This document shows positions 1-64,000 of a DNA stretch of 64,000 bases, piece by piece. Numbering within the stretch: the stretch's first letter is position 1; each line of letters begins with the position of its first letter. The translations under genes were made by a program, and so were the position numbers. Source of the DNA: Hyalangium ruber (GTDB lineage: Bacteria; Myxococcota; Myxococcia; Myxococcales; Myxococcaceae); assembly GCF_034259325.1 (NCBI RefSeq), contig NZ_JAXIVS010000011.1:248001-312000 (forward strand). Reading direction: 5' to 3'. The notes beneath the pieces were generated by a model, which saw nothing but the letters and a program-made list of their open reading frames with translations, was not told where the DNA came from and searched no databases.

Positions 1-1
1 G

Positions 2-727
2 CTGCGCGTGAGCGAGCGCTTCATCGGCACGCCCTATGTCGCCTCTCCCCTGGGCGAGGGCTCCGGGGTGGATCCGGATCCGACGTTCCGCACGGACGCG
101 GTGGACTGCCTCACCTTCGTGGAGCAGACGCTGGCGCTGGGCATGGCGCGCAACGAGGAAGAGGTGGGGCCGCTGCTGGAGCGCCTGCGCTACGCCAGCA
201 CCCCCGTCTACGAGGACCGCAATCACCTCATGGAGGCCCAGTGGCTGCCCAACAACCTGCGCAAGGGCTTCCTGGTGGATGTGACCCGGCGCTACGCGGG
301 CGAGGACGCCGTCCAGGTCCAGAAGACGCTCACCGCGCGCACGTGGACCTCCAAGTCCTCCCAGGCGCTGGCGCTGCCCCGCGAGAAGCAGGTGACGGGC
401 ACCTTCACGCTGAACATGCTCCCGTTGGACCGGGTGATGGCGCACGCGCGCGAGCTGCCCACCGGCACCATCCTCATCATCCTCCGGGATGATCTGCCGC
501 TGAAGGCCACCCGCATCACCCACCTGGGCTTCGTGGTGCAGAAGGGCAAGCGCACCTGGCTGCGGCACGCGGCGCGCAACGGCTACCTGCGCGTGGTGGA
601 CGAGGACTTGGAGACGTTCCTGGCCCGCAACTCGCGCTACGCGAAGTGGAAGGTGACGGGCGTGAGCCTCTTCGAGGCCCGCCGCCCCGCCGAGCAGGGC
701 GAGGGAGCAGTCGTCCGCTCGCCCTGA
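2..727 (+). CDS. DUF1460 / N-acetylmuramoyl-L-alanine amidase-like protein, 5' end outside window
   Basis: The frame is open from the left edge, so the N-terminus is missing; the first in-window start is a GTG at 8 without a ribosome binding site. The protein carries VDCLTFVEQ near residue 32 (a likely catalytic Cys) and ITHLGFVVQ near residue 170 (a likely catalytic His). These are the hallmarks of the DUF1460 family (PF07313), an NlpC/P60-like fold predicted to cleave cell-wall amide bonds. A signal peptide would lie upstream of the window, so envelope location is inferred. The C-terminus ends in a short polar tail. The next gene is convergent, 10 bases away. The family call is fairly safe; the substrate is unknown. 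Confidence 0.8.
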   Translation: MRVSERFIGTPYVASPLGEGSGVDPDPTFRTDAVDCLTFVEQTLALGMARNEEEVGPLLERLRYASTPVYEDRNHLMEAQWLPNNLRKGFLVDVTRRYAGEDAVQVQKTLTARTWTSKSSQALALPREKQVTGTFTLNMLPLDRVMAHARELPTGTILIILRDDLPLKATRITHLGFVVQKGKRTWLRHAARNGYLRVVDEDLETFLARNSRYAKWKVTGVSLFEARRPAEQGEGAVVRSP

Positions 728-737
728 CGTCCGTCGC

Positions 738-1181
738 TCAGCTGACCCCGGGAGGCGCGCTGGCGGCCTCCGTCTCCAGCTCCTCCTCCTCGGCCGCGCG
801 CGAGGCCTCGTCGGAGGTGGCCTCCAGCCGGGCCTTCTCCCGGGCCAGCAGCTCGGCGGCCCGCTGGGTGTGCTCCTCCGGTACGAGGATCTCCCACCAG
901 GGCATCGGGTTGCCCGTGGTCAGCACGTCCACGGTTCCGGCCCGGCGCGGCCGCGAGAAGACGGGGATGTTCTCGGCCTCCAGCATCCGCACGAACTGCT
1001 CCGCCGTCAGGGGATCCTCCGCGGTGCCTACCCGGATGAACTCGCGGGTGTCCCGCTCATGTGGCAGCGGCAACCCTCTCTGGCGCATGCCGTCGGCGTC
1101 CACCAGCTGGCTGCCAGGACAGTCCGAGCACTCCGTCGCGCTGTCCTGATACTCCGAGCCACACTCGATGCAGTATTTCAT
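738..1181 (-). CDS. Zinc-ribbon protein with a DUF2007-like C-terminal part
   Basis: A 147-residue protein. It opens with MKYCIECGSEY and a second Cys pair, CSDCPGS, which together form a four-Cys zinc ribbon in the first 25 residues. The middle part (about 55-110) contains the pattern TAEQFVRMLEAENIPVFSR followed by PWWEILVPEEHTQRAAELL. This resembles DUF2007 (putative prokaryotic signal-transducing protein), in which a small alpha/beta domain follows a zinc ribbon. The tail is a Glu/Ala-rich low-complexity segment. A strong ribosome binding site (GGGAGGGAG) precedes the ATG. No partner or pathway can be read from the context. The domain assignment is from pattern memory, not a search. Confidence 0.75.
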   Translation of the reverse strand: MKYCIECGSEYQDSATECSDCPGSQLVDADGMRQRGLPLPHERDTREFIRVGTAEDPLTAEQFVRMLEAENIPVFSRPRRAGTVDVLTTGNPMPWWEILVPEEHTQRAAELLAREKARLEATSDEASRAAEEEELETEAASAPPGVS

Positions 1182-1237
1182 CGCTCCCTCCCTATCCCGA
1201 GAAACTGGGGCCTGAGAGCGAAATTAGCACGGCCCCC

Positions 1238-1600
1238 TCAGTGTCGAGCGGCTTCCCCCAGGCTTTCCACGGCAGCCGACAGTCGGTCCACGTCAATGGG
1301 CTTGCGCAGCACCACGTCACAGTGCTCGGCGCCATCCACCTGCGCGAAGCCAGAGACGAGGATGACGCGCGCCTCGGGGTGGATCTGCTTCACCCGCTGG
1401 GCCAGCATCGTGCCGCACATGCCCGGCAGCGACTCGTCCGTCACCACCACGTCGGGGTGATCCGCCTCGAAGGCCGCCAGCCCCGAGAGCCCGTCGCCCG
1501 CGGTGCGGACCTCGAAGGCTTCTTCCAGGATCTCCGCCAGCAGCTCGCGGCTATCGCCATCATCCTCGATCAGCAACACTTTGATGCGGTCCGTGCCCAT
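1238..1600 (-). CDS. Single-domain response regulator (receiver only)
   Basis: A 120-residue CheY-like receiver with no output domain. Acidic pocket residues IEDD lie at 11-14, the phospho-acceptor Asp is D55 in VVVTDESLPGM, and the conserved Lys is K100 in VVLRKPID. The usual Thr/Ser is replaced by the VSGFA segment near 83. I start it at the ATG at 1600 because the receiver fold begins there; the longer open frame upstream is composition only. It is divergent from hpf with 145 bases between. Stand-alone receivers are common in myxobacteria and often serve as phosphorelay or phosphate-sink components. No cognate kinase is adjacent, so the role is open. Confidence 0.85.
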   Translation of the reverse strand: MGTDRIKVLLIEDDGDSRELLAEILEEAFEVRTAGDGLSGLAAFEADHPDVVVTDESLPGMCGTMLAQRVKQIHPEARVILVSGFAQVDGAEHCDVVLRKPIDVDRLSAAVESLGEAARH

Positions 1601-1745
1601 GCGCCTGAGCAACCCATGTGCGCATCCGAAACGTCCGCGGCCCCCAGGCCCTTCGCCCCTCGGTCGGAGAGCGAGCAAGGGTGTAAGAGTTGGCCCCTCA
1701 CCAGCCGGGATTGGACTGTGCATCTTCATGTCCGGAGGTGATTCC

Positions 1746-2105
1746 ATGAAGGTGTTGATGCGGGGCGTGCACCTGTCCCTCTCGGACGGGCTGAAGGCGT
1801 ATATGCAGGAGCATCTGGTCGAGCACGTCGAGCGGCTGTTCGATGACGAGGCGGCGGAGATCGACATCTCGCTGGTGGACACGAACGGCCCCAAGGGCGG
1901 CGTGGACAAGGAGTGTCGCGTGACGGTGCGGTTGCCGGCGCTGTCGGCCATCCACGTCACGGAGACCGCCGGGACGCTGCATGAGGCCATTGATCTGGCG
2001 CGGGATCGGCTGGTGACGGCGCTCAAGCGGACCCTGGAGAAGCGCCGCGACGTGAGCAACCAGGGGCTGCCCCAGGACGTGGCGTCCAACGTGCCTACGT
2101 ACTAG
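1746..2105 (+). CDS. hpf: Ribosome hibernation promoting factor (HPF/YfiA/RaiA family), short form
   Basis: A 119-residue protein beginning MKVLMRGVHLSLSDGLKAYM with the beta-alpha-beta-beta-beta-alpha pattern of the S30AE/sigma-54 modulation protein family, including the C-terminal ALKRTLEKRRD basic helix. Family members bind the 30S decoding region in stationary phase and block or dimerise ribosomes. It lacks the C-terminal domain of long HPF, so it resembles YfiA or short HPF in layout. The ATG at 1746 has an excellent ribosome binding site (GGAGGTGATT), which fixes the start over longer in-frame alternatives. It is followed by a strong hairpin, so it is probably monocistronic. Confidence 0.9.
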   Translation: MKVLMRGVHLSLSDGLKAYMQEHLVEHVERLFDDEAAEIDISLVDTNGPKGGVDKECRVTVRLPALSAIHVTETAGTLHEAIDLARDRLVTALKRTLEKRRDVSNQGLPQDVASNVPTY

Positions 2106-2120
2106 GCGAGCAGGTGAGCG

Positions 2121-2162
2121 AGGGCTCGGGTTTCCAGGCTCCCTGCCTGGCGCCCGAGCCCT
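2121..2162 (+). terminator. Very stable nested hairpin after hpf
   Basis: A perfect 10-base inverted repeat (AGGGCTCGGG at 2121-2130, CCCGAGCCCT at 2153-2162) encloses a second 6-base stem (CCAGGC / GCCTGG, 2134-2150). There is no T-run behind it, only GGGTGTGTGCC. It may stop transcription with Rho, or stabilise the hpf 3' end. Confidence 0.55.
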
Positions 2163-2184
2163 GGGTGTGTGCCTTTGCCGATTC

Positions 2185-2214
2185 TTGCTGGGTAAGAGCG
2201 GTGGACGCTATAAG
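2185..2214 (+). promoter_or_regulatory. Candidate sigma-70 type promoter
   Basis: TTGCTG (2185-2190), an 18-base spacer, then TATAAG (2209-2214), placed 34 bases ahead of the ATG at 2249. This is the best promoter match in the hpf downstream gap. Confidence 0.5.
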
Positions 2215-2248
2215 CGACAACCTCTCTTCCCGGGGCTAAAGGACGGCG

Positions 2249-4177
2249 ATGGTTCGCGTCAAGTTCCTCATTTTCGCATTCCTGGCCATCGGGCTGGGCC
2301 TGGCTCACCTCTTCGTGCTCTCGGGGCCGATGGAGGCGCAGGCGATCAAGGACGCGCAGGCGCAGGTCGGGGCAGGCACCGCCGAGGTGGTGCGCACCCT
2401 GGAGGCGCGCCGTGGCATCGCCCGCGCCCTGGGGCTGAAGCTGGCGGGCAATGCCGAGCTGGTCTCCGCCGCTCAAGAGATGACGGGCCCCGAGGCGCCG
2501 GCCGCCGAGCGCTTCGCTGCCCTGCGCGCCGCCGCCGAGGCCGCGCTGCCCAAGGACTTGCAGGGCGTGGTGATCGGCGTGGCGACCGAGTCGGGCGCCT
2601 GGCACGCGCGCGCTGGCGGTGAGCCGTCCGCGGACACGGCCGCGCTGGATGTGAAGGCGCTGACCCAGGCCGATGCGCCCTCCGTGGTGGAGGCCTTCGG
2701 TGCTCCGCATGCGTTCGCCACCGTGCCGCTGGTGTGGAAGTTCGTGCGCATCCCCGGCGCCGAGCGTCTCGAGGTGCAGCTCGCCGCGACGCTGGTGGTG
2801 GGCGTGCCGCTGCTGCCCGAGGGTGCTCTGGACGGCGCGGCCGTGGCCTCGGGTGTTCCCGCGCTCGAGCTGGTGAAGGACCAGACGGTAGTGGCCAGCG
2901 GTGGTCCCCAGAAGGGGCTCATCGAGGGCGTGCGAAGCTCGCTCAAGGAGGGCGAGCCGGCCCAGGTCGTCAAGCGGGGTCAGGTCTCCGCCCTGGGCCC
3001 GGTGAAGCTGCCGGTGCTCACCACGGGCAAGGACTTCCTCGGTGGCCAGGCCCCGCTGCTGGTGGGCTCGCGCCGCGCGCTGGAGGGCACGCCCTACGAG
3101 GTGATCGCCCTGATCAGCCCTCGGTTGATGGTCACCCTGGCGGACTACCAGCGCAACGCGCTCTTCGGGCTCGCGGGCCTGCTCGGCGTGAGCCTGCTGT
3201 GGACGGTCATCATGGGCGCTGGCAAGCGCGCCGCCTCCGCTCCCGAGGAGGTGCGGCAGGGCGGAGACACGCTGGGCCTGGGCAACGCGATGCATGCCAT
3301 GCCCCCGCAGGAGCAGGCCCCCATCGTCGAGGCCCTTCCCGAGGCGCCGCCCGTGACCCACCCCGGGCTCGAACTGACCGGCGCCACGCCGTATGCCGAG
3401 CCGGCTCCCTCGGCCTCGGGTGAGTTCCCCTTCGGCCCGCCGCCGCAGGCCTACCCGGACGCTTACGCCGCCGAGCCACCGCCTCCCGCCGCGGATCCCT
3501 TCGCGTTCCCGCCGCCGCCGGAGCCGCAGGCGCACCCCCAGGCGCACGCGTTCGGTCCGGCGCCGGTGCCCTTCGATGCCGATGCACTGCCGCCTCCTCC
3601 GGATGCGCTGCCGCCTCCCGTGGCCACGGCTTCGCCTCGCGCCGGGGCGTTCGCCTTCGAGGAGATCCCCACGGCGGCGTATTCGCTCCAGCAGGCGGCC
3701 GATCCGTACGCCGCCGCGAGCGCGATGGACGACAACCCGGAGACGACGCGCGTGGCGGCCATCCCGCGCGAGCTGCTCCAGGCCTCCGTCCGCCCCGTGA
3801 CGCAGGAGATGCCCGTGGCGCCCCCGCGTCCCGCGACGCCGCCGCCGCACGCTCCCTCCGTCGCTCCCGTGCCGTGGAACACGCCCGAGGCCCAGGCCAT
3901 CCCGCTGCCGGGCTCGGCCTACCAGGCCTTCATGGGCAACACCGAGGAGGCCTTCTCGGAGGAGGACTACCACTTCCAGGAAGTGTTCCGGGAGTTCGTC
4001 CTCACCCGCGAGCGCTGCCTGGAGCCGTCCGACGGGCTCACCTACGACAAGTTCGTTCAGAAGCTGCGCAAGAACAAGGAGCAGCTCATGTCGAAGTACA
4101 CCTGCCGCACGGTGCGCTTCCAGGTGTACGTGAAGGAGGGCAAGGCCGCCCTCAAGGCCACGCCCGTCAAGGACTGA
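2249..4177 (+). CDS. Two-TM protein with Pro-rich linker and myxobacterial C-terminal domain
   Basis: A 642-residue protein. An N-terminal hydrophobic segment (about 5-25) is followed by roughly 270 residues of probable periplasmic sensor-like domain and a second TM helix (about 300-322, ALFGLAGLLGVSLLWTVIMG). A cytoplasmic stretch of about 220 residues rich in Pro, Ala and Glu follows, then a compact C-terminal domain (about 555-640) with EEDYHFQEVFREFVLTRERC and TYDKFVQKLRKNKEQL. I recall this last domain as the one annotated MXAN_5187 C-terminal domain, seen in several myxobacterial proteins; its function is unknown. The layout (sensor loop, linker, output-like domain) suggests signalling or scaffolding, but no catalytic motif is visible. 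It is convergent with the NtrY-like kinase gene, 13 bases away. Confidence 0.8.
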   Translation: MVRVKFLIFAFLAIGLGLAHLFVLSGPMEAQAIKDAQAQVGAGTAEVVRTLEARRGIARALGLKLAGNAELVSAAQEMTGPEAPAAERFAALRAAAEAALPKDLQGVVIGVATESGAWHARAGGEPSADTAALDVKALTQADAPSVVEAFGAPHAFATVPLVWKFVRIPGAERLEVQLAATLVVGVPLLPEGALDGAAVASGVPALELVKDQTVVASGGPQKGLIEGVRSSLKEGEPAQVVKRGQVSALGPVKLPVLTTGKDFLGGQAPLLVGSRRALEGTPYEVIALISPRLMVTLADYQRNALFGLAGLLGVSLLWTVIMGAGKRAASAPEEVRQGGDTLGLGNAMHAMPPQEQAPIVEALPEAPPVTHPGLELTGATPYAEPAPSASGEFPFGPPPQAYPDAYAAEPPPPAADPFAFPPPPEPQAHPQAHAFGPAPVPFDADALPPPPDALPPPVATASPRAGAFAFEEIPTAAYSLQQAADPYAAASAMDDNPETTRVAAIPRELLQASVRPVTQEMPVAPPRPATPPPHAPSVAPVPWNTPEAQAIPLPGSAYQAFMGNTEEAFSEEDYHFQEVFREFVLTRERCLEPSDGLTYDKFVQKLRKNKEQLMSKYTCRTVRFQVYVKEGKAALKATPVKD

Positions 4178-4190
4178 CGCGGCGCCGGAC

Positions 4191-5840
4191 TCAGAGCGCG
4201 CGCGGCAGCACCAGGCTGAAGCGCGCGCCCTCTCCGGGCTCGCCGCCGACCTCCAGCTTGCCGCCGTGCTCCTGGAGGATCCGCGAGGCGATCGCCAGCC
4301 CCAGCCCCGTGCCGCCCTCCTTGGTGGTGAAGTAGGGCTCGAAGATGCGGGCGCGGTGCTCGGGAGGGATGCCCGGGCCGGTGTCCTCCACCTCCACGAT
4401 GGCGTCGGTCTCCGTGCCCTTCACGCGCACGCGCACGCTGCCGCCCTTGTCCTTCATGGCCTCTTCCGCGTTCTTCACCAGGTTGACGAGCACCTGGGTG
4501 AGCTGATCGCGGTCCGCGCGCGCCACCACGCCCGTCTGCAGCGTGGGCAGCAGGGTGATGCCCGGGGGCGGCGTGGCGTAGAGGGACAACACACTCTGCG
4601 CCAGCTCGCCCAGGTCCACGGGCGCCAACTGCGGCTTGGGCAGCCGGGCGAAGCGGCTGAACTCGTCGACGATGCGCCGCAGCCGGTCCACCTCCTCCAG
4701 CACCACCGCGGCGCTGTCTCGGAAGAGGGTGGGGAAGCGCGCGTCCTGGGCGCTCTGCGCCGCCAGCAGCGTCTCCAGCGACATCTGGATGGGCGTGAGC
4801 GGGTTCTTGATTTCATGCGCCAGCCGCCGGGCCACCTCCTGCCACGCGGCGATGCGCTCGCTGGCCACCAGGCGCTCGGTGGTGGAGCGCAGCTCGGAGG
4901 TCATGTGGTTGAAGGCGCGCACCAGCTCGCCCACCTCGCCGCTGGCCTGGGCCGTCACCTGCACGTCCCGAGCGCCTTCGGCCACGCGGCGGGCGCCCTC
5001 GGTGAGCGCCTCCACCGGGCGCGTAATCCGGCGGGCCATGAGCAGCCCCAGCAGCCCCGCGAAGCCCAGCCCCGAGCCGGCCAGCAAGAGGAAGGCGGTG
5101 GTGACGCCCTGCTCGGCCTCCAGCACCGCCGCGCGGCTGAACACCAGGTGTACCGCCGCCGCGTCCCCCAGGGGCAGCACGCGCTCCACCGTGGGCGGCG
5201 CGGCGCCGCCGGCTCGGGCCACCACCCTGTCTCCGGAGCGCAGGGACACCTCGGCCTGGGTGAGTCGGGAGAGGTGTTGGGCAAGTCCCTCGTCCAGCAG
5301 CACCCCGCCCACGGCCCACAGCCGCAGATCGCCGTAGTCCACCGGGCGGGCGGTGACGAGCGCGGGCACCTCGCGCAGCCCCTCGTCCGAGCGCACGCTC
5401 ACGCGCACCGGGACGGGCTTGGGGGACTTCTGCTGGGTGACGGCGAACAGGGCGGGATCCGGGTCTCCGCGCCGCGCGGGCAGGTGGCCCGAGGACAGCG
5501 TGGTGCCCTGGCGGTCGAAGAGGCTGAGCACCGTCAGGCCTCGGCTGCGCATCAGCCCCTCGGCCGTGTCGGATTGGATGGCGCGGGTAGGGCGCTCGTG
5601 TGCGTCCCGAGCCAGATCCTCCATGGCGGTGCTCTCGACGAGCTCCTCCACCGCGCGTCGGGCCCGCTCGGCGGAGCGCTCCAGCGACTCCTGGGCGGAG
5701 GTGGTGGCTCCCTCCATGCGCGTGTCCAGCTCGCGCGAGAGGGTGCTGCGCAGGCGGCTCATGGTCAGCGGCACCACCACCGCCAGCGGCACCAGCGCCA
5801 GCAGGGCGAAGGCGAGCGCGAGCCGGGTCCTCAGTCGCAT
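4191..5840 (-). CDS. crdS: NtrY-like membrane sensor histidine kinase, candidate CrdS
   Basis: A 549-residue kinase: TM1 about 8-28, an extracytoplasmic domain of about 220 residues, TM2 about 248-267 and HAMP about 268-320. The H-box is RRLAHEIKNPLTPIQMS (His near 342), the N-box LVNLVKNAEEAM, the G1 box EDTGPGIP, then GTGLGLAIASRILQEHGG. All catalytic motifs are intact. The ATG at 5840 starts exactly at the basic MRLRTRLALAF segment. It is last in the run PBP, FG-GAP protein, peptide-binding protein, kinase (10-base gap). In M. xanthus the orphan NtrB/NtrY-type kinase CrdS phosphorylates CrdA of the Che3 system. The same relative order of mrpC, che3 and this kinase supports orthology, but the name rests on synteny from memory. 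The kinase call itself is secure. Confidence 0.8.
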   Translation of the reverse strand: MRLRTRLALAFALLALVPLAVVVPLTMSRLRSTLSRELDTRMEGATTSAQESLERSAERARRAVEELVESTAMEDLARDAHERPTRAIQSDTAEGLMRSRGLTVLSLFDRQGTTLSSGHLPARRGDPDPALFAVTQQKSPKPVPVRVSVRSDEGLREVPALVTARPVDYGDLRLWAVGGVLLDEGLAQHLSRLTQAEVSLRSGDRVVARAGGAAPPTVERVLPLGDAAAVHLVFSRAAVLEAEQGVTTAFLLLAGSGLGFAGLLGLLMARRITRPVEALTEGARRVAEGARDVQVTAQASGEVGELVRAFNHMTSELRSTTERLVASERIAAWQEVARRLAHEIKNPLTPIQMSLETLLAAQSAQDARFPTLFRDSAAVVLEEVDRLRRIVDEFSRFARLPKPQLAPVDLGELAQSVLSLYATPPPGITLLPTLQTGVVARADRDQLTQVLVNLVKNAEEAMKDKGGSVRVRVKGTETDAIVEVEDTGPGIPPEHRARIFEPYFTTKEGGTGLGLAIASRILQEHGGKLEVGGEPGEGARFSLVLPRAL

Positions 5841-5850
5841 GACGGGCTCC

Positions 5851-7236
5851 TCACCGGCGCGTCCCCGCCGCCGGGGACTGTTCGGCAGGCAGGAGGTAGG
5901 CGCCGTCGAGCATGGGCAGCCCCTGGGCATCCATCACCAGCCCGCCCACCTCGGGTGCCACGCGCACGCCCAGGCCCTGGGCGTAGAGAGGGATGATCGG
6001 CACCGAGGGGGCGATCGCCAGCGCCCGCTCACGGGCCTTGGTGTCCCGGGCGGCGGGGTCCGCCACGGAGCCGATGAGGGGCAGCTCCACGCCGAGCAGA
6101 TCCTTGCGCCCGGCCGCGTCCAGCACCACGGCGAGCGCCGGGCCGGGCAGGGGCGGCAGGAGCAGCGAGTGCAGCATCAGCTCGAAGTCCCCCTTGGCCC
6201 AGCGGGCGCGCAGCGTGGCGCGCGACAGCGGCTCCAGCGCGACCTTGTAGCCACGGTCGTGGAGCTTCACCTGGATGCGTTCGGCCACCGCGCGTTGGTC
6301 CTCGAGGCTGGCGTCGTAGAGCAGCGTCACCGTCTTCATCCCGCCCGAGCCGGGAGCACCCGGGCGAGGCCGGGGCGCCTGGGTCAACAGCGCGGGGGGC
6401 AGGAGGTGCGGCATGGCCACGGCGGGCGCGCGCACGAAGAGGCGGGTGAGATCCTCGCGATCGATGGCGCTCTCGAAGGCCTGCCGGAAGTCGGTGGGGA
6501 CGCGGCGCGGCGAGAAGGCCAGGTACGTGGCGTGGAGCGCCGGGCCGGTGAGGACACCCGCCTCGGGCAGCGAGCCCAGCGCCAACTGCACCTGCCGGGA
6601 GGACCAGAGCCGCGACAGGCCGCGCTCATCCGTCGGGGTGAGCATCAGCCGGTCCAGGTAGGGGCGGCCCTCGGGGTAGCCGAGCCGAGCCTCCAGCACG
6701 CCCTTGCTCGCGGTGGCGGCGAACGGGCCCAGCGAGGGCGCCACGGTGGTCAGCGGCAGCGCGAGCGCCGGGTGGCACAGCGAGCGCTCCAAATCCGGCC
6801 ACGGGAAGGACAGGGGCAGCTCCAGCGCGGTGCCGTTGGCGGAGAGCTGCCGCCCCTCGGCCTGCACGGGAAAGAGCAGCGCGCGGTAGGGCGAGGCGTC
6901 CTTGGGGTTGGACAGGCGCGTCCACGCGCGGGCCAGGGTGTTGGCCAGCACGAGCGAGGGCAGGTTGAGGCGCACCGTCTGGGCCGTGGAGCGCGTCACC
7001 TCGCGGGCGACGGCGGGCTGGAACGCGCCGCTGACATCCATGCGGCAGACGGGGCGGGACAGCAGGCCGAACAGGGTGGCGTCCACCGGGGTGTCCGCGA
7101 GCGTGGGGTCGCCCAGGTCACCCGAGGTGCCCGTGTGGGCCACGCGCAGCTCGCCGCCATAGGGCACACGGCCGGCGGCGAGGGCAGGCATGGCGCCGAG
7201 CAGGAGGAGGGTTGCGAGAGCGGGGCGGAGCGTCAT
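5851..7236 (-). CDS. Family 5 extracellular solute (peptide)-binding protein
   Basis: A 461-residue protein with a clear signal peptide (MTLRPALATLLLLGAMPALA). It then shows the SBP_bac_5 layout: GGELRVAHTG near the mature start, DATLFGLLSRPV, and a second lobe with FRQAFESAIDREDLTRLF and KTVTLLYDASLEDQRAVAERIQ. The family (DppA, OppA, MppA) binds peptides, including murein tripeptide, in the periplasm. No ABC permease or ATPase genes are nearby. The gene overlaps its upstream FG-GAP neighbour by 4 bases and sits 10 bases before the kinase, so it may act as a sensing partner rather than in transport. No lipobox is seen. The ligand cannot be predicted. Confidence 0.85.
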   Translation of the reverse strand: MTLRPALATLLLLGAMPALAAGRVPYGGELRVAHTGTSGDLGDPTLADTPVDATLFGLLSRPVCRMDVSGAFQPAVAREVTRSTAQTVRLNLPSLVLANTLARAWTRLSNPKDASPYRALLFPVQAEGRQLSANGTALELPLSFPWPDLERSLCHPALALPLTTVAPSLGPFAATASKGVLEARLGYPEGRPYLDRLMLTPTDERGLSRLWSSRQVQLALGSLPEAGVLTGPALHATYLAFSPRRVPTDFRQAFESAIDREDLTRLFVRAPAVAMPHLLPPALLTQAPRPRPGAPGSGGMKTVTLLYDASLEDQRAVAERIQVKLHDRGYKVALEPLSRATLRARWAKGDFELMLHSLLLPPLPGPALAVVLDAAGRKDLLGVELPLIGSVADPAARDTKARERALAIAPSVPIIPLYAQGLGVRVAPEVGGLVMDAQGLPMLDGAYLLPAEQSPAAGTRR

Positions 7237-8588
7237 GGCGCACCCTGGCGCATGAGGAAGACTTCACCGGTGCCGTCGATGTGCCAGACACCCACGAGCA
7301 CCTCGCGCTGCTTGTCCTGGTCCAGATCGGCAGTGACGATGTGCAGCGCGCGGCCCGCGGGCAGGGTGCTCTGCCACAGGGGGCTGTGCGCGGTCGGGTC
7401 GTCGCCGGTGAGGGCGTAGACGCGCACCGAGTCCGGCGAGGGGTAGATCTGCGGCGCGGTGGTGATCAGCTCTGGCGTCTCGTCCCCGTCCAGATCTCCG
7501 AGCGCGCTGCCTGCTCCGAGCCCCTGCATGCGGATGGGCGGGGTGGTGGCGCGCTGATACAGGGAGGCGCTGCCGTCCAGGTGGACGAAGAGCATGCGCG
7601 GCGGGGCGATGCTCGAGGCGGTGAAGGGCGCGGGCACGGTGAGCACCCGGCCCTCGCTGAGCCGCACCTCGGGAGTGAAGGTCGTCTGGCCCGCGGTGAA
7701 GGTGGCGCGCTCGGTGGCGCCCAGCGGGGCGGTGTCCAGCGGGCCGATGGGGCGCAGCGCGCTCTTGGCCCGGTCGAATACGAGCACCTCGCCGTGCGCG
7801 TAGCGGGTGGACCAGGCCGCCAGCCGCGCGGGCTGGGGAATGATGGCCACCACGCCAAAGGGCTCGCGGGGCGGTGAGGAGTTCAACGGCAGGCCCTCCA
7901 GCTCCCGGCGCGCGAGCAGCCGCCCGTCGCCCCCGAAGACGGACACGGCCCGCTCGGTGAGGACGGCCACCTCGTCCTTGCCATCGCCATCGAGGTCTCC
8001 GGCGGCGAGGCCGGCGGGAGGCCCTTCCAGGCGGACCAGCACCGCGCCCATCAACCGCACCGGCCGAGGCCCACTCGTGGTGGGCAGGGGCGAAGTGGCG
8101 ATCGACTGCGGCGAGATGGCGGCGAGGGCCAGCGCTCCGGCGTCCGCCTCCACCGCTCGGACCACGGCCATGGCTGGTTCGGGTGGGCGGCTGGGCGTGC
8201 GGCCGGCCCAGAAGTTCACCCACGTTCCCAGCAGGTCTCCGTTCGCGCGGAGCTGTCCGTCGCTCACGGAGATCGTCAGGCGCACCAGGGAACGCGCGCC
8301 CTGCTCCCGGGCCACCTGCTCGGCGGCTTCAGGAGAGGGGGCCTCCAGGACGACGGGGCCCTGCTCCTCGGTGGAGAGCTGAGCGGCCAGCATCGTGCTC
8401 ACCGCGCGCCGCAGCTCGGGAGAAGTGCTGCTCAGGTGCAGGGCGATGGGGGCTTCCGGTTTGTGGGCCCGCACGTCCTCGGCCACCAACTGGGCCAGCC
8501 GCACCACGGAGGGTGGCGCGCCCGGAGCAGGGGTGGTCGGAGCGGCGGCGAGAGTGGACAACAGCAGCGTGGCGAGAGCGTGGCTCAC
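7233..8588 (-). CDS. Exported FG-GAP/VCBS repeat protein
   Basis: A 451-residue protein with a short N-terminal export signal (MSHALATLLLSTLAAAP). Residues about 25-150 form an unassigned alpha/beta domain. The rest contains calcium-loop repeats of the FG-GAP/VCBS type: AAGDLDGDGKDEVAVL, ALGDLDGDETPELITT and TADLDQDKQREVLVG. Such repeats build beta-propellers that usually bind carbohydrate or protein partners outside the cytoplasm. The start overlaps the stop of the penicillin-binding protein gene by 4 bases and its stop overlaps the peptide-binding protein start by 4 bases, so translation is probably coupled through the whole run. Exact role unknown. Confidence 0.8.
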   Translation of the reverse strand: MSHALATLLLSTLAAAPTTPAPGAPPSVVRLAQLVAEDVRAHKPEAPIALHLSSTSPELRRAVSTMLAAQLSTEEQGPVVLEAPSPEAAEQVAREQGARSLVRLTISVSDGQLRANGDLLGTWVNFWAGRTPSRPPEPAMAVVRAVEADAGALALAAISPQSIATSPLPTTSGPRPVRLMGAVLVRLEGPPAGLAAGDLDGDGKDEVAVLTERAVSVFGGDGRLLARRELEGLPLNSSPPREPFGVVAIIPQPARLAAWSTRYAHGEVLVFDRAKSALRPIGPLDTAPLGATERATFTAGQTTFTPEVRLSEGRVLTVPAPFTASSIAPPRMLFVHLDGSASLYQRATTPPIRMQGLGAGSALGDLDGDETPELITTAPQIYPSPDSVRVYALTGDDPTAHSPLWQSTLPAGRALHIVTADLDQDKQREVLVGVWHIDGTGEVFLMRQGAP

Positions 8589-11176
8589 AAGCCTCCCCGT
8601 TTGCCGTCCTCGAGGAAGAACTCGCTGGTATCCACCTGGCCGGGAGGCGGGGCCTCTTCGGTGGGCTGGGTGCCCTCGAGGAAGGGTTCGAGCCGGCCGG
8701 GCACCGAGTTGCCCGCGAGCAGGCCGGTGGAAGGGTCGATGCGCACGGTGACGATGCCGGGCGGCACCTCGAACTCGCGCGCCGGCAGGCCCTGGTGCGC
8801 CACGCGCATGAAGTCCAGCCAGATGGGCAGGGCGGCGCGGCCACCCGTCTCCGTGCTGCCCAGGGGCGAGTTGTCGTCGAAGCCCACCCAGGCGCTGGCG
8901 ACGAACTCCATGGTGTAGCCGGAGAACCAGGTGTCCTTCGACTCGTTGGTGGTGCCCGTCTTGCCGGCGGCGGGGCGGTTCAGCTCGCGCACCGCCGTGG
9001 CTGTGCCCTCCTCCACCACGCTGCGCATCAGCGTCGTGGTGAGGTAGGCCACCGCCGGAGGCAGCGTCTCCTCGAAGGCGGGCGCGTGCTCCTCCAGCAC
9101 CGTGCCCTTGGTGTCCCGGACGCGCAGCACCAGCAGCGGCTCCGCGTAGCGGCCATTGGCCTGCATGGTGGCGTACGCGTTGACGGCCTCCAGCATCGTC
9201 ACCTCGCCAGTGCCTAGCGCCAGCGTGAGGTTCTCCGGCAGCGCCGAATGGATGCCCGCCCGCCGCGCGTAGTCGATGGCCGTGGCAGGGGTGATGGCCT
9301 CGATGAGGCGCACGGACACGGTGTTCTTGGACTTGGTGAGCGCCTGGCGCAGCGTCATCGGACCGTCGAAGCGCCCATCATAGTTCTTCGGCTTCCACTG
9401 CTTGCCCGTGTACGGGTCGCGGATGGCCTCGGGCGCGTCGTTCACCGTGCTCAGCGGCGTGAAGCGCCCACTGCCCAGCGCCGCGGCGTAGAGGAAGGGC
9501 TTGAAGGACGAGCCCGGCTGCCGCTTGGCCTGCGTGGCGCGGTTGAAGGAGGAGCGCTCGAAGTCATAGCCGCCCACCATGGCCACCACGTACCGGTTGG
9601 CGGGGTTGATGACCACGAGCCCTCCCTGCACCTCGGGGATCTGATCGAGCGTGGCCTCCACGTTGGCGGGAGCGGGCAGCGCCTTGAGGATGCGCACGCG
9701 CACCAGCTCTCCCACCTGGAACACGCTCGAGATGCTCGACGGTGCGCCCTTGCCCTTCTGGCGGGCCCACTTCACCGTGGCGAACGACACCTCGGCGGTG
9801 CGGCCCACGAGGTCGATCTTCGCGGTGCCCTTCTTGTCATCCACCGAGGTGACGTAGCCGCTGAGGCGCAGGCCTTCCTTCAGCGGGCGCAGGGGAACGG
9901 AGCGCGCCAGGGTCTCCTCCGCGGAAGGGGGCGCTTCGCCCTCGGGGGTGAGCTCCGGCCGCTGCTCCTCGACGCCCTCGTCGGGGGTCTTCTCCGGCTC
10001 CGGAGCAGCCGTGGCCAGCGGCGCCAGGTCCGCCACGTGCTCGGCCTCCTTCTGCCGGCGGCCCGCCTCCTCGATGCGGTGGGCGATGAGCCCCTTGAAG
10101 CGCTCGAAGCGCTCGGCCTCCATCGTGCCCAGCGGACCGCGGTAGCCCTGGCGCCGGTCCACCGCCTCCAGGCCGTTGCGCACCGAGTCCTCGGCCGCCC
10201 CCTGCAGCTTGGGCATCATGGCGATCTCCACGCGCAGGCCGCCCTCCAGCACCGCCTTCTCCCCGTAGCGCTCGATGAGCGTGCGGCGGATCTCCTCGGC
10301 GTAGTACGCGCCCACCGGGGGCGGCGGCCGGGGTGCCAGGACGATGGGCTTGTCCATCTCCGCGTCCACCACCTCCTTGGGCAGGAAGCCGTGCTGCGCG
10401 AGCTGTCCCAGCACGTAGCGCTGGCGGGACTTGGCGCGCACGATGTTCGTCTCCGGGTTGATGCGGTGCGGAGACTGCGGCGTGCCTCCGAGCACCGCCG
10501 CCTCGCCGATGCTCAGGTCCTTGGCGTGCTTGCCGAAGTAGTAGAGCGCCGCCTCCTCCAGCCCGTAGCGGCGCTGCCCGTAGTAGATCTGGTTGATGTA
10601 GAGGTTGAGGATCTGATCCTTGGTGAGCGCCTCTTCCACGCGCGGGGTGAGGATCCACTCGCGGATCTTGCGCGCCAGGCTGCGCTCGGGCGTGAGCAGC
10701 AGGTTCTTCACCACCTGCTGCGTAATCGTCGAGGCGCCGGACTTGCGGCTGCCGGGGATGAGGTTCTTGATGGCCGCGCGGGTGATGCCGAAGAAGTCCA
10801 GGCCCTCGTGCTTGTAGAAGTCCGCGTCCTCGGCGGCGAGGAACGCGTCGCGCACGTGCTTGGGCAACTCCTCGATGTTCACCAGGGTGCGGCGCTCCAG
10901 GTAGAACTCGGCGCACAGCGAGCCGTCCGCGCACGTCACCTTCGTCACCTGGGGCGGCCGGTAGTTGCGCAGGGCCTCCACCGAGGGCAGGTCCCGGCTG
11001 AAGTAGAAGTAGACGCCGGTGCCCGTCGCGAAGGCCAGCAGCACGAGCACCAGCGAGACGACCAGCAGCCGCTTCGTCCACTTCCAGATGCGGGCGCCGA
11101 GGCCCGGACGCGCGGGAGGCGGCGGCGGGGCCGGGGGCAGCTCGGGGGTGGAGGGGGCTTCAGGGGGTGTGTTCAT
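8585..11176 (-). CDS. Bifunctional class A penicillin-binding protein (PBP1A-like)
   Basis: An 863-residue cell-wall synthase. A Pro-rich cytoplasmic tail precedes one TM helix (about 30-52). The GT51 transglycosylase domain follows, with EDADFYKHEG near 110 (catalytic Glu) and STITQQVVKN. The transpeptidase domain has the SxxK motif in PGSSFKPF (about 555), SxN in KSKNTVS, and KTGTTNESKD (about 737). A Glu/Pro-rich insertion and an OB-like segment lie between the two domains. The start is uncertain: ATG at 11176 or 11194, neither with a strong ribosome binding site. It heads a run with the FG-GAP, peptide-binding and kinase genes, an unusual setting for a PBP that hints at coupling between wall synthesis and sensing. 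Confidence 0.9.
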   Translation of the reverse strand: MNTPPEAPSTPELPPAPPPPPARPGLGARIWKWTKRLLVVSLVLVLLAFATGTGVYFYFSRDLPSVEALRNYRPPQVTKVTCADGSLCAEFYLERRTLVNIEELPKHVRDAFLAAEDADFYKHEGLDFFGITRAAIKNLIPGSRKSGASTITQQVVKNLLLTPERSLARKIREWILTPRVEEALTKDQILNLYINQIYYGQRRYGLEEAALYYFGKHAKDLSIGEAAVLGGTPQSPHRINPETNIVRAKSRQRYVLGQLAQHGFLPKEVVDAEMDKPIVLAPRPPPPVGAYYAEEIRRTLIERYGEKAVLEGGLRVEIAMMPKLQGAAEDSVRNGLEAVDRRQGYRGPLGTMEAERFERFKGLIAHRIEEAGRRQKEAEHVADLAPLATAAPEPEKTPDEGVEEQRPELTPEGEAPPSAEETLARSVPLRPLKEGLRLSGYVTSVDDKKGTAKIDLVGRTAEVSFATVKWARQKGKGAPSSISSVFQVGELVRVRILKALPAPANVEATLDQIPEVQGGLVVINPANRYVVAMVGGYDFERSSFNRATQAKRQPGSSFKPFLYAAALGSGRFTPLSTVNDAPEAIRDPYTGKQWKPKNYDGRFDGPMTLRQALTKSKNTVSVRLIEAITPATAIDYARRAGIHSALPENLTLALGTGEVTMLEAVNAYATMQANGRYAEPLLVLRVRDTKGTVLEEHAPAFEETLPPAVAYLTTTLMRSVVEEGTATAVRELNRPAAGKTGTTNESKDTWFSGYTMEFVASAWVGFDDNSPLGSTETGGRAALPIWLDFMRVAHQGLPAREFEVPPGIVTVRIDPSTGLLAGNSVPGRLEPFLEGTQPTEEAPPPGQVDTSEFFLEDGKRGGL

Positions 11177-11275
11177 CGCTCGGGCCGGAGTCATGGGGCG
11201 CGGTGAAGGGCAGCGCACGTTAAACCGATGGGCGCGGAACGGGAACCTGCCCGGGCCGGCGCCCACAAGCGGGCC

Positions 11276-12259
11276 TCATGGGCCCGTGTCCTCGGAAGGC
11301 TGCCCCGGGGCCAGGCCGTCCCGAGGCCCAGGAGGGGGGACGTCGAGGCGGGCCACCTTGTTCACCCGGTCCCCGTTGAGGCGCGCCTTGACGTAGCGGG
11401 GAGAGAGCCGGGTGGCGGCGGCATAGGCGGCCTGGGCCTCCTCGGCGCGGCCGAGCCGCTCGTAGGCGACCCCCAGGTTGTTGTGGACGTAGGCCACGTG
11501 CGGCAGCCGGGCGGCGGCGCGGGCGAGCACCTCTGCGGCCTTCGCGTCCTGGCTGGAGCGCAGGTAGGCGAGGCCCAGGTTGTTGAGCGCATGGCCATGC
11601 TCCGGCGCCAGGTGGACGGCCTGCTCCAGGCGCGGCAGGGCCTCGGGGAGGTTGCCCGCGGCCAGGTGGGCACGGCCAATCACGTGGTACGCCTCGGGCT
11701 CCTCGGAGTCGCGCAGGAGGGCCGCTTCCCCCGCGCGAGCCGCGTCGGCGTACCGGCCCAGGGTGATGAGGAGGCGGGCCTGCTGGACGAGCGGGGAGGC
11801 ATCGTCCGGGCGCAGGCGGCCGAGTCGCTCGAAGGCGTGGACGGCGAGCTCCGGCTGTTCGGTGAGCTGGGCCAGGCGGGCGAGCGCCCGCAGGGTCTCC
11901 TCGTCCTCGGGCGTGTCATGGAGAGCACGGCGGCACTCGGTGAGCGCACCCGCGAAGTCACCCAGCTCCCCCAGGGTCCGGGCGCGGGCGAGGTGGTTGA
12001 TGCGGCTCAGGTGCTCATGCGCCAGGGACAATTCGTCCGAGGGCGGCAGCCCCTCTTCCGTGGCGGGAGTGGATTCCACCGGAAGAGAGAGAGAAGGCGG
12101 CGCGGACGTTACGGCCTTCGCGGCAGCCATGTCGGACGAGGTAGGCCGAGAAGGGCGCAGGGCCAGGAGTCCCTCGTAGCCGGCGATGCCCAGGACCGCG
12201 AGGATGGGCAGGAGGGCGGGGAGCAGGTGGGGATGGAGCGCACGGGCCTTCGTCTTCAT
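11276..12259 (-). CDS. Membrane-anchored TPR protein
   Basis: A 327-residue protein with one N-terminal TM anchor (about 10-34, LLPALLPILAVLGIAGYEGL), a low-complexity linker and six or more tetratricopeptide repeats from about 85 to 290. Typical TPR signatures are GDFAGALTECRRALHDTPED, GNLPEALPRLEQAVHLAPEH and GRAEEAQAAYAAATRLSPRY. TPR domains mediate protein-protein contacts and no enzymatic motif is present. The 99-base gap to the downstream penicillin-binding protein gene, on the same strand, allows either co-transcription or a separate promoter. GAGGGGAAG precedes the ATG. It could be a scaffold for the wall synthase; this is inferred from position only. Confidence 0.85.
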   Translation of the reverse strand: MKTKARALHPHLLPALLPILAVLGIAGYEGLLALRPSRPTSSDMAAAKAVTSAPPSLSLPVESTPATEEGLPPSDELSLAHEHLSRINHLARARTLGELGDFAGALTECRRALHDTPEDEETLRALARLAQLTEQPELAVHAFERLGRLRPDDASPLVQQARLLITLGRYADAARAGEAALLRDSEEPEAYHVIGRAHLAAGNLPEALPRLEQAVHLAPEHGHALNNLGLAYLRSSQDAKAAEVLARAAARLPHVAYVHNNLGVAYERLGRAEEAQAAYAAATRLSPRYVKARLNGDRVNKVARLDVPPPGPRDGLAPGQPSEDTGP

Positions 12260-12389
12260 GACTTCCCCTCATTGCGATGCTCATGCCAGGGGGATTTCCC
12301 TCGAAAGCGGGGAAGGGTGTGTCCCCGCAGCCACAGGGGCGGGGGAAAAGCGTGGAAGGCGCCGGAGGGTCGTGCGACGGTGCCGCGCG

Positions 12390-13160
12390 ATGAAAATCGT
12401 GACCTGGAACGTGAACTCGGTTCGGGCCCGGCAGGAGCGGCTGCTGAACTGGTTGAAGACCCACCAGCCGGACGCGCTCTGCCTTCAAGAGCTCAAGTGC
12501 GTGGACACGGACTTCCCCATGGAGGCCGTGCGCGAGCTGGGCTACCACGCGGCGATCCATGGGCAGAAGACGTACAACGGCGTGGCCATCCTCTCGAAGG
12601 AGGAGCCCCAGGACGTGGTGCGCGGCATCTCCGACGGCGTGGAGGACGCGCAAGCCCGGGTGATCGCCGCGACGGTGAAGGGGGTGCGGGTGGTGAGCGT
12701 GTACGCGCCCAACGGGCAGGCGGTGGACTCGCCGGCGTACGAGTACAAGCTGGAGTGGTACTCGCGGCTGCGGCGCTACCTGGACACGCGGCACAAGCCG
12801 GACGAGCCGCTGGTGCTGTGCGGCGACTGGAACGTGGCCCCCGAGGACATCGACACGTGGGACCCGAAGCTGTGGGAGGGCCAGACGCTCTTCACGCTGA
12901 AGGAGCGCGACGCGCTGCAGCGGCTGTGCGCGTTCGGGCTCACGGACGTGTTCCGCAAGCTGCACCCGAACGAGCAGAAGTTCAGCTGGTGGGACTACCG
13001 GGAGCTGGGGTTCCCGAAGAACAAGGGGCTGCGCATCGATCACCTGCTGGCCACGGCGCCGCTGATGGAGCGGGCGGTGCAGTCGGAGGTGGATCGCGAG
13101 GAGCGCAAGGGCAAGCAGCCCTCGGACCACGCGCCCGTGTGGGCCGAGTTCAAGGACTGA
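12390..13160 (+). CDS. xth: Exodeoxyribonuclease III (AP endonuclease, ExoA/Xth type)
   Basis: A 256-residue protein with the complete endonuclease/exonuclease/phosphatase motif set: MKIVTWNVNSVRAR (metal-site Asn), LCLQELK (metal-binding Glu), VVSVYAPNG, LVLCGDWNVAPEDID (Asp/Asn catalytic pair), LRIDHLL and the C-terminal SDHAPVWAEF (catalytic His). It cleaves at abasic sites and removes 3' blocking groups in base excision repair. Length matches the family (about 255-270). The ATG at 12390 is chosen because the fold begins at once; the longer open frame upstream has no homologous character. It is divergent from the TPR gene with 130 bases between and convergent with the next membrane protein gene. 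Confidence 0.95.
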   Translation: MKIVTWNVNSVRARQERLLNWLKTHQPDALCLQELKCVDTDFPMEAVRELGYHAAIHGQKTYNGVAILSKEEPQDVVRGISDGVEDAQARVIAATVKGVRVVSVYAPNGQAVDSPAYEYKLEWYSRLRRYLDTRHKPDEPLVLCGDWNVAPEDIDTWDPKLWEGQTLFTLKERDALQRLCAFGLTDVFRKLHPNEQKFSWWDYRELGFPKNKGLRIDHLLATAPLMERAVQSEVDREERKGKQPSDHAPVWAEFKD

Positions 13161-13180
13161 AGCCCGCGCCCATCGCCGGG

Positions 13181-14137
13181 TCAGGCCGCGGCGATGGTGG
13201 GCGCACGCTGGCGCGCGAGGCTGGCCGCGTACGTGACCAGGCTCGCCACCGCCACCATGGCGAGGCTCACGAGGCCCGCCGCATCCCAAGCGACGAGGGG
13301 CATGCCCCGGAGCGCCTGGACCGCGAGCGCCAGGGTCAGCCCCAGGTAGGCCACGCCCGCGGCGCGGACCAGGGCCAGGCGCAGGGACTCGGAGCGGCTC
13401 CGCCGCCGCGCGAGCAGCACCGCGAGGAAGGGCAGCACCTGCATGCCGTGCAGCCCCAGGAAGTGCGCCGGCCGCATGTCGCCCGCGGTGGTGCTCCAAC
13501 CGACGAGCGGCAGGCCCGGGCCTCCGTCCTTCCCACCGAAGGTGTGCGAGCCCGACTCCACCACCTGGCCCGCCTTCATGCTCTCGATCTGCTCCGCTCG
13601 GGGAGTGGTCATGAAGTAGCCCAGCCCCGCGCCCAGGATCCCCACCACCAGGCCCACGCGCAGCGCCGAGGCCAGCGGGCGGTCCGCGAGCTTCGCGCGC
13701 AGCAGCGCGTAGGCCAGCACCATCATCGTGACCCAGAGCACCAGGATGGCGATGCCCATGACCGCGAAGACGACGTTGTCGAACAGCGTGGCGATGTTGA
13801 AGTGGCTGCGCACCCCGCGCGCCGCCTGGAGCGTGATGGCCACCATCTCGAGCACGCCGCACGTGGCCAGGATGGCGCCCACTCCGCGCACGAACCGGCG
13901 GCGCTCGGAGAGGAAGCCGAGGAAGTAGAGGACGGTGGCGTTGTAGATGGCCAGTGAGACGTAGAACTTCGTGGGCTTGAGCCAGATGGGCTCACCCAGC
14001 AGCTGGCGCGTGTCGAGGATGAGGCCGGCGGTGGTGAACGCGGCGCCGAGGAGCATCAGCACGGTGCTCACGGTGAGGACCGGCGAGAGGGCCCAGGCTC
14101 GGTTCCAGAGGCCACGTGGGGCGGGCAGGGTGGACAT
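13181..14137 (-). CDS. Polytopic membrane protein of unknown function
   Basis: A 318-residue protein with about eight predicted TM helices (examples: VLTVSTVLMLLGAAFTTAGL, NVVFAVMGIAILVLWVTMMV, VGLVVGILGAGLGYFM). A periplasmic-looking loop around 185-215 carries SGSHTFGGKDGGPGLPLVGW. I do not recognise the family with certainty; similar proteins occur in actinobacteria and myxobacteria. It lies 25 bases downstream of the Aba4-like gene on the same strand, so the two are very probably co-transcribed from the promoter near 14.64 kb that carries paired inverted repeats. No catalytic motif is visible. Confidence 0.75.
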   Translation of the reverse strand: MSTLPAPRGLWNRAWALSPVLTVSTVLMLLGAAFTTAGLILDTRQLLGEPIWLKPTKFYVSLAIYNATVLYFLGFLSERRRFVRGVGAILATCGVLEMVAITLQAARGVRSHFNIATLFDNVVFAVMGIAILVLWVTMMVLAYALLRAKLADRPLASALRVGLVVGILGAGLGYFMTTPRAEQIESMKAGQVVESGSHTFGGKDGGPGLPLVGWSTTAGDMRPAHFLGLHGMQVLPFLAVLLARRRSRSESLRLALVRAAGVAYLGLTLALAVQALRGMPLVAWDAAGLVSLAMVAVASLVTYAASLARQRAPTIAAA

Positions 14138-14162
14138 GGGGTTCTCCTGAGAGGGAAAGGTA

Positions 14163-14615
14163 TCAGTGGGAGGGAGCGGGGAGTGGGGCCACGGCCGGCA
14201 GGAAGCGTCGGGACAGCAACCGGACGGCCGCGTAGGCGAGGTAGCCCACGGGCCCGAGCATGAAGGTCAGCACCAGGCACGGCGCGACGAGCAGGTGGGG
14301 GATGCCTCGGCGCTGGGCATCGGCGAGCACCACTCGGCCCACCAGGAAGTCGAACGCGAGGTAGTGGATCCACGCGGCCAGCAACATGCCGGGGCGCTGG
14401 AGCGCGGCGCCGATGTGCGCCAGCGTGTCGAACTCGCGCAGCAGCCCCGGCAGGTGCGGGGCGACCAGCACCAGGTACAGCACGCCGATGCCTAGCGGCA
14501 GCACATCGCTCTCCACCAGCCACCGGGTGAAGCGGGAGCGGGGCGCCAGCAGCATCGACAGCCAGCCCACCAGCACCGGGACGTTCAGCACCTTCAAGAT
14601 CAGCTCTTCGTTCAC
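14163..14615 (-). CDS. Aba4-like (DUF4281) small membrane protein
   Basis: A 150-residue protein with four predicted TM helices. It shows the DUF4281/ABA4-like pattern: LARPGMLLAAWIHYLAFD-type helix (here LQRPGMLLAAWIHYLAFDFL), GRVVLADAQRRGIPHLLVAP and FMLGPVGYLAYAAVR. The plant ABA4 protein takes part in neoxanthin formation, while bacterial homologues are uncharacterised. The gene is first of a two-gene unit with the polytopic membrane protein downstream. Two palindromes lie 20-56 bases ahead of its start, which suggests repressor control. The family call rests on motif memory. Confidence 0.75.
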   Translation of the reverse strand: MNEELILKVLNVPVLVGWLSMLLAPRSRFTRWLVESDVLPLGIGVLYLVLVAPHLPGLLREFDTLAHIGAALQRPGMLLAAWIHYLAFDFLVGRVVLADAQRRGIPHLLVAPCLVLTFMLGPVGYLAYAAVRLLSRRFLPAVAPLPAPSH

Positions 14616-14635
14616 GGGACACCTCGCGCTCTGAT

Positions 14636-14671
14636 GTTTACGATGTAAACCATGAAGTTGACGCTGTCAAC
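14636..14671 (-). promoter_or_regulatory. Twin operator-like palindromes ahead of the Aba4-like gene
   Basis: Two perfect 6-3-6 inverted repeats occur back to back: GTTTAC-GAT-GTAAAC (14636-14650) and GTTGAC-GCT-GTCAAC (14657-14671). Their centres are 21 bases apart, two helical turns, the pattern of a repressor binding as two dimers on one face. They share the pattern GTTkAC-N3-GTmAAC. No regulator gene is adjacent. Confidence 0.55.
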
Positions 14672-14789
14672 ACTGAGGTCGTCCTTCCCCTGGGCAAGTG
14701 TCCGAGGGGCTGGCTCTTCGACTGGGCGGGCGCCCGCTTGTGGCGCTCAGCCTCGGCCCCCTACCATCCGCGCCGCGAACAGGAGGCTC

Positions 14790-15281
14790 ATGAAGTCAGC
14801 AGTGCGGCGGTACCCATGGATGGCGGCGTGTGTGGTGGCCCTGATGGCCTGCTCCAAGGCGGAGATCTCCGACGTCACCCCCGGCGCCGCCAACGTGGGC
14901 GCGGCGGAGGTGTGGATCACCCTGACGTTCAAGGAGCTGCCCCAGGAGGGCGACCCGACCGACGTCGAGCTGACCCTGGACTCCACGGTGCTGGGCGATC
15001 AGATCGTCATGAGCTGGGCGGACATCGCGGAGCGGGATGTCATCGCGTTGGGCGACTTCAAGGGGCACGCCATCAACACCGAGACCACGGGTGACCAGCC
15101 CCCTCCGCTCGGCACGCCCATCAAGTTCCGCATCACGCTTCCCTACCGGGAGGAGGTCAAAGTGAAGAACACCGACGACCTCATGCTGCACCTGAGCTTG
15201 AGCTGGGCTGGCAAGCGCGAGGACAGTGACAAAGAGCCCATCGGCCATCTGTATGAGTTGGGTCGCGCTGGCGAGCGCTGA
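14790..15281 (+). CDS. Small lipoprotein, function unknown
   Basis: A 163-residue protein with a lipoprotein signal: basic start MKSAVRRYPWMAACVVALMAC with the lipid-attachment Cys at 21. The mature part looks beta-rich (VWITLTFKELPQEGD, DVELTLDSTVLGDQIVMSW, IKFRITLPYREEVKVKNTDD), an immunoglobulin- or beta-sandwich-like profile. The ATG at 14790 has a perfect AGGAGG ahead of it and is preferred over an in-frame ATG at 14652 that lies across the operator region. It stands alone between divergent genes and the GMC oxidoreductase 138 bases downstream. I do not recognise a family. A final RC-free, short polar tail follows; the protein is probably outer-membrane or periplasm anchored. Confidence 0.75.
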   Translation: MKSAVRRYPWMAACVVALMACSKAEISDVTPGAANVGAAEVWITLTFKELPQEGDPTDVELTLDSTVLGDQIVMSWADIAERDVIALGDFKGHAINTETTGDQPPPLGTPIKFRITLPYREEVKVKNTDDLMLHLSLSWAGKREDSDKEPIGHLYELGRAGER

Positions 15282-15419
15282 GCCTGGCCTGGAGCGAGCG
15301 AGGCAGGGGAGGGTCCGCTCCCCGCCGGGGAAGCAGGGGCTGCTCCGAAAAGCCTTGCCTGCGATAGTGAAGCGAGAGCCCCACGCGTGAAGGCCCGGGG
15401 CTCCAGGGCGGAGAGTGCA

Positions 15420-17045
15420 ATGGACTGCGACTTCCTCATCATCGGCTCGGGGTTCGGCGGCAGCGTGAGCGCGCTGCGGCTGATGCAGAAGGGCTACCGC
15501 GTGGTGATGCTGGAGAAGGGCCGGCGCCTCGGGCCACAGGAGTTCCCGAAGACGAACTGGAACCTGAAGCGGTGGCTGTGGATGCCGCAGCTCGGCTGGC
15601 GCGGGCTGTTCAAGATGACCTTCTTCCGCCACGTCACCGTGCTCTCGGGCGTGGGGGTGGGCGGCGGCTCGCTCGTCTACGCCAACACCCTGCCCATCCC
15701 GAAGGATGACTTCTTCCAGAACGGCTCCTGGTGCCGCCTCGCGGATTGGAAGCAGGAGCTGGCGCCGCACTACACCGAGGTGCGGCGGATGCTCGGGGCG
15801 AGGGAGAACCCGCTGCGCACCTACCCGGATCAGGTGCTCCAGGAGGTGGGCAAGGAGATGGGCCGCGAGGACTTCCAGCCCACCACCGTGGCCGTCTACT
15901 TCGGGGAGCCGGGCGTCACCGTGCCGGACCCGTACTTCAACGGCGAGGGCCCGCCGCGCACCGGCTGCAACTCCTGCGGCGGCTGCATGCTGGGCTGCCG
16001 CTTCGGCGCGAAGAACACGCTGGACAAGAACTACCTCTACTTCGCCGAGAAGCTCGGGCTCACCATCCACGCGGACACGGAGGCCACGTGGGTGCGTCCG
16101 CTGCCAGAAGGGGGCTACGAGGTGGAGGCGCTGGAGGGCACTTCGTTCTTCCGGCGCAAGCGGCGCTTCACCGCGCGCCAGGTCATCTTCGCCGGCGGGG
16201 TGCTGGGGACGGTGGATCTGCTGCTCAAGCTCAAGGAGCGCCCGGACGGGCTACCCCGGCTGTCGGACCGGCTGGGCGATGAGGTGCGTACCAACTCCGA
16301 GGCCCTCATCGGCGTGGTGACGCCCAACCGCGAGCGAGACCTGTCCAAGGGCATCGCCATCGGCTCCATCCTCCATACCGACGCGCACTCGCACCTGGAG
16401 CCGGTGCGCTACTCGGCGGGCTCGGGTTTCTTCCGGACCCTCATGGCGCCCTATGTCTCCGGCGACAAGGTGGTGACGCGGCTGGCGCGGCTCATCGGCG
16501 TGATTTTGCGACACCCGCTCAAGCTGCTGCGCGTCATGACCGTGCGCGACCAGTCCAAGCAGTCGATGATCCTCCTTTATATGCGCACGCTGGATGGGCA
16601 CCTGAGCATGCGGCGCGGGCGCGGGCTGACGACCGGCTTGCGCAAGGGTGTCACCACGTCGCTGCACACGGGCCCCGCCCCCACGGCCAACATCCCCGAG
16701 GCGGCCGAGCTGGCGCGCCGGGTGGCCGACAAGCTCGACGGCATGCCGATGAGCCTCGCCAGCGAGACGGTGCTGGGCATCCCCACGACGGCGCACATCC
16801 TCGGCGGCTGCTGCATGGGAGACTCACCTCAGACGGGGACGATCGATTCCCAGCACCGCCTGTTCGGCTACGAGGGCCTGTACGTCATCGACGGCTCGGC
16901 GGTCTCGGGCAACCCGGGCGTCAACCCGTCGCTGACCATCGCCGCGCTGGCCGAGCGGGCGATGACCTTCATCCCCGCCAGGCAACGGTTGGAGTCGGGA
17001 CAGGCGCTCCCCGAGGCCAAGCTCCCGGCCGCCCTGGTCGGGTGA
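15420..17045 (+). CDS. GMC-family FAD oxidoreductase (cholesterol-oxidase-like) with Cys cluster
   Basis: A 541-residue flavoprotein. The FAD-binding motif is IIGSGFGGSVSALRL (about residues 6-20), followed by GVGVGGGSLVYANTL. The C-terminal GMC signature is HILGGCCMGDS and YVIDGSAVSGNPGVNPSLTI, with the active-site His/Asn region. Between them lies TGCNSCGGCMLGCRFGAKN (about 181-199) with spacing C-x2-C-x2-C-x3-C, typical of a bacterial sub-branch annotated as cholesterol oxidases or GMC oxidoreductases. The cluster could hold iron-sulfur or zinc, which is inference. The ATG at 15420 follows GGAGAG and sits directly before the flavin fold. It converges with the TetR gene, 6 bases away. Substrate is likely a sterol or other hydrophobic alcohol, but unproven. 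Confidence 0.88.
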   Translation: MDCDFLIIGSGFGGSVSALRLMQKGYRVVMLEKGRRLGPQEFPKTNWNLKRWLWMPQLGWRGLFKMTFFRHVTVLSGVGVGGGSLVYANTLPIPKDDFFQNGSWCRLADWKQELAPHYTEVRRMLGARENPLRTYPDQVLQEVGKEMGREDFQPTTVAVYFGEPGVTVPDPYFNGEGPPRTGCNSCGGCMLGCRFGAKNTLDKNYLYFAEKLGLTIHADTEATWVRPLPEGGYEVEALEGTSFFRRKRRFTARQVIFAGGVLGTVDLLLKLKERPDGLPRLSDRLGDEVRTNSEALIGVVTPNRERDLSKGIAIGSILHTDAHSHLEPVRYSAGSGFFRTLMAPYVSGDKVVTRLARLIGVILRHPLKLLRVMTVRDQSKQSMILLYMRTLDGHLSMRRGRGLTTGLRKGVTTSLHTGPAPTANIPEAAELARRVADKLDGMPMSLASETVLGIPTTAHILGGCCMGDSPQTGTIDSQHRLFGYEGLYVIDGSAVSGNPGVNPSLTIAALAERAMTFIPARQRLESGQALPEAKLPAALVG

Positions 17046-17051
17046 GCAGGC

Positions 17052-17693
17052 TCAGCGCAGCCTGGCGGCGCGAGGACGCGTCGCGGGGGAGATCAGGCCG
17101 TCGAGCAGCGCGCGGGTCAGGGTGGTGGTCATCTCCTCGGCCGGCGTTTGCAGGAAGTCGGAGCAGGTGATCTTCAGGCTCACCACGCCGTGCATTCCCG
17201 CCCAGAACACCTCCGAGAGTCGTCGAGGGACCGCGTCCTTGGCGAGCCGCCCCTGCTCCTGGAGCTCTTCGAAGGCCCGGACCATCAGGAGCAAGGACTG
17301 CTCCCCGGGGTCATCCGGGCCGCCTCGAAGCACCGTGCCGGTGTACTTCGGATCCTCCATGAAGATGAGCCGGTAGGTCTCCGGATGGCTCATCGCGAAG
17401 CGCACGTAGCCCTCGGCCACCACGCGTAGCCGCTCCAGCGGGTCGGCGAGAGGGGCTGCTGGCGCCAGGAAGTTCCACAGCTCCCGGAACCCGCGCACGC
17501 ACAGCTCCCGAGCGATCTCGTCCCGGCTCTGGAAGTGCAGGTACAGCGTCGCCGGCGCGTACTCCACCGCGTCCGCGATCTTCCGCATCGACAGCGCGTC
17601 AAATCCCTCCTGGACCACGATGGTCCGGGCGGCCTCCAGGATCTGCTCCCGAAGCTGCTCCTTCTGGCGCTGCCTGCGCTCGGTGCTCCCCAT
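17052..17693 (-). CDS. TetR/AcrR family transcriptional regulator
   Basis: A 213-residue repressor-type regulator. Its N-terminal helix-turn-helix reads QILEAARTIVVQEGFDALSM followed by RKIADAVEYAPATLYLHFQS, canonical for the family. The C-terminal ligand domain contains FAMSHPETYRLIFMED and FWAGMHGVVSLKI, resembling the WHG (TetR_C_33) type. It is divergent from the epimerase gene at 17799. The 105-base gap holds two TGAAC-N3-GTTCA palindromes, so the likely job is repression of itself and the epimerase, relieved by an unknown small ligand. The GMC oxidoreductase lies immediately downstream in convergent orientation. Confidence 0.9.
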   Translation of the reverse strand: MGSTERRQRQKEQLREQILEAARTIVVQEGFDALSMRKIADAVEYAPATLYLHFQSRDEIARELCVRGFRELWNFLAPAAPLADPLERLRVVAEGYVRFAMSHPETYRLIFMEDPKYTGTVLRGGPDDPGEQSLLLMVRAFEELQEQGRLAKDAVPRRLSEVFWAGMHGVVSLKITCSDFLQTPAEEMTTTLTRALLDGLISPATRPRAARLR

Positions 17694-17737
17694 GAAATGA
17701 AAGCTACGACTTGACGGACCGAACGGCCACCATTAAA

Positions 17738-17765
17738 TGAACAGCGTTCAGTGAACAGTGTTCAC
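17738..17765 (+). promoter_or_regulatory. Tandem TetR operator candidates between regulator and epimerase
   Basis: TGAAC-AGC-GTTCA (17738-17750) and GTGAAC-AGT-GTTCAC (17751-17765) lie directly adjacent, with centres 14 bases apart. Both sit in the divergent intergenic region, 34-61 bases before the epimerase ATG, as expected for autoregulated TetR-type control. Confidence 0.65.
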
Positions 17766-17798
17766 TTTCAATTCGGTTGTTCAGAGAAGGGTGCTTCC

Positions 17799-18761
17799 AT
17801 GGGCAAGATCGCGCTGTTCGGAGCGGCGGGGGCCATTGGCTCCAGTGTGGCGGATGCGCTGCGGTCGCAGGGCCGTCCCTACCGGGTCGTCGGGCGCTCC
17901 CAGGCGTCGCTTGAGGCGAGCTTTGGCAGCGATCCCCTGGCGGAGATCGTCACCTGGAACCCGGAGGAGCCCGCCTCGGTGCAGGCCGCGGCGCAGGGGG
18001 TGGAGACACTCGTCTACCTGGTCGGCGTACCGTATTGGGACTTCCGCCTCCACCCGGTGCTGATGCGCCAGACGATCGAGGGGGCGGTCGCGGCGGGGGT
18101 CTCCAAGCTGGTGCTCATCGGGACGGTGTACCCCTTCGGGCGGCCGCGCACGGAGCGGGTGGCCGAGGACCACCCCAGAGAGCCCCACACGTTCAAGGGC
18201 AAGATGCGCAAGGAGCAGGAGGACCTCGTCCTCGCGGCCCACCAGCAGGGGCGCCTCCAGACCACCATCCTGCGGCTGCCGGACTTCTACGGGCCGAACG
18301 TCGAGCGCAGCTTCCTGCACCTCGCCTTCCGCGCCGCGCATGAAGGGGGCCGTGCCGATCTCATCGGGCCCATCGACACCCCGCACGAGTACGTCTTCGT
18401 GCCGGACGTGGGGCCAGTGGTCACCGCGCTCGCGGACGAGCCGCGCGCCTACGGGCGCACCTGGAACCTCGCGGGCGCCGGTGTCACCACGCAGCGCACG
18501 CTCGTCGTGCGCATCTTCGCCGAGGCGGGCCGGCCGCCGAAGCTCCGCGTCGCGGGCCCCTGGATGGTGCGCGCCCTGGGCTTGTTCCAGCCCTTCATGC
18601 GGGAGCTCGCGGAGATGCACTACCTGCAGACCACGCCGGTCTTGATGGACGACTCGGCGCTGCGCGGGTTGCTGGGCGAGGTGCGCAAGACGCCTTACGA
18701 GGAGGGGATCCGCCGGACGATCGAGGCGCTGCGTACACCCGCCGCCGCTGGAACTCGATGA
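17799..18761 (+). CDS. NAD(P)-dependent epimerase/dehydratase-like (atypical SDR)
   Basis: A 320-residue Rossmann protein. The nucleotide-binding motif GAAGAIGSSVADAL (about 7-20) follows MGKIALF. Further SDR-like blocks are VETLVYLVGVPYWDFRL, GVSKLVLIGTVYPFG and ILRLPDFYGPNVE, with a possible catalytic Tyr in the VYPFG segment. The classical YxxxK is not clear, so it belongs with atypical or extended SDRs (NmrA- or epimerase-like) and may bind rather than turn over a sugar nucleotide. The ATG at 17799 has AGAAGG ahead. An upstream in-frame ATG at 17751 lies inside the operator and is unlikely. Regulation by the divergent TetR protein is inferred from the palindromes. Confidence 0.8.
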   Translation: MGKIALFGAAGAIGSSVADALRSQGRPYRVVGRSQASLEASFGSDPLAEIVTWNPEEPASVQAAAQGVETLVYLVGVPYWDFRLHPVLMRQTIEGAVAAGVSKLVLIGTVYPFGRPRTERVAEDHPREPHTFKGKMRKEQEDLVLAAHQQGRLQTTILRLPDFYGPNVERSFLHLAFRAAHEGGRADLIGPIDTPHEYVFVPDVGPVVTALADEPRAYGRTWNLAGAGVTTQRTLVVRIFAEAGRPPKLRVAGPWMVRALGLFQPFMRELAEMHYLQTTPVLMDDSALRGLLGEVRKTPYEEGIRRTIEALRTPAAAGTR

Positions 18762-18768
18762 GCTTCCA

Positions 18769-20832
<2,064 letters not shown>

Positions 20833-20964
20833 GGCGGCAGTGTGCCCTCAAACATCCGGTGTTGCACAAGGCCCGACCGCCAGGGACGACGGGTGGCCGC
20901 CTGGCAGGCCAGCGGCGTCGCGGGACATGCGGCGCAGTCGACCAAGGCGGTGCTCGTGGCCTCG

Positions 20965-21993
20965 CTACACCGCACCCAGGGTGACGAGGTCCGAGGTGAC
21001 CTCGTCGACAGAGGAGGCTCCCGCGAGCGCCATCACATGCGCGGTGTCCTCCTGGACCTCCGTGAGGACGCGCTGGACGCCCGCGGCGCCCTCCGTGGCC
21101 AGCCCCCAGAGCACGGACCTTCCGAGTAGGACGGCGCGCGCTCCCAGTGCGAGCGCGCGCACCACGTCCCGGCCGCTGCGCACGCCTCCGTCCACCAGCA
21201 CCTCGCCTCGGCCCGCGATGGCCTCGACCACCTCGGGGAGCGCCTCCGCCGTGGCGACCGCCCCGTCGAGCTGCCGGCCTCCATGGTTGGAGACGACCAC
21301 TCCCGCCGCGCCCGCCTCCAGGCAGCGCGCCGCGTCGTCTCCGCGCAGTACGCCCTTCACCAGCACTGGCAGTCGCGAGAGCTCGTGCAGCCAGCCGATG
21401 TCATCGAACGTCACGTTCGCGGCCTGCTCGGCCAGCGCCACGTCCGTGAGCCGCTCCAGATTGGCGCGGAAGTCCTCGTCCGGGATGGCCAGGCTGCCTC
21501 GGTCTCGGCGCTTGCGGCCGACATAGGGCGTGTCTCCCGTGAGGACGAGCGCTCGGGCTCCCGCGGCCGTGGCGCGCTGCACGAACTCTTTCGTGAGACC
21601 GCGGTCGCGAAGCAGGTAGACCTGGAACCACCACGGACCTGCCGCCGCCGCCACGGACTCGATTCGCGTGGAGGAGCGCGTGGAGAGCACCAGCAGGCTC
21701 CCAGCGGCGGCGGTGCCTTCCGCCGTGGCGAGCTCTCCGGACGGGTGGGCCAGCCGGTGGAAGGCGGTGGGCGCCACGAGCACGGGCGCCGCGATGCGCG
21801 CGCCGAGCACCGTGGTGGAGGTGTCCACCCGGCTCACATCTCTCAGGACGCGGGGGCGAAGCCGCACCGCGCTCCAGGCGCGGGCGTTGGCCGCGAGCGT
21901 GTCCTCGTCGCCGGCTCCCCCGGCGTAGTAGTCGAAGACAGGCCGCGGGAGGACGGCGCGAGCACGCTCCTCGAGGATGGCGTAGGGCGTCAT
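20965..21993 (-). CDS. FMN-dependent alpha-hydroxy-acid oxidase/dehydrogenase (LldD/glycolate oxidase family)
   Basis: A 342-residue TIM-barrel flavoenzyme. Family signatures in order are FDYYAGGAGDEDT near the start, LRPRVLRDVSRVDTSTTVLG, PVLVAPTAFHRLAHPSGELA, WFQVYLLRDRG, ALVLTGDTPYVGRKRRD, PVLVKGVLRGDDA, and the active-site VVVSNHGGRQLDG with the catalytic His. EVLVDGGVRSGRDVVRALALGA (split here: EVLVDGGVRSGRD, VVRALALGARAVLLGR) gives the phosphate-binding loop. The enzyme oxidises an L-2-hydroxy acid such as lactate or glycolate to the keto acid with FMN. It is slightly shorter than most homologues (about 350-390). It precedes the hybrid kinase gene on the same strand. The exact substrate cannot be told from sequence. 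Confidence 0.9.
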   Translation of the reverse strand: MTPYAILEERARAVLPRPVFDYYAGGAGDEDTLAANARAWSAVRLRPRVLRDVSRVDTSTTVLGARIAAPVLVAPTAFHRLAHPSGELATAEGTAAAGSLLVLSTRSSTRIESVAAAAGPWWFQVYLLRDRGLTKEFVQRATAAGARALVLTGDTPYVGRKRRDRGSLAIPDEDFRANLERLTDVALAEQAANVTFDDIGWLHELSRLPVLVKGVLRGDDAARCLEAGAAGVVVSNHGGRQLDGAVATAEALPEVVEAIAGRGEVLVDGGVRSGRDVVRALALGARAVLLGRSVLWGLATEGAAGVQRVLTEVQEDTAHVMALAGASSVDEVTSDLVTLGAV

Positions 21994-22139
21994 GGCCCTA
22001 GCTTGGCACCATCACCCGGGCGGTGCGCCAACCCCCTGCTCGCCGGCCTGCCGTGCGCCCGGCGGGCCAGAGCCTTTCCCTCCTCGCGTCCCATCTTCCA
22101 CGGGGAGTGCTCACCGTTGAACGCATAGGAGGGAATCCC

Positions 22140-22448
22140 ATGCATCGAACGGAGTCACTCAAGGAAATGCTTCAGAGAGGTCAGGAGCTGTCGAGCCGCG
22201 ATGAGCCGCTTGCCGCCTGGAATGGGCAACAGAGCACTCGGGCGGAGCGGTTCCACGTCATCTTCAACGGGAAGGTCTACTTCAACACCGAGTGGGTGGA
22301 TGCGGGGCAACGTCCCGGGGACATCAACGACATCGAGAGCAACCCCTGGCAGTACGAGCGCGATGCCACCAAGGCGGAGATGGCCAGGTTGGGCAACCCA
22401 ACGGGCGACGCCCTCCTCGAGGACCATCACCATCCCCTGAAGACCTGA
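22140..22448 (+). CDS. Small hydrophilic protein, function unknown
   Basis: A 102-residue soluble protein, MHRTESLKEMLQRGQELSSR at the start and LEDHHHPLKT at the end. The middle has an aromatic-rich stretch, FHVIFNGKVYFNTEWVDAG and SNPWQYERDATKAEM, suggesting a small beta-containing fold. No family is recognised and no TM or signal is present. The ATG at 22140 has an excellent ribosome binding site (AGGAGGG), and codon use is like that of its neighbours, so it is very probably a real gene. It is divergent from the hydroxy-acid oxidase gene (146-base gap, possible shared promoter region) and converges with the glycosidase gene across a hairpin. Confidence 0.75.
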   Translation: MHRTESLKEMLQRGQELSSRDEPLAAWNGQQSTRAERFHVIFNGKVYFNTEWVDAGQRPGDINDIESNPWQYERDATKAEMARLGNPTGDALLEDHHHPLKT

Positions 22449-22469
22449 TGAGCGACCCTCCCTGGAGCA

Positions 22470-22490
22470 CGGCGGGATTTGCTCCCGCCG
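22470..22490. terminator. Hairpin between convergent genes
   Basis: CGGCGGGA (22470-22477) and TCCCGCCG (22483-22490) form a perfect 8-base stem with a 5-base loop in the 55-base gap between two convergent stop codons. A T-run is lacking on both strands, so it may serve both directions inefficiently or need Rho. Confidence 0.5.
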
Positions 22491-22503
22491 CCTCCCTTGA
22501 GGG

Positions 22504-24897
22504 CTAGAAGCTCACCACGAGCCGGTCCCACTTCACGCTCATGGGCACCTCGAGCACTCCATCGACCAGGGAGCCCAGCTCCAGGGCTCCGGTGATGGCG
22601 CGTACGCCCTTGAGGCCGTAGATGCGCAGCGTCTCCTTCTCACGCGGAGTGGCCAGGTTGCCCTGAACGCGGCGCTCCAGCCAGAAGCGCCCCCGGTCCA
22701 TGCCTCCGGTGATGGTGGTGAGGCGTGACTCCCCGTACCCGTCACCCGCATCCTCATAGAGGCTCAGGCGCACGTCGGGCCCGGCGTGGATGTGCCACTC
22801 GAGGTAGTCCCAGTTCGCCGTCGTCGTGTGCGCCGCGGGCCGGGTGAGCGCCACGCCTCCTCCCGCGCGCAGCCACAGGGGCACCGTGTCCAGCGGGCCG
22901 TCGACGATGACGTGCTGGCCTCCCTCTCGCACCGCACGGGGCTTGTCGAGGTTGGGCCACTCCAGCCACTGGCCTCGGGGCAGGTACACCATCCGCTTCG
23001 TGTGGCCCGGCTTCGTGATGGGCGACACCAGCAGATCCCTTCCGAAGAGGAAGGCATCGAAGGCGTGAATCGCTTCCGGATCCGTCGGATCCACCATCAG
23101 CAGGGGACGCAGCACCGGCAGGCCGCTCTCGGACGCCTCGTGCATCAGGGAGTACAGCGTGGGCAGCAGCCGGTAGCGCCGCTCCAGCGCCGCCTTCGCC
23201 AGCTGCAGATACCGATCGCCGAAGCGCCATGGCTCCTGCATCGGCATGGGCTTGGCCGCGTGGTTGCGCATCAGCGGGTAGAAGGTGCCCAGCTGCGTCC
23301 AGCGGGTGAAGAGCTCGGCGCTCGGCTGGCCAATGAAGCCAGGGATGTCCGCGCCCGTGAAGGCCACCCCCGACAGCCCCAGCCCCACCAGCATGGGCAT
23401 GGACAGCTCCAGGTGCTCCCAGTGGCTCGAGTTGTCCCCCGTCCATGCCGCCGCGTAGCGCTGCATGCCCGCGTAGCCCGCGCGCGTCAGCAGGAATGGC
23501 CGGCGCTGCGGGGCGTGCTTGCGGAAGCCCTCGTAGCCCGCCTTCGTCATCGCCATGCCGTAGACGTTGTGTACCTCCACGTGGCGCTGCCTGCCGTGGC
23601 GTGCTGCGAACGGCAGCGTCTTGCCCTCCGTCCGCTTGGCCTCCTCGCTCCGCCCGCCCGTCGCCATCACGCTGCCGGTGGCCTCGATCAGCGAGAAGCA
23701 CGCCGGCTCGTTCATGTCATTCCAGATGCCGGCGATGCCCTGCTCGAGGAACTCCTTGTGCCAGTCGCCCCACCAGCGCTGCACCTCCTCGCGCGTGAAG
23801 TCCGGGAAGACCGCCGGTCGGGCCCACACCTCGCCCACCAGCACATCGCCGCTGTCGGCGCGCACCAGGAAGTCCTGCTCCTTGGCCTCCTCATAAGGAG
23901 CGTAGCCGGGCTCGGCCTTCACGTTGGGGTTGATGATGGGCACCAGCCGCACGCCCGCGCTGGCCGCCTCGCGCGTCAGCCCCTGCGGATCCGGGAAGCG
24001 CGAGCGGTCCCACGTCCACACCTTGTAGCCCTCGAGGTAGTCGATATCGAGGTACACGACATCCAGCGGCAGCCCGCGCGAGCGGTACGCCTGGATGACG
24101 CCGCGGATGTCATCCGCGTGCTCGTAGCCCCAGCGGGACTGCTGCGCGCCCAGGCTCCACAGGGGCGGCAGCGGCGGGCGTCCCGTGAGCGCCACGTAGC
24201 GGCGCACCACGTCGGCCAGGTGCGGGCCGGTGATGAGGTACACGTCCAGCTCCGGGCCCCAGGACTCCCACTGCACCCGCTCCGCGTCCGTGTACGCCAC
24301 GTCCACCTCGGAGCGCCACGTCTCGTCCATGAAGAAGCCCCACGCGATGCCCTCGCGCAGGCCGATGGAGAAGGGGATGGAGATGTAGAGCGGATCGGTG
24401 TCCGGGTGGTGCGGCATCACGTCCGTGTTCCAGAACTTGAAGCGCTGCCCCCGCTTGTTGAGCGGCCCCACCTTCTCGCCGAAGCCGAGGTACGCCTCGT
24501 CCTCGGGCGCATGCAGCGCCAGCCGCGCGCGCGAGTGGTTCAGCGGCATGTTGGGGGCGTACTCCCCGGACACCGCCTCACAGCGCGCGAGCACCCGGCC
24601 CGTGGCGTCCCGGAAGCTCCACGTCCCGCTCGTCCGCGCCACCTCCAGCGCCACGCCCTCCGCCGTCACATGGAAGGTGTCTCCCTCGCGGCGGACCTGG
24701 ATGGGCTGCTCCTCATCGGTGACGACCGCCCAGGACTGCTTGGGCGTCAGCTGGGGGTGTAGGAACCCGACGCCGGCCGAGGAGGGAGCGTGGCGGAGGC
24801 GCAGCACCCCCGGCATGGGACACCGGACTTCCAGCGCGGCGCGCGTTCCCCAGAGGTGCAGGCGGGTGGGCTCGATGGCGGACTCGTGGAGGCGCAT
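22504..24897 (-). CDS. Glycoside hydrolase family 31 (alpha-glucosidase type)
   Basis: A 797-residue GH31 enzyme. The N-terminal beta-sandwich contains NHSRARLALHAPEDEAYLGF. The catalytic barrel shows LPPLWSLGAQQSRWGY, PLDVVYLDIDYLEGYKVWTWD and the nucleophile motif GIWNDMNEP (Asp near 392). The acid/base region is AAWTGDNSSHWEHL (Asp near 487), followed by GADIPGFIGQPSAELFTRW. GH31 enzymes release terminal alpha-glucosyl residues from starch fragments or glycogen-like substrates. The ATG at 24897 is used rather than a longer frame because homologues begin near MRLHESAIEPTRLHLW. No signal peptide is visible, so it is probably cytoplasmic. It is transcribed alone; the 128-base gap upstream holds nothing clear. 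Confidence 0.93.
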   Translation of the reverse strand: MRLHESAIEPTRLHLWGTRAALEVRCPMPGVLRLRHAPSSAGVGFLHPQLTPKQSWAVVTDEEQPIQVRREGDTFHVTAEGVALEVARTSGTWSFRDATGRVLARCEAVSGEYAPNMPLNHSRARLALHAPEDEAYLGFGEKVGPLNKRGQRFKFWNTDVMPHHPDTDPLYISIPFSIGLREGIAWGFFMDETWRSEVDVAYTDAERVQWESWGPELDVYLITGPHLADVVRRYVALTGRPPLPPLWSLGAQQSRWGYEHADDIRGVIQAYRSRGLPLDVVYLDIDYLEGYKVWTWDRSRFPDPQGLTREAASAGVRLVPIINPNVKAEPGYAPYEEAKEQDFLVRADSGDVLVGEVWARPAVFPDFTREEVQRWWGDWHKEFLEQGIAGIWNDMNEPACFSLIEATGSVMATGGRSEEAKRTEGKTLPFAARHGRQRHVEVHNVYGMAMTKAGYEGFRKHAPQRRPFLLTRAGYAGMQRYAAAWTGDNSSHWEHLELSMPMLVGLGLSGVAFTGADIPGFIGQPSAELFTRWTQLGTFYPLMRNHAAKPMPMQEPWRFGDRYLQLAKAALERRYRLLPTLYSLMHEASESGLPVLRPLLMVDPTDPEAIHAFDAFLFGRDLLVSPITKPGHTKRMVYLPRGQWLEWPNLDKPRAVREGGQHVIVDGPLDTVPLWLRAGGGVALTRPAAHTTTANWDYLEWHIHAGPDVRLSLYEDAGDGYGESRLTTITGGMDRGRFWLERRVQGNLATPREKETLRIYGLKGVRAITGALELGSLVDGVLEVPMSVKWDRLVVSF

Positions 24898-25025
24898 GAC
24901 CCTGATTGTACGGAGGCCAGCCGAGCAGGCGACTGCAATCGGAGGGCAGGGGAGACAAACGTCCTGGCCGGGCGCGGATCCGTGACGCGGCGCCCCGCGC
25001 ACATCCGCGCCCTGGAGTCGCGAGG

Positions 25026-25541
25026 TTAGAACCGGACCTGGATCTCGTAGCGCCGGTTCTTGGCCTTCTTCGCCGGGGTGTCATCCGGCTTGACCAGCAT
25101 CTGCTCCGAGCCGCGCCCCACGGCGAGGATCTCCCCGGAGGAGATGCCGCGCGCCACCAGCTCCTTGACGATGACGGCGGCGCGCTTCTGGCTCAGCTCC
25201 TTGTTCTTCGCCGCGTCGCCGACGGAGTCCGTGTGGCCGGAGACCTCGAACTTGTAGTTCTTCACCCCGCCCGCATCGAGCTGCTTCTTGGCGTCGACGA
25301 GCGCGGAGACGAGCTTCTTGAGCTTCTGATCGCAGCCGGGCTCCAGCGTGTCCGTGCCGGACTTGAAGCTGCACTGGTTCTTGCTCGCCTCCGTCTTGAG
25401 CTTCGCGTTGATCTTCTTCTCCAGCGTGGCCTTGCCCGCATCCCCCGCCGCCTTCTTGAACTGGTCGAGCGGGCTCTGCGCGAGCGCCACTCCGGGAGTG
25501 GCCAGCAGGGACACGGTGATGCACAGCGCCTTGAGCTTCAT
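25026..25541 (-). CDS. Exported OmpA/MotB C-terminal domain protein
   Basis: A 171-residue protein with a clean signal peptide (MKLKALCITVSLLATPGVALA). A short Lys-rich helical linker follows (DQFKKAAGDAGKATLEKKIN), then an OmpA-like peptidoglycan-binding domain. The domain core NYKFEVSGHTDSVGDAAKN and the end KKAKNRRYEIQVRF carry the conserved Asp and Arg that contact diaminopimelate. No lipobox and no beta-barrel are present, so it is probably a soluble periplasmic wall-binding protein. CCGGAGG precedes the ATG at 25541. It is divergent from dgt with a 152-base gap. Two Cys residues in the linker (CSFKSGTDTLEPGC) could form a disulfide. Confidence 0.88.
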   Translation of the reverse strand: MKLKALCITVSLLATPGVALAQSPLDQFKKAAGDAGKATLEKKINAKLKTEASKNQCSFKSGTDTLEPGCDQKLKKLVSALVDAKKQLDAGGVKNYKFEVSGHTDSVGDAAKNKELSQKRAAVIVKELVARGISSGEILAVGRGSEQMLVKPDDTPAKKAKNRRYEIQVRF

Positions 25542-25693
25542 GGAGTGCCTCCGGTGAATGGGTTCCAGCGCGCGTAGGCTGCCCAGGCGCGCTGCTCGCG
25601 TCCATGCCCTTGAGGCTCCACCGGGAAGGTTGGCGTCCCAAGAGCAGCCGAAGCAGGATGCGCCGCCCGCCACACCGGGAGGAGACAACGGCC

Positions 25694-27100
25694 ATGAGCA
25701 AGGAACGCAAAGCGCGCTGGCAGCAGCTGCTATCGGGGCATCGGTTGGGCTCCAGTCGCCCCCCGGGGGAACTCCAGGAAGAGCGCACCGAATTCGACCG
25801 CGACTATGACCGCATCGTCTTCTCCAGCGCCTTCCGGCGGCTGCACGACAAGACGCAGGTCTTCCCGCTGTCCACCAGCGACTACACCCCCCGGACGCGG
25901 CTGACCCACAGCATCGAGGCCTCGTGCGTGGGGCGCACCCTGGGCCAGCTCGCGGGCAGGGCCCTGCGCACCCAGGGGCTGGTAGAGGTAGAGCCCGCGC
26001 ACCTGGGCACCCTCGTCGCCGCCGGCTGTCTGGCGCACGATATTGGCAACCCGCCCTTCGGCCACTCGGGCGAGGCCGCCATCCAGCACTGGGCCGAGCA
26101 GCATCTCGTGCGCTGGTCGCCCACTCCTGGGGAGAAGCCGAGCCCCTTCGCCACCGAGGCCCAGTGGCAGGACCTGGTGCAGTTCGAGGGCAACGCCCAG
26201 GGCTTCCGCATCCTCAATCGGCTCCAGTCCCGCGAGCGCAACGGGGGTCTGCGCTACACCGTCGCCACCCTGGGGGCCATGAGCAAGTACCCGCGCCCCT
26301 CCGTCATCCCCGGCCGAAAGCCCGATGAGGGGCGCAGCTCGGAGAAGAAGTTCGGGTACTTCCAGGACGACCAGGAGCTGGCGCACGAGGCGTTCCGCAA
26401 GCTCGGCCTGCACGAGCGCGAGCCGGGCGTGTTCTCCCGCCACCCGCTGGCCTTCCTCGTCGAGGCCGCCGATGACATCTGCTACGCCGTCATCGACTTG
26501 GAGGACTCGGCCATGCAGGGCCTCATCCCCAAGGAAGAGGCCTGCGCCCTGCTGGAGGGCGTGGCGCGGCGGATGCGCGACTTCTACAGCCCCTCCCAGG
26601 AGATGCAGCTCGAGAGCCGCCTGGGCGTGCTGCGCTCGGGCGCGATTGGCGCTCTCATCCACGAGTGCGTGGCCGTCTTCTCCGAGGCCGTGGAGGAGAT
26701 GGAGCAGGGCCGCTGGGAGCAGTCTTTGGCCTCAGCTCGCCCGGAGGTGAAGGCCCAGCTCAAGGAGATCAAGCGCATCACCCGCCTGAAGGGCTACGAG
26801 AGCGAGCGCGTGCTCCAGATCGAGAGCGCCGGCTTCAAGACGCTGGGCGGGCTGCTGGACATGTTCGCCTCGGCCGTCATGGAGGATGCGCCCAACAAGG
26901 AGCAGAAGAAGCTGCGCCAGCTGCTGCCCATCGACTTCCTGCAGCGCCCCGGCGCCCACCAGCCGGACCGCGACAAGGCCATAGGTAGTCTCTCTCCCTA
27001 CCAGCGGCTCCTCTGCGTTACCGATTACATCTCGGGCATGACGGATGGTTTCGCGGTGGAGCTCTACCAGCGGCTCTCCGGCATCAAACTTCCCTCGTGA
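25694..27100 (+). CDS. dgt: Deoxyguanosinetriphosphate triphosphohydrolase (dGTPase, HD superfamily)
   Basis: A 468-residue protein with the HD phosphohydrolase arrangement: RRLHDKTQVFPL, RTRLTHSIEASCVGRTLG (first His), the HD pair in CLAHDIGNPPFGHSGEAAI, and the distal Asp in FLVEAADDICYAVIDLEDS. The enzyme hydrolyses dGTP (or dNTPs) to the nucleoside and triphosphate and helps control nucleotide pools. Length and order match the Dgt-like branch found in deltaproteobacteria. The ATG at 25694 follows GGGAGGAG. Downstream is the AT-richest short stretch of the area (27101-27298), which separates it from the subtilisin gene and probably carries that gene's promoter. Confidence 0.93.
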   Translation: MSKERKARWQQLLSGHRLGSSRPPGELQEERTEFDRDYDRIVFSSAFRRLHDKTQVFPLSTSDYTPRTRLTHSIEASCVGRTLGQLAGRALRTQGLVEVEPAHLGTLVAAGCLAHDIGNPPFGHSGEAAIQHWAEQHLVRWSPTPGEKPSPFATEAQWQDLVQFEGNAQGFRILNRLQSRERNGGLRYTVATLGAMSKYPRPSVIPGRKPDEGRSSEKKFGYFQDDQELAHEAFRKLGLHEREPGVFSRHPLAFLVEAADDICYAVIDLEDSAMQGLIPKEEACALLEGVARRMRDFYSPSQEMQLESRLGVLRSGAIGALIHECVAVFSEAVEEMEQGRWEQSLASARPEVKAQLKEIKRITRLKGYESERVLQIESAGFKTLGGLLDMFASAVMEDAPNKEQKKLRQLLPIDFLQRPGAHQPDRDKAIGSLSPYQRLLCVTDYISGMTDGFAVELYQRLSGIKLPS

Positions 27101-27209
27101 GTCGGGTCGGCTCTCGCCACCCGGTTGCAAATAGGGAACTTTGTAAATTTGCGACAAACCGAGAAAGAACGTGCTGAAAGGAAAAAAGAGGTTTTTACAT
27201 TAGTGGGGA

Positions 27210-27237
27210 TTGACCGTGTTTGAAGACAACGTGTAGT
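27210..27237 (+). promoter_or_regulatory. Candidate promoter of the subtilisin gene
   Basis: TTGACC (27210-27215), a 16-base spacer, then TGTAGT (27232-27237). It lies within a 198-base AT-rich gap, 61 bases before the ATG. The gap also holds poly-A/T runs (GGAAAAAAGAGG, TTTTTAC) unusual for this genome. The match to consensus is moderate. Confidence 0.35.
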
Positions 27238-27298
27238 TTCACGCGCGGTTTCACCGGCGGTTCAAGCCGCCATCGCACCCGCAATCCCCCGAGGTCGT

Positions 27299-29290
<1,992 letters not shown>

Positions 29291-29313
29291 TCACCGCCCT
29301 TCTGGGACATTCG

Positions 29314-29358
29314 CCGGCGTGGGTTCGGAGCTTCTCCGGCCCACGCCGGTTTTCTTTT
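29314..29358 (+). terminator. Rho-independent terminator of the subtilisin gene
   Basis: CCGGCGTGGG (29314-29323) pairs perfectly with CCCACGCCGG (29340-29349), directly followed by TTTTCTTTT. It is the clearest intrinsic terminator in the window and lies 24 bases after the stop codon. Confidence 0.9.
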
Positions 29359-29478
29359 GCGGGGTGCGACGGGGCGCTGGCTCGGCTGGCCGGTTTCCCG
29401 GGCAGCTTGTTCCAGTGGTGTACGGATCACCCCTCGTGAGGCTTGGTGGCGCCCGGAGTCGGGGCGATACTCCGGGCC

Positions 29479-30153
29479 ATGTGTGGACGTGTCACCGTGC
29501 AGACCTCGGCAGTGGAGCTCGCGCGCGAGTTCGCCCTCACCAGCGTGCGCGCGTCGATTGATCGCCCCCGGTTCAACCTGGCGCCCACCCAGCTCATCCC
29601 CGTCGTCATCAATGACGGAGAGCGGATGCTGGACGCCTACCGCTGGGGGCTCATCCCGTCCTGGGCCAAGGACGCCTCCATCGGCAACAAGCTCATCAAC
29701 GCGCGGGGCGAGACGGTGTCCGAGAAGCCCAGCTTCCGCGCCGCGCTCCGGCGCCGCCGCTGCATGGTGCTCGTCGATGGCTGGTACGAGTGGAAGCAGA
29801 CGACCAAGCCGAAGACGCCCTTCTTCTTCCACCGCAAGGACCACAAGCCCTTCGCCCTGGCCGGGCTGTGGGAGGAGTGGACCGCTCCGGACACCGGCGA
29901 GGTGGTGCGCTCCTGCACCCTCATCACCACCGGCCCCAACGCGCTGATGGCGCCCATTCACGACCGGATGCCCGTCATCCTCCCGCCGGGCGCGCAGGAG
30001 ATGTGGCTGCGCTCGGAGCCGATGGAGCCCTCGGTGCTCCAGCCGCTGCTCACGCCGTTCGCGGAGGAGATTCTGGAGGCCTACGAGGTGGCGCGCGTGG
30101 TCAACTCGCCCGCCAACGACGTGCCCGACTGCGTGCTGCGCGTGGCGGCGTAG
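29479..30153 (+). CDS. SRAP/HMCES-YedK family abasic-site DNA-protein crosslinker
   Basis: A 224-residue protein starting MCGRVTVQT, so that Cys2 becomes the N-terminal nucleophile after Met removal. Conserved SRAP elements follow: FNLAPTQLIPVV (with Asn), YRWGLIPSWAKD, NARGETVSEKPSFR, VDGWYEWKQ (catalytic Glu) and MAPIHDRMPVIL (His). The family forms a thiazolidine crosslink with abasic sites in single-stranded DNA and protects them. The start at 29479 is dictated by the obligatory Met-Cys. It follows the terminator of the protease gene and converges with doxX. No SOS box was recognised in the 120 bases before it. Confidence 0.93.
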   Translation: MCGRVTVQTSAVELAREFALTSVRASIDRPRFNLAPTQLIPVVINDGERMLDAYRWGLIPSWAKDASIGNKLINARGETVSEKPSFRAALRRRRCMVLVDGWYEWKQTTKPKTPFFFHRKDHKPFALAGLWEEWTAPDTGEVVRSCTLITTGPNALMAPIHDRMPVILPPGAQEMWLRSEPMEPSVLQPLLTPFAEEILEAYEVARVVNSPANDVPDCVLRVAA

Positions 30154-30168
30154 GCGAGAGCAGGGGCG

Positions 30169-30561
30169 CTACGCCTTGCGCCGCACCTTGGCGTCGAGGC
30201 TCCAGGGGCCCGCGCCGCCGAGGATCAGCGCCACGAAGACCGTCAGGAAGAGCAGCGGCTTCTCCATGGCCGAGAACGGGTCCGCCTGGTGCCGGTAGGC
30301 GGCGACGATCATGGTGAAGCTGGCGAAGGCCGCCACGGGGCGGGTGAAGAGCCCCAGGGCGATGAGTATCCCGCCAACCACCTCGGTGAGCACCGCGCAC
30401 CAGGCGAAGAAGGTGGGCATGGGAAAGCCGAGCGAGCCCACGCGCTGGATGAAGGGCGTCAGGTCTCCCATGGCCTTGGGTATGCCGTGCGCCGCGCAGA
30501 GCATGACTCCGAAGACGATCCGCACCAGCGTCCAGCCCGCGATCCAATTACGCCCCAGCAT
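30169..30561 (-). CDS. DoxX family membrane protein
   Basis: A 130-residue four-TM protein typical of DoxX/DoxD-like proteins: LVRIVFGVMLCAAHGIPKAM near the start, LTEVVGGILIALGLFTRPVA in the second and third helices, and MIVAAYRHQADPFSAMEKPL before the last helix. DoxX proteins are linked to respiratory chain or thiol and oxidative-stress functions in other bacteria, but the role is not settled. Its start lies 3 bases after the crdA stop on the same strand, so it is probably translated from the crdA message. That association with the Che3 regulator is worth noting though unexplained. Confidence 0.85.
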   Translation of the reverse strand: MLGRNWIAGWTLVRIVFGVMLCAAHGIPKAMGDLTPFIQRVGSLGFPMPTFFAWCAVLTEVVGGILIALGLFTRPVAAFASFTMIVAAYRHQADPFSAMEKPLLFLTVFVALILGGAGPWSLDAKVRRKA

Positions 30562-30564
30562 GTC

Positions 30565-32070
30565 TCAGTCTCCGCTGCTTCCAGGTGAAGGGTCCTTGTC
30601 GGCCGCGCTGCGACGCAGGCCGAGCGCCTTCATCTTCTTGTAGAAGTGGCCGCGCTCCAGATCCAGCAATCGCGCCGCCTCGGTCACGTTGTCCTGCGTG
30701 TGCGAGAGCGCGTGGAGGATGATCTCCCGCTCCGCGTCCTCCACCTGCTCGCGGAAGGTCCGGTCCACCCGGGGGCGGAAGCCCGTGGGGGCCGGTGGCT
30801 CCGGCGCGCGCGGCAGGGCCGGCTCGGAGGCGGCAATGGCCGCGTTGGGGAGCGGTGGGGGCAGGGGAGAGGGTACCGCGCTGAGGGGTGGGGGAGCCGA
30901 GAGGCCCCGGCCCCGGGGAAGCAGCTCCAGGGCCTCGTTGCCGGAGACGACCGGGCCCTCGCAGAGGATGGCCAGCCGCTCCACCAGGTTGCGCAGCTCG
31001 CGCACGTTGCCCGGGTAGTCATAGGAGGCCATCACCGAGAGCGCCTCCGCCGAGAGCGTCAGCGGCTTGCGCCCGTTGCGCGCGCACGCCTCCTTCAGGA
31101 AGGTGTCGATGAGGTCCGGCAGGTCCTCGCGCCGCTCGCGCAGCGGGGGCGAGTGAATCTGCACCACGTTGATGCGGTAGTAGAGGTCCTCGCGGAAGTG
31201 GCCCCCGGAGATCTCCTTCTCCAGGTTCTTGTTCGTCGCGGCGATGACGCGCACGTCCACCTTGATGGTCTCGGCGCCGCCCACGCGCTCCAGCTCGCCC
31301 TCTTGCAGCACGCGCAGCAGCTTGGCCTGCATGGCCGCCGGCATGTCGCCGATCTCGTCCAGGAACAGGGTGCCCTCGTGCGCCAGCTCGAACTTGCCGC
31401 GCCGCACGCTCACCGCCCCGGTGAAGGCGCCCTTCTCGTGGCCGAACAGCTCGCTCTCGATCAGCTCGTGCGGCACCGCGGCGCAGTTGAGCTTCACGAA
31501 GGGGGCGCCCTTGCGCCGCGAGTTCTGGTGCAGCGCCCGGGCGATGAGCTCCTTGCCGGTGCCGTTCTCGCCGGTGATGAGCACCCGGCCCTCGGAAGGC
31601 GCCGTGCGCTGGATGAGCGAGAAGATGCGCTGCATGGCCGGGCCGCCGCCCACCATGTCGTAGCGGCTCATCTGCGAGCGCAGCTCCTGCAACTCCTCCA
31701 TGACGGCCTGGTGCTTGAGCGCGTTGCGCAGCGCCACCAGCAGTCGGTCGCGGGCGATGGGCTTCTCCAGGAAGTCGCGCGCCCCCAGCTGCGTGGCCTT
31801 CACCGCCGTGTCGATGGTGCCGTGGCCCGACATCATGATGACGGGCAGCTCCGGCTTCATCTCGTGCAGCCGGCCCAGGGCCGTCAGCCCGTCCATGTCC
31901 GGCATCTTCACGTCCATGAGGATGGCGTCCACCGGCCGGGCGGAGACCACGTCCAGGGCCACCTGCCCCGAGCTGGCCAGCTCCGTGCGGTAGCCCGCCA
32001 GCTGCAGCGACTGGCTCAGCGTGAGCAGGATGTTCTTCTCGTCATCGACGATGAGGACGGACGCGGGCAT
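30565..32070 (-). CDS. crdA: NtrC-family sigma-54 activator, CrdA orthologue
   Basis: A 501-residue response regulator. The receiver (1-120) has IVDDEK and the phospho-acceptor D53 in ILMDVKMPDMDG. The AAA+ domain (about 140-380) has Walker A GENGTGKE, the sigma-54 contact loop EKGAFTGAV and Walker B GTLFLDEIGD. After a Pro-rich linker, a Fis-type helix-turn-helix ends the protein (TEAARLLDLERGHFYKKMKA). In M. xanthus, CrdA is phosphorylated by CrdS, is dephosphorylated under CheA3 control, and sets the timing of developmental gene expression. Here it is divergent from the crdB-che3 operon exactly as in M. xanthus, which supports the name. The ATG at 32070 starts the receiver directly; doxX follows after 3 bases. 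Confidence 0.92.
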   Translation of the reverse strand: MPASVLIVDDEKNILLTLSQSLQLAGYRTELASSGQVALDVVSARPVDAILMDVKMPDMDGLTALGRLHEMKPELPVIMMSGHGTIDTAVKATQLGARDFLEKPIARDRLLVALRNALKHQAVMEELQELRSQMSRYDMVGGGPAMQRIFSLIQRTAPSEGRVLITGENGTGKELIARALHQNSRRKGAPFVKLNCAAVPHELIESELFGHEKGAFTGAVSVRRGKFELAHEGTLFLDEIGDMPAAMQAKLLRVLQEGELERVGGAETIKVDVRVIAATNKNLEKEISGGHFREDLYYRINVVQIHSPPLRERREDLPDLIDTFLKEACARNGRKPLTLSAEALSVMASYDYPGNVRELRNLVERLAILCEGPVVSGNEALELLPRGRGLSAPPPLSAVPSPLPPPLPNAAIAASEPALPRAPEPPAPTGFRPRVDRTFREQVEDAEREIILHALSHTQDNVTEAARLLDLERGHFYKKMKALGLRRSAADKDPSPGSSGD

Positions 32071-32198
32071 GCGGTGTGGACCTCGGGCCGGCACGGTGTG
32101 GCCGCCGTGCCACACTGTCTGGGAAGCTCGTAGGGGTTTCAAGGACTTCGGCGGAGCTTGCCCGCTGCGCTGCAAGGCTTCGGCCGGGTCAAATTGCT

Positions 32199-32227
32199 TT
32201 GACTCGATCGGCTGCTACGACTACACG
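32199..32227 (+). promoter_or_regulatory. Candidate promoter of the crdB-che3 operon
   Basis: TTGACT (32199-32204), a 17-base spacer, then TACACG (32222-32227), 56 bases before the crdB ATG in the 212-base crdA/crdB divergent region. The -10 match is weak. I saw no convincing sigma-54 site there. Confidence 0.35.
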
Positions 32228-32282
32228 CCTCGCCGATGACCCGCCCAGCAGGCGGGCACCTGATTTCGCGCAGGAGGGAACG

Positions 32283-33038
32283 ATGCGTCAGATTTCGATG
32301 GTGGCGGGGCTGGCCCTTGCCGTGGTGGTGCTGAGCGGTTGTCCGTCCACTCCCACCTATCCCAAGTGCGAGAACGACACGCACTGCCAGGAGAAGGGCG
32401 AGGTCTGCGTCCAGGGGCAGTGCCAGGAGTGCGCCACGGACGCCAACTGCAAGGAAGGCTTCACCTGCCAGGCGAACAAGTGTACGCCCAAGGGCCCGGA
32501 GTGCACCACCGACACCCAGTGCGGCAGCGGCCGCATCTGCGAGGCGGGCAAGTGCGCCACCGCCCAGTGCGCGGCCGACACCCAGTGCCCCTCCGGCAGC
32601 AAGTGCGAGCGCGGCCGCTGCCAGGCGCCGCGTGACACCTGCTCCAGCAACGCCGACTGCGGCGAGGGCCAGCAGTGCCAGAATGGCCGCTGCGTGTCCG
32701 GTGGCGCCTCGCAGTGCAGCTGGGAGCCGATCTCCTTCGGCTTCAACGAGTCCAACCTCACCTCCGAGGCCCAGAGCCGCCTGTCCACCCTGGCCGAGTG
32801 CCTGAAGGCCTCGGGCGAGAAGGTCACCCTCGAGGGCCACGCCGACGAGCGCGGCACCGAGGAGTACAACCTCCAGCTGTCCAACCGCCGCGCCGCCTCG
32901 GTCAAGCGCTACCTCACCGACCTGGGCATCGCCTCCAACCGCCTGCAGGCGGTGGGCTTCGGCGAGACTCGCCCGCTCAGCACCGCCTCAGACGAGGAAG
33001 CGTGGGGCCAGAATCGCCGCGTCGAGTTCCGCCGCTAA
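32283..33038 (+). CDS. crdB: Cys-rich OmpA/Pal-type lipoprotein, CrdB orthologue
   Basis: A 251-residue lipoprotein. The signal peptide ends in a lipobox (VVLSGC, Cys near 20). Residues about 28-140 form roughly five tandem Cys-rich units of the pattern C-x5-C-x(5,6)-C-x4-C (for example CTTDTQCGSGRICEAGKC), probably disulfide-bonded. The C-terminal 105 residues are a Pal-like peptidoglycan-binding domain with FGFNESNLTSEAQSRL, LEGHADERGTEEYNLQLSN and QNRRVEFRR. CrdB heads the che3 operon in M. xanthus and is a periplasmic or outer-membrane lipoprotein; here cheW3 begins 21 bases later. AGGAGGG precedes the ATG. The Cys-rich insert could sense redox or bind a ligand (inference). Confidence 0.9.
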   Translation: MRQISMVAGLALAVVVLSGCPSTPTYPKCENDTHCQEKGEVCVQGQCQECATDANCKEGFTCQANKCTPKGPECTTDTQCGSGRICEAGKCATAQCAADTQCPSGSKCERGRCQAPRDTCSSNADCGEGQQCQNGRCVSGGASQCSWEPISFGFNESNLTSEAQSRLSTLAECLKASGEKVTLEGHADERGTEEYNLQLSNRRAASVKRYLTDLGIASNRLQAVGFGETRPLSTASDEEAWGQNRRVEFRR

Positions 33039-33059
33039 TCTGAGGTAGGCTGTCGCCCG

Positions 33060-33494
33060 ATGGGCGTACCTGAGTCTGAAGCGCGACAGTCCTACCTTGT
33101 ATTCGCATGTGGGAGTAGTTGGTATGCGGTGCCTGCGGAGAGCGCGGCGGAGGTCGTTACCTTCCCCGAGCTGACGCGGGTACCGGGTGCCCCGTCACAC
33201 CTGCTGGGGGTGTTCGCCCATCGCGGCGAGGTCATCCCCGTGGTGGACATGGGGCTCCTGGTGGGCACGGGCAGCCAGTCCACGCGCCGAGCGGTGCTGG
33301 TGCGGCTGCCGCGCGGCACGCTGGCGCTCACCGCCAGCACCGTGGCGGGCGTGTCCCCGGTGTCCGGCACCCTCGAGCCGTTGGGAGCCAATGGCGTCCA
33401 CGTCCACCTGCGGGGCCCGGCCAAGGGCGCCCAGCGGGACGTGGCGGTGATTGACCCCGACGGGCTGTTCGAGCACCTGAGCCAGGGAGGCTGA
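33060..33494 (+). CDS. cheW3: CheW-type coupling protein of the Che3 system
   Basis: A 144-residue CheW domain protein. Characteristic blocks are SYLVFACGSSWYAVPAESAA, the VPGAPSHLLGVFAHRGEVIP segment (the standard hydrophobic loop ending in RG-x-V-I-P) and DVAVIDPDGLFEHL at the end. CheW links receptors to the CheA kinase in the chemosensory array. It lies 21 bases after crdB and 3 bases before the second CheW-like gene, and all che3 genes share the strand. Translation probably begins at the ATG at 33060, preceded by TGAGGTAGG. Confidence 0.92.
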   Translation: MGVPESEARQSYLVFACGSSWYAVPAESAAEVVTFPELTRVPGAPSHLLGVFAHRGEVIPVVDMGLLVGTGSQSTRRAVLVRLPRGTLALTASTVAGVSPVSGTLEPLGANGVHVHLRGPAKGAQRDVAVIDPDGLFEHLSQGG

Positions 33495-33497
33495 GCC

Positions 33498-33872
33498 ATG
33501 CCGGGCCAGCACCTCGCCGGGACGCTGCTCTGCCATGCGGGCCCGTTCCGCATCGCCTTTCCCGCCCAGGACGTGGCGGTCATTGATGCGCCCGCGCTGC
33601 ATGCGGGCCGCTCGCGCTCGGCGCGCGAGGCGTTCGGAGAGCTTCCGGCCGCGGCGCGGGTGCTGCTGGCGCCCTCGGGAGAGACGGTGGGCGTGGACAC
33701 GCTGGAGATCGACTCGGAGGTTCATCGGGTGATGGACACGCCGCCGGTGCTGGCGCGGCTGGCGGGCGGCAGCCTGCTGGGCTTCATCTACACGCGGGGC
33801 GCGCTCTGGCCGCTGGTGCGGCTGGTGGACTTCGAGCACTACCTGTCTGGCGCCGCTCGGGAGGCCGCATGA
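33498..33872 (+). CDS. crdC: Divergent CheW-like protein (CrdC position)
   Basis: A 124-residue protein with a degenerate CheW-like profile: LLCHAGPFRIAFPAQDVAVI at the start, an internal VLARLAGGSLLGFIYTRGAL and WPLVRLVDFEHYL at the end. It is shorter and less conserved than the first CheW and would have an altered receptor/kinase interface. The position (between cheW3 and mcp3A, 3-base gap upstream and 4-base overlap downstream) matches the gene I recall as crdC, a CheW-like modulator of CheA3 in M. xanthus. The name is from memory, while the CheW-like nature is visible. A paralogous arrangement (FrzA/FrzB) exists in the Frz operon. Confidence 0.75.
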   Translation: MPGQHLAGTLLCHAGPFRIAFPAQDVAVIDAPALHAGRSRSAREAFGELPAAARVLLAPSGETVGVDTLEIDSEVHRVMDTPPVLARLAGGSLLGFIYTRGALWPLVRLVDFEHYLSGAAREAA

Positions 33873-35665
33873 GCACGCCCTCGGGGCTCAAGGGGCTGGC
33901 GGGGTGGATGACGCGGCCGTCCTGGCTGGGCGGCGGCGTGGGGCTCGTGCTGGCGCTGGCGCACTGGCAGATGTCCCAGACGCTGCCCTCCAGTTCCTGG
34001 GGCTACTTCCTGGCGCTGCTGGCGCTGGCGCTGGGCTCGAGCCTGGGGCTGACCAGCCTGATGGAGCGGCGCGCGCTGCGCGTGCTCTGGGCGATCGAGA
34101 AGGGCCGCTTGCCGCCCACGATGGAGAACCTGCGCCAGGCGCTGCAGGAGGCGCGCGCCATCCCCGAGCGCTGCTTCTGGTTCACCCTGCAGGCGTGGTT
34201 GGGTGGGGTGCTGTTGGTGGCCATCGCCGTGGTGCCGCTGACGGAGGCGCAGTGGACGCTGGGCCTGCGCGTGGGGGCGGTGGCCCTGAGCCTGGGGCCC
34301 TTGAGCGCCATGCTCGTCTACCTGCTGGTGGTGCGCCGCAGCCGCAAGGCCGCCGAGCGCATCGCCGAAGAGGGGCTCTCGGCTCTGGAGTTCATCTCCG
34401 CGGTGCCGCCCCAGCGGCAGAACATCCGCCGCCGGCTGATCATCTTCACCGCCATCGCCGTGCTCAGCCCCTCCATCTTCATCCTCGACGTGTCGATCGC
34501 CCGCGCGGTGCGGGTGATGGACAAGATGCTGGAGGCGCCGGACTGGCAGGCACAGCAGGCGGTGGTGGCGCACGCCCGGAGCTCCGGGAGCCTGGCGCTG
34601 GGGCTGATGTCCGGCATCGTCATCCTCCTGGTGCTGGGGACGGCGTACGTGGCCGGCACCGCGCTGTCCGAGCCGCTGCGCGCCATCACCGAGGACGCCA
34701 CGCGCATCGCCCGGGGAGACCTGCGCCCGCCGCGTGTCATCCCCTCGGAGGACGAGGTGTGGGCCGCCTCGGCCGCCTTCGTGCGGATGCAGGCGCAGCT
34801 GGGGCAGGCGCTGGCGCAGATGCGGCGCGCCGGCATGCAGATCTCCAGCACCACCGAGCAGCTGGTGGCCACCTCCACCGAGCAGGAGTCGGGTGCGGAC
34901 GAGCAGGCCAGCTCGCTCAACGAGACGAGCGCCACCACGGAGGAGCTGGCCCGCTCCGCGCAGCAGATCGCCGGTAATGCCGAGTCGGTGGCCGGCATCG
35001 CCGAGCGCACGTTCTCGGCGGCCCAGGGTGGCCAGCGCAACGCGGCGGCCTTCCTCACCGCCATGCAGCGGATGAAGGAGGACAACCAGGCCATCGCCGA
35101 CGCGGTGGTGCGGCTCAACAAGCGCGTGCAGCAGATCGGCAAGGTGGTCGAGTTCATCAACGAGATCGCCGACAAGTCGGACCTTTTGGCGCTCAACGCG
35201 GAGTTGGAGGGCACCAAGGCGGGCGAGGTGGGCCGAGGCTTCTCGCTGGTGGCCGCGGAGATGCGCCGCCTGGCCGAGAACGTCATCCGCTCCACGCGCA
35301 CCATCGAGCAGCTCATCGAGGAGATCCGTGACGCCACCCACGCGGCGGTGATGGCCACCGAGGCGGGGCTGAAGACGACGGAGGCGGGCACGATGCTGGC
35401 GGCCCAGGTGGACGAGAGCCTGAGCCTCATCCTCGAGCTGGCGCGGCAGACGAGCCACGCGGTGCGCTCCATCTCGCTGGCCACGCAGCAGCAGCAGACG
35501 GGTACGGATCAGCTCGCCGCCGCCATGGGCGACATCCTCCGCGTCACCGAGCAGAACGCCGCCGCCACCAAGCAGATGGTGGCCGCCAACAGCGATCTGT
35601 CCTCGCTGGCGCGCGACCTCAAGCTCGTGGTGGAGCGCTTCCAGCTCGCCGGCAGGGAGGGCTAG
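33869..35665 (+). CDS. mcp3A: Methyl-accepting chemotaxis protein Mcp3A, six-TM type
   Basis: A 598-residue receptor. Instead of a large periplasmic sensor, the N-terminal 260 residues hold about six hydrophobic helices (near 20-40, 43-62, 106-128, 134-156, 188-208 and 240-260) with only short loops. A HAMP domain (about 262-315) follows, then the long helical signalling domain. The hairpin tip is IADKSDLLALNAELEGTKAG and EVGRGFSLVAAEMRRLAENV, the CheA/CheW contact. Candidate methylation sites sit in the EQEx and EE pairs of the flanking helices. It overlaps crdC by 4 bases and precedes mcp3B by 3 bases. Ligand sensing, if any, must be within the membrane or through another protein such as CrdB. 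Confidence 0.92.
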   Translation: MSTPSGLKGLAGWMTRPSWLGGGVGLVLALAHWQMSQTLPSSSWGYFLALLALALGSSLGLTSLMERRALRVLWAIEKGRLPPTMENLRQALQEARAIPERCFWFTLQAWLGGVLLVAIAVVPLTEAQWTLGLRVGAVALSLGPLSAMLVYLLVVRRSRKAAERIAEEGLSALEFISAVPPQRQNIRRRLIIFTAIAVLSPSIFILDVSIARAVRVMDKMLEAPDWQAQQAVVAHARSSGSLALGLMSGIVILLVLGTAYVAGTALSEPLRAITEDATRIARGDLRPPRVIPSEDEVWAASAAFVRMQAQLGQALAQMRRAGMQISSTTEQLVATSTEQESGADEQASSLNETSATTEELARSAQQIAGNAESVAGIAERTFSAAQGGQRNAAAFLTAMQRMKEDNQAIADAVVRLNKRVQQIGKVVEFINEIADKSDLLALNAELEGTKAGEVGRGFSLVAAEMRRLAENVIRSTRTIEQLIEEIRDATHAAVMATEAGLKTTEAGTMLAAQVDESLSLILELARQTSHAVRSISLATQQQQTGTDQLAAAMGDILRVTEQNAAATKQMVAANSDLSSLARDLKLVVERFQLAGREG

Positions 35666-35668
35666 CCC

Positions 35669-37480
35669 ATGAGCTCCACCTCTGCGCGCCACCGGGCTTT
35701 CTTCAGCCGTCACCTGGTCATCCCCGTCACCCTCGCCAACATGGTGGGGGCGGCGCTGGCCTGCCACTACGCCTGGCTCACCCTGGAGGAGAAGCTCCAG
35801 GGGGCCTTCCACCTGTTCGTGGGTTTGGGCTCGGTGGCGTGCGTCATCGCCATGGCCGTGGGTGGCATCCTGCTGCGCCGCCGCCTTCACGTGCTGCGCG
35901 GGCTGGAGCGGGGCGAGTTCTCGCCCACATCGGAGCGGCTGTCGCAGGCCGTGGCCGAGGCGACGGGCGCCGCCGACTCCAGCTTCGTCACCTCGCTTAT
36001 CCTCTGGCTTGCCACCACGGTGCTCCTGGGCGTGCTGGTGGGGACGATGGGCCAGGGGGGCTGGAGCGCGGGGCTGGGCGTCGCCGGGCTGGGGTTGTTG
36101 TTCGGCCCCATCACCTCGCTGCTCGTGCTGTGCCTCGTCACCCTGCGGGCGCGCCGCGTGGTGCTCTGGCTCGGGGAGCTGGGGCTCAGCCAGTCGCAGA
36201 TCATCGCCGCCATGCCCCGGCGGGCGCAGATCCGCACGCGGCTCGTCATCTTCACCGCCATCGCCGTGCTGACGCCCGCGGTGCTCTCGGCCAACCTGGC
36301 CTCGGCGCTGGCGGAGCATGCCTATGAGGAGGTGCTCTCCACCCCCCAAGAGGCCCAGCCCCAGCGCGTGCGGCAGCTCCGGGTGGAGGCGCTCACCTCC
36401 GGTGGGGCGCTGTGCCTGCTGGTGTTCGCGCTGGCGCTCACCACCGCGTACCTGGGCAGCACGCTGGTGGGGCGCCCCATGCGCCAACTGGCCGACGAGG
36501 CGCGCCGCATCGCCGACGGAGACCTGGCCACCCCGCGCCTCATCACCGCCGAGGACGAGTCGTGGGCCGTCTCCGCCGCCTTCGCGATGATGCGGGCGCA
36601 CCTGGCCGATGTGCTCTCGCAGTTGCAGCGCGCCGGCGCGCAGATCAGCGCCACCACCGAGGAGATCCTCGCCACCTCCGGTCGCTACGAGGCCGGCGCC
36701 GCCGAGCAGGCCAGCTCGCTGGATGAGACGAGCGCCACCACCGAGGAATTGGCCCGCTCCGCGCGGCAGATCGCCGAGAACGCCGGCTCGGTGGCGGAGA
36801 TCGCCCAGCGCACGCTGGCCGCTGCTCAGGCGGGGCAGGGCAGCGCCGAGGCCTTCCTGTCCTCCATGAGCCGCATGCGCAACGACAACCAGGCCATCGC
36901 GGGCGCGGTGACCCGGCTCAACAAGCGCGTGCAGCAGATCGGCAAGATCGTCGAGTTCATCAACGGCGTGGCCGATAAATCGGACCTTTTGGCGCTCAAC
37001 GCGGAGTTGGAGGGCACCAAGGCGGGCGAGGTGGGCCGGGGCTTCTCGCTGGTGGCCGCGGAGATGCGCCGCCTGGCCGAGAACGTGCTCGAGTCCACCA
37101 AGGAGATCGAAGGCCTCATCGAGGAGGTGCGCGAGGCCTCGCGCGCCGCCGTGGCGGCCACCGGTGGCGGCGTGCGCGCCACGGAGACGGGCACCTCGCT
37201 GGCACAGCAGGTCTCCGAGTCGCTCAAGCAGATCGTCGATCTGGCCGGGCAGACCTCCGACGCGGTGCGCTCCATCTCGCTGGCCACGCAGCAGCAGCAG
37301 ACGGGTACGGATCAGCTCGCCGACACCATGGCGGACATCCTCCGCATCACCCAGCAGAGCCTCAACGCCACCAAGCAGGTGAGCACCGCCAACGGGGACC
37401 TGTTGGTGCTCGCGCTGGATCTGCGCAACGTGGTGGAGCGCTTCCAGATCGGGCAGGGGCAATCGAGGGGTGACGGGTGA
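35669..37480 (+). CDS. mcp3B: Methyl-accepting chemotaxis protein Mcp3B, six-TM type
   Basis: A 603-residue receptor, paralogous to the preceding one over its full length: about six N-terminal TM helices, HAMP (about 270-325) and a helical signalling domain with the tip VADKSDLLALNAELEGTKAG. At the DNA level the tip region (36978-37088) and a segment near the end (37271-37322) are almost or fully identical to the matching stretches of mcp3A, while the TM regions differ. This indicates duplication with later gene conversion or strong constraint. The stop overlaps the cheA3 GTG start by 4 bases. Its sensory input is unknown. Confidence 0.92.
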   Translation: MSSTSARHRAFFSRHLVIPVTLANMVGAALACHYAWLTLEEKLQGAFHLFVGLGSVACVIAMAVGGILLRRRLHVLRGLERGEFSPTSERLSQAVAEATGAADSSFVTSLILWLATTVLLGVLVGTMGQGGWSAGLGVAGLGLLFGPITSLLVLCLVTLRARRVVLWLGELGLSQSQIIAAMPRRAQIRTRLVIFTAIAVLTPAVLSANLASALAEHAYEEVLSTPQEAQPQRVRQLRVEALTSGGALCLLVFALALTTAYLGSTLVGRPMRQLADEARRIADGDLATPRLITAEDESWAVSAAFAMMRAHLADVLSQLQRAGAQISATTEEILATSGRYEAGAAEQASSLDETSATTEELARSARQIAENAGSVAEIAQRTLAAAQAGQGSAEAFLSSMSRMRNDNQAIAGAVTRLNKRVQQIGKIVEFINGVADKSDLLALNAELEGTKAGEVGRGFSLVAAEMRRLAENVLESTKEIEGLIEEVREASRAAVAATGGGVRATETGTSLAQQVSESLKQIVDLAGQTSDAVRSISLATQQQQTGTDQLADTMADILRITQQSLNATKQVSTANGDLLVLALDLRNVVERFQIGQGQSRGDG

Positions 37481-39954
37481 CACCTCGAGATCGTCTGCTG
37501 AAGCAGTTCCGGGACCTGGTGGGCGTACGGCTCGACAAGATCAACCGCTCCATCGTGGAACTGGAGGCCACAGGGAACGTGGAGACGGGGCGCAAGGCGC
37601 TCCGGGAGCTGCACGGCCTCAAGGGCGAGGCCCGGATGATGGGCTTCGACAGCATCAACGTGCTCGTCCACGAGATGGAGGAGCTCGTCCGCTCCATCGA
37701 GCCGGCCCAGTACGCCCTGTCCCATGACTCCGCCGACGCGCTGCTCAAGTCCGCCGACGCGGTGACGATCCTCTCGGGGCTGGTGGCCTCGGACGACGCG
37801 CCCGAGGTGGAGAAGCTGGTGTCGTGGCTGCGTGAGCGCACCCGGGTGGAGCAGACCCAGCTCGGAGGCCCGCCCCCCGAGCCGGTGGTGATTCCGGCCG
37901 TCACGAAGTCCCCGACTGTCGGCGGGCCTCGGACGCCCGTTCCGCTGGCGAACCCGCCGCCCCGCACGCCCACTCCGGCCAAGGGGGCCCCGCGGATCTC
38001 CACGCCCGTGCCCCTGCCGCAGGGTTCCCTCGGTTCGACCGGGACGGCGACCGGGCAGTCCGTGGCGACGCACGCCAAGGCGCTCCAGGGGGCAGCGCTT
38101 CAAGGGACGACGGCTCAGCCGCAGGGGGCCACTCCCGCGACCGGGGGCAACCCCGTGCGACGGACCCCTCCGAATCCGGAGCCCTCCACGCCGCTCAAGG
38201 CTCCCGCGCCCGCGCCTTCAGGGCCCGGGCCCAACGCGGCGGTGCAGCCTCCGCGGCCGGAGCCTCGCGCCGACAGCTCGGTCCGCATCGAAGCCGCGAG
38301 CCTGGACCTGCTCACCAGCGCCGCCACCAACCTCAAGCAGGTGGCGCGTCGGCGGGAGCTGGCCAATGGCAAGCGCCTCGCGCTGGCCCGGGAGCTGACC
38401 CAGCTGGCCCGCGAGGCCGAGGACCTGGGCCCCGCGGCGGCGGCGCTGGCGGCGCGACTGGGCAAGGCCAAGGAGCTGGCCGCCGCGCTGCACCGCGAGT
38501 CGAAGCTGCTGGCCAACGAGGAGCTGAGGGACCTGGGGCAGGTGGTCGAAGAGGTGCAGCGCATCCGCATGCTGCCGCTGTCGGTCCTCTTCGAGCCGTA
38601 CCCGCGCATGGTGCGCGACCTGGCCCGCGAGCTCGGCAAGGAAGTGGAGCTGGTGACGGACGGCGAGGACACCCGCGCCGACCGCGCCGTGGTGGAGGCG
38701 CTGAGAGATCCGTTGCTGCACCTCATCCGCAACGCGCTGGACCATGGCCTGGAGTCGCGGGTGGACCGGGTCGGGTCGAACAAGCGCCCCAAGGGCTGCC
38801 TCACGCTGCGCGCCTCGCGAGAGGGCAACCGCATCATCCTGCGCGTCGAGGATGACGGCGTGGGCCTGGACACGGGCATGCTGCGCAAGGTGGCCGTGCG
38901 CCGGGGCTTCCTGGACGAGGGGGCAGCCAGCGCGCTCACCGAGGGGCAGGCGCGCGAGCTCATCTTCATCTCCGGCTTCTCCTCGCGAGACGTCACCACC
39001 GACATCTCCGGGCGCGGCGTGGGGCTGGACGCGGTGCGCAGCGCGGTGCAGAGCCTGGGCGGAGACGTCAGCGTCGAGTCCGCGCCGGGCTGGGGCACCA
39101 TCTTCGAGATCCGCGTCCCCGTGTCCCTCACGGTGGCGCCGCTGCTCTTCGTGAAGGCGGGGGAGGAGACGCTGGCCCTGAGCGCCTCCCACGTCTCCCG
39201 GGCGCTCAAGCTGGAGCTGTCCTCGATGAGCGAGATCGCCGGCCGGCCCGCGCTGGACGTCGAGGGCCGGGTGTTGCCCTTCGCGCACCTCTCGGCCCTG
39301 CTGGGGCTGGCCCCCGAGCGACCTCCCGCCGAAGGCGAGCTGGTGCTCGTCGTGCGCAGCCAGGGCGTCACCGCCGCGCTGGCCGTGGAGCGGGTGCTGG
39401 AGGAGCGCGTCCAGGCCATCCTCCCCCTCAAGGGGCTGCTCGCGCGCTTCTCCCACCTCACCGGCGCCACCACGCTGGCGGATGGACGGCTGGCGATGGT
39501 GCTCTCGGCCGCCTACCTGACCGCCGGCGCCCACGGCTCCGTCTCCATCAAGCTGCCGCGCGCCGCCCCGCGCACCGTCGAGGTCCAGCGCCGCCGCATC
39601 CTGGTCGTGGACGACTCCCCCCTCACCCGCGAGCTCATCTCCGCCCTCCTGGAGGCGGTGGGGTACGACATCATCACCGCCTCGGATGGGGTGGAGGCCC
39701 TCCACCAGCTCTCCCTGCACCCGGTGGACCTCGTGGTGACCGACCTCGAGATGCCTGGGTTGGATGGCCTGGAGCTGACCCGCCAGCTCAAGAATCACGA
39801 GAAATTTAACCGACTTCCGGTCATCATTCTCACCACGCGTGGAGGTGAGGAGGACCGGAAGCGGGGGTTGGCGGTGGGGGCGAACGGCTACATCACCAAG
39901 GGGGACCTGGTCCGCCAGGACCTGGTGGACGTGGTGAAGCGGCTGTTGGGCTGA
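37477..39954 (+). CDS. cheA3: Hybrid CheA-CheY histidine kinase CheA3
   Basis: An 825-residue hybrid. The N-terminal Hpt has the phospho-acceptor H46 in RELHGLKGEARMMG. A Pro/Ala/Thr-rich linker (about 125-270) replaces a clear P2 domain. The dimerisation helices and HATPase core follow, with LIRNALDHGLESR, VEDDGVGLD and GRGVGLDAVRSAVQSLGG. Next come a CheW-like regulatory domain and a C-terminal receiver (about 705-825) with LVVDDSPLTR and VVTDLEMPGLDG. In M. xanthus, CheA3 influences the phosphorylation state of CrdA rather than a flagellar motor. The GTG start at 37477 overlaps the mcp3B stop. All kinase motifs appear intact, so loss of kinase activity is not predicted. Confidence 0.93.
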   Translation: MTPRDRLLKQFRDLVGVRLDKINRSIVELEATGNVETGRKALRELHGLKGEARMMGFDSINVLVHEMEELVRSIEPAQYALSHDSADALLKSADAVTILSGLVASDDAPEVEKLVSWLRERTRVEQTQLGGPPPEPVVIPAVTKSPTVGGPRTPVPLANPPPRTPTPAKGAPRISTPVPLPQGSLGSTGTATGQSVATHAKALQGAALQGTTAQPQGATPATGGNPVRRTPPNPEPSTPLKAPAPAPSGPGPNAAVQPPRPEPRADSSVRIEAASLDLLTSAATNLKQVARRRELANGKRLALARELTQLAREAEDLGPAAAALAARLGKAKELAAALHRESKLLANEELRDLGQVVEEVQRIRMLPLSVLFEPYPRMVRDLARELGKEVELVTDGEDTRADRAVVEALRDPLLHLIRNALDHGLESRVDRVGSNKRPKGCLTLRASREGNRIILRVEDDGVGLDTGMLRKVAVRRGFLDEGAASALTEGQARELIFISGFSSRDVTTDISGRGVGLDAVRSAVQSLGGDVSVESAPGWGTIFEIRVPVSLTVAPLLFVKAGEETLALSASHVSRALKLELSSMSEIAGRPALDVEGRVLPFAHLSALLGLAPERPPAEGELVLVVRSQGVTAALAVERVLEERVQAILPLKGLLARFSHLTGATTLADGRLAMVLSAAYLTAGAHGSVSIKLPRAAPRTVEVQRRRILVVDDSPLTRELISALLEAVGYDIITASDGVEALHQLSLHPVDLVVTDLEMPGLDGLELTRQLKNHEKFNRLPVIILTTRGGEEDRKRGLAVGANGYITKGDLVRQDLVDVVKRLLG

Positions 39955-40023
39955 AGGCTCCCCTAAGGACAGGGGATGGCATTGGGTATACTCCCCGCCG
40001 CGCGCACGGGGTATGCACTGGTC

Positions 40024-41079
40024 ATGGGCAAGAAAGTGTCGGTGCTGGTGGTCGATGATTCGCTCATCTGCCGACAGCTCATCTGCGAAGCGCTGAGCCA
40101 GGACCCGGATCTCCAGATCGTCGGGACGTGCGCTGACGGCAAGGAGGCGGTGGCTCGCGTCAAGGAGCTGCGCCCGAACGTCGTCACCATGGACGTGGAC
40201 ATGCCGGTGATGGACGGGCTCACCGCCGTGGAGCACATCATGGCGGAGAGCCCCACGCCCATCCTGGTGCTCACGGCGGATCCGCGCTCGCAGGCCCCGG
40301 AGCTGACGTGTCGGGCGCTGGAGCTGGGCGCGTTGGGGTTGCGCGTCAAGCCGTCCATCGACGACGGGCTGGAGGCGTGGAACCTGGCCAAGGAGCTGAA
40401 GCTGCTGGCCTCGGTGCGCGTCATCCGCCACCTGCGCGGCCCCAAGCGCGCGCCGCCACCCAAGCAGGACGGGCCCTCGGCGCTGCTTCCGGCCAACGTG
40501 GGCGTGGTGGCGGTGGCGGCCTCGACGGGTGGCCCTCAAATCCTCCACCGGATGCTGGCGGACCTGCCCGCGGACTTCCCGGCGCCCATCGCCATCGTCC
40601 AGCACATCAACGCCGCCTTCGCCGAGTCGCTGGCGGGCTGGCTCGCCAACTCCTCGCGCCTGAAGGTGCGGCTGGCCCAGGACGGCGAGCTGCTGATGCC
40701 GGGCCACGTGCTCATCGCCCCGCCGGGCATGCACATGGTCATCCCCTTCCGGGGGCGCGTGTCGCTCAAGCCGGGCGTGGAGCGCGATGGGCACATGCCC
40801 TCGGGCACGGTGCTGCTGGAGAGCGCGGCGAAGGCGTACGGGCGCCGCGCCCTGGGCGTCATCCTCACCGGCATGGGCGAGGACGGCGCGGCGGGCATGG
40901 CCGCCATCAAGGCGGCCGGAGGCGTCACCGTGGCGCAGAACGAGGAGTCCTGCGTGGTGTTCGGCATGCCGGGCGCGGCCGTGGAGCGCAACGCCGTGGA
41001 CCACCTCGTCCCCGGGGATGAGGTTGCCGCCGCGCTGCTGCGGCTCACGCGCGGTGAACCCCTCGCCGCGGGGCGGTGA
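40024..41079 (+). CDS. cheB3: Chemotaxis protein-glutamate methylesterase CheB3
   Basis: A 351-residue two-domain CheB. The N-terminal receiver has [11 protein letters not shown] and [14 protein letters not shown] (phospho-acceptor Asp near 57), with VKPSIDDG in the Lys position. The C-terminal methylesterase domain has the catalytic Ser in VAASTGGPQ, His in [11 protein letters not shown] and Asp in [11 protein letters not shown]. It removes methyl groups from receptor glutamates and so resets adaptation. The ATG at 40024 follows a 69-base gap after cheA3, the largest inside the cluster. The stop overlaps the cheR3 start by 4 bases. Confidence 0.93.
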
Positions 41080-42617
41080 AGGTGGAGAACTCCTCTCGGT
41101 CCGCCTCGCTCATCCACGCGTTCATCTCGGCGCGGACGGGCATGGCGCTGAGTGGCTCTCAGCGGCGCCGGTTGGATGAGCGGCTGGCGGCGCTCCAGGG
41201 AAACCTGTCCGAGCAGCAGTTCCTCATGTACCTCCAGTCGCCGGCGGGAGTCGCGGAGCTGGCCGCGCTCATCTCCGTGGTGGCCGTCCACAAGACGGAC
41301 CTGTTCCGGGACGAGGTGCAGCTGTCCTCCTTTCGCTCCCATGTGCTCGAGCCGCTGGTGGCGCAGGGGCAGGGGCGGCCGCTGCGCGTGTGGAGCGCGG
41401 GCTGTGCCACGGGCGAGGAGGTGGCCACGCTCCTCATCTTGCTCGAGGAGGCGGGGGCGGACCCGAGCAGCACGGTGCTGGGCACGGACATCTCCGACGC
41501 GGTGCTCACCCGCGCCCGGTCACTGAGCTTCGCCGCGGATCAGGTGCGCCGGCTGCCGCAGGGCATCCGCGAGCGCTACTTCGTGCCGGACGGGACGCGC
41601 TCGGCGCTGCTGCCCCAGTTGCGGGAGCGGGCGAGCTTCCAGATCCACAACCTGATGGACATGCCGTACCCCGTGGGCGGGGGCGACGGCTTCGACGTCA
41701 TCTTCTGCCGCAACGTCCTCATCTACTTCACGGCCGAGGCGTTCGATCGGGTGGTGGAGTCGCTGGCCGAGCGGCTCACGATGGGCGGCACGCTGGTGCT
41801 CTCCTCCGCCGAGCCGCTGCTGCACGCGCCTCCGAGCCTGCGCATCATCCGTGGCGAGCACGCCTTCTTCTATGTCCGCACCCAGGACCTGATGGCCGCG
41901 CAGCTCAAGCGCAAGCCAGGGGACCCGCTCCCGCTGCCCACGGATCGCAGGAGGGACGCTGGCTCCTTTCCCGTCATCGGACCGTCGGCCCCGGGGGATG
42001 CGCCGCGCGACTTGGGGGCCGTGCCTTCGGGTGGAGAGTCCCGGCGGGAGTCGGGACGCTTTGTCGTCGTGCCTCCCCCGACTCCGAGGGACTCGGGGCG
42101 CTTTCCGGCCGTGCCGGCCTCTCAGCCGCAGCGGGAGTCGGGGCGTTTTCCAGCCGTGCCGGCCTCGCAGCCGCAGCGGGAGTCGGGGCGTTTTCCAGCC
42201 GTGCCGCCCGCGCCGGCCCTCGTGGGGAGGCCCGAGTCAGGCCAGTTCCCCACGGTGGGGCTCGCCGAGGGGGCGGACGCGCGGGAGCAGGGGCCGCAGG
42301 ACCCGGTGCATGCCGAGGCGGATGGTCTGTTCGCCCAGGTGCTCGACGGGGTGGGGGAGACGGACGCGCGTACGGAGGAGTACCTGCGGCGCTGTCTGAC
42401 GCTGGACCCGGACCTCGCCGCCGCGCGCTACCTGCTGGCGATGCTCCTGGAACTGCGTGAGGCGTTCGCCGAGGCGGCCGCCGAGTACCGCAAGGCGCTG
42501 CGCTCGCTGGAGGAGGGCAGGGCGCGCCCCACCCCCTTCTTCCTCAACCACGCCCGTCTCCGGGTGGCGTGCGCGCGGGCCGTGGAGCGGATGGAGGACG
42601 GCAGCCGGCCCCGCTGA
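41076..42617 (+). CDS. cheR3: CheR methyltransferase with repeat linker and TPR tail, CheR3
   Basis: A 513-residue protein. The N-terminal all-helical CheR domain is followed by the SAM-binding methyltransferase domain with [27 protein letters not shown] and [20 protein letters not shown]. It methylates receptor glutamates. After residue 285 there is a low-complexity linker with about five copies of a unit built around ESGRFPAVP, then C-terminal TPR-like helices (about 410-505, [20 protein letters not shown]). The GTG start overlaps the cheB3 stop by 4 bases. TPR-tailed CheR proteins (FrzF type) occur in other myxobacterial Che systems and may bind receptor tails or other Che proteins. The linker repeats look recently expanded. 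Confidence 0.92.
42046..42246 (+). repeat. Tandem repeat inside cheR3 encoding SGRFPAVP units
   Basis: A 45-base unit occurs in near-identical tandem copies (42123-42167 and 42168-42206 are the cleanest), with more diverged copies on either side. The reading frame is kept (45 = 15 codons). The encoded units centre on [14 protein letters not shown]. Fresh identity between copies suggests slippage or unequal recombination. Confidence 0.8.
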
Positions 42618-42678
42618 GGGACAGGCGGCCGACAGAGCATGCGAGAAGGAACGGACGCGCGGGAGGATTGACCTTAAG

Positions 42679-43572
42679 ATGCGCCCCCCTATGAGAAGGC
42701 TCGCCCTGCTTGTCCTGCTGCCCCTCGCGGGCTGCTTCTACCCGGCCGATCGCGGACGCGCGCTCGAAGCCAAGGTGGACCGGCTCAGCTCTGACAACAC
42801 CCGCCTCACCGAGGAGCTGAAGGCGGCGCGCGAGCAGCTCAACGCCACGCTGCCGCTCATCGATCAGAAGGTGGTCGAGGTGACGAAGGCGCTCGAGGGC
42901 CTGGACAAGGCCGCGCGGCGCAACGACGCGGACATCGGCATCCAGCTCCAGAAGACGGTGGAGGACATGGCCCAGCTGCGCGGGCAGGTGGAGACGTACC
43001 TCTACAAGATCTCCGAGCTGGAGGCGGCGCTCGGCCGGCTCACCCAGGACGCGGAGAAGAAGCAGCTGGCGCAGCAGGGCGTGGACGCGCTGAAGGAGGC
43101 CGAGGCGAAGAAGCAGGCCGAGGCGCTGCAGCGGCCCGTGGACAAGAAGGAGTTCCTCGCGCTGGCCCAAGCGAAGGCGAAGGCGGGGGAGCTGCCCCTG
43201 GCGCGCCAGCTCTTCAACGAGTTCATGAAGAAGTGGGCCAAGGACCCGCTGATGGGCGAGGCGCACTACGGCATGGGCGAGACGTACTTCGCCGAGGACA
43301 AGTGCCGCGAGGCGCTCTTCGAGTACGGCCAGGTGCTGCAGGGCTTCCCGAAGTCGCCGGCGGCGCCCGACGCGTACCTGCGCTCCTCGGAGTGCTTCGG
43401 CAAGCTGAAGATGAAGGAGGAGTCGCGGCTGGCGCTGGAGGAGCTCGTGAAGAGCCACCCCAAGTCGGAAGCGGCGAAGACGGCCAAGACCCGGCTCGCG
43501 GAGCTGGACAAGGCGAAGAAGAAGCCGGCGGCGCCCGCTCCGGCCCCGGCCCCGAAGAAGGGAACCAAATGA
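42679..43572 (+). CDS. CpoB/YbgF-like coiled-coil TPR lipoprotein
   Basis: A 297-residue lipoprotein with signal MRPPMRRLALLVLLPLAGC (lipid Cys near 19). A coiled coil follows (about 28-130: LEAKVDRLSSDNTRLTEEL, KTVEDMAQLRGQVETYLYKI). TPR units sit at about 155-270 (GELPLARQLFNEFMKKWAKD, EALFEYGQVLQGFPKSPAAP, ALEELVKSHPKSEAAKTAKT), and the tail is Lys/Pro/Ala-rich. This coiled coil plus TPR layout is that of CpoB/YbgF, which in other Gram-negatives couples the Tol-Pal machine to PBP1B. It lies 61 bases after cheR3 and overlaps the next gene (the selenoprotein) by 4 bases, so it is translationally coupled to it. The gene is probably part of, or read through from, the che3 operon. Confidence 0.87.
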   Translation: MRPPMRRLALLVLLPLAGCFYPADRGRALEAKVDRLSSDNTRLTEELKAAREQLNATLPLIDQKVVEVTKALEGLDKAARRNDADIGIQLQKTVEDMAQLRGQVETYLYKISELEAALGRLTQDAEKKQLAQQGVDALKEAEAKKQAEALQRPVDKKEFLALAQAKAKAGELPLARQLFNEFMKKWAKDPLMGEAHYGMGETYFAEDKCREALFEYGQVLQGFPKSPAAPDAYLRSSECFGKLKMKEESRLALEELVKSHPKSEAAKTAKTRLAELDKAKKKPAAPAPAPAPKKGTK

Positions 43573-44672
43573 GACTGCCCCGCCTGGCCCTGGCCGCGCT
43601 GGCGCTGCTGCTGCTGCCCCTGGTGGCGGGCGCGGCGCCCAAGAAGCTGGTGCTGCTCTTCACCGGAGACAATGGGGGCGAGATCGCCCCCTGTGGTTGA
43701 CGCCACAACCCGTCTGGCGGTCTGGCCAGACGAAAGAAGGTCATCGAGCAGGAGCGCGCCAAGGGCGTGCCGGTGCTCGTGTTGGATGCGGGCAATGCGC
43801 TCTTCAAGTTCCCCACCGCGGGCGGGGAGCCGACCGAGGAGGCACGGGCGAAGCTGCTGCTACAGCAGATGGATGCGATGGGCACCTCGGCCATGGCCGT
43901 GGGCACGCGCGACCTGGTGCGCGGCGTGGACTTCCTGCGCAAGCACGGCAAGGTCGCGAATCTGAAGCTCCTGTCCGCCAACCTCCTGACGAAGGAGGGC
44001 AAGAAGGCCTTCCCGGCCTCCACGGTGCTCACCGCGGGAGAGCTGAAGGTGGGCGTGGTGGGGGTGTCTCCCGAGGGTGGGGTAGGCGATGCCATCGGGC
44101 AGCCTCCCATCCCCGCGGCCCTGGCGGAGGCCAAGCGGCTGCGCCAGACCGAGAAGGTGGACGTGGTGGTGGTGCTCGCCGCGCTGCCCCACACCATGGC
44201 CCGGCAGCTCGCCCAGCAGGGCGAGGGCGTGGACTTCGTCGTCCAGTCGGGCGACGGGCGGGGGCCGGGCATGGCCTCCAAGGACGGGTTCGCCACCCTC
44301 GTTCCCCCCGGGGAGCGTGGGCGCCAGCTCGCCCGCCTGGAGCTGTCGGTGAACGGGGCGGGCCCCTTCGCGGACCTCTCGACCGTGAGCCGGGACCAGG
44401 AGCGGCTGAAGATGCTGGAGTCCAACCTGACCCGGGCCAAGGAGCGGCTGTCGGCGACGAAGGACGAGACGTCGCGGCGGGCGCTCGAGGAGTCGATCAC
44501 CAGCCTGGAGACCCAGCGGGCAACCGTGCAGAAAGCGCTGAAGGGCGGCGCAACGGGGAGTGCCCGGACGCATCTACTGTCGTACACCTCGCTTGGGGCG
44601 GATGTCCCGTCCGATGCGGCCGTCCAGAAGCTGGTGGAAGCGATCGAGCCTCCAGGCTCGGCGCACCACTGA
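43569..44672 (+). CDS. Selenoprotein of the UshA/5'-nucleotidase-like family (in-frame UGA = Sec44)
   Basis: Read with UGA at 43698-43700 as selenocysteine, the frame gives one 367-residue protein. The signal peptide is 1-22 (MRLPRLALAALALLLLPLVA). LVLLFTGDNGGEIAPCG-U-RHNPSGGLARRKKV follows in two blocks, then VLVLDAGNALFK (69-80), GTRDLVRGVDFL, VGVVGVSPEGG and a C-terminal coiled coil (about 275-330). The GGLARR and LDAG blocks are those of the 5'-nucleotidase/metallophosphatase (UshA, SoxB) family, where a Cys-Gly-Cys often precedes GGLARR; here the second Cys is Sec. The canonical DxH and GD metal ligands read GDN and GN, so phosphatase chemistry is doubtful and thiol/selenol redox or metal binding is possible. 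The ATG overlaps the CpoB-like stop by 4 bases. Ordinary gene calling would give two pieces or a pseudogene. I recall an NCBI family named UshA-like (seleno)protein that may cover it. Confidence 0.9.
43698..43735 (+). promoter_or_regulatory. Bacterial SECIS element with the Sec-encoding UGA
   Basis: The UGA (43698-43700) is followed by a perfect 8-base stem, CGTCTGGC (43711-43718) and GCCAGACG (43725-43732), closing a GGTCTG loop (43719-43724). Counting U of UGA as 1, the loop GGUCUG is at 22-27. In E. coli fdhF the SelB-binding loop bases GGUCUG also fall at 22-27. Both the structure and the spacing required for SelB recoding are met. Confidence 0.9.
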
Positions 44673-44685
44673 GCCGAAGGCGGTC

Positions 44686-44714
44686 TTGTGCAGCACCCGG
44701 CGTGCCGTTATAAG
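44686..44714 (+). promoter_or_regulatory. Sigma-70 type promoter of rpmE
   Basis: TTGTGC (44686-44691), a 17-base spacer, then TATAAG (44709-44714), 68 bases before the rpmE ATG. The leader contains a small hairpin, CCACCC-ATGA-GGGGTGG (44742-44758), close to the start codon. Confidence 0.6.
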
Positions 44715-44781
44715 CGCCGGCCAACCCAACCGCCGGACCTCCCACCCATGAGGGGTGGGGGCAAGGCCTGGAGACGTCACC

Positions 44782-45072
44782 ATGAAGCCCGAGATCCACC
44801 CGGTCTATCCGCCCTCGCGCGTCACCTGTGCTTGCGGCAACATCGTCGAGACCAAGTCCACGCGCGGCTCGTTCAGCGTGGAAATCTGCTCGAACTGCCA
44901 CCCCTTCTTCACGGGCAAGTACAAGCTCGTCGACACCGCGGGTCGCATCGATCGCTTCCGCAAGAAGTACGCCGCCAACCCCGCCAAGGAGGCCGCTCCC
45001 GCCGCTGGCGAGGCCGCCGCCGCTCCGGCCGCGGGTGCCAAGAAGGGCAAGAAGGGCGAGGCGAAGGCGTAA
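44782..45072 (+). CDS. rpmE: 50S ribosomal protein L31, zinc (C+) type with AK-rich tail
   Basis: A 96-residue protein. The first 70 residues match bL31: [40 protein letters not shown] and [11 protein letters not shown]. The CxC and CxxC pairs mark the zinc-binding paralogue. The last 25 residues are an Ala/Lys-rich extension ([19 protein letters not shown]) longer than in most bacteria, which may contact rRNA. The start is the ATG at 44782, matching the family start; an in-frame ATG at 44755 would add a leader not found in L31. A sigma-70 promoter lies upstream and a hairpin downstream. Confidence 0.95.
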
Positions 45073-45104
45073 CGACGCCGCGCTTCAGCGCCTGCGGTAA
45101 CCGT

Positions 45105-45153
45105 CGAGCAGGGTGACGGAGGGCTTCTTCGCGAAGCGCTCTCGCCCTGCTCG
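45105..45153 (+). terminator. Long hairpin downstream of rpmE
   Basis: CGAGCAGGG (45105-45113) pairs with CCCTGCTCG (45145-45153). An inner GGGCTTC / GAAGCGCTC region with a TTCGCGAA core can extend the structure. The following bases (CGGTGTTTC) are only weakly T-rich. It is a probable terminator between rpmE and the methyltransferase gene. Confidence 0.5.
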
Positions 45154-45179
45154 CGGTGTTTCAGCGGTCAAGTTTTCAA

Positions 45180-45209
45180 GTGCTACAGATCAGAAATTTG
45201 ATGTAGCAC
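45180..45209 (+). promoter_or_regulatory. Inverted repeat with GATC in the methyltransferase promoter region
   Basis: GTGCTACA (45180-45187) and TGTAGCAC (45202-45209) are perfect inverted repeats separated by 14 bases. The spacer begins with GATC (45188-45191), the predicted target of the DpnA-like enzyme encoded 52 bases downstream. It may be an operator whose occupancy depends on methylation. Confidence 0.5.
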
Positions 45210-45260
45210 CCAAGTGGCCCCACAGTCCGCCGCGTCAACGAAGTCCGAGACGGAGGCGAG

Positions 45261-46130
45261 ATGTCCGCGGAAGCCACTGCGCTGAAGATTGTCGACCGTT
45301 CCCTGAGCGAGAGCCTCTTCGCCAAGGGGGATGCGTACCGGCTGTACCAGGGGAACAGCCTGGAGTTGATGAACAAGTTCCCCGAGCAGCAGTTCGACCT
45401 GATCTTCGCGGACCCGCCGTACTTCCTGTCCAACGGCGGCTTCACGTGCAAGAGCGGCAAGCGGGCCTCGGTGCAGAAGGGCGCCTGGGACGTGTCGCGG
45501 GGCGTGGAGGAGGACCACGCGTTCACCACCGAGTGGCTCAAGGCGTGCCAGCGCCTGCTCAAGCCCACGGGCACGTTGTGGGTGAGCGGCACGCAGCACG
45601 TCATCTTCAGCGTGGGCTTCGCGATGCAGAAGCTCGGCTTCAAGCTGCTCAACACGGTGACCTGGTACAAGCCGAACGCCAGCCCGAACCTCTCGTGCCG
45701 CTACTTCACGCACTCCACCGAGCTGCTCATCTGGGCCTCGCCGAAGCCGGCCAAGACGCTGCAGCACACGTTCAACTACGCGCGGATGAAGGCGGAGAAC
45801 GGTGGCAAGCAGATGCGCGACGTGTGGAACCTGCCGCGCACCGGCGAGGAGGAGCTGACGGCGGATGGCTCCGGCCGCATGTGGACGCAGATCGCCCCGC
45901 GCCGCGAGGAGAAGGCGTTCGGCAGCCACCCCACGCAGAAGCCGGTGGCGCTGCTGGAGCGCATCATCGAGGCGAGCACGCCCGAGGACGCGACGGTGCT
46001 CGACCCGTTCAACGGCAGCGGCACCACGGGCGTGGCGGCCCTGAAGCTGGGCCGCCGCTACACGGGCATCGACCTGGATGCCAAGTACCTGGACCTCACC
46101 AAGAAGCGCCTGGACGCGGTGAAGCGCTAA
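45261..46130 (+). CDS. Orphan DpnA-like adenine-N6 DNA methyltransferase (beta class)
   Basis: A 289-residue enzyme with motif IV first, FDLIFADPPYFLSNGGFTCK (Asp-Pro-Pro-Tyr near 51), and the SAM-binding motif I late, VLDPFNGSGTTGVAAL, followed by GRRYTGIDLDAKYLDL. This is the circular order of beta-class amino-methyltransferases. The SNGGFTCKSGKRAS stretch after DPPY closely resembles DpnA and related GATC enzymes (DpnIIB, LlaDCHIB), so GATC adenine methylation is the best guess. No restriction endonuclease gene lies next to it, hence an orphan or regulatory enzyme. The ATG at 45261 has GGAGGCG ahead. It converges on the small lipoprotein gene with only 3 bases between stops. Confidence 0.9.
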   Translation: MSAEATALKIVDRSLSESLFAKGDAYRLYQGNSLELMNKFPEQQFDLIFADPPYFLSNGGFTCKSGKRASVQKGAWDVSRGVEEDHAFTTEWLKACQRLLKPTGTLWVSGTQHVIFSVGFAMQKLGFKLLNTVTWYKPNASPNLSCRYFTHSTELLIWASPKPAKTLQHTFNYARMKAENGGKQMRDVWNLPRTGEEELTADGSGRMWTQIAPRREEKAFGSHPTQKPVALLERIIEASTPEDATVLDPFNGSGTTGVAALKLGRRYTGIDLDAKYLDLTKKRLDAVKR

Positions 46131-46133
46131 GGC

Positions 46134-46712
46134 TCACTGCGCGGCGAGCACCGTCTCCACCACGGGGCACTTCAACGTGGCGGACTGGTGCTCCGGCAGG
46201 GGACGGGGCAGCGCCGCGCCCTTCGGGGCCACGTCCATCAGGTGGTTGCGGAACTCGATGCGGTAGTTGCCGGGCTGGGTGAAGTCGTAGGCCAGGGAGA
46301 TCTCCACCGTGGCCTCCTTCGCCGCGCCGGGCTCGAGGGTGACGTAGGCGTCCGCGCCCGGGTCGCCGCGCTTCATGGTCGGCCCGCTGAAGGACACCTC
46401 GGCGCCATCGCGCGTCACCTTCAGGTACTTGTTGAACAGCCCCTCCAGCGGCGTCTGCCAGGTCAGCACCGACAGCGGCTCGGAGGTGGCATTGCGGAGC
46501 TTGAACTTCAGCTCCACGGGCTCGCCCACGCGCAGGCGCGGGGCCACGCTCATCTCACACTCCAGCGTCACCGCCATGGGAGCTGCCTCCGGGGTAGGGG
46601 CCGAGGCCTGCGTGGCTGGAGGCGGCGCCGCCTCCTCCTTGCGTGAGGCACACGCTCCACAGAGGAGCACCAGACTCAACCGCGCGACTCGACCAAACAG
46701 CCCACGTCTCAT
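46134..46712 (-). CDS. Lipoprotein with the same domain as the N-terminal part of the neighbouring M35 protease
   Basis: A 192-residue lipoprotein with signal MRRGLFGRVARLSLVLLCGAC (lipid Cys near 21). After an Ala/Pro-rich spacer, one beta-sandwich-like domain remains. Its blocks align with the N-domain of the protease encoded upstream: LSVLTWQTPLEGLFNKYLKV versus VKLPYWTTAARGVKEPLFDV, VSFSGPTMKRGDPGADAYVT versus VAYTGPHYKWAAPQAEDFIT, and YDFTQPGNYRIEF versus YDFSATGSYSLSY. There is no HExxH, so it is not an enzyme. It could be an inhibitor, chaperone or substrate-binding remnant. It follows the protease gene on the same strand but behind a terminator. Confidence 0.85.
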   Translation of the reverse strand: MRRGLFGRVARLSLVLLCGACASRKEEAAPPPATQASAPTPEAAPMAVTLECEMSVAPRLRVGEPVELKFKLRNATSEPLSVLTWQTPLEGLFNKYLKVTRDGAEVSFSGPTMKRGDPGADAYVTLEPGAAKEATVEISLAYDFTQPGNYRIEFRNHLMDVAPKGAALPRPLPEHQSATLKCPVVETVLAAQ

Positions 46713-46724
46713 GTGAAGGTGCCT

Positions 46725-46762
46725 CCACGAAAAAGGAAGACGGGGGCGTTTCCGCCCCCGTC
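46725..46762 (-). terminator. Intrinsic terminator of the M35 protease gene
   Basis: On the minus strand a perfect 10-base stem (plus-strand arms GACGGGGGCG 46739-46748 and CGCCCCCGTC 46753-46762, loop of 4) is followed by TTCCTTTTTC. It lies 31 bases after the protease stop. Confidence 0.85.
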
Positions 46763-46792
46763 TCCGTTTACTTCAAAGCCTGCCGGGCCGCG

Positions 46793-47869
46793 TTAGTTCT
46801 GCGCCGGGGTGTTCTCGGCGAAGTACTCGTGGCTGTCCGCGTTGTCCAGCGCGCGGGTGGGGTTGGAGGTCGCCAGGCTCTTGGCCGCGCTCTGGCCGTA
46901 GGCGTGGTCATCCGTGGCGGCCACCACGTTGAAGTGGCTCATCTCGTGGACCAGCGTGCCCGCGCGGGAGTCGGTGCCCGTGTTGGGGGCGCTCCAGAAG
47001 GCGTTGCACACGTAGATCTTGTACGGCGAGGCCGGGTACACGTAGGCGTAGGCGCTGTCGTTGCAGCTGCAATCGACCACCACCGACTTGGTGTCGAAGG
47101 CGCTCTTGATGGCGCTGAAGTGGTTCTTGGCGGTGTTCCAGTTGGTGCTGGTGTAGTTGCCGAACCACGTCTTGTAGCGCGCGGTGTTGCCCGGGGTGGT
47201 GTTGGTCAGGTAGCTCAGCGAGTTGGTCGAGTACGTCTTGGCGCTGTTGAACGCCGTCGAGATGGACGACTGCTCGCTGCTGGTGCACGCGCCGGAGTAC
47301 GACAGGGCCTGGGCGGACACATTGCCCTCGTTACCCTGGGGCTGCAGGCCGGGGCGACCCTCGACCCACACCGTCACGTTGTTGGAGGCGAACTGGGCCA
47401 CCTGGCCGTGCGCCTCGGAGGCGTAGCTCAGGCTGTAGCTGCCCGTGGCGGAGAAGTCATAGACGCCGCCGACGTCCGCGGTGTGCGTCACGCTCTGGCC
47501 GGGGGCCAGGGTGATGAAGTCCTCGGCCTGGGGGGCCGCCCACTTGTAGTGCGGGCCGGTGTACGCCACGGGGGCGCCGTTGAGCTGCACGTCGAACAGG
47601 GGCTCCTTCACGCCGCGCGCGGCGGTGGTCCAGTACGGCAGCTTCACGGAGCGGCCCGACACGTTGGTCAGGGTGACGCTGACCGACACGCTGTCGCCGG
47701 CGGCCAGGGTGGCCTTGCCCAGGGACAGCTGCACCTTCACGTCGCCCGCGGCGGCCGGCTCGGCGACCTCGAGGTTCTGCTCCTCGGGAGCACCACAGGC
47801 ACCGAGTACGGACGCGCTGACGAGACCACCAACCAGCCAGGACCAATGACCGCGCAGGAACTTGCTCAT
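46793..47869 (-). CDS. M35-type (deuterolysin/peptidyl-Lys) zinc metalloendopeptidase, lipoprotein
   Basis: A 358-residue preproprotein with lipobox VSASVLGACGA (Cys near 25). The N-domain (about 40-160) is beta-rich (VSVSVTLTNVSGRSVKLPYW, ITLAPGQSVTHTADVGGVYD). The C-terminal catalytic domain (about 185-355) has the zinc motif TLVHEMSHFNV (HExxH) and a downstream Asp in AATDDHAYG, the aspzincin signature. Paired Cys residues (CTSSEQ, DCSCND, VCNAFW) suggest disulfides. The family includes Lys-specific endopeptidases and fungal deuterolysins. It is probably secreted or surface-held for protein degradation. A terminator follows; a long inverted repeat lies in its upstream region. Confidence 0.92.
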   Translation of the reverse strand: MSKFLRGHWSWLVGGLVSASVLGACGAPEEQNLEVAEPAAAGDVKVQLSLGKATLAAGDSVSVSVTLTNVSGRSVKLPYWTTAARGVKEPLFDVQLNGAPVAYTGPHYKWAAPQAEDFITLAPGQSVTHTADVGGVYDFSATGSYSLSYASEAHGQVAQFASNNVTVWVEGRPGLQPQGNEGNVSAQALSYSGACTSSEQSSISTAFNSAKTYSTNSLSYLTNTTPGNTARYKTWFGNYTSTNWNTAKNHFSAIKSAFDTKSVVVDCSCNDSAYAYVYPASPYKIYVCNAFWSAPNTGTDSRAGTLVHEMSHFNVVAATDDHAYGQSAAKSLATSNPTRALDNADSHEYFAENTPAQN

Positions 47870-47934
47870 CTGAGGGACTTCCTTTCGGGGGATTGAAACG
47901 ACACGGGCCCGAGGCCTCTGGGGCTACTCGGGTT

Positions 47935-47979
47935 ATTCGCATCTATAACGTAAATGCATGAATCCGTATAGATGCGAAT
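47935..47979. repeat. Long inverted repeat between the M1 aminopeptidase and M35 protease genes
   Basis: ATTCGCATCTATAACG (47935-47950) and CGTATAGATGCGAAT (47965-47979) are inverted repeats that match over 15 bases with a single bulged A. The loop contains the palindrome ATGCAT. No T-run follows on either strand. It sits 66-110 bases upstream of the protease start and 7 bases after the aminopeptidase stop (minus strand). Confidence 0.7.
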
Positions 47980-47985
47980 GTACTT

Positions 47986-49740
47986 TCAAGCCCGGGAAAG
48001 GATGCTCTCCACGCCCTGACGGGCGATGGGGTGGTAGCGCTCCGCATACTTCTTGAAGACCTCTCGCGCTCGGGCCCGGTAGTCCTTTGATGCACCCAGG
48101 GTGCTGTACAGGGGCTTGAGGTACTTCATGCGGCCCACCTCGCCGAGGAAGGCCTCGGCGCGCTCCAGCGCGGGCGCGTAGTGAGCTCGCAGCGCCGCCA
48201 CCAGCCACGCCACGAGCACCTCCGAGTTGTGGCTCTGGGTGAGCTGGAAGCGCTCGTCCAGGGCCTTGATGGTGTCGCGCGAGGTGTCCGCGGGCATCCA
48301 CTCGAGGAACAGCTGCCACTCGGCGGCGGTCCAGTCCTTCACCGCCTCGGCGGAGGGCACGGTGCCCTTGAGCCGTTGCAGCTGCTCCAGCCGGTGCGAG
48401 CGGGGAGCGGGCGCGCTGGCGGGGATGCCCGGCTTGTGCAGGTAGTCCTCGGCGTGGACCTGGGCGAGCACTCCCGGCAGCTCGCGCTCGGTGAAGGCCA
48501 CCCAGTCCTCGGTGGTGAGGGCCTGGAAGCTGAATGTCTCGATGTAGCGGCGCAGGTACGCGTCGAAGGCCTGCCGACCCACGCGCTCCTCCATGGCGCA
48601 CAGCATGAGGTAGCCCTTCTCGTAAGGAATCTGCGAGAAGACCTCGTCCGGGTCCACGCCGGCCAGGTGGGTGCGCAGCACGGTCCACTGCGGCTGGGCG
48701 CGGAAGTGCTCGATGGCCGTCTCCAGTGAGCGGCGGCCGAGCGCGGCATGGAGCCGGGCCACTTCCGAGCCCGCGAGGGCCTCGAGGATGCGGCGCTCGG
48801 CGAACACGGTGAAGCTCTCGTTGAGCCAGAAGTGCTCGGCAGAGGCGTTGGTGACGAGGTTGCCCGTCCACGAGTGCGCCAGCTCGTGCGCCACCACGTT
48901 CACCAGGCTCTTGTCCCCCGCCAGCAGCGTGGGCGTGAGGAAGGTGAGCCGCGGGTTCTCCATGCCCCCGTAGGGGAAGGAGGGCGGCATGGTGAGCAGA
49001 TCAAAACGTTCCCACCCATATGGACTGAAGAGGGACTCGGCCACGCGCAGCATGGCGTCCACGTCCTCGAACTCGGCGGCGGCGGCCTCGAGCACCTCGG
49101 GCTCGGCCCACACGCGCGAGCGCGGCCCCAGCTCCTTGCTGGCCAGGCTCCCCACCGCGAAGGCCAGCAGGTAGGGAGGAATCGGCTGGGGCATCTCGTA
49201 GTGCTCCACCGCCTCCACGCTGGGCTCCTCGCGGCGAACGAACCCGGCGGCCATCACCGCCTTGAGCGCCTTGGGGATGGTGAGCGCCGCCTTGTAGCGG
49301 ATGCGGATGCGCGGCGTGTCCTGGCACGGCACCACCGAGCGCGCGTGGATGGCCTGGCACTGGCTGAAGAGGAACGGGTGCTGGCGGCCCGCCGTCTGCG
49401 AGGGCTCCAGCCACTGCAGGGCGCTGGCCTCGGGCGAGGTGCGATAGCGCACCGTGAGCTGGCGCACCCCCGCCGGCAGCTCGATCCGCAGGCGGCTGCC
49501 CAGAATCACCTCCGGCGGCGAGAGCAGGAAGGGCAGGGGCTTGCCCTCGGCGTCCACCACCGCGCGAATGTCGAGATCCCGGGTATCCAGGTCCAGCGGG
49601 CCCGCGGAGGCCTCCTTGAGGGTCAGGGTCACCTCCGCGTGCAGGCGCCGTGTCCGGAAGTCCACCCGGGCCTTCCAGTCAAGGGATTCGGTCTCGGGCT
49701 GCGAGCTGTCGTTGTACGAGTGTGGGTCGAGGCGGGGCAT
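47986..49740 (-). CDS. M1 family metallo-aminopeptidase
   Basis: A 584-residue enzyme (609 if the ATG at 49815 is used). The exopeptidase motif YGGMENPRL and the zinc site VAHELAHSWTGNLV with the third ligand Glu in FWLNESFTVFAERR place it in M1, close to leukotriene A4 hydrolase/aminopeptidase B types. The C-terminal helical domain follows (about 440-580). The enzyme removes N-terminal residues from peptides and is probably cytoplasmic, as no signal is seen. I prefer the ATG at 49740 because homologues start near MPRLDPHSYND, although the 49815 ATG has an AGGAAGAGGG upstream. It is divergent from the beta-oxidation operon. Confidence 0.93.
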   Translation of the reverse strand: MPRLDPHSYNDSSQPETESLDWKARVDFRTRRLHAEVTLTLKEASAGPLDLDTRDLDIRAVVDAEGKPLPFLLSPPEVILGSRLRIELPAGVRQLTVRYRTSPEASALQWLEPSQTAGRQHPFLFSQCQAIHARSVVPCQDTPRIRIRYKAALTIPKALKAVMAAGFVRREEPSVEAVEHYEMPQPIPPYLLAFAVGSLASKELGPRSRVWAEPEVLEAAAAEFEDVDAMLRVAESLFSPYGWERFDLLTMPPSFPYGGMENPRLTFLTPTLLAGDKSLVNVVAHELAHSWTGNLVTNASAEHFWLNESFTVFAERRILEALAGSEVARLHAALGRRSLETAIEHFRAQPQWTVLRTHLAGVDPDEVFSQIPYEKGYLMLCAMEERVGRQAFDAYLRRYIETFSFQALTTEDWVAFTERELPGVLAQVHAEDYLHKPGIPASAPAPRSHRLEQLQRLKGTVPSAEAVKDWTAAEWQLFLEWMPADTSRDTIKALDERFQLTQSHNSEVLVAWLVAALRAHYAPALERAEAFLGEVGRMKYLKPLYSTLGASKDYRARAREVFKKYAERYHPIARQGVESILSRA

Positions 49741-49853
49741 GGGCCCGGGGGTTGTAGTCACAAGGGCGACCCGCAGGCGAGAGACTCGATTGACTTTCGG
49801 GTCAAACGCCGACATTTGTGCAGTCCCTCTTCCTCAATAGGGAGCCTTTTTCG

Positions 49854-52253
49854 ATGACGACGCGGATCCGCAAAGTGGCAGTGCTGGGCGCCGGCGTGAT
49901 GGGCAGCGGTATCGCCGCGCACCTGGCCAACTCGGGTGTACGCGCGCTGCTGCTGGACATCGTCCCGCCCAAGGCGGCGCCGGGCGAAGACACCTCCTCC
50001 AAGGCCTTCCGCAACAAGTTCGTGCTGGGGGCGCTGGCCAACATGCGCAAGCAGAAGCCCAGCCCCATCGTGTCCGAGCAGGTGTTCACCGCCATCGAGG
50101 TGGGTAACTTCGATGACGACATGGCCCGCCTCGCCGAGTGCGACTGGGTCATCGAGGTGGTGAAGGAGGACATGGCCGTCAAGCAGGCCCTGTTCGCCAA
50201 GGTGGAGCAGCACGCGCGCAAGGACGCGATCATCAGCTCCAACACCTCGGGCCTCTCCATCGCGGGGATGCTGCAGGGCCGGGGCGCCGAGTTCCGCAAG
50301 AACTTCCTGGTGACGCACTTCTTCAACCCCGTGCGCTACATGAAGCTGCTGGAGCTGGTGGCCGGCCCCGAGACGAACCCCGAGGTGGTGCGCGCGGTGC
50401 ATCGCTTTGGCGAGGAGGTGCTCGGCAAGGGCATCGTCTACGGCAAGGACACCACCAACTTCATCGCCAACCGCATCGGCGTGTACGGGATGATGCGGAC
50501 CATCGCCGAGATGCAGAAGGCGGAGATGACGGTGGAGGAGGTCGACAAGATCTTTGGCCCGGCGATGGGGCGGCCCAAGTCGGCCGTGTTCCGCACCGCG
50601 GACATCGTCGGCCTGGACACCTTCACCCACGTGGCGAAGAACTGTTACGACACGCTGACGCAGGATGAGGAGCGGCAGACGTTTGCCACCCCGGACTTCC
50701 TCCAGAAGATGGTGGAGAAGGGGATGCTGGGCGACAAGAGCGGCGGGGGCTTCTACAAGAAGTCCAAGGGCGGCGGCGGTGACGGGGAGAAGGAGATCCT
50801 CGCGCTCGACCTGAAGACGCTCGAGTATCGCAAGCAGAACAAGGTGCGCTTCGAGTCGCTGGGCGCGGCCAAGGACGTGGAGGACGTGCGCGAGCGCGTG
50901 GCCACGGTGATGAAGGGCCAGGACAAGGCGGCGAAGTTCGCCGAGCGCGTGACGCTGGACGTGCTGGCCTACACCAGCCGCCGGATTCCGGAGATCGCCG
51001 ACGACATCGTCAACATCGACCGCGGCCTGCGCTGGGGCTTCGGCTGGGACATGGGTCCCTTCGAGACCTGGGATGCGTACGGGGTGCGCGCGGGCGTGGC
51101 GCGGATGAAGGAGCTGGGCCTCAAGCCGGCCGCGTGGGTGGAGGAGATGCTGGCCGCGGGCCGCGAGTCCTTCTACGGCGTGGCGGAGGGGCGCGACACG
51201 TATTGGGACATCCCCAGCAAGACGGTGAAGCTGGTGCAGGAGAACGCGCGCACGCAGCGCGTGGAGTACCTCAAGCGCGGCAACAAGAAGATCGCCGGCA
51301 ACGGCAGCGCCACGCTGTGGGACCTGGGCGATGGCGCCACGCTGCTCGAGTTCCACTCGAAGATGAACTCCATCGACGATGACATCATCGCGATGATGGG
51401 CACGGCGCTGGACGAGACGGAGAAGAACCACCGGGGCCTGGTCATCGGCAACGACGGAGGGAACTTCTCGGCGGGCGCCAACATCTTCGCGATGCTGTGG
51501 GCGGCGAAGAACGGCGAGTTCGACGCCATCCGGAAGATGGCGGCGGCGTTCCAGGCGGCCAACCAGCGCATGCGCTACAGCCCGGTGCCGGTGGTGACGG
51601 CGCCCTTCAACCTGACGCTGGGCGGCGGCGCGGAGGCGGCGATGGGCGGCAACGCCATCCAGGCCTCGGCGGAGCTGTACATGGGCCTGGTGGAGGTGGG
51701 CGTGGGCCTGATTCCGGGCGGCGGCGGCACGATGCAGCTCTTGCGCAACGTGTACGGCGCCTACTCGGCGGACAAGGACTTCGACGCGTTCCCCTTCATC
51801 AAGAAGGTGTTCCTGTCGATCGGCATGGCGAAGGTGGCCACCAGCGCGGAGGAGGCGCGGGAGCTGGGCTTCCTGAGCGCCAACGACGGGATTTCCGCCA
51901 ACCGGGACTTCCTGCTGGCGGACGCGAAGGCGAAGGTGCTGGGCATGGCGGAGGCCGGCTTCCGGGCGCCTCGGCCCACGCGGTTCCGACTGCCGGGGCC
52001 CAACGGGTTCGCCACGGTGGACATGCTGCTGTACGACATGCAGCTCAACAACCAGATCTCCGCCCACGATCGGAAGATCGCCCAGAAGCTGGCGCGGGTG
52101 CTCACCGGTGGTGACACGAGCCCCTCGGTGCTGCTGACCGAGGAGCGGATGCTGGAGCTGGAGCTGGAGGCCTTCCTGAGCCTGTGCGGCGAGGAGAAGA
52201 CGCAGGATCGGCTGCAGTTCATGCTGGAGAAGGGCAAGCCGCTGCGGAACTAG
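49854..52253 (+). CDS. Bifunctional 3-hydroxyacyl-CoA dehydrogenase/enoyl-CoA hydratase (FadN-type domain order)
   Basis: A 799-residue beta-oxidation enzyme. The NAD-binding hydroxyacyl-CoA dehydrogenase domain comes first (KVAVLGAGVMGSGIAAHLAN at 6-25; VTHFFNPVRYMKLLELV with the catalytic His). A second dehydrogenase C-domain follows (SRRIPEIADDIVNIDRGLRW). The crotonase domain is last (about 490-720, NDGGNFSAGANIFAMLW, LGGGAEAAMGGNAIQASAEL, GLIPGGGGTMQLL). This order is the reverse of E. coli FadB/FadJ and matches FadN of Bacillus. It converts enoyl-CoA to 3-ketoacyl-CoA, and the thiolase gene 85 bases downstream completes the cycle. AGGGA precedes the ATG. M. xanthus uses such enzymes during development on stored lipid. 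Confidence 0.93.
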   Translation: MTTRIRKVAVLGAGVMGSGIAAHLANSGVRALLLDIVPPKAAPGEDTSSKAFRNKFVLGALANMRKQKPSPIVSEQVFTAIEVGNFDDDMARLAECDWVIEVVKEDMAVKQALFAKVEQHARKDAIISSNTSGLSIAGMLQGRGAEFRKNFLVTHFFNPVRYMKLLELVAGPETNPEVVRAVHRFGEEVLGKGIVYGKDTTNFIANRIGVYGMMRTIAEMQKAEMTVEEVDKIFGPAMGRPKSAVFRTADIVGLDTFTHVAKNCYDTLTQDEERQTFATPDFLQKMVEKGMLGDKSGGGFYKKSKGGGGDGEKEILALDLKTLEYRKQNKVRFESLGAAKDVEDVRERVATVMKGQDKAAKFAERVTLDVLAYTSRRIPEIADDIVNIDRGLRWGFGWDMGPFETWDAYGVRAGVARMKELGLKPAAWVEEMLAAGRESFYGVAEGRDTYWDIPSKTVKLVQENARTQRVEYLKRGNKKIAGNGSATLWDLGDGATLLEFHSKMNSIDDDIIAMMGTALDETEKNHRGLVIGNDGGNFSAGANIFAMLWAAKNGEFDAIRKMAAAFQAANQRMRYSPVPVVTAPFNLTLGGGAEAAMGGNAIQASAELYMGLVEVGVGLIPGGGGTMQLLRNVYGAYSADKDFDAFPFIKKVFLSIGMAKVATSAEEARELGFLSANDGISANRDFLLADAKAKVLGMAEAGFRAPRPTRFRLPGPNGFATVDMLLYDMQLNNQISAHDRKIAQKLARVLTGGDTSPSVLLTEERMLELELEAFLSLCGEEKTQDRLQFMLEKGKPLRN

Positions 52254-52338
52254 CGCGAGGCCTTTATCCAGAGTCCCTAGAGCTTTTCGGAATGAAGACT
52301 GTGAATGCCCGGCTGCTTGCCGGGCGAGGAGACGCAAG

Positions 52339-53511
52339 ATGGCCGGTCGAGTCGTGATTGCCAGCGCGGTGCGCACCCCGTTCACCCGCGCGCACAAGGG
52401 AGAGTTCAAGGACACGCGGCCCGATACGCTCGCGGCCCACGTCATCAAGGAAGCGGTGGCGCGGGTACCGGGGCTGAAGCCGGCCGACGTGGAGGACGTG
52501 ATTCTCGGCTGCGCCATGCCGGAGGCGGAGCAGGGGATGAACGTCGCTCGCCAGGCCGCGCTGCTGGGCGGGCTGCCGGACACGGTGCCGGCGATGACGA
52601 TCAACCGCTTCTGCTCGTCGGGCACGCAGTCGATCGCCCAGGCGGCGCAGGCGATTCAGGCGGGGATGATCCAGGTGGCGGTCGCCGGCGGCACCGAGTC
52701 GATGACGATGGTGCCGATGGGTGGCAACAAGGTCAGCGCCAACCCGGAGATCATGGAGAAGTACCCCGAGGTGTACACCTCCATGGGCGTGACGGCGGAG
52801 AACATCGCCAGCCGCTACAGCGTGAGTCGGGAGGACGCGGACAAGTTCGCCTACGAGTCCCAGCGCAAGGCGGCCACGGCCCGCGAGCAGGGGAAGTTCA
52901 AGGAGGAGATCCTCCCCATCGCCACGACGTACTACGACGAGGACGGCAAGGCGAAGCAGGTGACGGTCTCGGTCGACACCATCCTGCGGCCGGACACGAC
53001 GCTGGAGGGCCTGGCGAAGCTGCGGCCGGCGTTCAACGCCAAGGGCGTGGTGACGGCGGGTAACGCCTCGCCGCTGACGGATGGCGCGGCGGCGGCGGTG
53101 GTGATGAGCGAGGAGAAGGCGAAGTCGCTCGGGGTGAAGCCGCTGGGCTACTTCCTGGACTTCCAGGTGGCGGGCGTGCCGCCGGAGATCATGGGCGTGG
53201 GGCCGGTGCCGGCGGTGAAGAAGCTGCTGGCGAAGAACAACCTCAAGGTCGAGGACATCGACGTCTTCGAGCTGAACGAGGCGTTCGCGGCGCAGGCGCT
53301 GCACTGCATCCGGGAGCTGGGCATTCCGCTGGAGAAGGCGAACCCGAACGGCGGCGCGATCGCCCTGGGCCACCCGCTGGGCGTGTCCGGCGCGCGGCTG
53401 GTGGCCACCATCCTGTACGAGCTGAAGCGCCGTAACGGCCGCTACGGCGTCGTCACCATGTGCATTGGTGGCGGCATGGGCGCCGCGGCGCTCATCGAGG
53501 TGGCGAAGTAG
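52339..53511 (+). CDS. fadA: Acetyl-CoA C-acyltransferase (thiolase)
   Basis: A 390-residue thiolase. The nucleophile Cys lies in INRFCSSGTQSIAQA (near 89). The His is in NPNGGAIALGHPLGVSGARL, and the second Cys in TMCIGGGMGAAALIEV at the C-terminus. Length and order match FadA/FadI. It cleaves 3-ketoacyl-CoA to acetyl-CoA and a shortened acyl-CoA. It lies 85 bases after the hydroxyacyl-CoA dehydrogenase gene with a small intercistronic hairpin (GCCCGG / CCGGGC, 52307-52325) and a strong GAGGAGA ribosome binding site. A clear terminator follows, so the operon is these two genes. Confidence 0.95.
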   Translation: MAGRVVIASAVRTPFTRAHKGEFKDTRPDTLAAHVIKEAVARVPGLKPADVEDVILGCAMPEAEQGMNVARQAALLGGLPDTVPAMTINRFCSSGTQSIAQAAQAIQAGMIQVAVAGGTESMTMVPMGGNKVSANPEIMEKYPEVYTSMGVTAENIASRYSVSREDADKFAYESQRKAATAREQGKFKEEILPIATTYYDEDGKAKQVTVSVDTILRPDTTLEGLAKLRPAFNAKGVVTAGNASPLTDGAAAAVVMSEEKAKSLGVKPLGYFLDFQVAGVPPEIMGVGPVPAVKKLLAKNNLKVEDIDVFELNEAFAAQALHCIRELGIPLEKANPNGGAIALGHPLGVSGARLVATILYELKRRNGRYGVVTMCIGGGMGAAALIEVAK

Positions 53512-53539
53512 CCCGCTGCTGACAGGTGTGCTGTCCTGA

Positions 53540-53578
53540 CACGGCCTCTCCCGCATTCCGGGAGGGGCCGTGGCTTTT
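53540..53578 (+). terminator. Intrinsic terminator of the beta-oxidation operon
   Basis: CACGGCC (53540-53546) and CTCCC (53548-53552) pair with GGGAG (53560-53564) and GGCCGTG (53566-53572), followed by GCTTTTAT. It begins 29 bases after the thiolase stop. Confidence 0.85.
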
Positions 53579-53617
53579 ATGAGGGAGCGCTGATGCGAAA
53601 GCGTACGAGGGGAATGG

Positions 53618-55051
53618 ATGAGCTCCCCTGAGCTTCGCTGGCGCATGGCGCGGGTGCTGGGCGTGTCGGCGGCGCTGCTCGTGCCCCTCTTCTGGGTGCC
53701 CCGCATCATGGCGGGGGATCTGCTCAGCCATGTGTACAACGCGTGGCTCTCGCTCGAGCTGAAGCGCCAGCCTGTCCCCGGGCTGGTGACGGCGTGGCAG
53801 TACAGCAATGTGCTGGTGGACTGGGTCCTCACGGGCTTGATGGAGGTGCTCGGGCCCGTGTGGGCGGAGCGGCTCACCGTGGCGGTCTGCGTGCTCGTGT
53901 TCTTCTGGGGGGCCTTCGCGTTCTTGGCGGAAGTGAGCGGGCGCGCCCCGACGCATCTCATCCCCGTGCTGGCGGTCCTCGCTTACGGCTGGGTCTTCCA
54001 CATGGGGTTCTTCAACTTCTACGCGTCGCTGGGGATGTGCCTGCTCGCGCTGGCGCTCCTCCGGCGGCGGAGCGGGTGGGCGCGGGGGTTGGCGCTGGGA
54101 CTGGGGGGATTGGCCGTGCTGGCGCATCCGCATCCGGTGCTCGCTGCGGTGTGCTTCGCTGGTTACCGAGCCCTGGCTGAGCGGTTGACGCCTCGGAGGC
54201 GAGCGGGCCTCTTTTCCCTTTCCGTGGTGGGGTTGGCTGTGGTGCCCCTGGTGTTGCGCCGCCTGACCCGGACGATGTGGGACCCTGAGCAGTTCTTCAA
54301 TGCGCTGGGGGTCGACCAGGCCTGGGTCTTCGGCAGGGCCTTCGGATGGGTATCTTTGGGGCTGCTGGGCGTGTGGGGCGTATGGCTGGTGCGGCGCATC
54401 CGCGAAGAAGGAGGTCGGGCCTTCGTGGAGCGGCCCGAGGTGCAGTTGTATGCGCTCGGTGTGGTGGCGGTGGTGGCGCTACCCACGGCGGTGGTGATGC
54501 CGGACCCGCCGGTGGTGCTCTCGTTCATCGCCGAGCGTCTGTCCCTTTGGGTGGCCGTGGTGGGCTGGGCCGTGGTGGGAGCGGTGGTGCCTCGGCGCTC
54601 CGAGGTGGTGCTGGTCTCCGCGGTCGCGGTGCTGTTCTTCGGGCTCCTGCTGCGCGAGCACCGCGCGCTGTACCGCATGGAGAAGGACATGGGGCAGGTG
54701 CTGGAGCAGCTCCCTCCAGGGCAGCGCGTGGTGTGGGTGGCGCCGCTGCGGGATGAGCGGGTTCCCGCGCTGCTGCATCTGATCGACCGTGCGTGCATCG
54801 GGCGCTGCTACAGCTACGCCAACTATGAGCCGCCCACCCGGGTCTTTCGTGTGCGTGCCACAGGCCCCAACCCCTGGGTAATGCACCGCTACGAGGATGT
54901 CGTGGCGGCGCTCCAGGGGGAGTACGTCGTGCAGGCGCAGGATGCTCCCGTATGGGCGCTGAGGGCTTGTTCGGGAGGTCGGTTGGTGCTCGGGGGCCCT
55001 CTCCGGGAGGGAGAACTGGCGCGTCCTCGCTGTCCGAGCGAGCGTCCCTGA
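53618..55051 (+). CDS. Polytopic membrane protein, possibly GT-C glycosyltransferase-like
   Basis: A 477-residue protein with about nine TM helices (LGVSAALLVPLFWVPRIM, LTVAVCVLVFFWGAFAFLA, GLFSLSVVGLAVVPLVL and others). The first loop reads MAGDLLSHVYNAWLSLELKR. An acidic residue soon after the first helix and a His/Tyr pair are usual in GT-C (dolichyl-phosphate-mannose type) enzymes, but the assignment is weak. A soluble C-terminal part (about 360-477) has paired Cys (RACIGRCYS). It is followed after 60 bases by a GT2 gene on the same strand, which supports a lipid-sugar or polysaccharide role. GAGGGG precedes the ATG. Confidence 0.75.
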   Translation: MSSPELRWRMARVLGVSAALLVPLFWVPRIMAGDLLSHVYNAWLSLELKRQPVPGLVTAWQYSNVLVDWVLTGLMEVLGPVWAERLTVAVCVLVFFWGAFAFLAEVSGRAPTHLIPVLAVLAYGWVFHMGFFNFYASLGMCLLALALLRRRSGWARGLALGLGGLAVLAHPHPVLAAVCFAGYRALAERLTPRRRAGLFSLSVVGLAVVPLVLRRLTRTMWDPEQFFNALGVDQAWVFGRAFGWVSLGLLGVWGVWLVRRIREEGGRAFVERPEVQLYALGVVAVVALPTAVVMPDPPVVLSFIAERLSLWVAVVGWAVVGAVVPRRSEVVLVSAVAVLFFGLLLREHRALYRMEKDMGQVLEQLPPGQRVVWVAPLRDERVPALLHLIDRACIGRCYSYANYEPPTRVFRVRATGPNPWVMHRYEDVVAALQGEYVVQAQDAPVWALRACSGGRLVLGGPLREGELARPRCPSERP

Positions 55052-55111
55052 AAAGAGGCTTTGCGCAAGGCCGCGCTATGCTGCGTCCGTTCTCCTCCTA
55101 GGTCCCTGGCC

Positions 55112-56089
55112 ATGTCCCCAACCGTCGCGGTCCTGATCCCCTGCCTCAACGAAGAGGTGGCCATCAGCAAGGTGGTGAGTGACTTCCGCGCCGCGCTGCC
55201 CGAGGCCACTGTCTACGTGTACGACAACGCCTCGACGGACCGCACCGCCGAGGTGGCGCGCGCGGCGGGGGCGGTGGTGCGGGTCGAGCCCGTGCGCGGC
55301 AAGGGCAACGTGGTGCGCCGGATGTTCGCGGACGTGGAGGCGGACGTGTACGTGCTGGTGGATGGCGACGACACGTACCAGGCCTCGGCCGCGCCGAGGT
55401 GCGTGGAGTGGCTCGTTCGGGAGCAGCTGGACATGCTCAACGTGGCGAGGGTGACGGAGATCGAGGCCGCCTACCGGCGCGGGCATCGTTTTGGCAACGC
55501 GATGCTGACGGGCATGGTGGCCACGCTGTTCGGCAACCGCTTCCGGGACATCCTCTCGGGCTACCGCGTCTTCTCGCGCCGCTTCATCAAGTCGTTCCCG
55601 GCGCTCGCCGCTGGCTTCGAGATCGAAACCGAGCTGACGGTGCATGCGCTTGAGCTGCGCATGCCGGTGGCGGAGGCGGAGGCCGTCTACAAGGACCGCC
55701 CGGCTGGCTCGGCGAGCAAGCTGCGCACGTTCAGTGACGGTTGGCGGATCCTCCGCATGATCCTTCGGTTGTTGAAGCAGGAGCGACCACTGCTCTTCTT
55801 CTCGGTGCTCGCGGGCTTGCTGGCACTGGTGGCGGTAGTGCTCGCGGTGCCGATCTTCATCACCTTCCACGAGACGGGGCTGGTGCCCCGGTTGCCCACG
55901 GCGGTGCTCTCCACGGGCATCATGATGCTGGCGTCCCTGAGCCTGGCGTGTGGACTGGTGCTCGACACCGTCACGCGCGGACGGCAGGAACTCAAGCGCC
56001 TGCACTACCTGGCCATTCCCGCCGTGGGACAGCCCGAGGCTGCGCCCGTGCGTCGTGGCGTCGAACCCAGCCACGCACAGGTGGGCTGA
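55112..56089 (+). CDS. Family 2 glycosyltransferase with two C-terminal TM helices
   Basis: A 325-residue protein. The GT2 catalytic domain has VAVLIPCLNEEVAISKV, VYVYDNASTDRTAEVAR and the DxD-like VLVDGDDTYQ, followed by FGNRFRDILSGYRVFSRRF and FEIETELTVHALELRM. Two helices follow (about 230-252 and 265-290). This is the layout of dolichyl/undecaprenyl-phosphate sugar synthases (GtrB/DPM1-like), which transfer a sugar to a lipid carrier for use by membrane GT-C enzymes. The preceding polytopic gene may be such a partner. The donor sugar is unknown. Confidence 0.9.
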   Translation: MSPTVAVLIPCLNEEVAISKVVSDFRAALPEATVYVYDNASTDRTAEVARAAGAVVRVEPVRGKGNVVRRMFADVEADVYVLVDGDDTYQASAAPRCVEWLVREQLDMLNVARVTEIEAAYRRGHRFGNAMLTGMVATLFGNRFRDILSGYRVFSRRFIKSFPALAAGFEIETELTVHALELRMPVAEAEAVYKDRPAGSASKLRTFSDGWRILRMILRLLKQERPLLFFSVLAGLLALVAVVLAVPIFITFHETGLVPRLPTAVLSTGIMMLASLSLACGLVLDTVTRGRQELKRLHYLAIPAVGQPEAAPVRRGVEPSHAQVG

Positions 56090-56105
56090 TTTCCTGAGTA
56101 GAGCT

Positions 56106-56495
56106 TCAGCTTGAGGCGGGCTTCTTTCCTCCATCCCCCATGGAGTCCCAAGCAGGCGAGGGAATGAACCTTCGGAGGTTCATTTCACGTGAGTAGAGGA
56201 CGTGGTGGTACTGGCCTGCGATCCGCACAAAGGTGCCATCGGGCGGAGCAGGGTGATTCTTCAACCAGGCTTCCGCCTCTTCTCGCGTATCGAACGAAGC
56301 CGCTAGGGGAGGGGGCGCGTCTGATTCCCTCTGCTGGAGATAGTCCACGAAGGCGTATCGCTGGCCCGTCGAGGTGATGAAGAGAATCGCGTCGATGGCA
56401 ACCGCGAGGAGTTCCTGCTCTTCCGCAGACGGGTTCTCTGCCCGGAGTCGCGCAAGGAGGTCCATCACTCTCACGGGGAGTTCATGCGCACTCAT
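56106..56495 (-). CDS. Small soluble myxobacterial protein, function unknown
   Basis: A 129-residue protein. The first part is helical (ELPVRVMDLLARLRAENPSA, EEQELLAVAIDAILFITSTG). The second has an alternating pattern with FDTREEAEAWLKNHPAPPDG and GTFVRIAGQYHHVLYSR. I recall many lineage-restricted proteins of this shape in Cystobacterineae, often several per genome, but none with known function. No signal peptide or TM. The ATG at 56495 is favoured over an upstream in-frame start (56534) because the conserved part begins at MSAHELPVRV. It converges with the GT2 gene, 16 bases apart. Confidence 0.7.
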   Translation of the reverse strand: MSAHELPVRVMDLLARLRAENPSAEEQELLAVAIDAILFITSTGQRYAFVDYLQQRESDAPPPLAASFDTREEAEAWLKNHPAPPDGTFVRIAGQYHHVLYSREMNLRRFIPSPAWDSMGDGGKKPASS

Positions 56496-56572
56496 GCAAG
56501 CACCGACGGGCATTAGTGGTGGCGTTTCAATCAATCCACCGCGTTATCTGTCTCCGTGATTTCACGGGGAAC

Positions 56573-58408
56573 TCAGTGCAGGGTCGGCTCTGCCTCTTTG
56601 ACGGGCACCCCGGCCATGCGCAGCACTCGGAGCGCGTTGGTGGTGTCCACCACGCCCTGACGGAGCTTGTAGTCGAACACCATCTTTCCGTCCTCCAGGT
56701 GGTCCCGGAAGTGGACGTTCACCACGTGCGCGCCGGGTTCATTCGCCAGCTCCGCCAGCGATAGATCGTGCGTCGTCACCGCTCCGCAAGCCCCCGTTCC
56801 CAGGAGCAGCCGCAGCACCTCGCGCGAGGCGATCTGCCGCTCGCGCGTGTTCGTGCCCAGGAGGATTTCATCCAGCAGGAACAGCGCTTGTCCCTTCGCT
56901 GTGGCGGCCGCGTCCAGCACCGCCTTGATGCGCTGCACCTCCGCGTAGAAGTAGGACACGCCACGCTCCAGCGAGTCCTTCACCCGCATGCTCGTGAGCA
57001 CGTGTAGCGGTGACACCGTGAAATCCCGTGCGCAGACGGGCGCCCCGGCCAGTGCCAGCACCACGTTGGTGCCCACCGCCCGCATCAGCGTCGTCTTGCC
57101 CGACATGTTGGAGCCGGTGATGAGCAGCCCGTGACGCGGCCCCGGCAGGGACACATCGTTCGGCACCGGGTTGTCCAGCAGCGGGTGACCGAGCTCCTTC
57201 GCTTCCACCCGTGGGCCCTCGGCCACCAGCGTGGGCCAGCAGAAGACCGGCCGATCATGCGCGAAGCCCGCGAGGCAGGAGAGCGCCTCCAACTCAGCCA
57301 GTGCCTCGAACCAGCCCCGGACCTCCTTGCCGTGCCGAGCGCGCCAGTTCTCCAGCGCGAAGAGCGCATGCACGTCCCAGAGCGTGAACAGGTGTACCAG
57401 CGGGTGGAACTGGTGCCGCTTGAACTCGACGAATGAGTACAGCCGGCTGAACCGGTGGAAGTGCGTGGAGACTGGCGGCTCGCCCGCACGCTGCAGCCCG
57501 GACTGGAGCCGCTGAAGCAACGGGTGGTTCAGCTCCTGGCGCTCGATGCGGGAGAAGAGGGGCGCGTACCGCACGAAGCCGTGCTCGCCCGCGGACAGGC
57601 TCTCCTCCATCTGCCGCAGCGTGCGGCGCGTGGCCAGTACCACGCCCAACTGCGCGAACAGACCCACCCACCACAGCCAGCGCGGTCCCACCTCGAACTG
57701 TCCCAATACGTAGAGCGCGAGCGTGAGCGGAGGCAGCACCAGCGCCACCGGTCGCGCCCAGCGGATCGACTGGAGCGAAGGGCCCGTCTCCGCCCAGCGG
57801 ATGAACAGGCCCGGGTCCGCCTTCTCTCGGGACACGTCTCTCGCCTCTACGCACACGTCCTGTCGGAAGTCGATGAGTGGGGCCAGCTCCCTCGCCGCGC
57901 CCTGTCGCGCGACCACCTCTTCCGCAGGAGCCGGAGCCGCCAGCCAGGAGGCGAGGCGCTCTTCCCCCGTCCGGGTCGCTGTTTCGTTCATCAGCTGGAA
58001 GAGGCTGGCCTGCCCGAAGACATCCAAGTCCGGGGAGTACAGGTGGGAGGGCGAGGCGAAGCGCTCACCTCGCTCCGCGAACTCACGCCACGCGCCGCTC
58101 AGTCGAGCCAACCCGCGCTCATTCAACGTGACGTACAGCCGCTCCCGGGCCTCCCGGCGGAAGACGTAGTGGTGCAGCACGGCGAGCACCGCATAGAACG
58201 CGACCGCTCCGCCCACCGCCCACCAGTAGGACTTCGGCAGCTTCCCGAAGAGGACGAGGCCCGCGATTCCGGCCGCCGCCAGGAACGCCAGGCCGCGCAG
58301 GTTCGCATAGCGCGCGCTGACCCGGTCCAGCTCCGCCAGCTTCGCTTGGGCGATGGCGCGACGATCGGTGTACGTGTGCTGCGGAGAAGAATCGGAGGAG
58401 GCAGTCAT
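56573..58408 (-). CDS. Membrane-anchored MutS-like ATPase without mismatch-recognition domain
   Basis: A 611-residue protein. The N-terminal part has two TM helices (about 35-75, GLAFLAAAGIAGLVLFG and WAVGGAVAFYAVLAVLHHYV) and further hydrophobic segments near 215-255. The middle is a MutS-like lever and core region. The C-terminal ATPase (about 400-600) has Walker A LLITGSNMSGKTTLMRAVG, Walker B QALFLLDEILLGTNT, the signature RERQIASREVLRLLL and the His in AVTTHDLSLAEL. The MutS mismatch-binding domain (Phe-x-Glu) is absent, so classical mismatch repair is unlikely. Such MutS-like membrane proteins are widespread but uncharacterised. It lies downstream of mrpC on the same strand beyond a terminator. 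Confidence 0.88.
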   Translation of the reverse strand: MTASSDSSPQHTYTDRRAIAQAKLAELDRVSARYANLRGLAFLAAAGIAGLVLFGKLPKSYWWAVGGAVAFYAVLAVLHHYVFRREARERLYVTLNERGLARLSGAWREFAERGERFASPSHLYSPDLDVFGQASLFQLMNETATRTGEERLASWLAAPAPAEEVVARQGAARELAPLIDFRQDVCVEARDVSREKADPGLFIRWAETGPSLQSIRWARPVALVLPPLTLALYVLGQFEVGPRWLWWVGLFAQLGVVLATRRTLRQMEESLSAGEHGFVRYAPLFSRIERQELNHPLLQRLQSGLQRAGEPPVSTHFHRFSRLYSFVEFKRHQFHPLVHLFTLWDVHALFALENWRARHGKEVRGWFEALAELEALSCLAGFAHDRPVFCWPTLVAEGPRVEAKELGHPLLDNPVPNDVSLPGPRHGLLITGSNMSGKTTLMRAVGTNVVLALAGAPVCARDFTVSPLHVLTSMRVKDSLERGVSYFYAEVQRIKAVLDAAATAKGQALFLLDEILLGTNTRERQIASREVLRLLLGTGACGAVTTHDLSLAELANEPGAHVVNVHFRDHLEDGKMVFDYKLRQGVVDTTNALRVLRMAGVPVKEAEPTLH

Positions 58409-58490
58409 AGGGCCCAGGTTCAAGAGGCTGGGGCCGGGAAGATAACGACGCTCGGGGCCTTGTGGGGGCCCGTCTGTGCCTGAACCCTCC

Positions 58491-58537
58491 AAAAGCACGA
58501 AGGGCCCAACCGCTGCACGCGGCCAGGCCCCTTCGTG
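58491..58537 (-). terminator. Terminator downstream of mrpC
   Basis: Plus-strand arms CACGAAGGG (58496-58504) and CCCTTCGTG (58529-58537) pair perfectly. On the minus strand the stem is followed by CTTTTGG. It ends mrpC transcription before the MutS-like gene. Confidence 0.7.
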
Positions 58538-58561
58538 TTCGTTCGTTCGTTCGTTCGTTCG
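58537..58561. repeat. Tetranucleotide microsatellite (GTTC)6 at the mrpC 3' end
   Basis: Six uninterrupted copies of GTTC (58537-58560) plus one G lie 14 bases beyond the mrpC stop, directly against the terminator stem. A pure 4-base repeat of this length is unusual in the window. Confidence 0.9.
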
Positions 58562-58575
58562 GGAAGAGGCGTTCT

Positions 58576-59322
58576 CTACTTCTCCTTGCCAGCGATCTTC
58601 CGCAGCGCCTTCTGGTCACGCACGCAGAGGATGCGGCCCACGTTGCCCAGCACGCCGTCACGCTTCATCTCGTTGATGAGCGTCGACACGAACGAGCGCG
58701 AGGCGCCCACCAGATCCGCCAGGTCCTGCTGGGTGATGCCGCGCAGGTCGGTCTCACCGCCGTGCGGGCAGCGCTCACCGTGCGCCTCCACCAGCGTCAG
58801 GAGGGTGTCGGCCAGCCGCGCCGGAACCTCCTTGAAGGTCAGCCCCAGCACGCGCTTGCGCAGGGCACGCACGCGCTCGGCGTACGCACGCACCACGTCC
58901 AGCGCCAGGGCAGGCCGCGCCTCGAGCTGCGCGCGGAAGTCACGGCCCTCGATGGACCACACCTCGGCCTCGCCCGAAGCGATCGCCATCTCCTCGATGG
59001 ACGTGCCCTCGGGACGGAACACCTCGCCGAAGATCTCCCCGGGGCGAAGGATGCTCACCACCGAGCGGGTGCCGTTCTTGCCTACCCGCATCAGCCGCAC
59101 GCGGCCCGACTTGAGCAGGTACACGCGGTCCGTCGTGTCGCCGTAGCGGTAGATGACCGAGTTGTGCGGGAACGACTCGACCTTGAAGTAACCCTTGAAG
59201 TCGATCGCCTCCTGGCCAGGGACGATCTTGTTGGCGGTCACCATCATGCCGGAGCTGGTGGTCTGCAGCGGGGCAACGACATTGGAACCGATGGGGCCGA
59301 GGGGACGGTTGAAGCCGTGCAT
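58576..59322 (-). CDS. mrpC: MrpC, CRP/FNR-family developmental transcription factor
   Basis: A 248-residue regulator, the same length as I recall for M. xanthus MrpC. The ATG at 59322 has AGGAGTG ahead; a GTG three codons upstream is less likely. With this numbering, T21/T22 coincide with the residues reported as Pkn14 phosphorylation sites, and Met26/Met27 with the start of the short form MrpC2. The cNMP-binding beta-roll spans about 40-150 (VIYRYGDTTDRVYLLKSGRV, RPGEIFGEVFR). The C-terminal winged HTH (about 170-235) contains GITQQDLADLVGASRSFVST. MrpC activates fruA and many developmental genes and represses itself. It is preceded by a sigma-54 promoter and by mrpB and mrpA on the same strand. 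Confidence 0.96.
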   Translation of the reverse strand: MHGFNRPLGPIGSNVVAPLQTTSSGMMVTANKIVPGQEAIDFKGYFKVESFPHNSVIYRYGDTTDRVYLLKSGRVRLMRVGKNGTRSVVSILRPGEIFGEVFRPEGTSIEEMAIASGEAEVWSIEGRDFRAQLEARPALALDVVRAYAERVRALRKRVLGLTFKEVPARLADTLLTLVEAHGERCPHGGETDLRGITQQDLADLVGASRSFVSTLINEMKRDGVLGNVGRILCVRDQKALRKIAGKEK

Positions 59323-59384
59323 TTGGGTCACTCCTGCGTGAGGTGGGTTGGCTGCTTCCCGAGCAACGAACGCAGGACCTCTTT

Positions 59385-59400
59385 TCCAAGGATTGTGCCA
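59385..59400 (-). promoter_or_regulatory. Sigma-54 (-24/-12) promoter of mrpC
   Basis: The minus strand reads TGGCAC-AATCC-TTGGA from 59400 to 59385, against the consensus TGGCAC-N5-TTGCW: a perfect -24 element and one mismatch in the -12 element. It predicts a start near 59374 and a leader of about 52 bases. MrpB, encoded upstream, is a sigma-54 activator. Confidence 0.8.
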
Positions 59401-59483
59401 ACCCGGGAATGAAATGCCGCCGGGGTAACAAACCCAAGAATGCTGGGTACTTAGCGCTACAGGTTGAAATCCCCGGCTCCGCT

Positions 59484-59542
59484 GTGTCCGAAATTTGAAA
59501 CGGAACGTTCAAACAGTCTGATCAACGTGAACGAAACGTTCA
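59484..59542 (-). promoter_or_regulatory. Candidate MrpB enhancer sites overlapped by a candidate MrpC site
   Basis: Two palindromic elements share AACGTTCAA (59504-59512 and 59535-59543), 31 bases apart (three turns): TTTGAA-N8-TTCAAA (59494-59513) and TGAACG-AAA-CGTTCA (59528-59542). They lie about 120-170 bases upstream of the predicted start, as enhancers for a sigma-54 activator would. GTGTC-N8-GAAAC (59484-59501) matches the reported MrpC consensus GTGTY-N8-RACAC with one mismatch and overlaps the first palindrome. Confidence 0.6.
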
Positions 59543-59605
59543 ATCCGGGGAGGGCTTTGTTCCGGGACCGACAGTGTCCGGCCGGAGACGGGCACGCCAA
59601 GCAAC

Positions 59606-61042
<1,437 letters not shown>

Positions 61043-61051
61043 GCGGCTCTG

Positions 61052-62026
61052 TCACAAGGCGAAGGTGAGCGTGAACACCAGGCCCGGCTCCGCACTTCCC
61101 TCGGCGGAGAGATCTCCCCCCTGATTGAGCATGACACGCCGGAGCGCCGCCAGGGAGAGCCCCGCCCCGCGCGCCAGGCGAGAGCCGAAGGGTTCGAACA
61201 AGGTCCCTCGCTCCTCAGGCGGCAGAGCGGCGGCCGAGTCCGTGAAGACCATGAGGGGCTGGCCCGCGGGCCCGTGCCGTAGGTGGACCGTGATGTGGGA
61301 GTCCTCGGTCTGGCCCATGGCGATGTTGAGCAAGAGCTGGGCGAGCACGGGCCGCAGTCGGGTGCCATCCACCTGCACCCGGGGCAGGTCCGGCTCCTCT
61401 TCTATTTTGAGTTCGATGCGGCGCTCGGCCAGCTCCGGCGCCACCATGGCCTGGGCCTCCTGCACGACGGAGCGCAGCGGCTGGGGCTCCAGGCGGGGCA
61501 CGCTGTCGCGGCCATACTCGGACAGGAGCCAGAGCATCCGCTCCATGGTGCGGATCTCCCGGTTGGCGATGGTCAGCCGGCGCTTGTCCCGGTCCGACAG
61601 CCCCGTGTTCCGCTGGAGCGTCTGCACCGCCATCTTCACGGAGCTCAATGGGTTGCGGATCTCATGGCTCAGCGAGGAGGAGAGCTTGGAGATCTGCACC
61701 GGCGGGGCGCCCTCGAGAAGGAGGTCCAGGTCCTGGATGACGGCGATGGCCTCGTCCCCCTCCATTCCGAGCACCAGTCGCAGCGGGGAGTGCTCCTCGC
61801 CGCCGAAGCGGGCGGAGATGAACTCCACGGCGCGGCGGTTCTCCCGCGCGCGCGCATCCAGCTCCCGCGCCTTTTCGGGAGAGATGCCGAGCGCCACGTG
61901 GATCGGGGCGTCCAGCAGCTCCGCGGTCGGGCGGTGGAGTAGGGCAGGGCAGTCGCCCTCGATACGGGTAACCCGCAAGGTCGGAGACCAGGCGAGCTGA
62001 ACGGCTTGTAAGAGCTGGGCGTTCAT
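61052..62026 (-). CDS. mrpA: MrpA, cytoplasmic histidine kinase with degenerate ATP-binding G1 box
   Basis: A 324-residue kinase-like protein without TM segments. A PAS-like domain (about 1-108) is followed by the H-box SSLSHEIRNPLSSVKMAVQT (His121) and the helix ending REIRTMERMLWLLSEYGRD. The N-box region LAQLLLNIAMGQTEDS keeps its Asn. The G1 box, normally DxGxG, reads FTDSAAALPPEERGTLFEPF without the glycines, while GAGLSLAALRRVML keeps a G2-like form. Kinase activity may thus be weak, and a phosphatase role towards MrpB is plausible. The start is uncertain: ATG at 62026 leaves room for divergent promoters, while ATG at 62071 overlaps the start of the divergent gene. Confidence 0.9.
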   Translation of the reverse strand: MNAQLLQAVQLAWSPTLRVTRIEGDCPALLHRPTAELLDAPIHVALGISPEKARELDARARENRRAVEFISARFGGEEHSPLRLVLGMEGDEAIAVIQDLDLLLEGAPPVQISKLSSSLSHEIRNPLSSVKMAVQTLQRNTGLSDRDKRRLTIANREIRTMERMLWLLSEYGRDSVPRLEPQPLRSVVQEAQAMVAPELAERRIELKIEEEPDLPRVQVDGTRLRPVLAQLLLNIAMGQTEDSHITVHLRHGPAGQPLMVFTDSAAALPPEERGTLFEPFGSRLARGAGLSLAALRRVMLNQGGDLSAEGSAEPGLVFTLTFAL

Positions 62027-62069
62027 TTGTGGCACCGGAACATACCGAGTAACCTTCCGCTCTGTCCCC

Positions 62070-64000
62070 ATGCACAGTGCCGCTCGTTTTCCGAAGCATC
62101 TTGTTTCGAGCTTCCTGTTTTTGTCCGGGGCCACGGCTCTGGTCTATGAGCTCGTCTGGTCCAAGTACCTGGCCAATGTCCTGGGCAATAGCGGGCAGGC
62201 CCACGCCGTGGTGCTGGCTACCTTCATGGGCGGGCTGGCGCTCGGTGCCTACGTCTTCGGGCGCACCGCGGACCGGGTGAAGAACCCCCTGCGCATGTAC
62301 GGCCTGCTGGAGCTGGGGGTGGGCCTCTATGTCTTCCTGTTCCCCTCGGTGCTGGAGTTCCTGAGCGCGGCGTACCTGGCCGTGGCGGTGAACATGCCCG
62401 AGGGCGTCCGGGTGGTGCCCAAGCTGGTCCTGGCGGCGCTCTCGCTGGTGGTGCCCACCATGCTGATGGGCGGCACCCTGCCGGCGCTGGTGCGGCACTT
62501 CTCCTCCAAGCTCTCCCACGTCCAGCGCGAGCTGGCGCGCCTGTACGCCATCAACAGCCTGGGCGCCGCGATGGGCGTCTTCCTGGCGGGCACCACCCTG
62601 GTCCCCGCCATGGGCCTGGCCGTGTCGTCGCGGATCGCCGCGGCCCTCAACATCCTGCTGGCGCTGGTGGCCATCGTCGTGGCGCGCCGCTACCCGCCCG
62701 CCCAGTCCGCGGAGGCCGCCGCCTCTCAGGAGGCTTCCTCGGAGGAGGGGGACAACGTCTCTTATCCCCGGCTGGCGGTGCGTGCCGCCCTGGTGGGGGT
62801 GATGCTCTCCGGCTTCACCTCGATGCTCTACCAGGTGACGTGGATCCGGCTGCTGACCATCGTCCTGGGCGCCTCCACCTATGCCTTCACCCTCATCCTG
62901 ACCGCCTTCATCCTCGGCATCGGCCTGGGCAGCTTCTGGCTGATGACCCGGAAGGGGAAGGGTGACCTGCTGCGCCTGTTCGGCCACCTGCAGGTGGGGC
63001 TGGTGCTCAGTGTGTGCGTGGCGCTGCCGCTCTACGTCCGGCTGCCGAACCTCTTCAGCAACGCCCAGTGGTTGATGAACCACACGGCGGATGCCTGGTC
63101 GCTCTACCAGATCATCACCTTTGGCTTCTGCTGCGTGGTGCTGCTGGTGCCTACCTTCTTCATGGGCGCGGCCTTCCCCGCCGCGGCGCGCGTGGCCACC
63201 GCCAAGGTGGAGGAGGTCGGCCGCGAGCTGGGCGGCGTGTACCTGTGGAACACCGTAGGCACCATCCTGGGCTCGGCCCTGGGCGGTCTGGTGCTCATGC
63301 CGTGGTGGGGCATGGAGGGCAACTTCATCGCCGGCGTGGTGGGCAACCTCCTGGCCGCCGGTGCCGCCTTCTACGCCTCGCCCCAGCGCCCCGCGAAGCC
63401 CCTGCGCGCCTTCGGTGGGCTGGGTGTGGGGCTGGCCGCCGGTGTCATCTTCCTAGTGGCCATGAATGGCTGGGCCGTGACGCTGTCGGGCATCGCCCAG
63501 GTCCGCGTGCCGCGCCACAAGCCGCCGGCCTACCAGTCCCAGGTCGACTGGTTCCAGCGCGACGTGAAGGCTCAGTTCTACCAGGACGACACCTTCGCCA
63601 GCGTGCTCGTGGGTCAGCTCAACGAGCACCGCTTCATGCGCATCAACGGGAAGATCGACGCCTCCAATGGCGACGACACCGAGACGATGGTGCTCGCCGG
63701 TCACCTCGGCATGCTGCTGCACCCGCGTGAGCCGGAGAACGCGCTCGTGGTGGGCGCCGGCGCCGCCATCACCACCGGCTCCATGCTCGCCCACCCGGTC
63801 AAGCACCTGGACATGGTGGAGATCTCCCCCGCCGTCATCGAGGCGGCGCGCCTGTTCAAGGACGACAACCGCAACGCCGTCGATGATCCGCGCACGCACG
63901 TCCACGTCGACGACGCGAAGACCTTCATGGCCCTGGCGCCGCGCAAGTACGACCTGATCGTCAGCGTGCCGTCCAACCCCTGGGTGGCCGGCGTCTCCGG
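62070..64000 (+). CDS. Fused MFS-like membrane protein/spermidine synthase-like protein, truncated by window end
   Basis: At least 643 residues; the frame is still open at the right edge. The N-terminal two thirds hold about a dozen TM helices in two MFS-like halves (FLFLSGATALVYELVWSKYL, LATFMGGLALGAYVFGRTAD, LSLVVPTMLMGGTLPALVR; then MLSGFTSMLYQVTWIRLLTI, VVLLVPTFFMGAAFPAAARV). The soluble part begins near 490 and resembles the SAM/aminopropyltransferase fold of SpeE: FYQDDTFASVLVG, INGKIDASNGDDTETMVLAG, ALVVGAGAAITTGSML, LDMVEISPAVIEAARLF and DDAKTFMALAPRKYDLIVS. Proteins of this fusion type are common in deltaproteobacteria and their substrate is unknown. The ATG overlaps the alternative mrpA start on the opposite strand. 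Confidence 0.9.
   Translation, partial: MHSAARFPKHLVSSFLFLSGATALVYELVWSKYLANVLGNSGQAHAVVLATFMGGLALGAYVFGRTADRVKNPLRMYGLLELGVGLYVFLFPSVLEFLSAAYLAVAVNMPEGVRVVPKLVLAALSLVVPTMLMGGTLPALVRHFSSKLSHVQRELARLYAINSLGAAMGVFLAGTTLVPAMGLAVSSRIAAALNILLALVAIVVARRYPPAQSAEAAASQEASSEEGDNVSYPRLAVRAALVGVMLSGFTSMLYQVTWIRLLTIVLGASTYAFTLILTAFILGIGLGSFWLMTRKGKGDLLRLFGHLQVGLVLSVCVALPLYVRLPNLFSNAQWLMNHTADAWSLYQIITFGFCCVVLLVPTFFMGAAFPAAARVATAKVEEVGRELGGVYLWNTVGTILGSALGGLVLMPWWGMEGNFIAGVVGNLLAAGAAFYASPQRPAKPLRAFGGLGVGLAAGVIFLVAMNGWAVTLSGIAQVRVPRHKPPAYQSQVDWFQRDVKAQFYQDDTFASVLVGQLNEHRFMRINGKIDASNGDDTETMVLAGHLGMLLHPREPENALVVGAGAAITTGSMLAHPVKHLDMVEISPAVIEAARLFKDDNRNAVDDPRTHVHVDDAKTFMALAPRKYDLIVSVPSNPWVAGVS

Follow-up and report, generated by a model that had tools for sequence, protein, structure and literature searches.

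A predicted UshA-like selenoprotein encoded beside the Che3 chemosensory cluster of Hyalangium ruber

A gene with a single in-frame UGA, lying behind a Che3-type chemosensory cluster in the myxobacterium Hyalangium ruber, almost certainly encodes a genuine selenoprotein, as judged from comparison of its sequence with that of its relatives. The gene, called UshU here, was found in the window, a stretch of 64,000 nucleotides (contig NZ_JAXIVS010000011.1, positions 248,001 to 312,000), and the features discussed below are listed in Table 1. An earlier sequence-only reading of this DNA had proposed the selenoprotein on the basis of the UGA and an adjacent hairpin, and both proved to be conserved in related genomes, with compensatory changes in the stem. 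The H. ruber genome also encodes the machinery for selenocysteine (Sec). G and L numbers are our handles for genomes and loci respectively.

Table 1. Features of the window around the UshU gene
Feature	Position	Strand	Remarks
NtrC-type sigma-54 response regulator, probable CrdA	30565..32070	-	divergent from Pal-like gene; arrangement as in PMC4320627
Cys-rich Pal/OmpA-like lipoprotein (23 Cys), probable CrdB	32283..33038	+	TIGR02802 106 bits (cut-off 125), Myxo_Cys_RPT, OmpA
Methyl-accepting chemotaxis protein (MCP), Che3 cluster	33869..35665	+	
Second methyl-accepting chemotaxis protein	35669..37480	+	
CheA with C-terminal receiver domain	37477..39954	+	
CheB	39976..41079	+	NF001965 over cut-off
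CheR	41076..42617	+	
CpoB/YbgF-like TPR lipoprotein	42679..43572	+	ATG at 42679 or 42691; TIGR02795, TPR_6
UshA-like selenoprotein CDS (UshU)	43569..44672	+	367 aa, Sec44 in APCGU, N-terminal export signal
Selenocysteine-encoding in-frame UGA	43698..43700	+	codon 44 of UshU
Bacterial SECIS, 8-bp stem, apical loop GGUCUG at 43719-43724	43711..43732	+	folding, codon redraws, conservation
Ribosomal protein L31, next gene downstream of UshU	44782..45072	+	neighbour conserved in many relatives

Reading frame and SECIS element

The UshU frame opens with an ATG at 43569, contains one internal TGA (43698-43700) and ends at a TGA at 44670-44672, and the protein is conserved on either side of the internal codon in the same frame, as is expected of a bacterial selenoprotein. 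The sequence-only reading had also foreseen that conventional gene calling would yield a fragment or pseudogene, and the ORF caller does break at 43700 and restart at 43767, so that a 5' piece and an ORF of 301 aa remain. UshU is probably reported as a fragment by routine annotation in most such genomes, because its score falls below those required by the curated models.

The claimed hairpin, an 8-bp stem with the loop GGUCUG at nucleotides 22-27 counted from the U of UGA, was borne out by folding, by codon redraws and by conservation in 49 loci. It lies 3' of the UGA and consists of eight uninterrupted pairs between 43711-43718 and 43725-43732 (CGUCUGGC / GGUCUG / GCCAGACG), matching E. coli fdhF in both loop and position. 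The predicted minimum free energy is -16.4 kcal/mol (z = -2.86), a stability equalled by 2 of 200 shuffles, and when the UshU protein was kept fixed and codons were drawn from local usage, a GGTCTG loop at 22-27 together with a stem of at least 8 bp arose in 139 of 200,000 synonymous redraws. The stem requires codons that the genome avoids, AGA making up only 0.8% of Arg codons, and the shares of TCT, GGT and CGA among their synonyms are 3.3%, 6.1% and 4.3%.

Among the 31 distinct Sec-type sequences (49 loci) the UGA and GGTCT at 22-26 are invariant, the pairs 20-29, 17-32 and 14-35 hold in every sequence, and codon 7 is GGT throughout, though GGT accounts for about 6% of local Gly codons. Compensatory types occur at pair 18-31 (TA to GC) and at pair 16-33 (TA to AT or GC). 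In L090 and L094, which are Cys orthologues, the codon is UGC, the loop reads GGGCTG and there is no comparable stem. A search of Rfam at the gathering threshold matched no SECIS, which is not evidence against one, given how short and variable such elements are in bacteria. In the Chloroflexi homologues L112, L113 and L115 the PCGU motif is present and the UGA is followed by a different stem-loop. On the comparative evidence, SelB with Sec-tRNA-Sec reads the UGA of codon 44 under the direction of the adjacent hairpin.

Conservation and exchange of selenocysteine for cysteine

A UshU homologue was found in 53 of the 60 related genomes searched, the full-length orthologues mostly having exactly one TGA, and the reading frame continues across the UGA site in all orthologues, which had been suggested as a check on the claim. 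A scan of named genomes revealed the UGA in PCGU in Myxococcus, Corallococcus, Pyxidicoccus, Archangium, Hyalangium, Citreicoccus and Anaeromyxobacter, and PCGU with UGA is also present in distant members from the Marinimicrobia, Desulfobulbaceae and Chloroflexi. Archangium-type genomes (L077, L080, L124) carry an extra single-domain Cys paralogue with HCGC or DCGC and no trace of the SECIS loop. One record titled Comamonas sp. KCTC 72670 (L078, BNCN01000006.1) has UshU in a Che3 neighbourhood and is probably a mislabelled or contaminated assembly, since its UshU groups with Myxococcus xanthus.

A further check suggested by the sequence-only reading was whether the UGA column is Cys in relatives lacking the Sec genes. 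The codon is UGC in 3 of the 60 relatives, G021 (L020/L090), G013 (L023/L094) and G046 (L127), none of which has a clear tRNA-Sec; their best scores are 44-52 bits, none of them strong, as against 66-78 bits in Sec users. SelB over the cut-off is absent from two of these genomes and present in G013. A strong tRNA-Sec was detected in 30 of the 32 genomes with the UGA form, the two exceptions being fragmented assemblies, and a one-sided exact test of this association, calculated by hand and ignoring relatedness, gave a value of about 0.0015. The tree requires five changes between Sec and Cys, of which at least four are forced by well-supported branches, while long branches make the placement of L107/L114 and the two-domain homologues unsure; the Sec residue is therefore swapped for Cys, not lost.

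The genome of H. ruber itself contains selA (566.8 bits), selB (306.9), selD (385.9) and a tRNA-Sec (selC; 72.4, anticodon TCA), so that all four genes called for by the sequence-only reading are present. Its SelD (G000:C7:62733-63659, L056) has a single in-frame TGA in the context SHCAG-U-AAKIRP, which independently points to the reading of UGA as Sec in this genome, and is probably a second selenoprotein.

Protein family, fold and metal site

UshU had been described from its sequence as an exported, 5'-nucleotidase/UshA-like protein with altered metal ligands, and each part of that description held: it has an N-terminal export signal, and the remainder is upheld by profile similarity, predicted fold and alignment. 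Against NF041198 (UshA_like_PCGU), whose PCG(U/C) motif it shares, UshU scored 172.8 bits (cut-off 275, E = 1e-50), covering only profile positions 16-374 of 519 and not the full two-domain length; all 35 aligned relatives match the profile and none of the 60 relatives passes its cut-off. The score against NF049981 was 50.8 bits (cut-off 140, E = 1.5e-13), and a Pfam search with the UshU protein gave no match. UshU belongs to the UshA-like CxU selenoproteins (NF041198), of which it is a single-domain branch.

A two-domain UshA-like homologue with PCGC is encoded elsewhere in the same genome (L121, G000:C6:295900-298100), where it is fused to a cytochrome c554-type domain (Cytochrome_C554); it scored 249 bits against the NF041198 cut-off of 275, and similar proteins were found in most relatives searched. 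The fusion of these CGC homologues to a cytochrome points to redox chemistry.

The AlphaFold model of UshU (pLDDT 89.7) has the predicted fold of a metallophosphoesterase domain, the N-terminal domain of UshA and 5'-nucleotidases, with Z scores of 31-32 over some 265-270 residues against 5'-nucleotidases and about 30 against SoxB. The product aligns with the N-terminal part of solved 5'-nucleotidases only, the C-terminal substrate-binding domain having no counterpart. Read against the dinuclear ligand set of UshA (DxH, D, GNH(E/D), H, GHxH), UshU has not kept the full set: none of the 35 aligned rows retains GNH(E/D), nearly all having GxRD instead, most have DxG for DxH, and the Myxococcaceae have Ala in place of H217. 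The metal-bridging Asp (D73 in UshU) is kept in most members, distant members keep histidines of the H217/H252 type, and more ligands are kept in the Anaeromyxobacter and Chloroflexi members (more of the metal-binding histidines in L112, L113 and L115). Because the metal motifs of UshA are largely lost, ordinary phosphoesterase activity is unlikely. The Cys-Gly-Sec motif falls, in alignment and predicted fold, in the loop that follows strand one, beside the vestigial metal site, and is the best candidate for the active site.

A possible, though rather unlikely, alternative to a redox enzyme is that Cys42 and Sec44 ligate a remodelled metal or cofactor site, making UshU a metal-dependent hydrolase in the manner of SoxB acting on sulfur-linked or phosphate substrates. 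The structural likeness to SoxB and to 5'-nucleotidases and the retention of D73, and of the histidines in distant members, would be accounted for by such a site. However, the near-universal change to GxRD, the frequent DxG and the missing H217 in the Myxococcaceae tell against it, and redox chemistry agrees better with the pattern of Sec/Cys exchange and with the fusion of homologues to a cytochrome.

Gene neighbourhood

Coupling to a CpoB/YbgF-like lipoprotein behind a Che3 operon was likewise part of the sequence-only reading, and both elements recur in relatives. In the window, as in most of the relatives checked, the CpoB-like gene and UshU share 4 nt (ATGA) at their stop and start, and nearly all myxobacterial orthologues whose contigs extend far enough have a CpoB-like gene immediately upstream, whether of the Sec or the Cys form. 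No CpoB neighbour was found beside the Cys paralogues L077 and L080 of Archangium, nor was CpoB detected beside the f9-family copies L130, L131 and L133. The protein scored 84.7 bits against TIGR02795, just under the cut-off of 90.1 (relatives of the same type scored 87-89), and is therefore labelled CpoB-like. The L31 gene that follows UshU is probably outside the module functionally.

The Pal-like lipoprotein has a long Cys-rich repeat region (TIGR04201 repeats) ahead of its OmpA domain, and 21-24 Cys are kept in relatives, which is unusual for Pal. In M. xanthus the che3 cluster begins with crdB, and crdA is oriented divergently from it (PMC4320627); this arrangement matches that of the window, and the Che3 label is therefore supported. 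The order Pal-MCP-MCP-CheA-CheB-CheR-CpoB-UshU is found in the Myxococcaceae and Archangiaceae, and Pal-CpoB-UshU without intervening che genes in Anaeromyxobacter, G046 and G024. Pal-CpoB is kept with no UshU behind CpoB in G006 and G020, and L142 and L151 have a Cys-rich Pal without an adjacent UshU. The simplest reading is that Pal-CpoB-UshU is the older unit, into which the chemosensory genes would later have been inserted or recruited in the Myxococcaceae and Archangiaceae. In a second myxobacterial clade (L092:912-5120, L089, L095, L098, L110, L090) the gene directly upstream of CpoB-UshU encodes some 1,400 aa, and its product in L092 belongs to the M36 (fungalysin-type) metallopeptidases and has PKD domains.

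The co-linearity of UshU with crdB, the MCP genes and cheA/B/R in the Myxococcaceae and Archangiaceae would suit a redox or ligand sensor subunit of the Che3 system that is not an enzyme. We consider this distinctly improbable: several lineages have UshU and CpoB with no che genes nearby, which means that Che3 cannot be required for the ancestral function, and Sec suggests catalysis.

Proposed function

The view that UshU is no selenoprotein, but a pseudogene, a gene with a frameshift or sequencing error, or one whose UGA is read as some other amino acid, has as its sole point that ORF callers break the gene. It is scarcely credible against the recurrence of the same UGA and the same hairpin at some 49 loci in assemblies made independently, the use of UGA as the normal stop of both UshU and the neighbouring gene, complete Sec machinery in the genome and Cys in place of UGA where tRNA-Sec is missing.

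The best explanation, to which we give roughly an even chance, is that UshU is a thiol/selenol-disulfide oxidoreductase or isomerase serving an envelope complex. A CGC motif is a known mimic of protein disulfide isomerase. On the UshA-type domain, exported and stripped of most of its metal ligands, Cys42-Gly-Sec44 would cycle between selenylsulfide and thiol/selenol forms, and the protein would act in the periplasm as an oxidoreductase or isomerase, not as a phosphatase. The genomic setting hints at a redox role in the cell envelope. The clients may be co-encoded envelope proteins, above all the Cys-rich Pal-like lipoprotein, a plausible suggestion that we hold with less confidence than the enzymatic role. 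A disulfide in CpoB was also considered as the specific redox partner and found no support as a strict link, since the Cys pair does not track UshU strictly: it is missing from Anaeromyxobacter, G036 and G046 and occurs in G006 and G020, which lack UshU after CpoB, and unlinked YbgF proteins often have one of the two Cys.

It is conceivable, but on the whole unlikely, that these genes form an undescribed myxobacterial envelope redox module, in which a Cys-rich lipoprotein of the Pal type, a coordinator resembling CpoB, and an isomerase or reductase that carries Cys-Gly-Sec on a dead phosphoesterase fold would be wired to Che3 in the Myxococcaceae and Archangiaceae, so that the disulfide state of the envelope would feed developmental signalling.

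Comparison with known systems

The novelty implied by the sequence-only reading was overstated, as COG0737 UshA-like (CxU) selenoproteins were reported in the 2008 GOS study (PMC2398784) and NCBIfam models exist, among them NF049981 for UshA-like (seleno)protein family 2, CxxU (PMC13188914). In the literature surveyed, from 2008 on, we found no function assigned to UshA-like selenoproteins and no paper describing the UshU selenoprotein in myxobacteria. What is new, on sequence grounds, is a single-domain, myxobacteria-centred branch that scores below the curated thresholds and has a conserved envelope and chemosensory context. The conserved Pal-CpoB-UshU order and the Che3 cluster place UshA-like selenoproteins in a definite physiological setting, and in genetically tractable bacteria, Myxococcus among them.

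UshU shares with NF041198 proteins a homologous N-terminal domain and PCG(U/C) with Sec or Cys at the same site, but it is without the cytochrome c554-type part of the two-domain homologues and is linked to Pal, CpoB and Che3. Its N-terminal similarity to NF049981 is distant, and the motif is CxU rather than CxxU. With the UshA and CD73 5'-nucleotidases and SoxB it has the metallophosphoesterase domain fold in common, whereas the C-terminal nucleotide-binding domain is lacking, most metal ligands are replaced and a CGU loop is present. By gene arrangement the cluster resembles M. xanthus Che3 (crdA, crdB, mcp3 and the che3 genes) in having an NtrC-type regulator divergent from the first lipoprotein gene, followed by MCPs, CheA, CheB and CheR; it differs in that UshU and CpoB stand at its 3' end, and both of these occur without che genes in other lineages.

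Follow-up and report, generated by a model that had tools for sequence, protein, structure and literature searches.

Which letters of the mrpC promoter would be read by MrpB and which by MrpC, and how far do these sites reach across the myxobacteria? For Myxococcus xanthus the regulatory model is already in print. According to passages of PMC10701913 (citing McLaughlin 2018), MrpB binds UAS1 and UAS2 and MrpC competes with it for overlapping sites; the promoter carries the MrpC sites BS1, BS3, BS4 and BS5, with BS3 and BS4 overlapping the UAS, and MrpC binding, competition and negative autoregulation are all described there for this species. The MrpC consensus TGTYN8RAC, which we used for matching, was derived from ChIP, and PMC4320627 places at least six MrpC sites in the M. 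xanthus mrpC promoter, within −261 to −84 relative to the start codon, puts the centre of the ChIP peak at −247, and describes hundreds of developmental genes as having MrpC bound at their promoter regions. The sequence-only reading of the DNA studied here had put forward the model of competition at overlapping sites correctly.

The control region in question is intergenic, between mrpB and mrpC inside an mrpABC locus, and belongs to the window, i.e., the whole 64-kb stretch that was analyzed from the 10.77-Mb genome of Hyalangium ruber. All three genes lie on the minus strand: mrpC (58576–59322) codes for a CRP/Fnr-family regulator of 248 aa with Pfam domains cNMP-binding and Crp HTH, mrpB (59606–61042) for an NtrC-type sigma-54 enhancer-binding response regulator of 478 aa with receiver, Sigma54_activat and HTH_8 domains, and mrpA (61052–62134) for a histidine kinase with HisKA and HATPase_c. 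The identity of the locus follows from synteny and from sequence identity, which over the matched parts reaches 95% for MrpC and 85% for MrpB of M. xanthus (locus L008); among named relatives, the closest MrpC is that of Hyalangium versicolor (99%), followed by that of a Myxococcaceae MAG (98%). The mrpC start was taken as the ATG at 59322, where the list of open reading frames instead had a GTG at 59331. A short run of TTCG tetranucleotide repeats lies just 3′ of mrpC (58535–58561). The mrpA start as called may be misplaced; the 466 bp preceding it gave no match to the MrpB, MrpC or −24/−12 patterns. An mrpABC locus and promoter almost identical to those of Myxococcus also appear under the name Comamonas sp. 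KCTC 72670, in a record that is probably mislabelled or mixed.

The promoter combines a −24/−12 element with a cognate enhancer-binding protein, as is expected for sigma-54 enhancer-dependent transcription. The element, TGGCACAATCCTTGG (59386–59400, minus strand), is one mismatch from the searched pattern TGGCACRNNNNTTGC and corresponds to the near-consensus element previously placed at 59400–59385. Upstream of it, exactly two copies of AACGTTCAA occur in the window, at 59504–59512 and 59535–59543, with the pitch of 31 bp that the sequence-only reading had given; none of 100 dinucleotide shuffles held two copies (shuffle mean 0.09). That reading had proposed AACGTTCAA as the MrpB recognition sequence and expected it to be conserved in orthologous promoters. 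Alignment upheld the conservation, with AACGTTCAA as half of a longer unit: the likely MrpB site is a 17-bp palindrome, TTGAACG-N3-CGTTCAA, and the 9-mer was rejected as the whole recognition unit because the symmetric 17-mer is what persists in other families.

The two palindromes noted earlier are therefore present with redrawn boundaries. The distal putative MrpB site (UAS), TTGAACGTTTCGTTCAC (59527–59543, minus strand), has 13 of the 14 arm letters, and the proximal one, TTGAACGTTCCGTTTCA (59496–59512, minus strand), has 12/14 and lies 31 bp from it. They begin at −221 and −190 from the mrpC start here and at −229 and −198 in M. xanthus L008, where the proximal palindrome spans −198 to −182 and ends at the UAS distance of 182 bp from the start codon given in a passage of PMC10701913. 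Two MrpB-type sites are thus found upstream of the −24/−12 promoter at the published distance. When up to three mismatches were allowed, the tandem arrangement at 31-bp pitch was found at a single place in the genome, and a reversed control pattern gave one match.

The MrpC-type sites had to be reassigned. A one-mismatch consensus had been reported at 59484–59501, and it is indeed there as TGTCCGAAATTTGAA (59485–59499, plus strand), overlapping the proximal MrpB site; the overlap of the reported stretch with this palindrome, given as 8 bases, comes to 6 bp with the new boundaries, and the TGT at 59485–59487 falls outside the palindrome. As the main MrpC site it is replaced by a perfect, BS5-like consensus that the earlier reading had missed and that is the best MrpC site of the region, TGTCGGTCCCGGAAC (59559–59573, minus strand), 30 bp upstream of the distal MrpB site. 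Neighbouring consensus matches lie at 59575–59589 and 59613–59627. MrpC consensus sites are found, then, both upstream of the MrpB sites and over the proximal one, and none overlapping the distal site was identified in the window's promoter. In M. xanthus L008 a perfect consensus spans −259 to −245, inside the reported range of sites and at the centre of the ChIP peak. A weak BS1-like candidate, TGTTACCCCGGCGGC (59416–59430, minus strand), upstream of the −24 element, is tentative, its pattern being present in only 9 of 44 rows of family promoters. The window holds nine perfect matches to TGTYN8RAC against a shuffle average of 14.6, so a single match means little alone and conservation must decide.

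How well are these sites kept within the family Myxococcaceae? From two locus sets (43 and 40 loci) we drew 52 promoter stretches, the window included, and merged near-identical ones into 44 rows, 43 of them distinct since L031 and L129 are one contig counted twice. L022, whose contig ends at 159 bp, and L032, with a partial mrpC, were left out. The best match to the palindrome has at least 12/14 arm letters in all 44 rows, and a second match (at least 9/14) follows at 31 bp in 38 rows and at 32 bp in four (42/44 together); the sites of L027 and L107 were not paired by the automatic procedure. At the distal site the arms remain constant, whereas N3 varies and is mostly TTT, TTC or AAA, as expected for a site with two-fold symmetry. 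In 36 of the 44 rows a perfect MrpC consensus precedes the distal site by 5–60 bp, in 35 of them by 30–31 bp, and three decoy patterns together give one hit in the 44 rows; for this count a match inside mrpB in eleven Corallococcus-type promoters was excluded as distal site. A GGACA half-site follows the proximal MrpB site in 35/44 rows, and a −24/−12 match lies 30–110 bp upstream of the start in 43/44.

Between the MrpB sites and the promoter there is one more conserved block, TGTAGCGCTAAGTAC (59447–59461, minus strand). The genome contains its 14-base core, GTAGCGCTAAGTAC, exactly once, and its GCGCYAAGTA is present in 30 of the 44 rows. To judge from its letters, the block is possibly a degenerate or additional CRP-type site (TGT-N10-AC).

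The palindrome could also be traced beyond the family. A search of 195 Myxococcota genomes gave 93 with an MrpC relative at E ≤ 1e-60, from which 22 divergent loci were tested, 21 from seven other families plus L107 from the window's own. mrpB lies upstream in 20 of the 22, and a site of at least 12/14 is present in 17 of these 20 (without L107, 16 of 19 in the seven other families). The misses are L104 and L118, with 11/14 only, and L117, which keeps mrpB and has no palindrome. Of the spacer lengths 0–8 only 3 works: it finds 17 of the 20 loci, lengths 0–2 and 4–6 none, 7 two and 8 one. Spacing between the sites varies from about 19 to 45 bp in other families, so the three-turn pitch is not universal. 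In the two mrpB-less loci, L121 and L122, no palindrome match of 11/14 was found. Their MrpC relatives, about 50% identical, come from small MAG genomes, one of them from sheep colon. Altogether, of the eight sampled families with mrpB-mrpC, seven have the putative operator next to mrpB and upstream of mrpC; as a likely palindromic MrpB site it is common to most of the order's families sampled here.

The perfect MrpC consensus has a different distribution, being mostly confined to the window's family. Among the 19 loci from other families, one (L106) has it at the corresponding upstream place, 29 bp before its MrpB-type site, and L103, L105 and L120 have it elsewhere. Hardly any variation is seen in the recognition helix of either MrpB or MrpC; that of MrpC is nearly constant over 23 loci, so lost specificity is not the obvious reason for the missing MrpC sites. 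The L103 genome, which is among those that keep the palindrome, may be that of Vulgatibacter incomptus. For Vulgatibacter and Anaeromyxobacter, a passage of PMC8561891 states that there are no reports of fruiting.

At the level of whole genomes the palindrome is rare. Exact TTGAACGWWYCGTTCAA occurs in 43 of the 195 genomes, at one place in each, and the reversed control in none. Of these sites 42 lie between mrpB and mrpC, and 41 are 175–223 bp upstream of the mrpC match; L158 (G029) also has its site between mrpB and an mrpC that was missing from the first MrpC list, and the site of L159 (G157), around 2055, is not at mrpC but close to where a long open frame ends (3′). No exact copy was found in the 24 genomes of family f3 (G031–G054), all of which are without an MrpC relative at E ≤ 1e-60, though they belong to the same order. 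The Hyalangium ruber genome has no exact copy either, its distal site having one arm mismatch. Exact matches to the shorter form TGAACG-N3-CGTTYA number six in this genome; five of them are away from mrpC, lie within long open frames with G- or C-bearing spacers, and were rejected as an MrpB regulon. With at most one mismatch, 9 of the 17 palindrome places in eight genomes are mrpC promoters. The putative MrpB operator apparently comes close to one target per genome. In one genome (G122), GTGAACGGAACGTTCAA lies in an intergenic position upstream of a glycosyltransferase-like gene (L154, around 1500), a possible second MrpB target there.

We consider it highly probable that the region is the mrpC promoter, that MrpB would activate it through the palindromes and sigma-54, and that MrpC would repress its own gene by displacing MrpB. 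Phosphorylated MrpB would bind both 17-bp palindromes, which are separated by about three helical turns and should share one face of the DNA, and from there, roughly 110–140 bp upstream of the element at 59386–59400, would activate sigma-54 RNA polymerase for mrpC transcription. MrpC would occupy its perfect site upstream of the distal palindrome and also the weaker site over the proximal one, so that MrpB would be displaced and mrpC repressed. That the same proteins bind in Hyalangium ruber, and that the palindrome is MrpB's operator, we infer from the sequence comparison. Against this reading stand the proximal site, which in most family rows matches the palindrome poorly (11/14), the three mrpB-bearing loci L104, L117 and L118 that fall short of 12/14, the exact site of L159 away from mrpC, and the differing pitch in other families.

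Could the palindrome be primarily MrpC's own operator, its conservation reflecting MrpC autoregulation and not MrpB binding? M. xanthus has several MrpC sites across this stretch (PMC4320627), and passages of PMC10701913 make BS3 and BS4 overlap the UAS. However, TGTYN8RAC is a different sequence, found separately 30 bp away, and the palindrome is kept in families that have no perfect MrpC consensus at the corresponding place; the two mrpB-less MrpC relatives are without the palindrome although their MrpC recognition helix is nearly unchanged. We therefore hold this explanation to be quite unlikely. Binding by a third factor, with the conservation near mrpB a coincidence of linkage, appears very unlikely: AskB is reported on the M. 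xanthus mrpC promoter in vitro in a passage of PMC7643160, but the MrpB binding described in print falls at this very distance, and in seven of the eight mrpB-mrpC families the site adjoins the gene of an enhancer-binding protein and precedes its presumed target.

Motif likeness might also come mainly from common descent of DNA under no constraint, or from base composition, given that many of the family promoters are closely related and the 44 rows are not independent. This is barely credible, since the sequence around the palindrome has diverged between families while the palindrome persists, the arms are constant where the spacer switches from TTT to AAA or back, and none of 629 permuted arm arrangements reaches more than 2 of the 20 loci, against 17 for the true arms.

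Activation by MrpB and self-repression by MrpC remain the preferred reading, and in it the promoter shares with that of M. xanthus the gene order, the two MrpB-type sites, the MrpC-type site upstream, another over the proximal MrpB-type site, and the −24/−12 promoter; it differs in belonging to another species and in having only the weak candidate for BS1. Tandem palindromes at this distance from the −24/−12 element and the domain set of MrpB agree with the general NtrC-type enhancer and sigma-54 architecture, whereas the operator sequence is specific to the mrpC locus. The perfect match at 59559–59573 resembles MrpC operators as given in PMC4320627, with the difference that here the spacing from the distal MrpB site is fixed at 30–31 bp (35/44 rows). 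The palindromic consensus and its reach beyond the family were not found in the literature searched by title and abstract, a scope that did not include McLaughlin 2018. The regulatory model is not new, and the M. xanthus palindrome sequence itself is not claimed as unpublished; what is added is the proposed palindromic operator, a further candidate MrpC site at a fixed spacing, and the distribution across the order.

With a defined MrpB operator, MrpB binding could be separated from MrpC binding; in 2023 the authors of PMC10701913 stated that they had been unable to design mutations separating the two. Handles for this are the TGT outside the proximal palindrome and the promoters of other families that have the operator with no adjacent perfect MrpC consensus.

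Since the MrpC self-site is mostly restricted to the window's family, activation by MrpB may have come first and self-repression by MrpC afterwards, an order read from presence and absence without a tree, in which degenerate MrpC sites would escape. We give an even chance to the wider proposal that MrpB, sigma-54 and mrpC form an ancient, nearly single-target, order-wide switch predating fruiting-body development, to which MrpC self-repression, acting through a site fixed at 30 bp from the operator, was joined at a later time and chiefly in the window's family. If this is true, the later self-repression turned an on-switch into a noise-limited developmental timer. mrpC is a master gene of myxobacterial fruiting-body development, and the distribution of these sites gives a testable sequence of steps by which a multicellular programme may have evolved.
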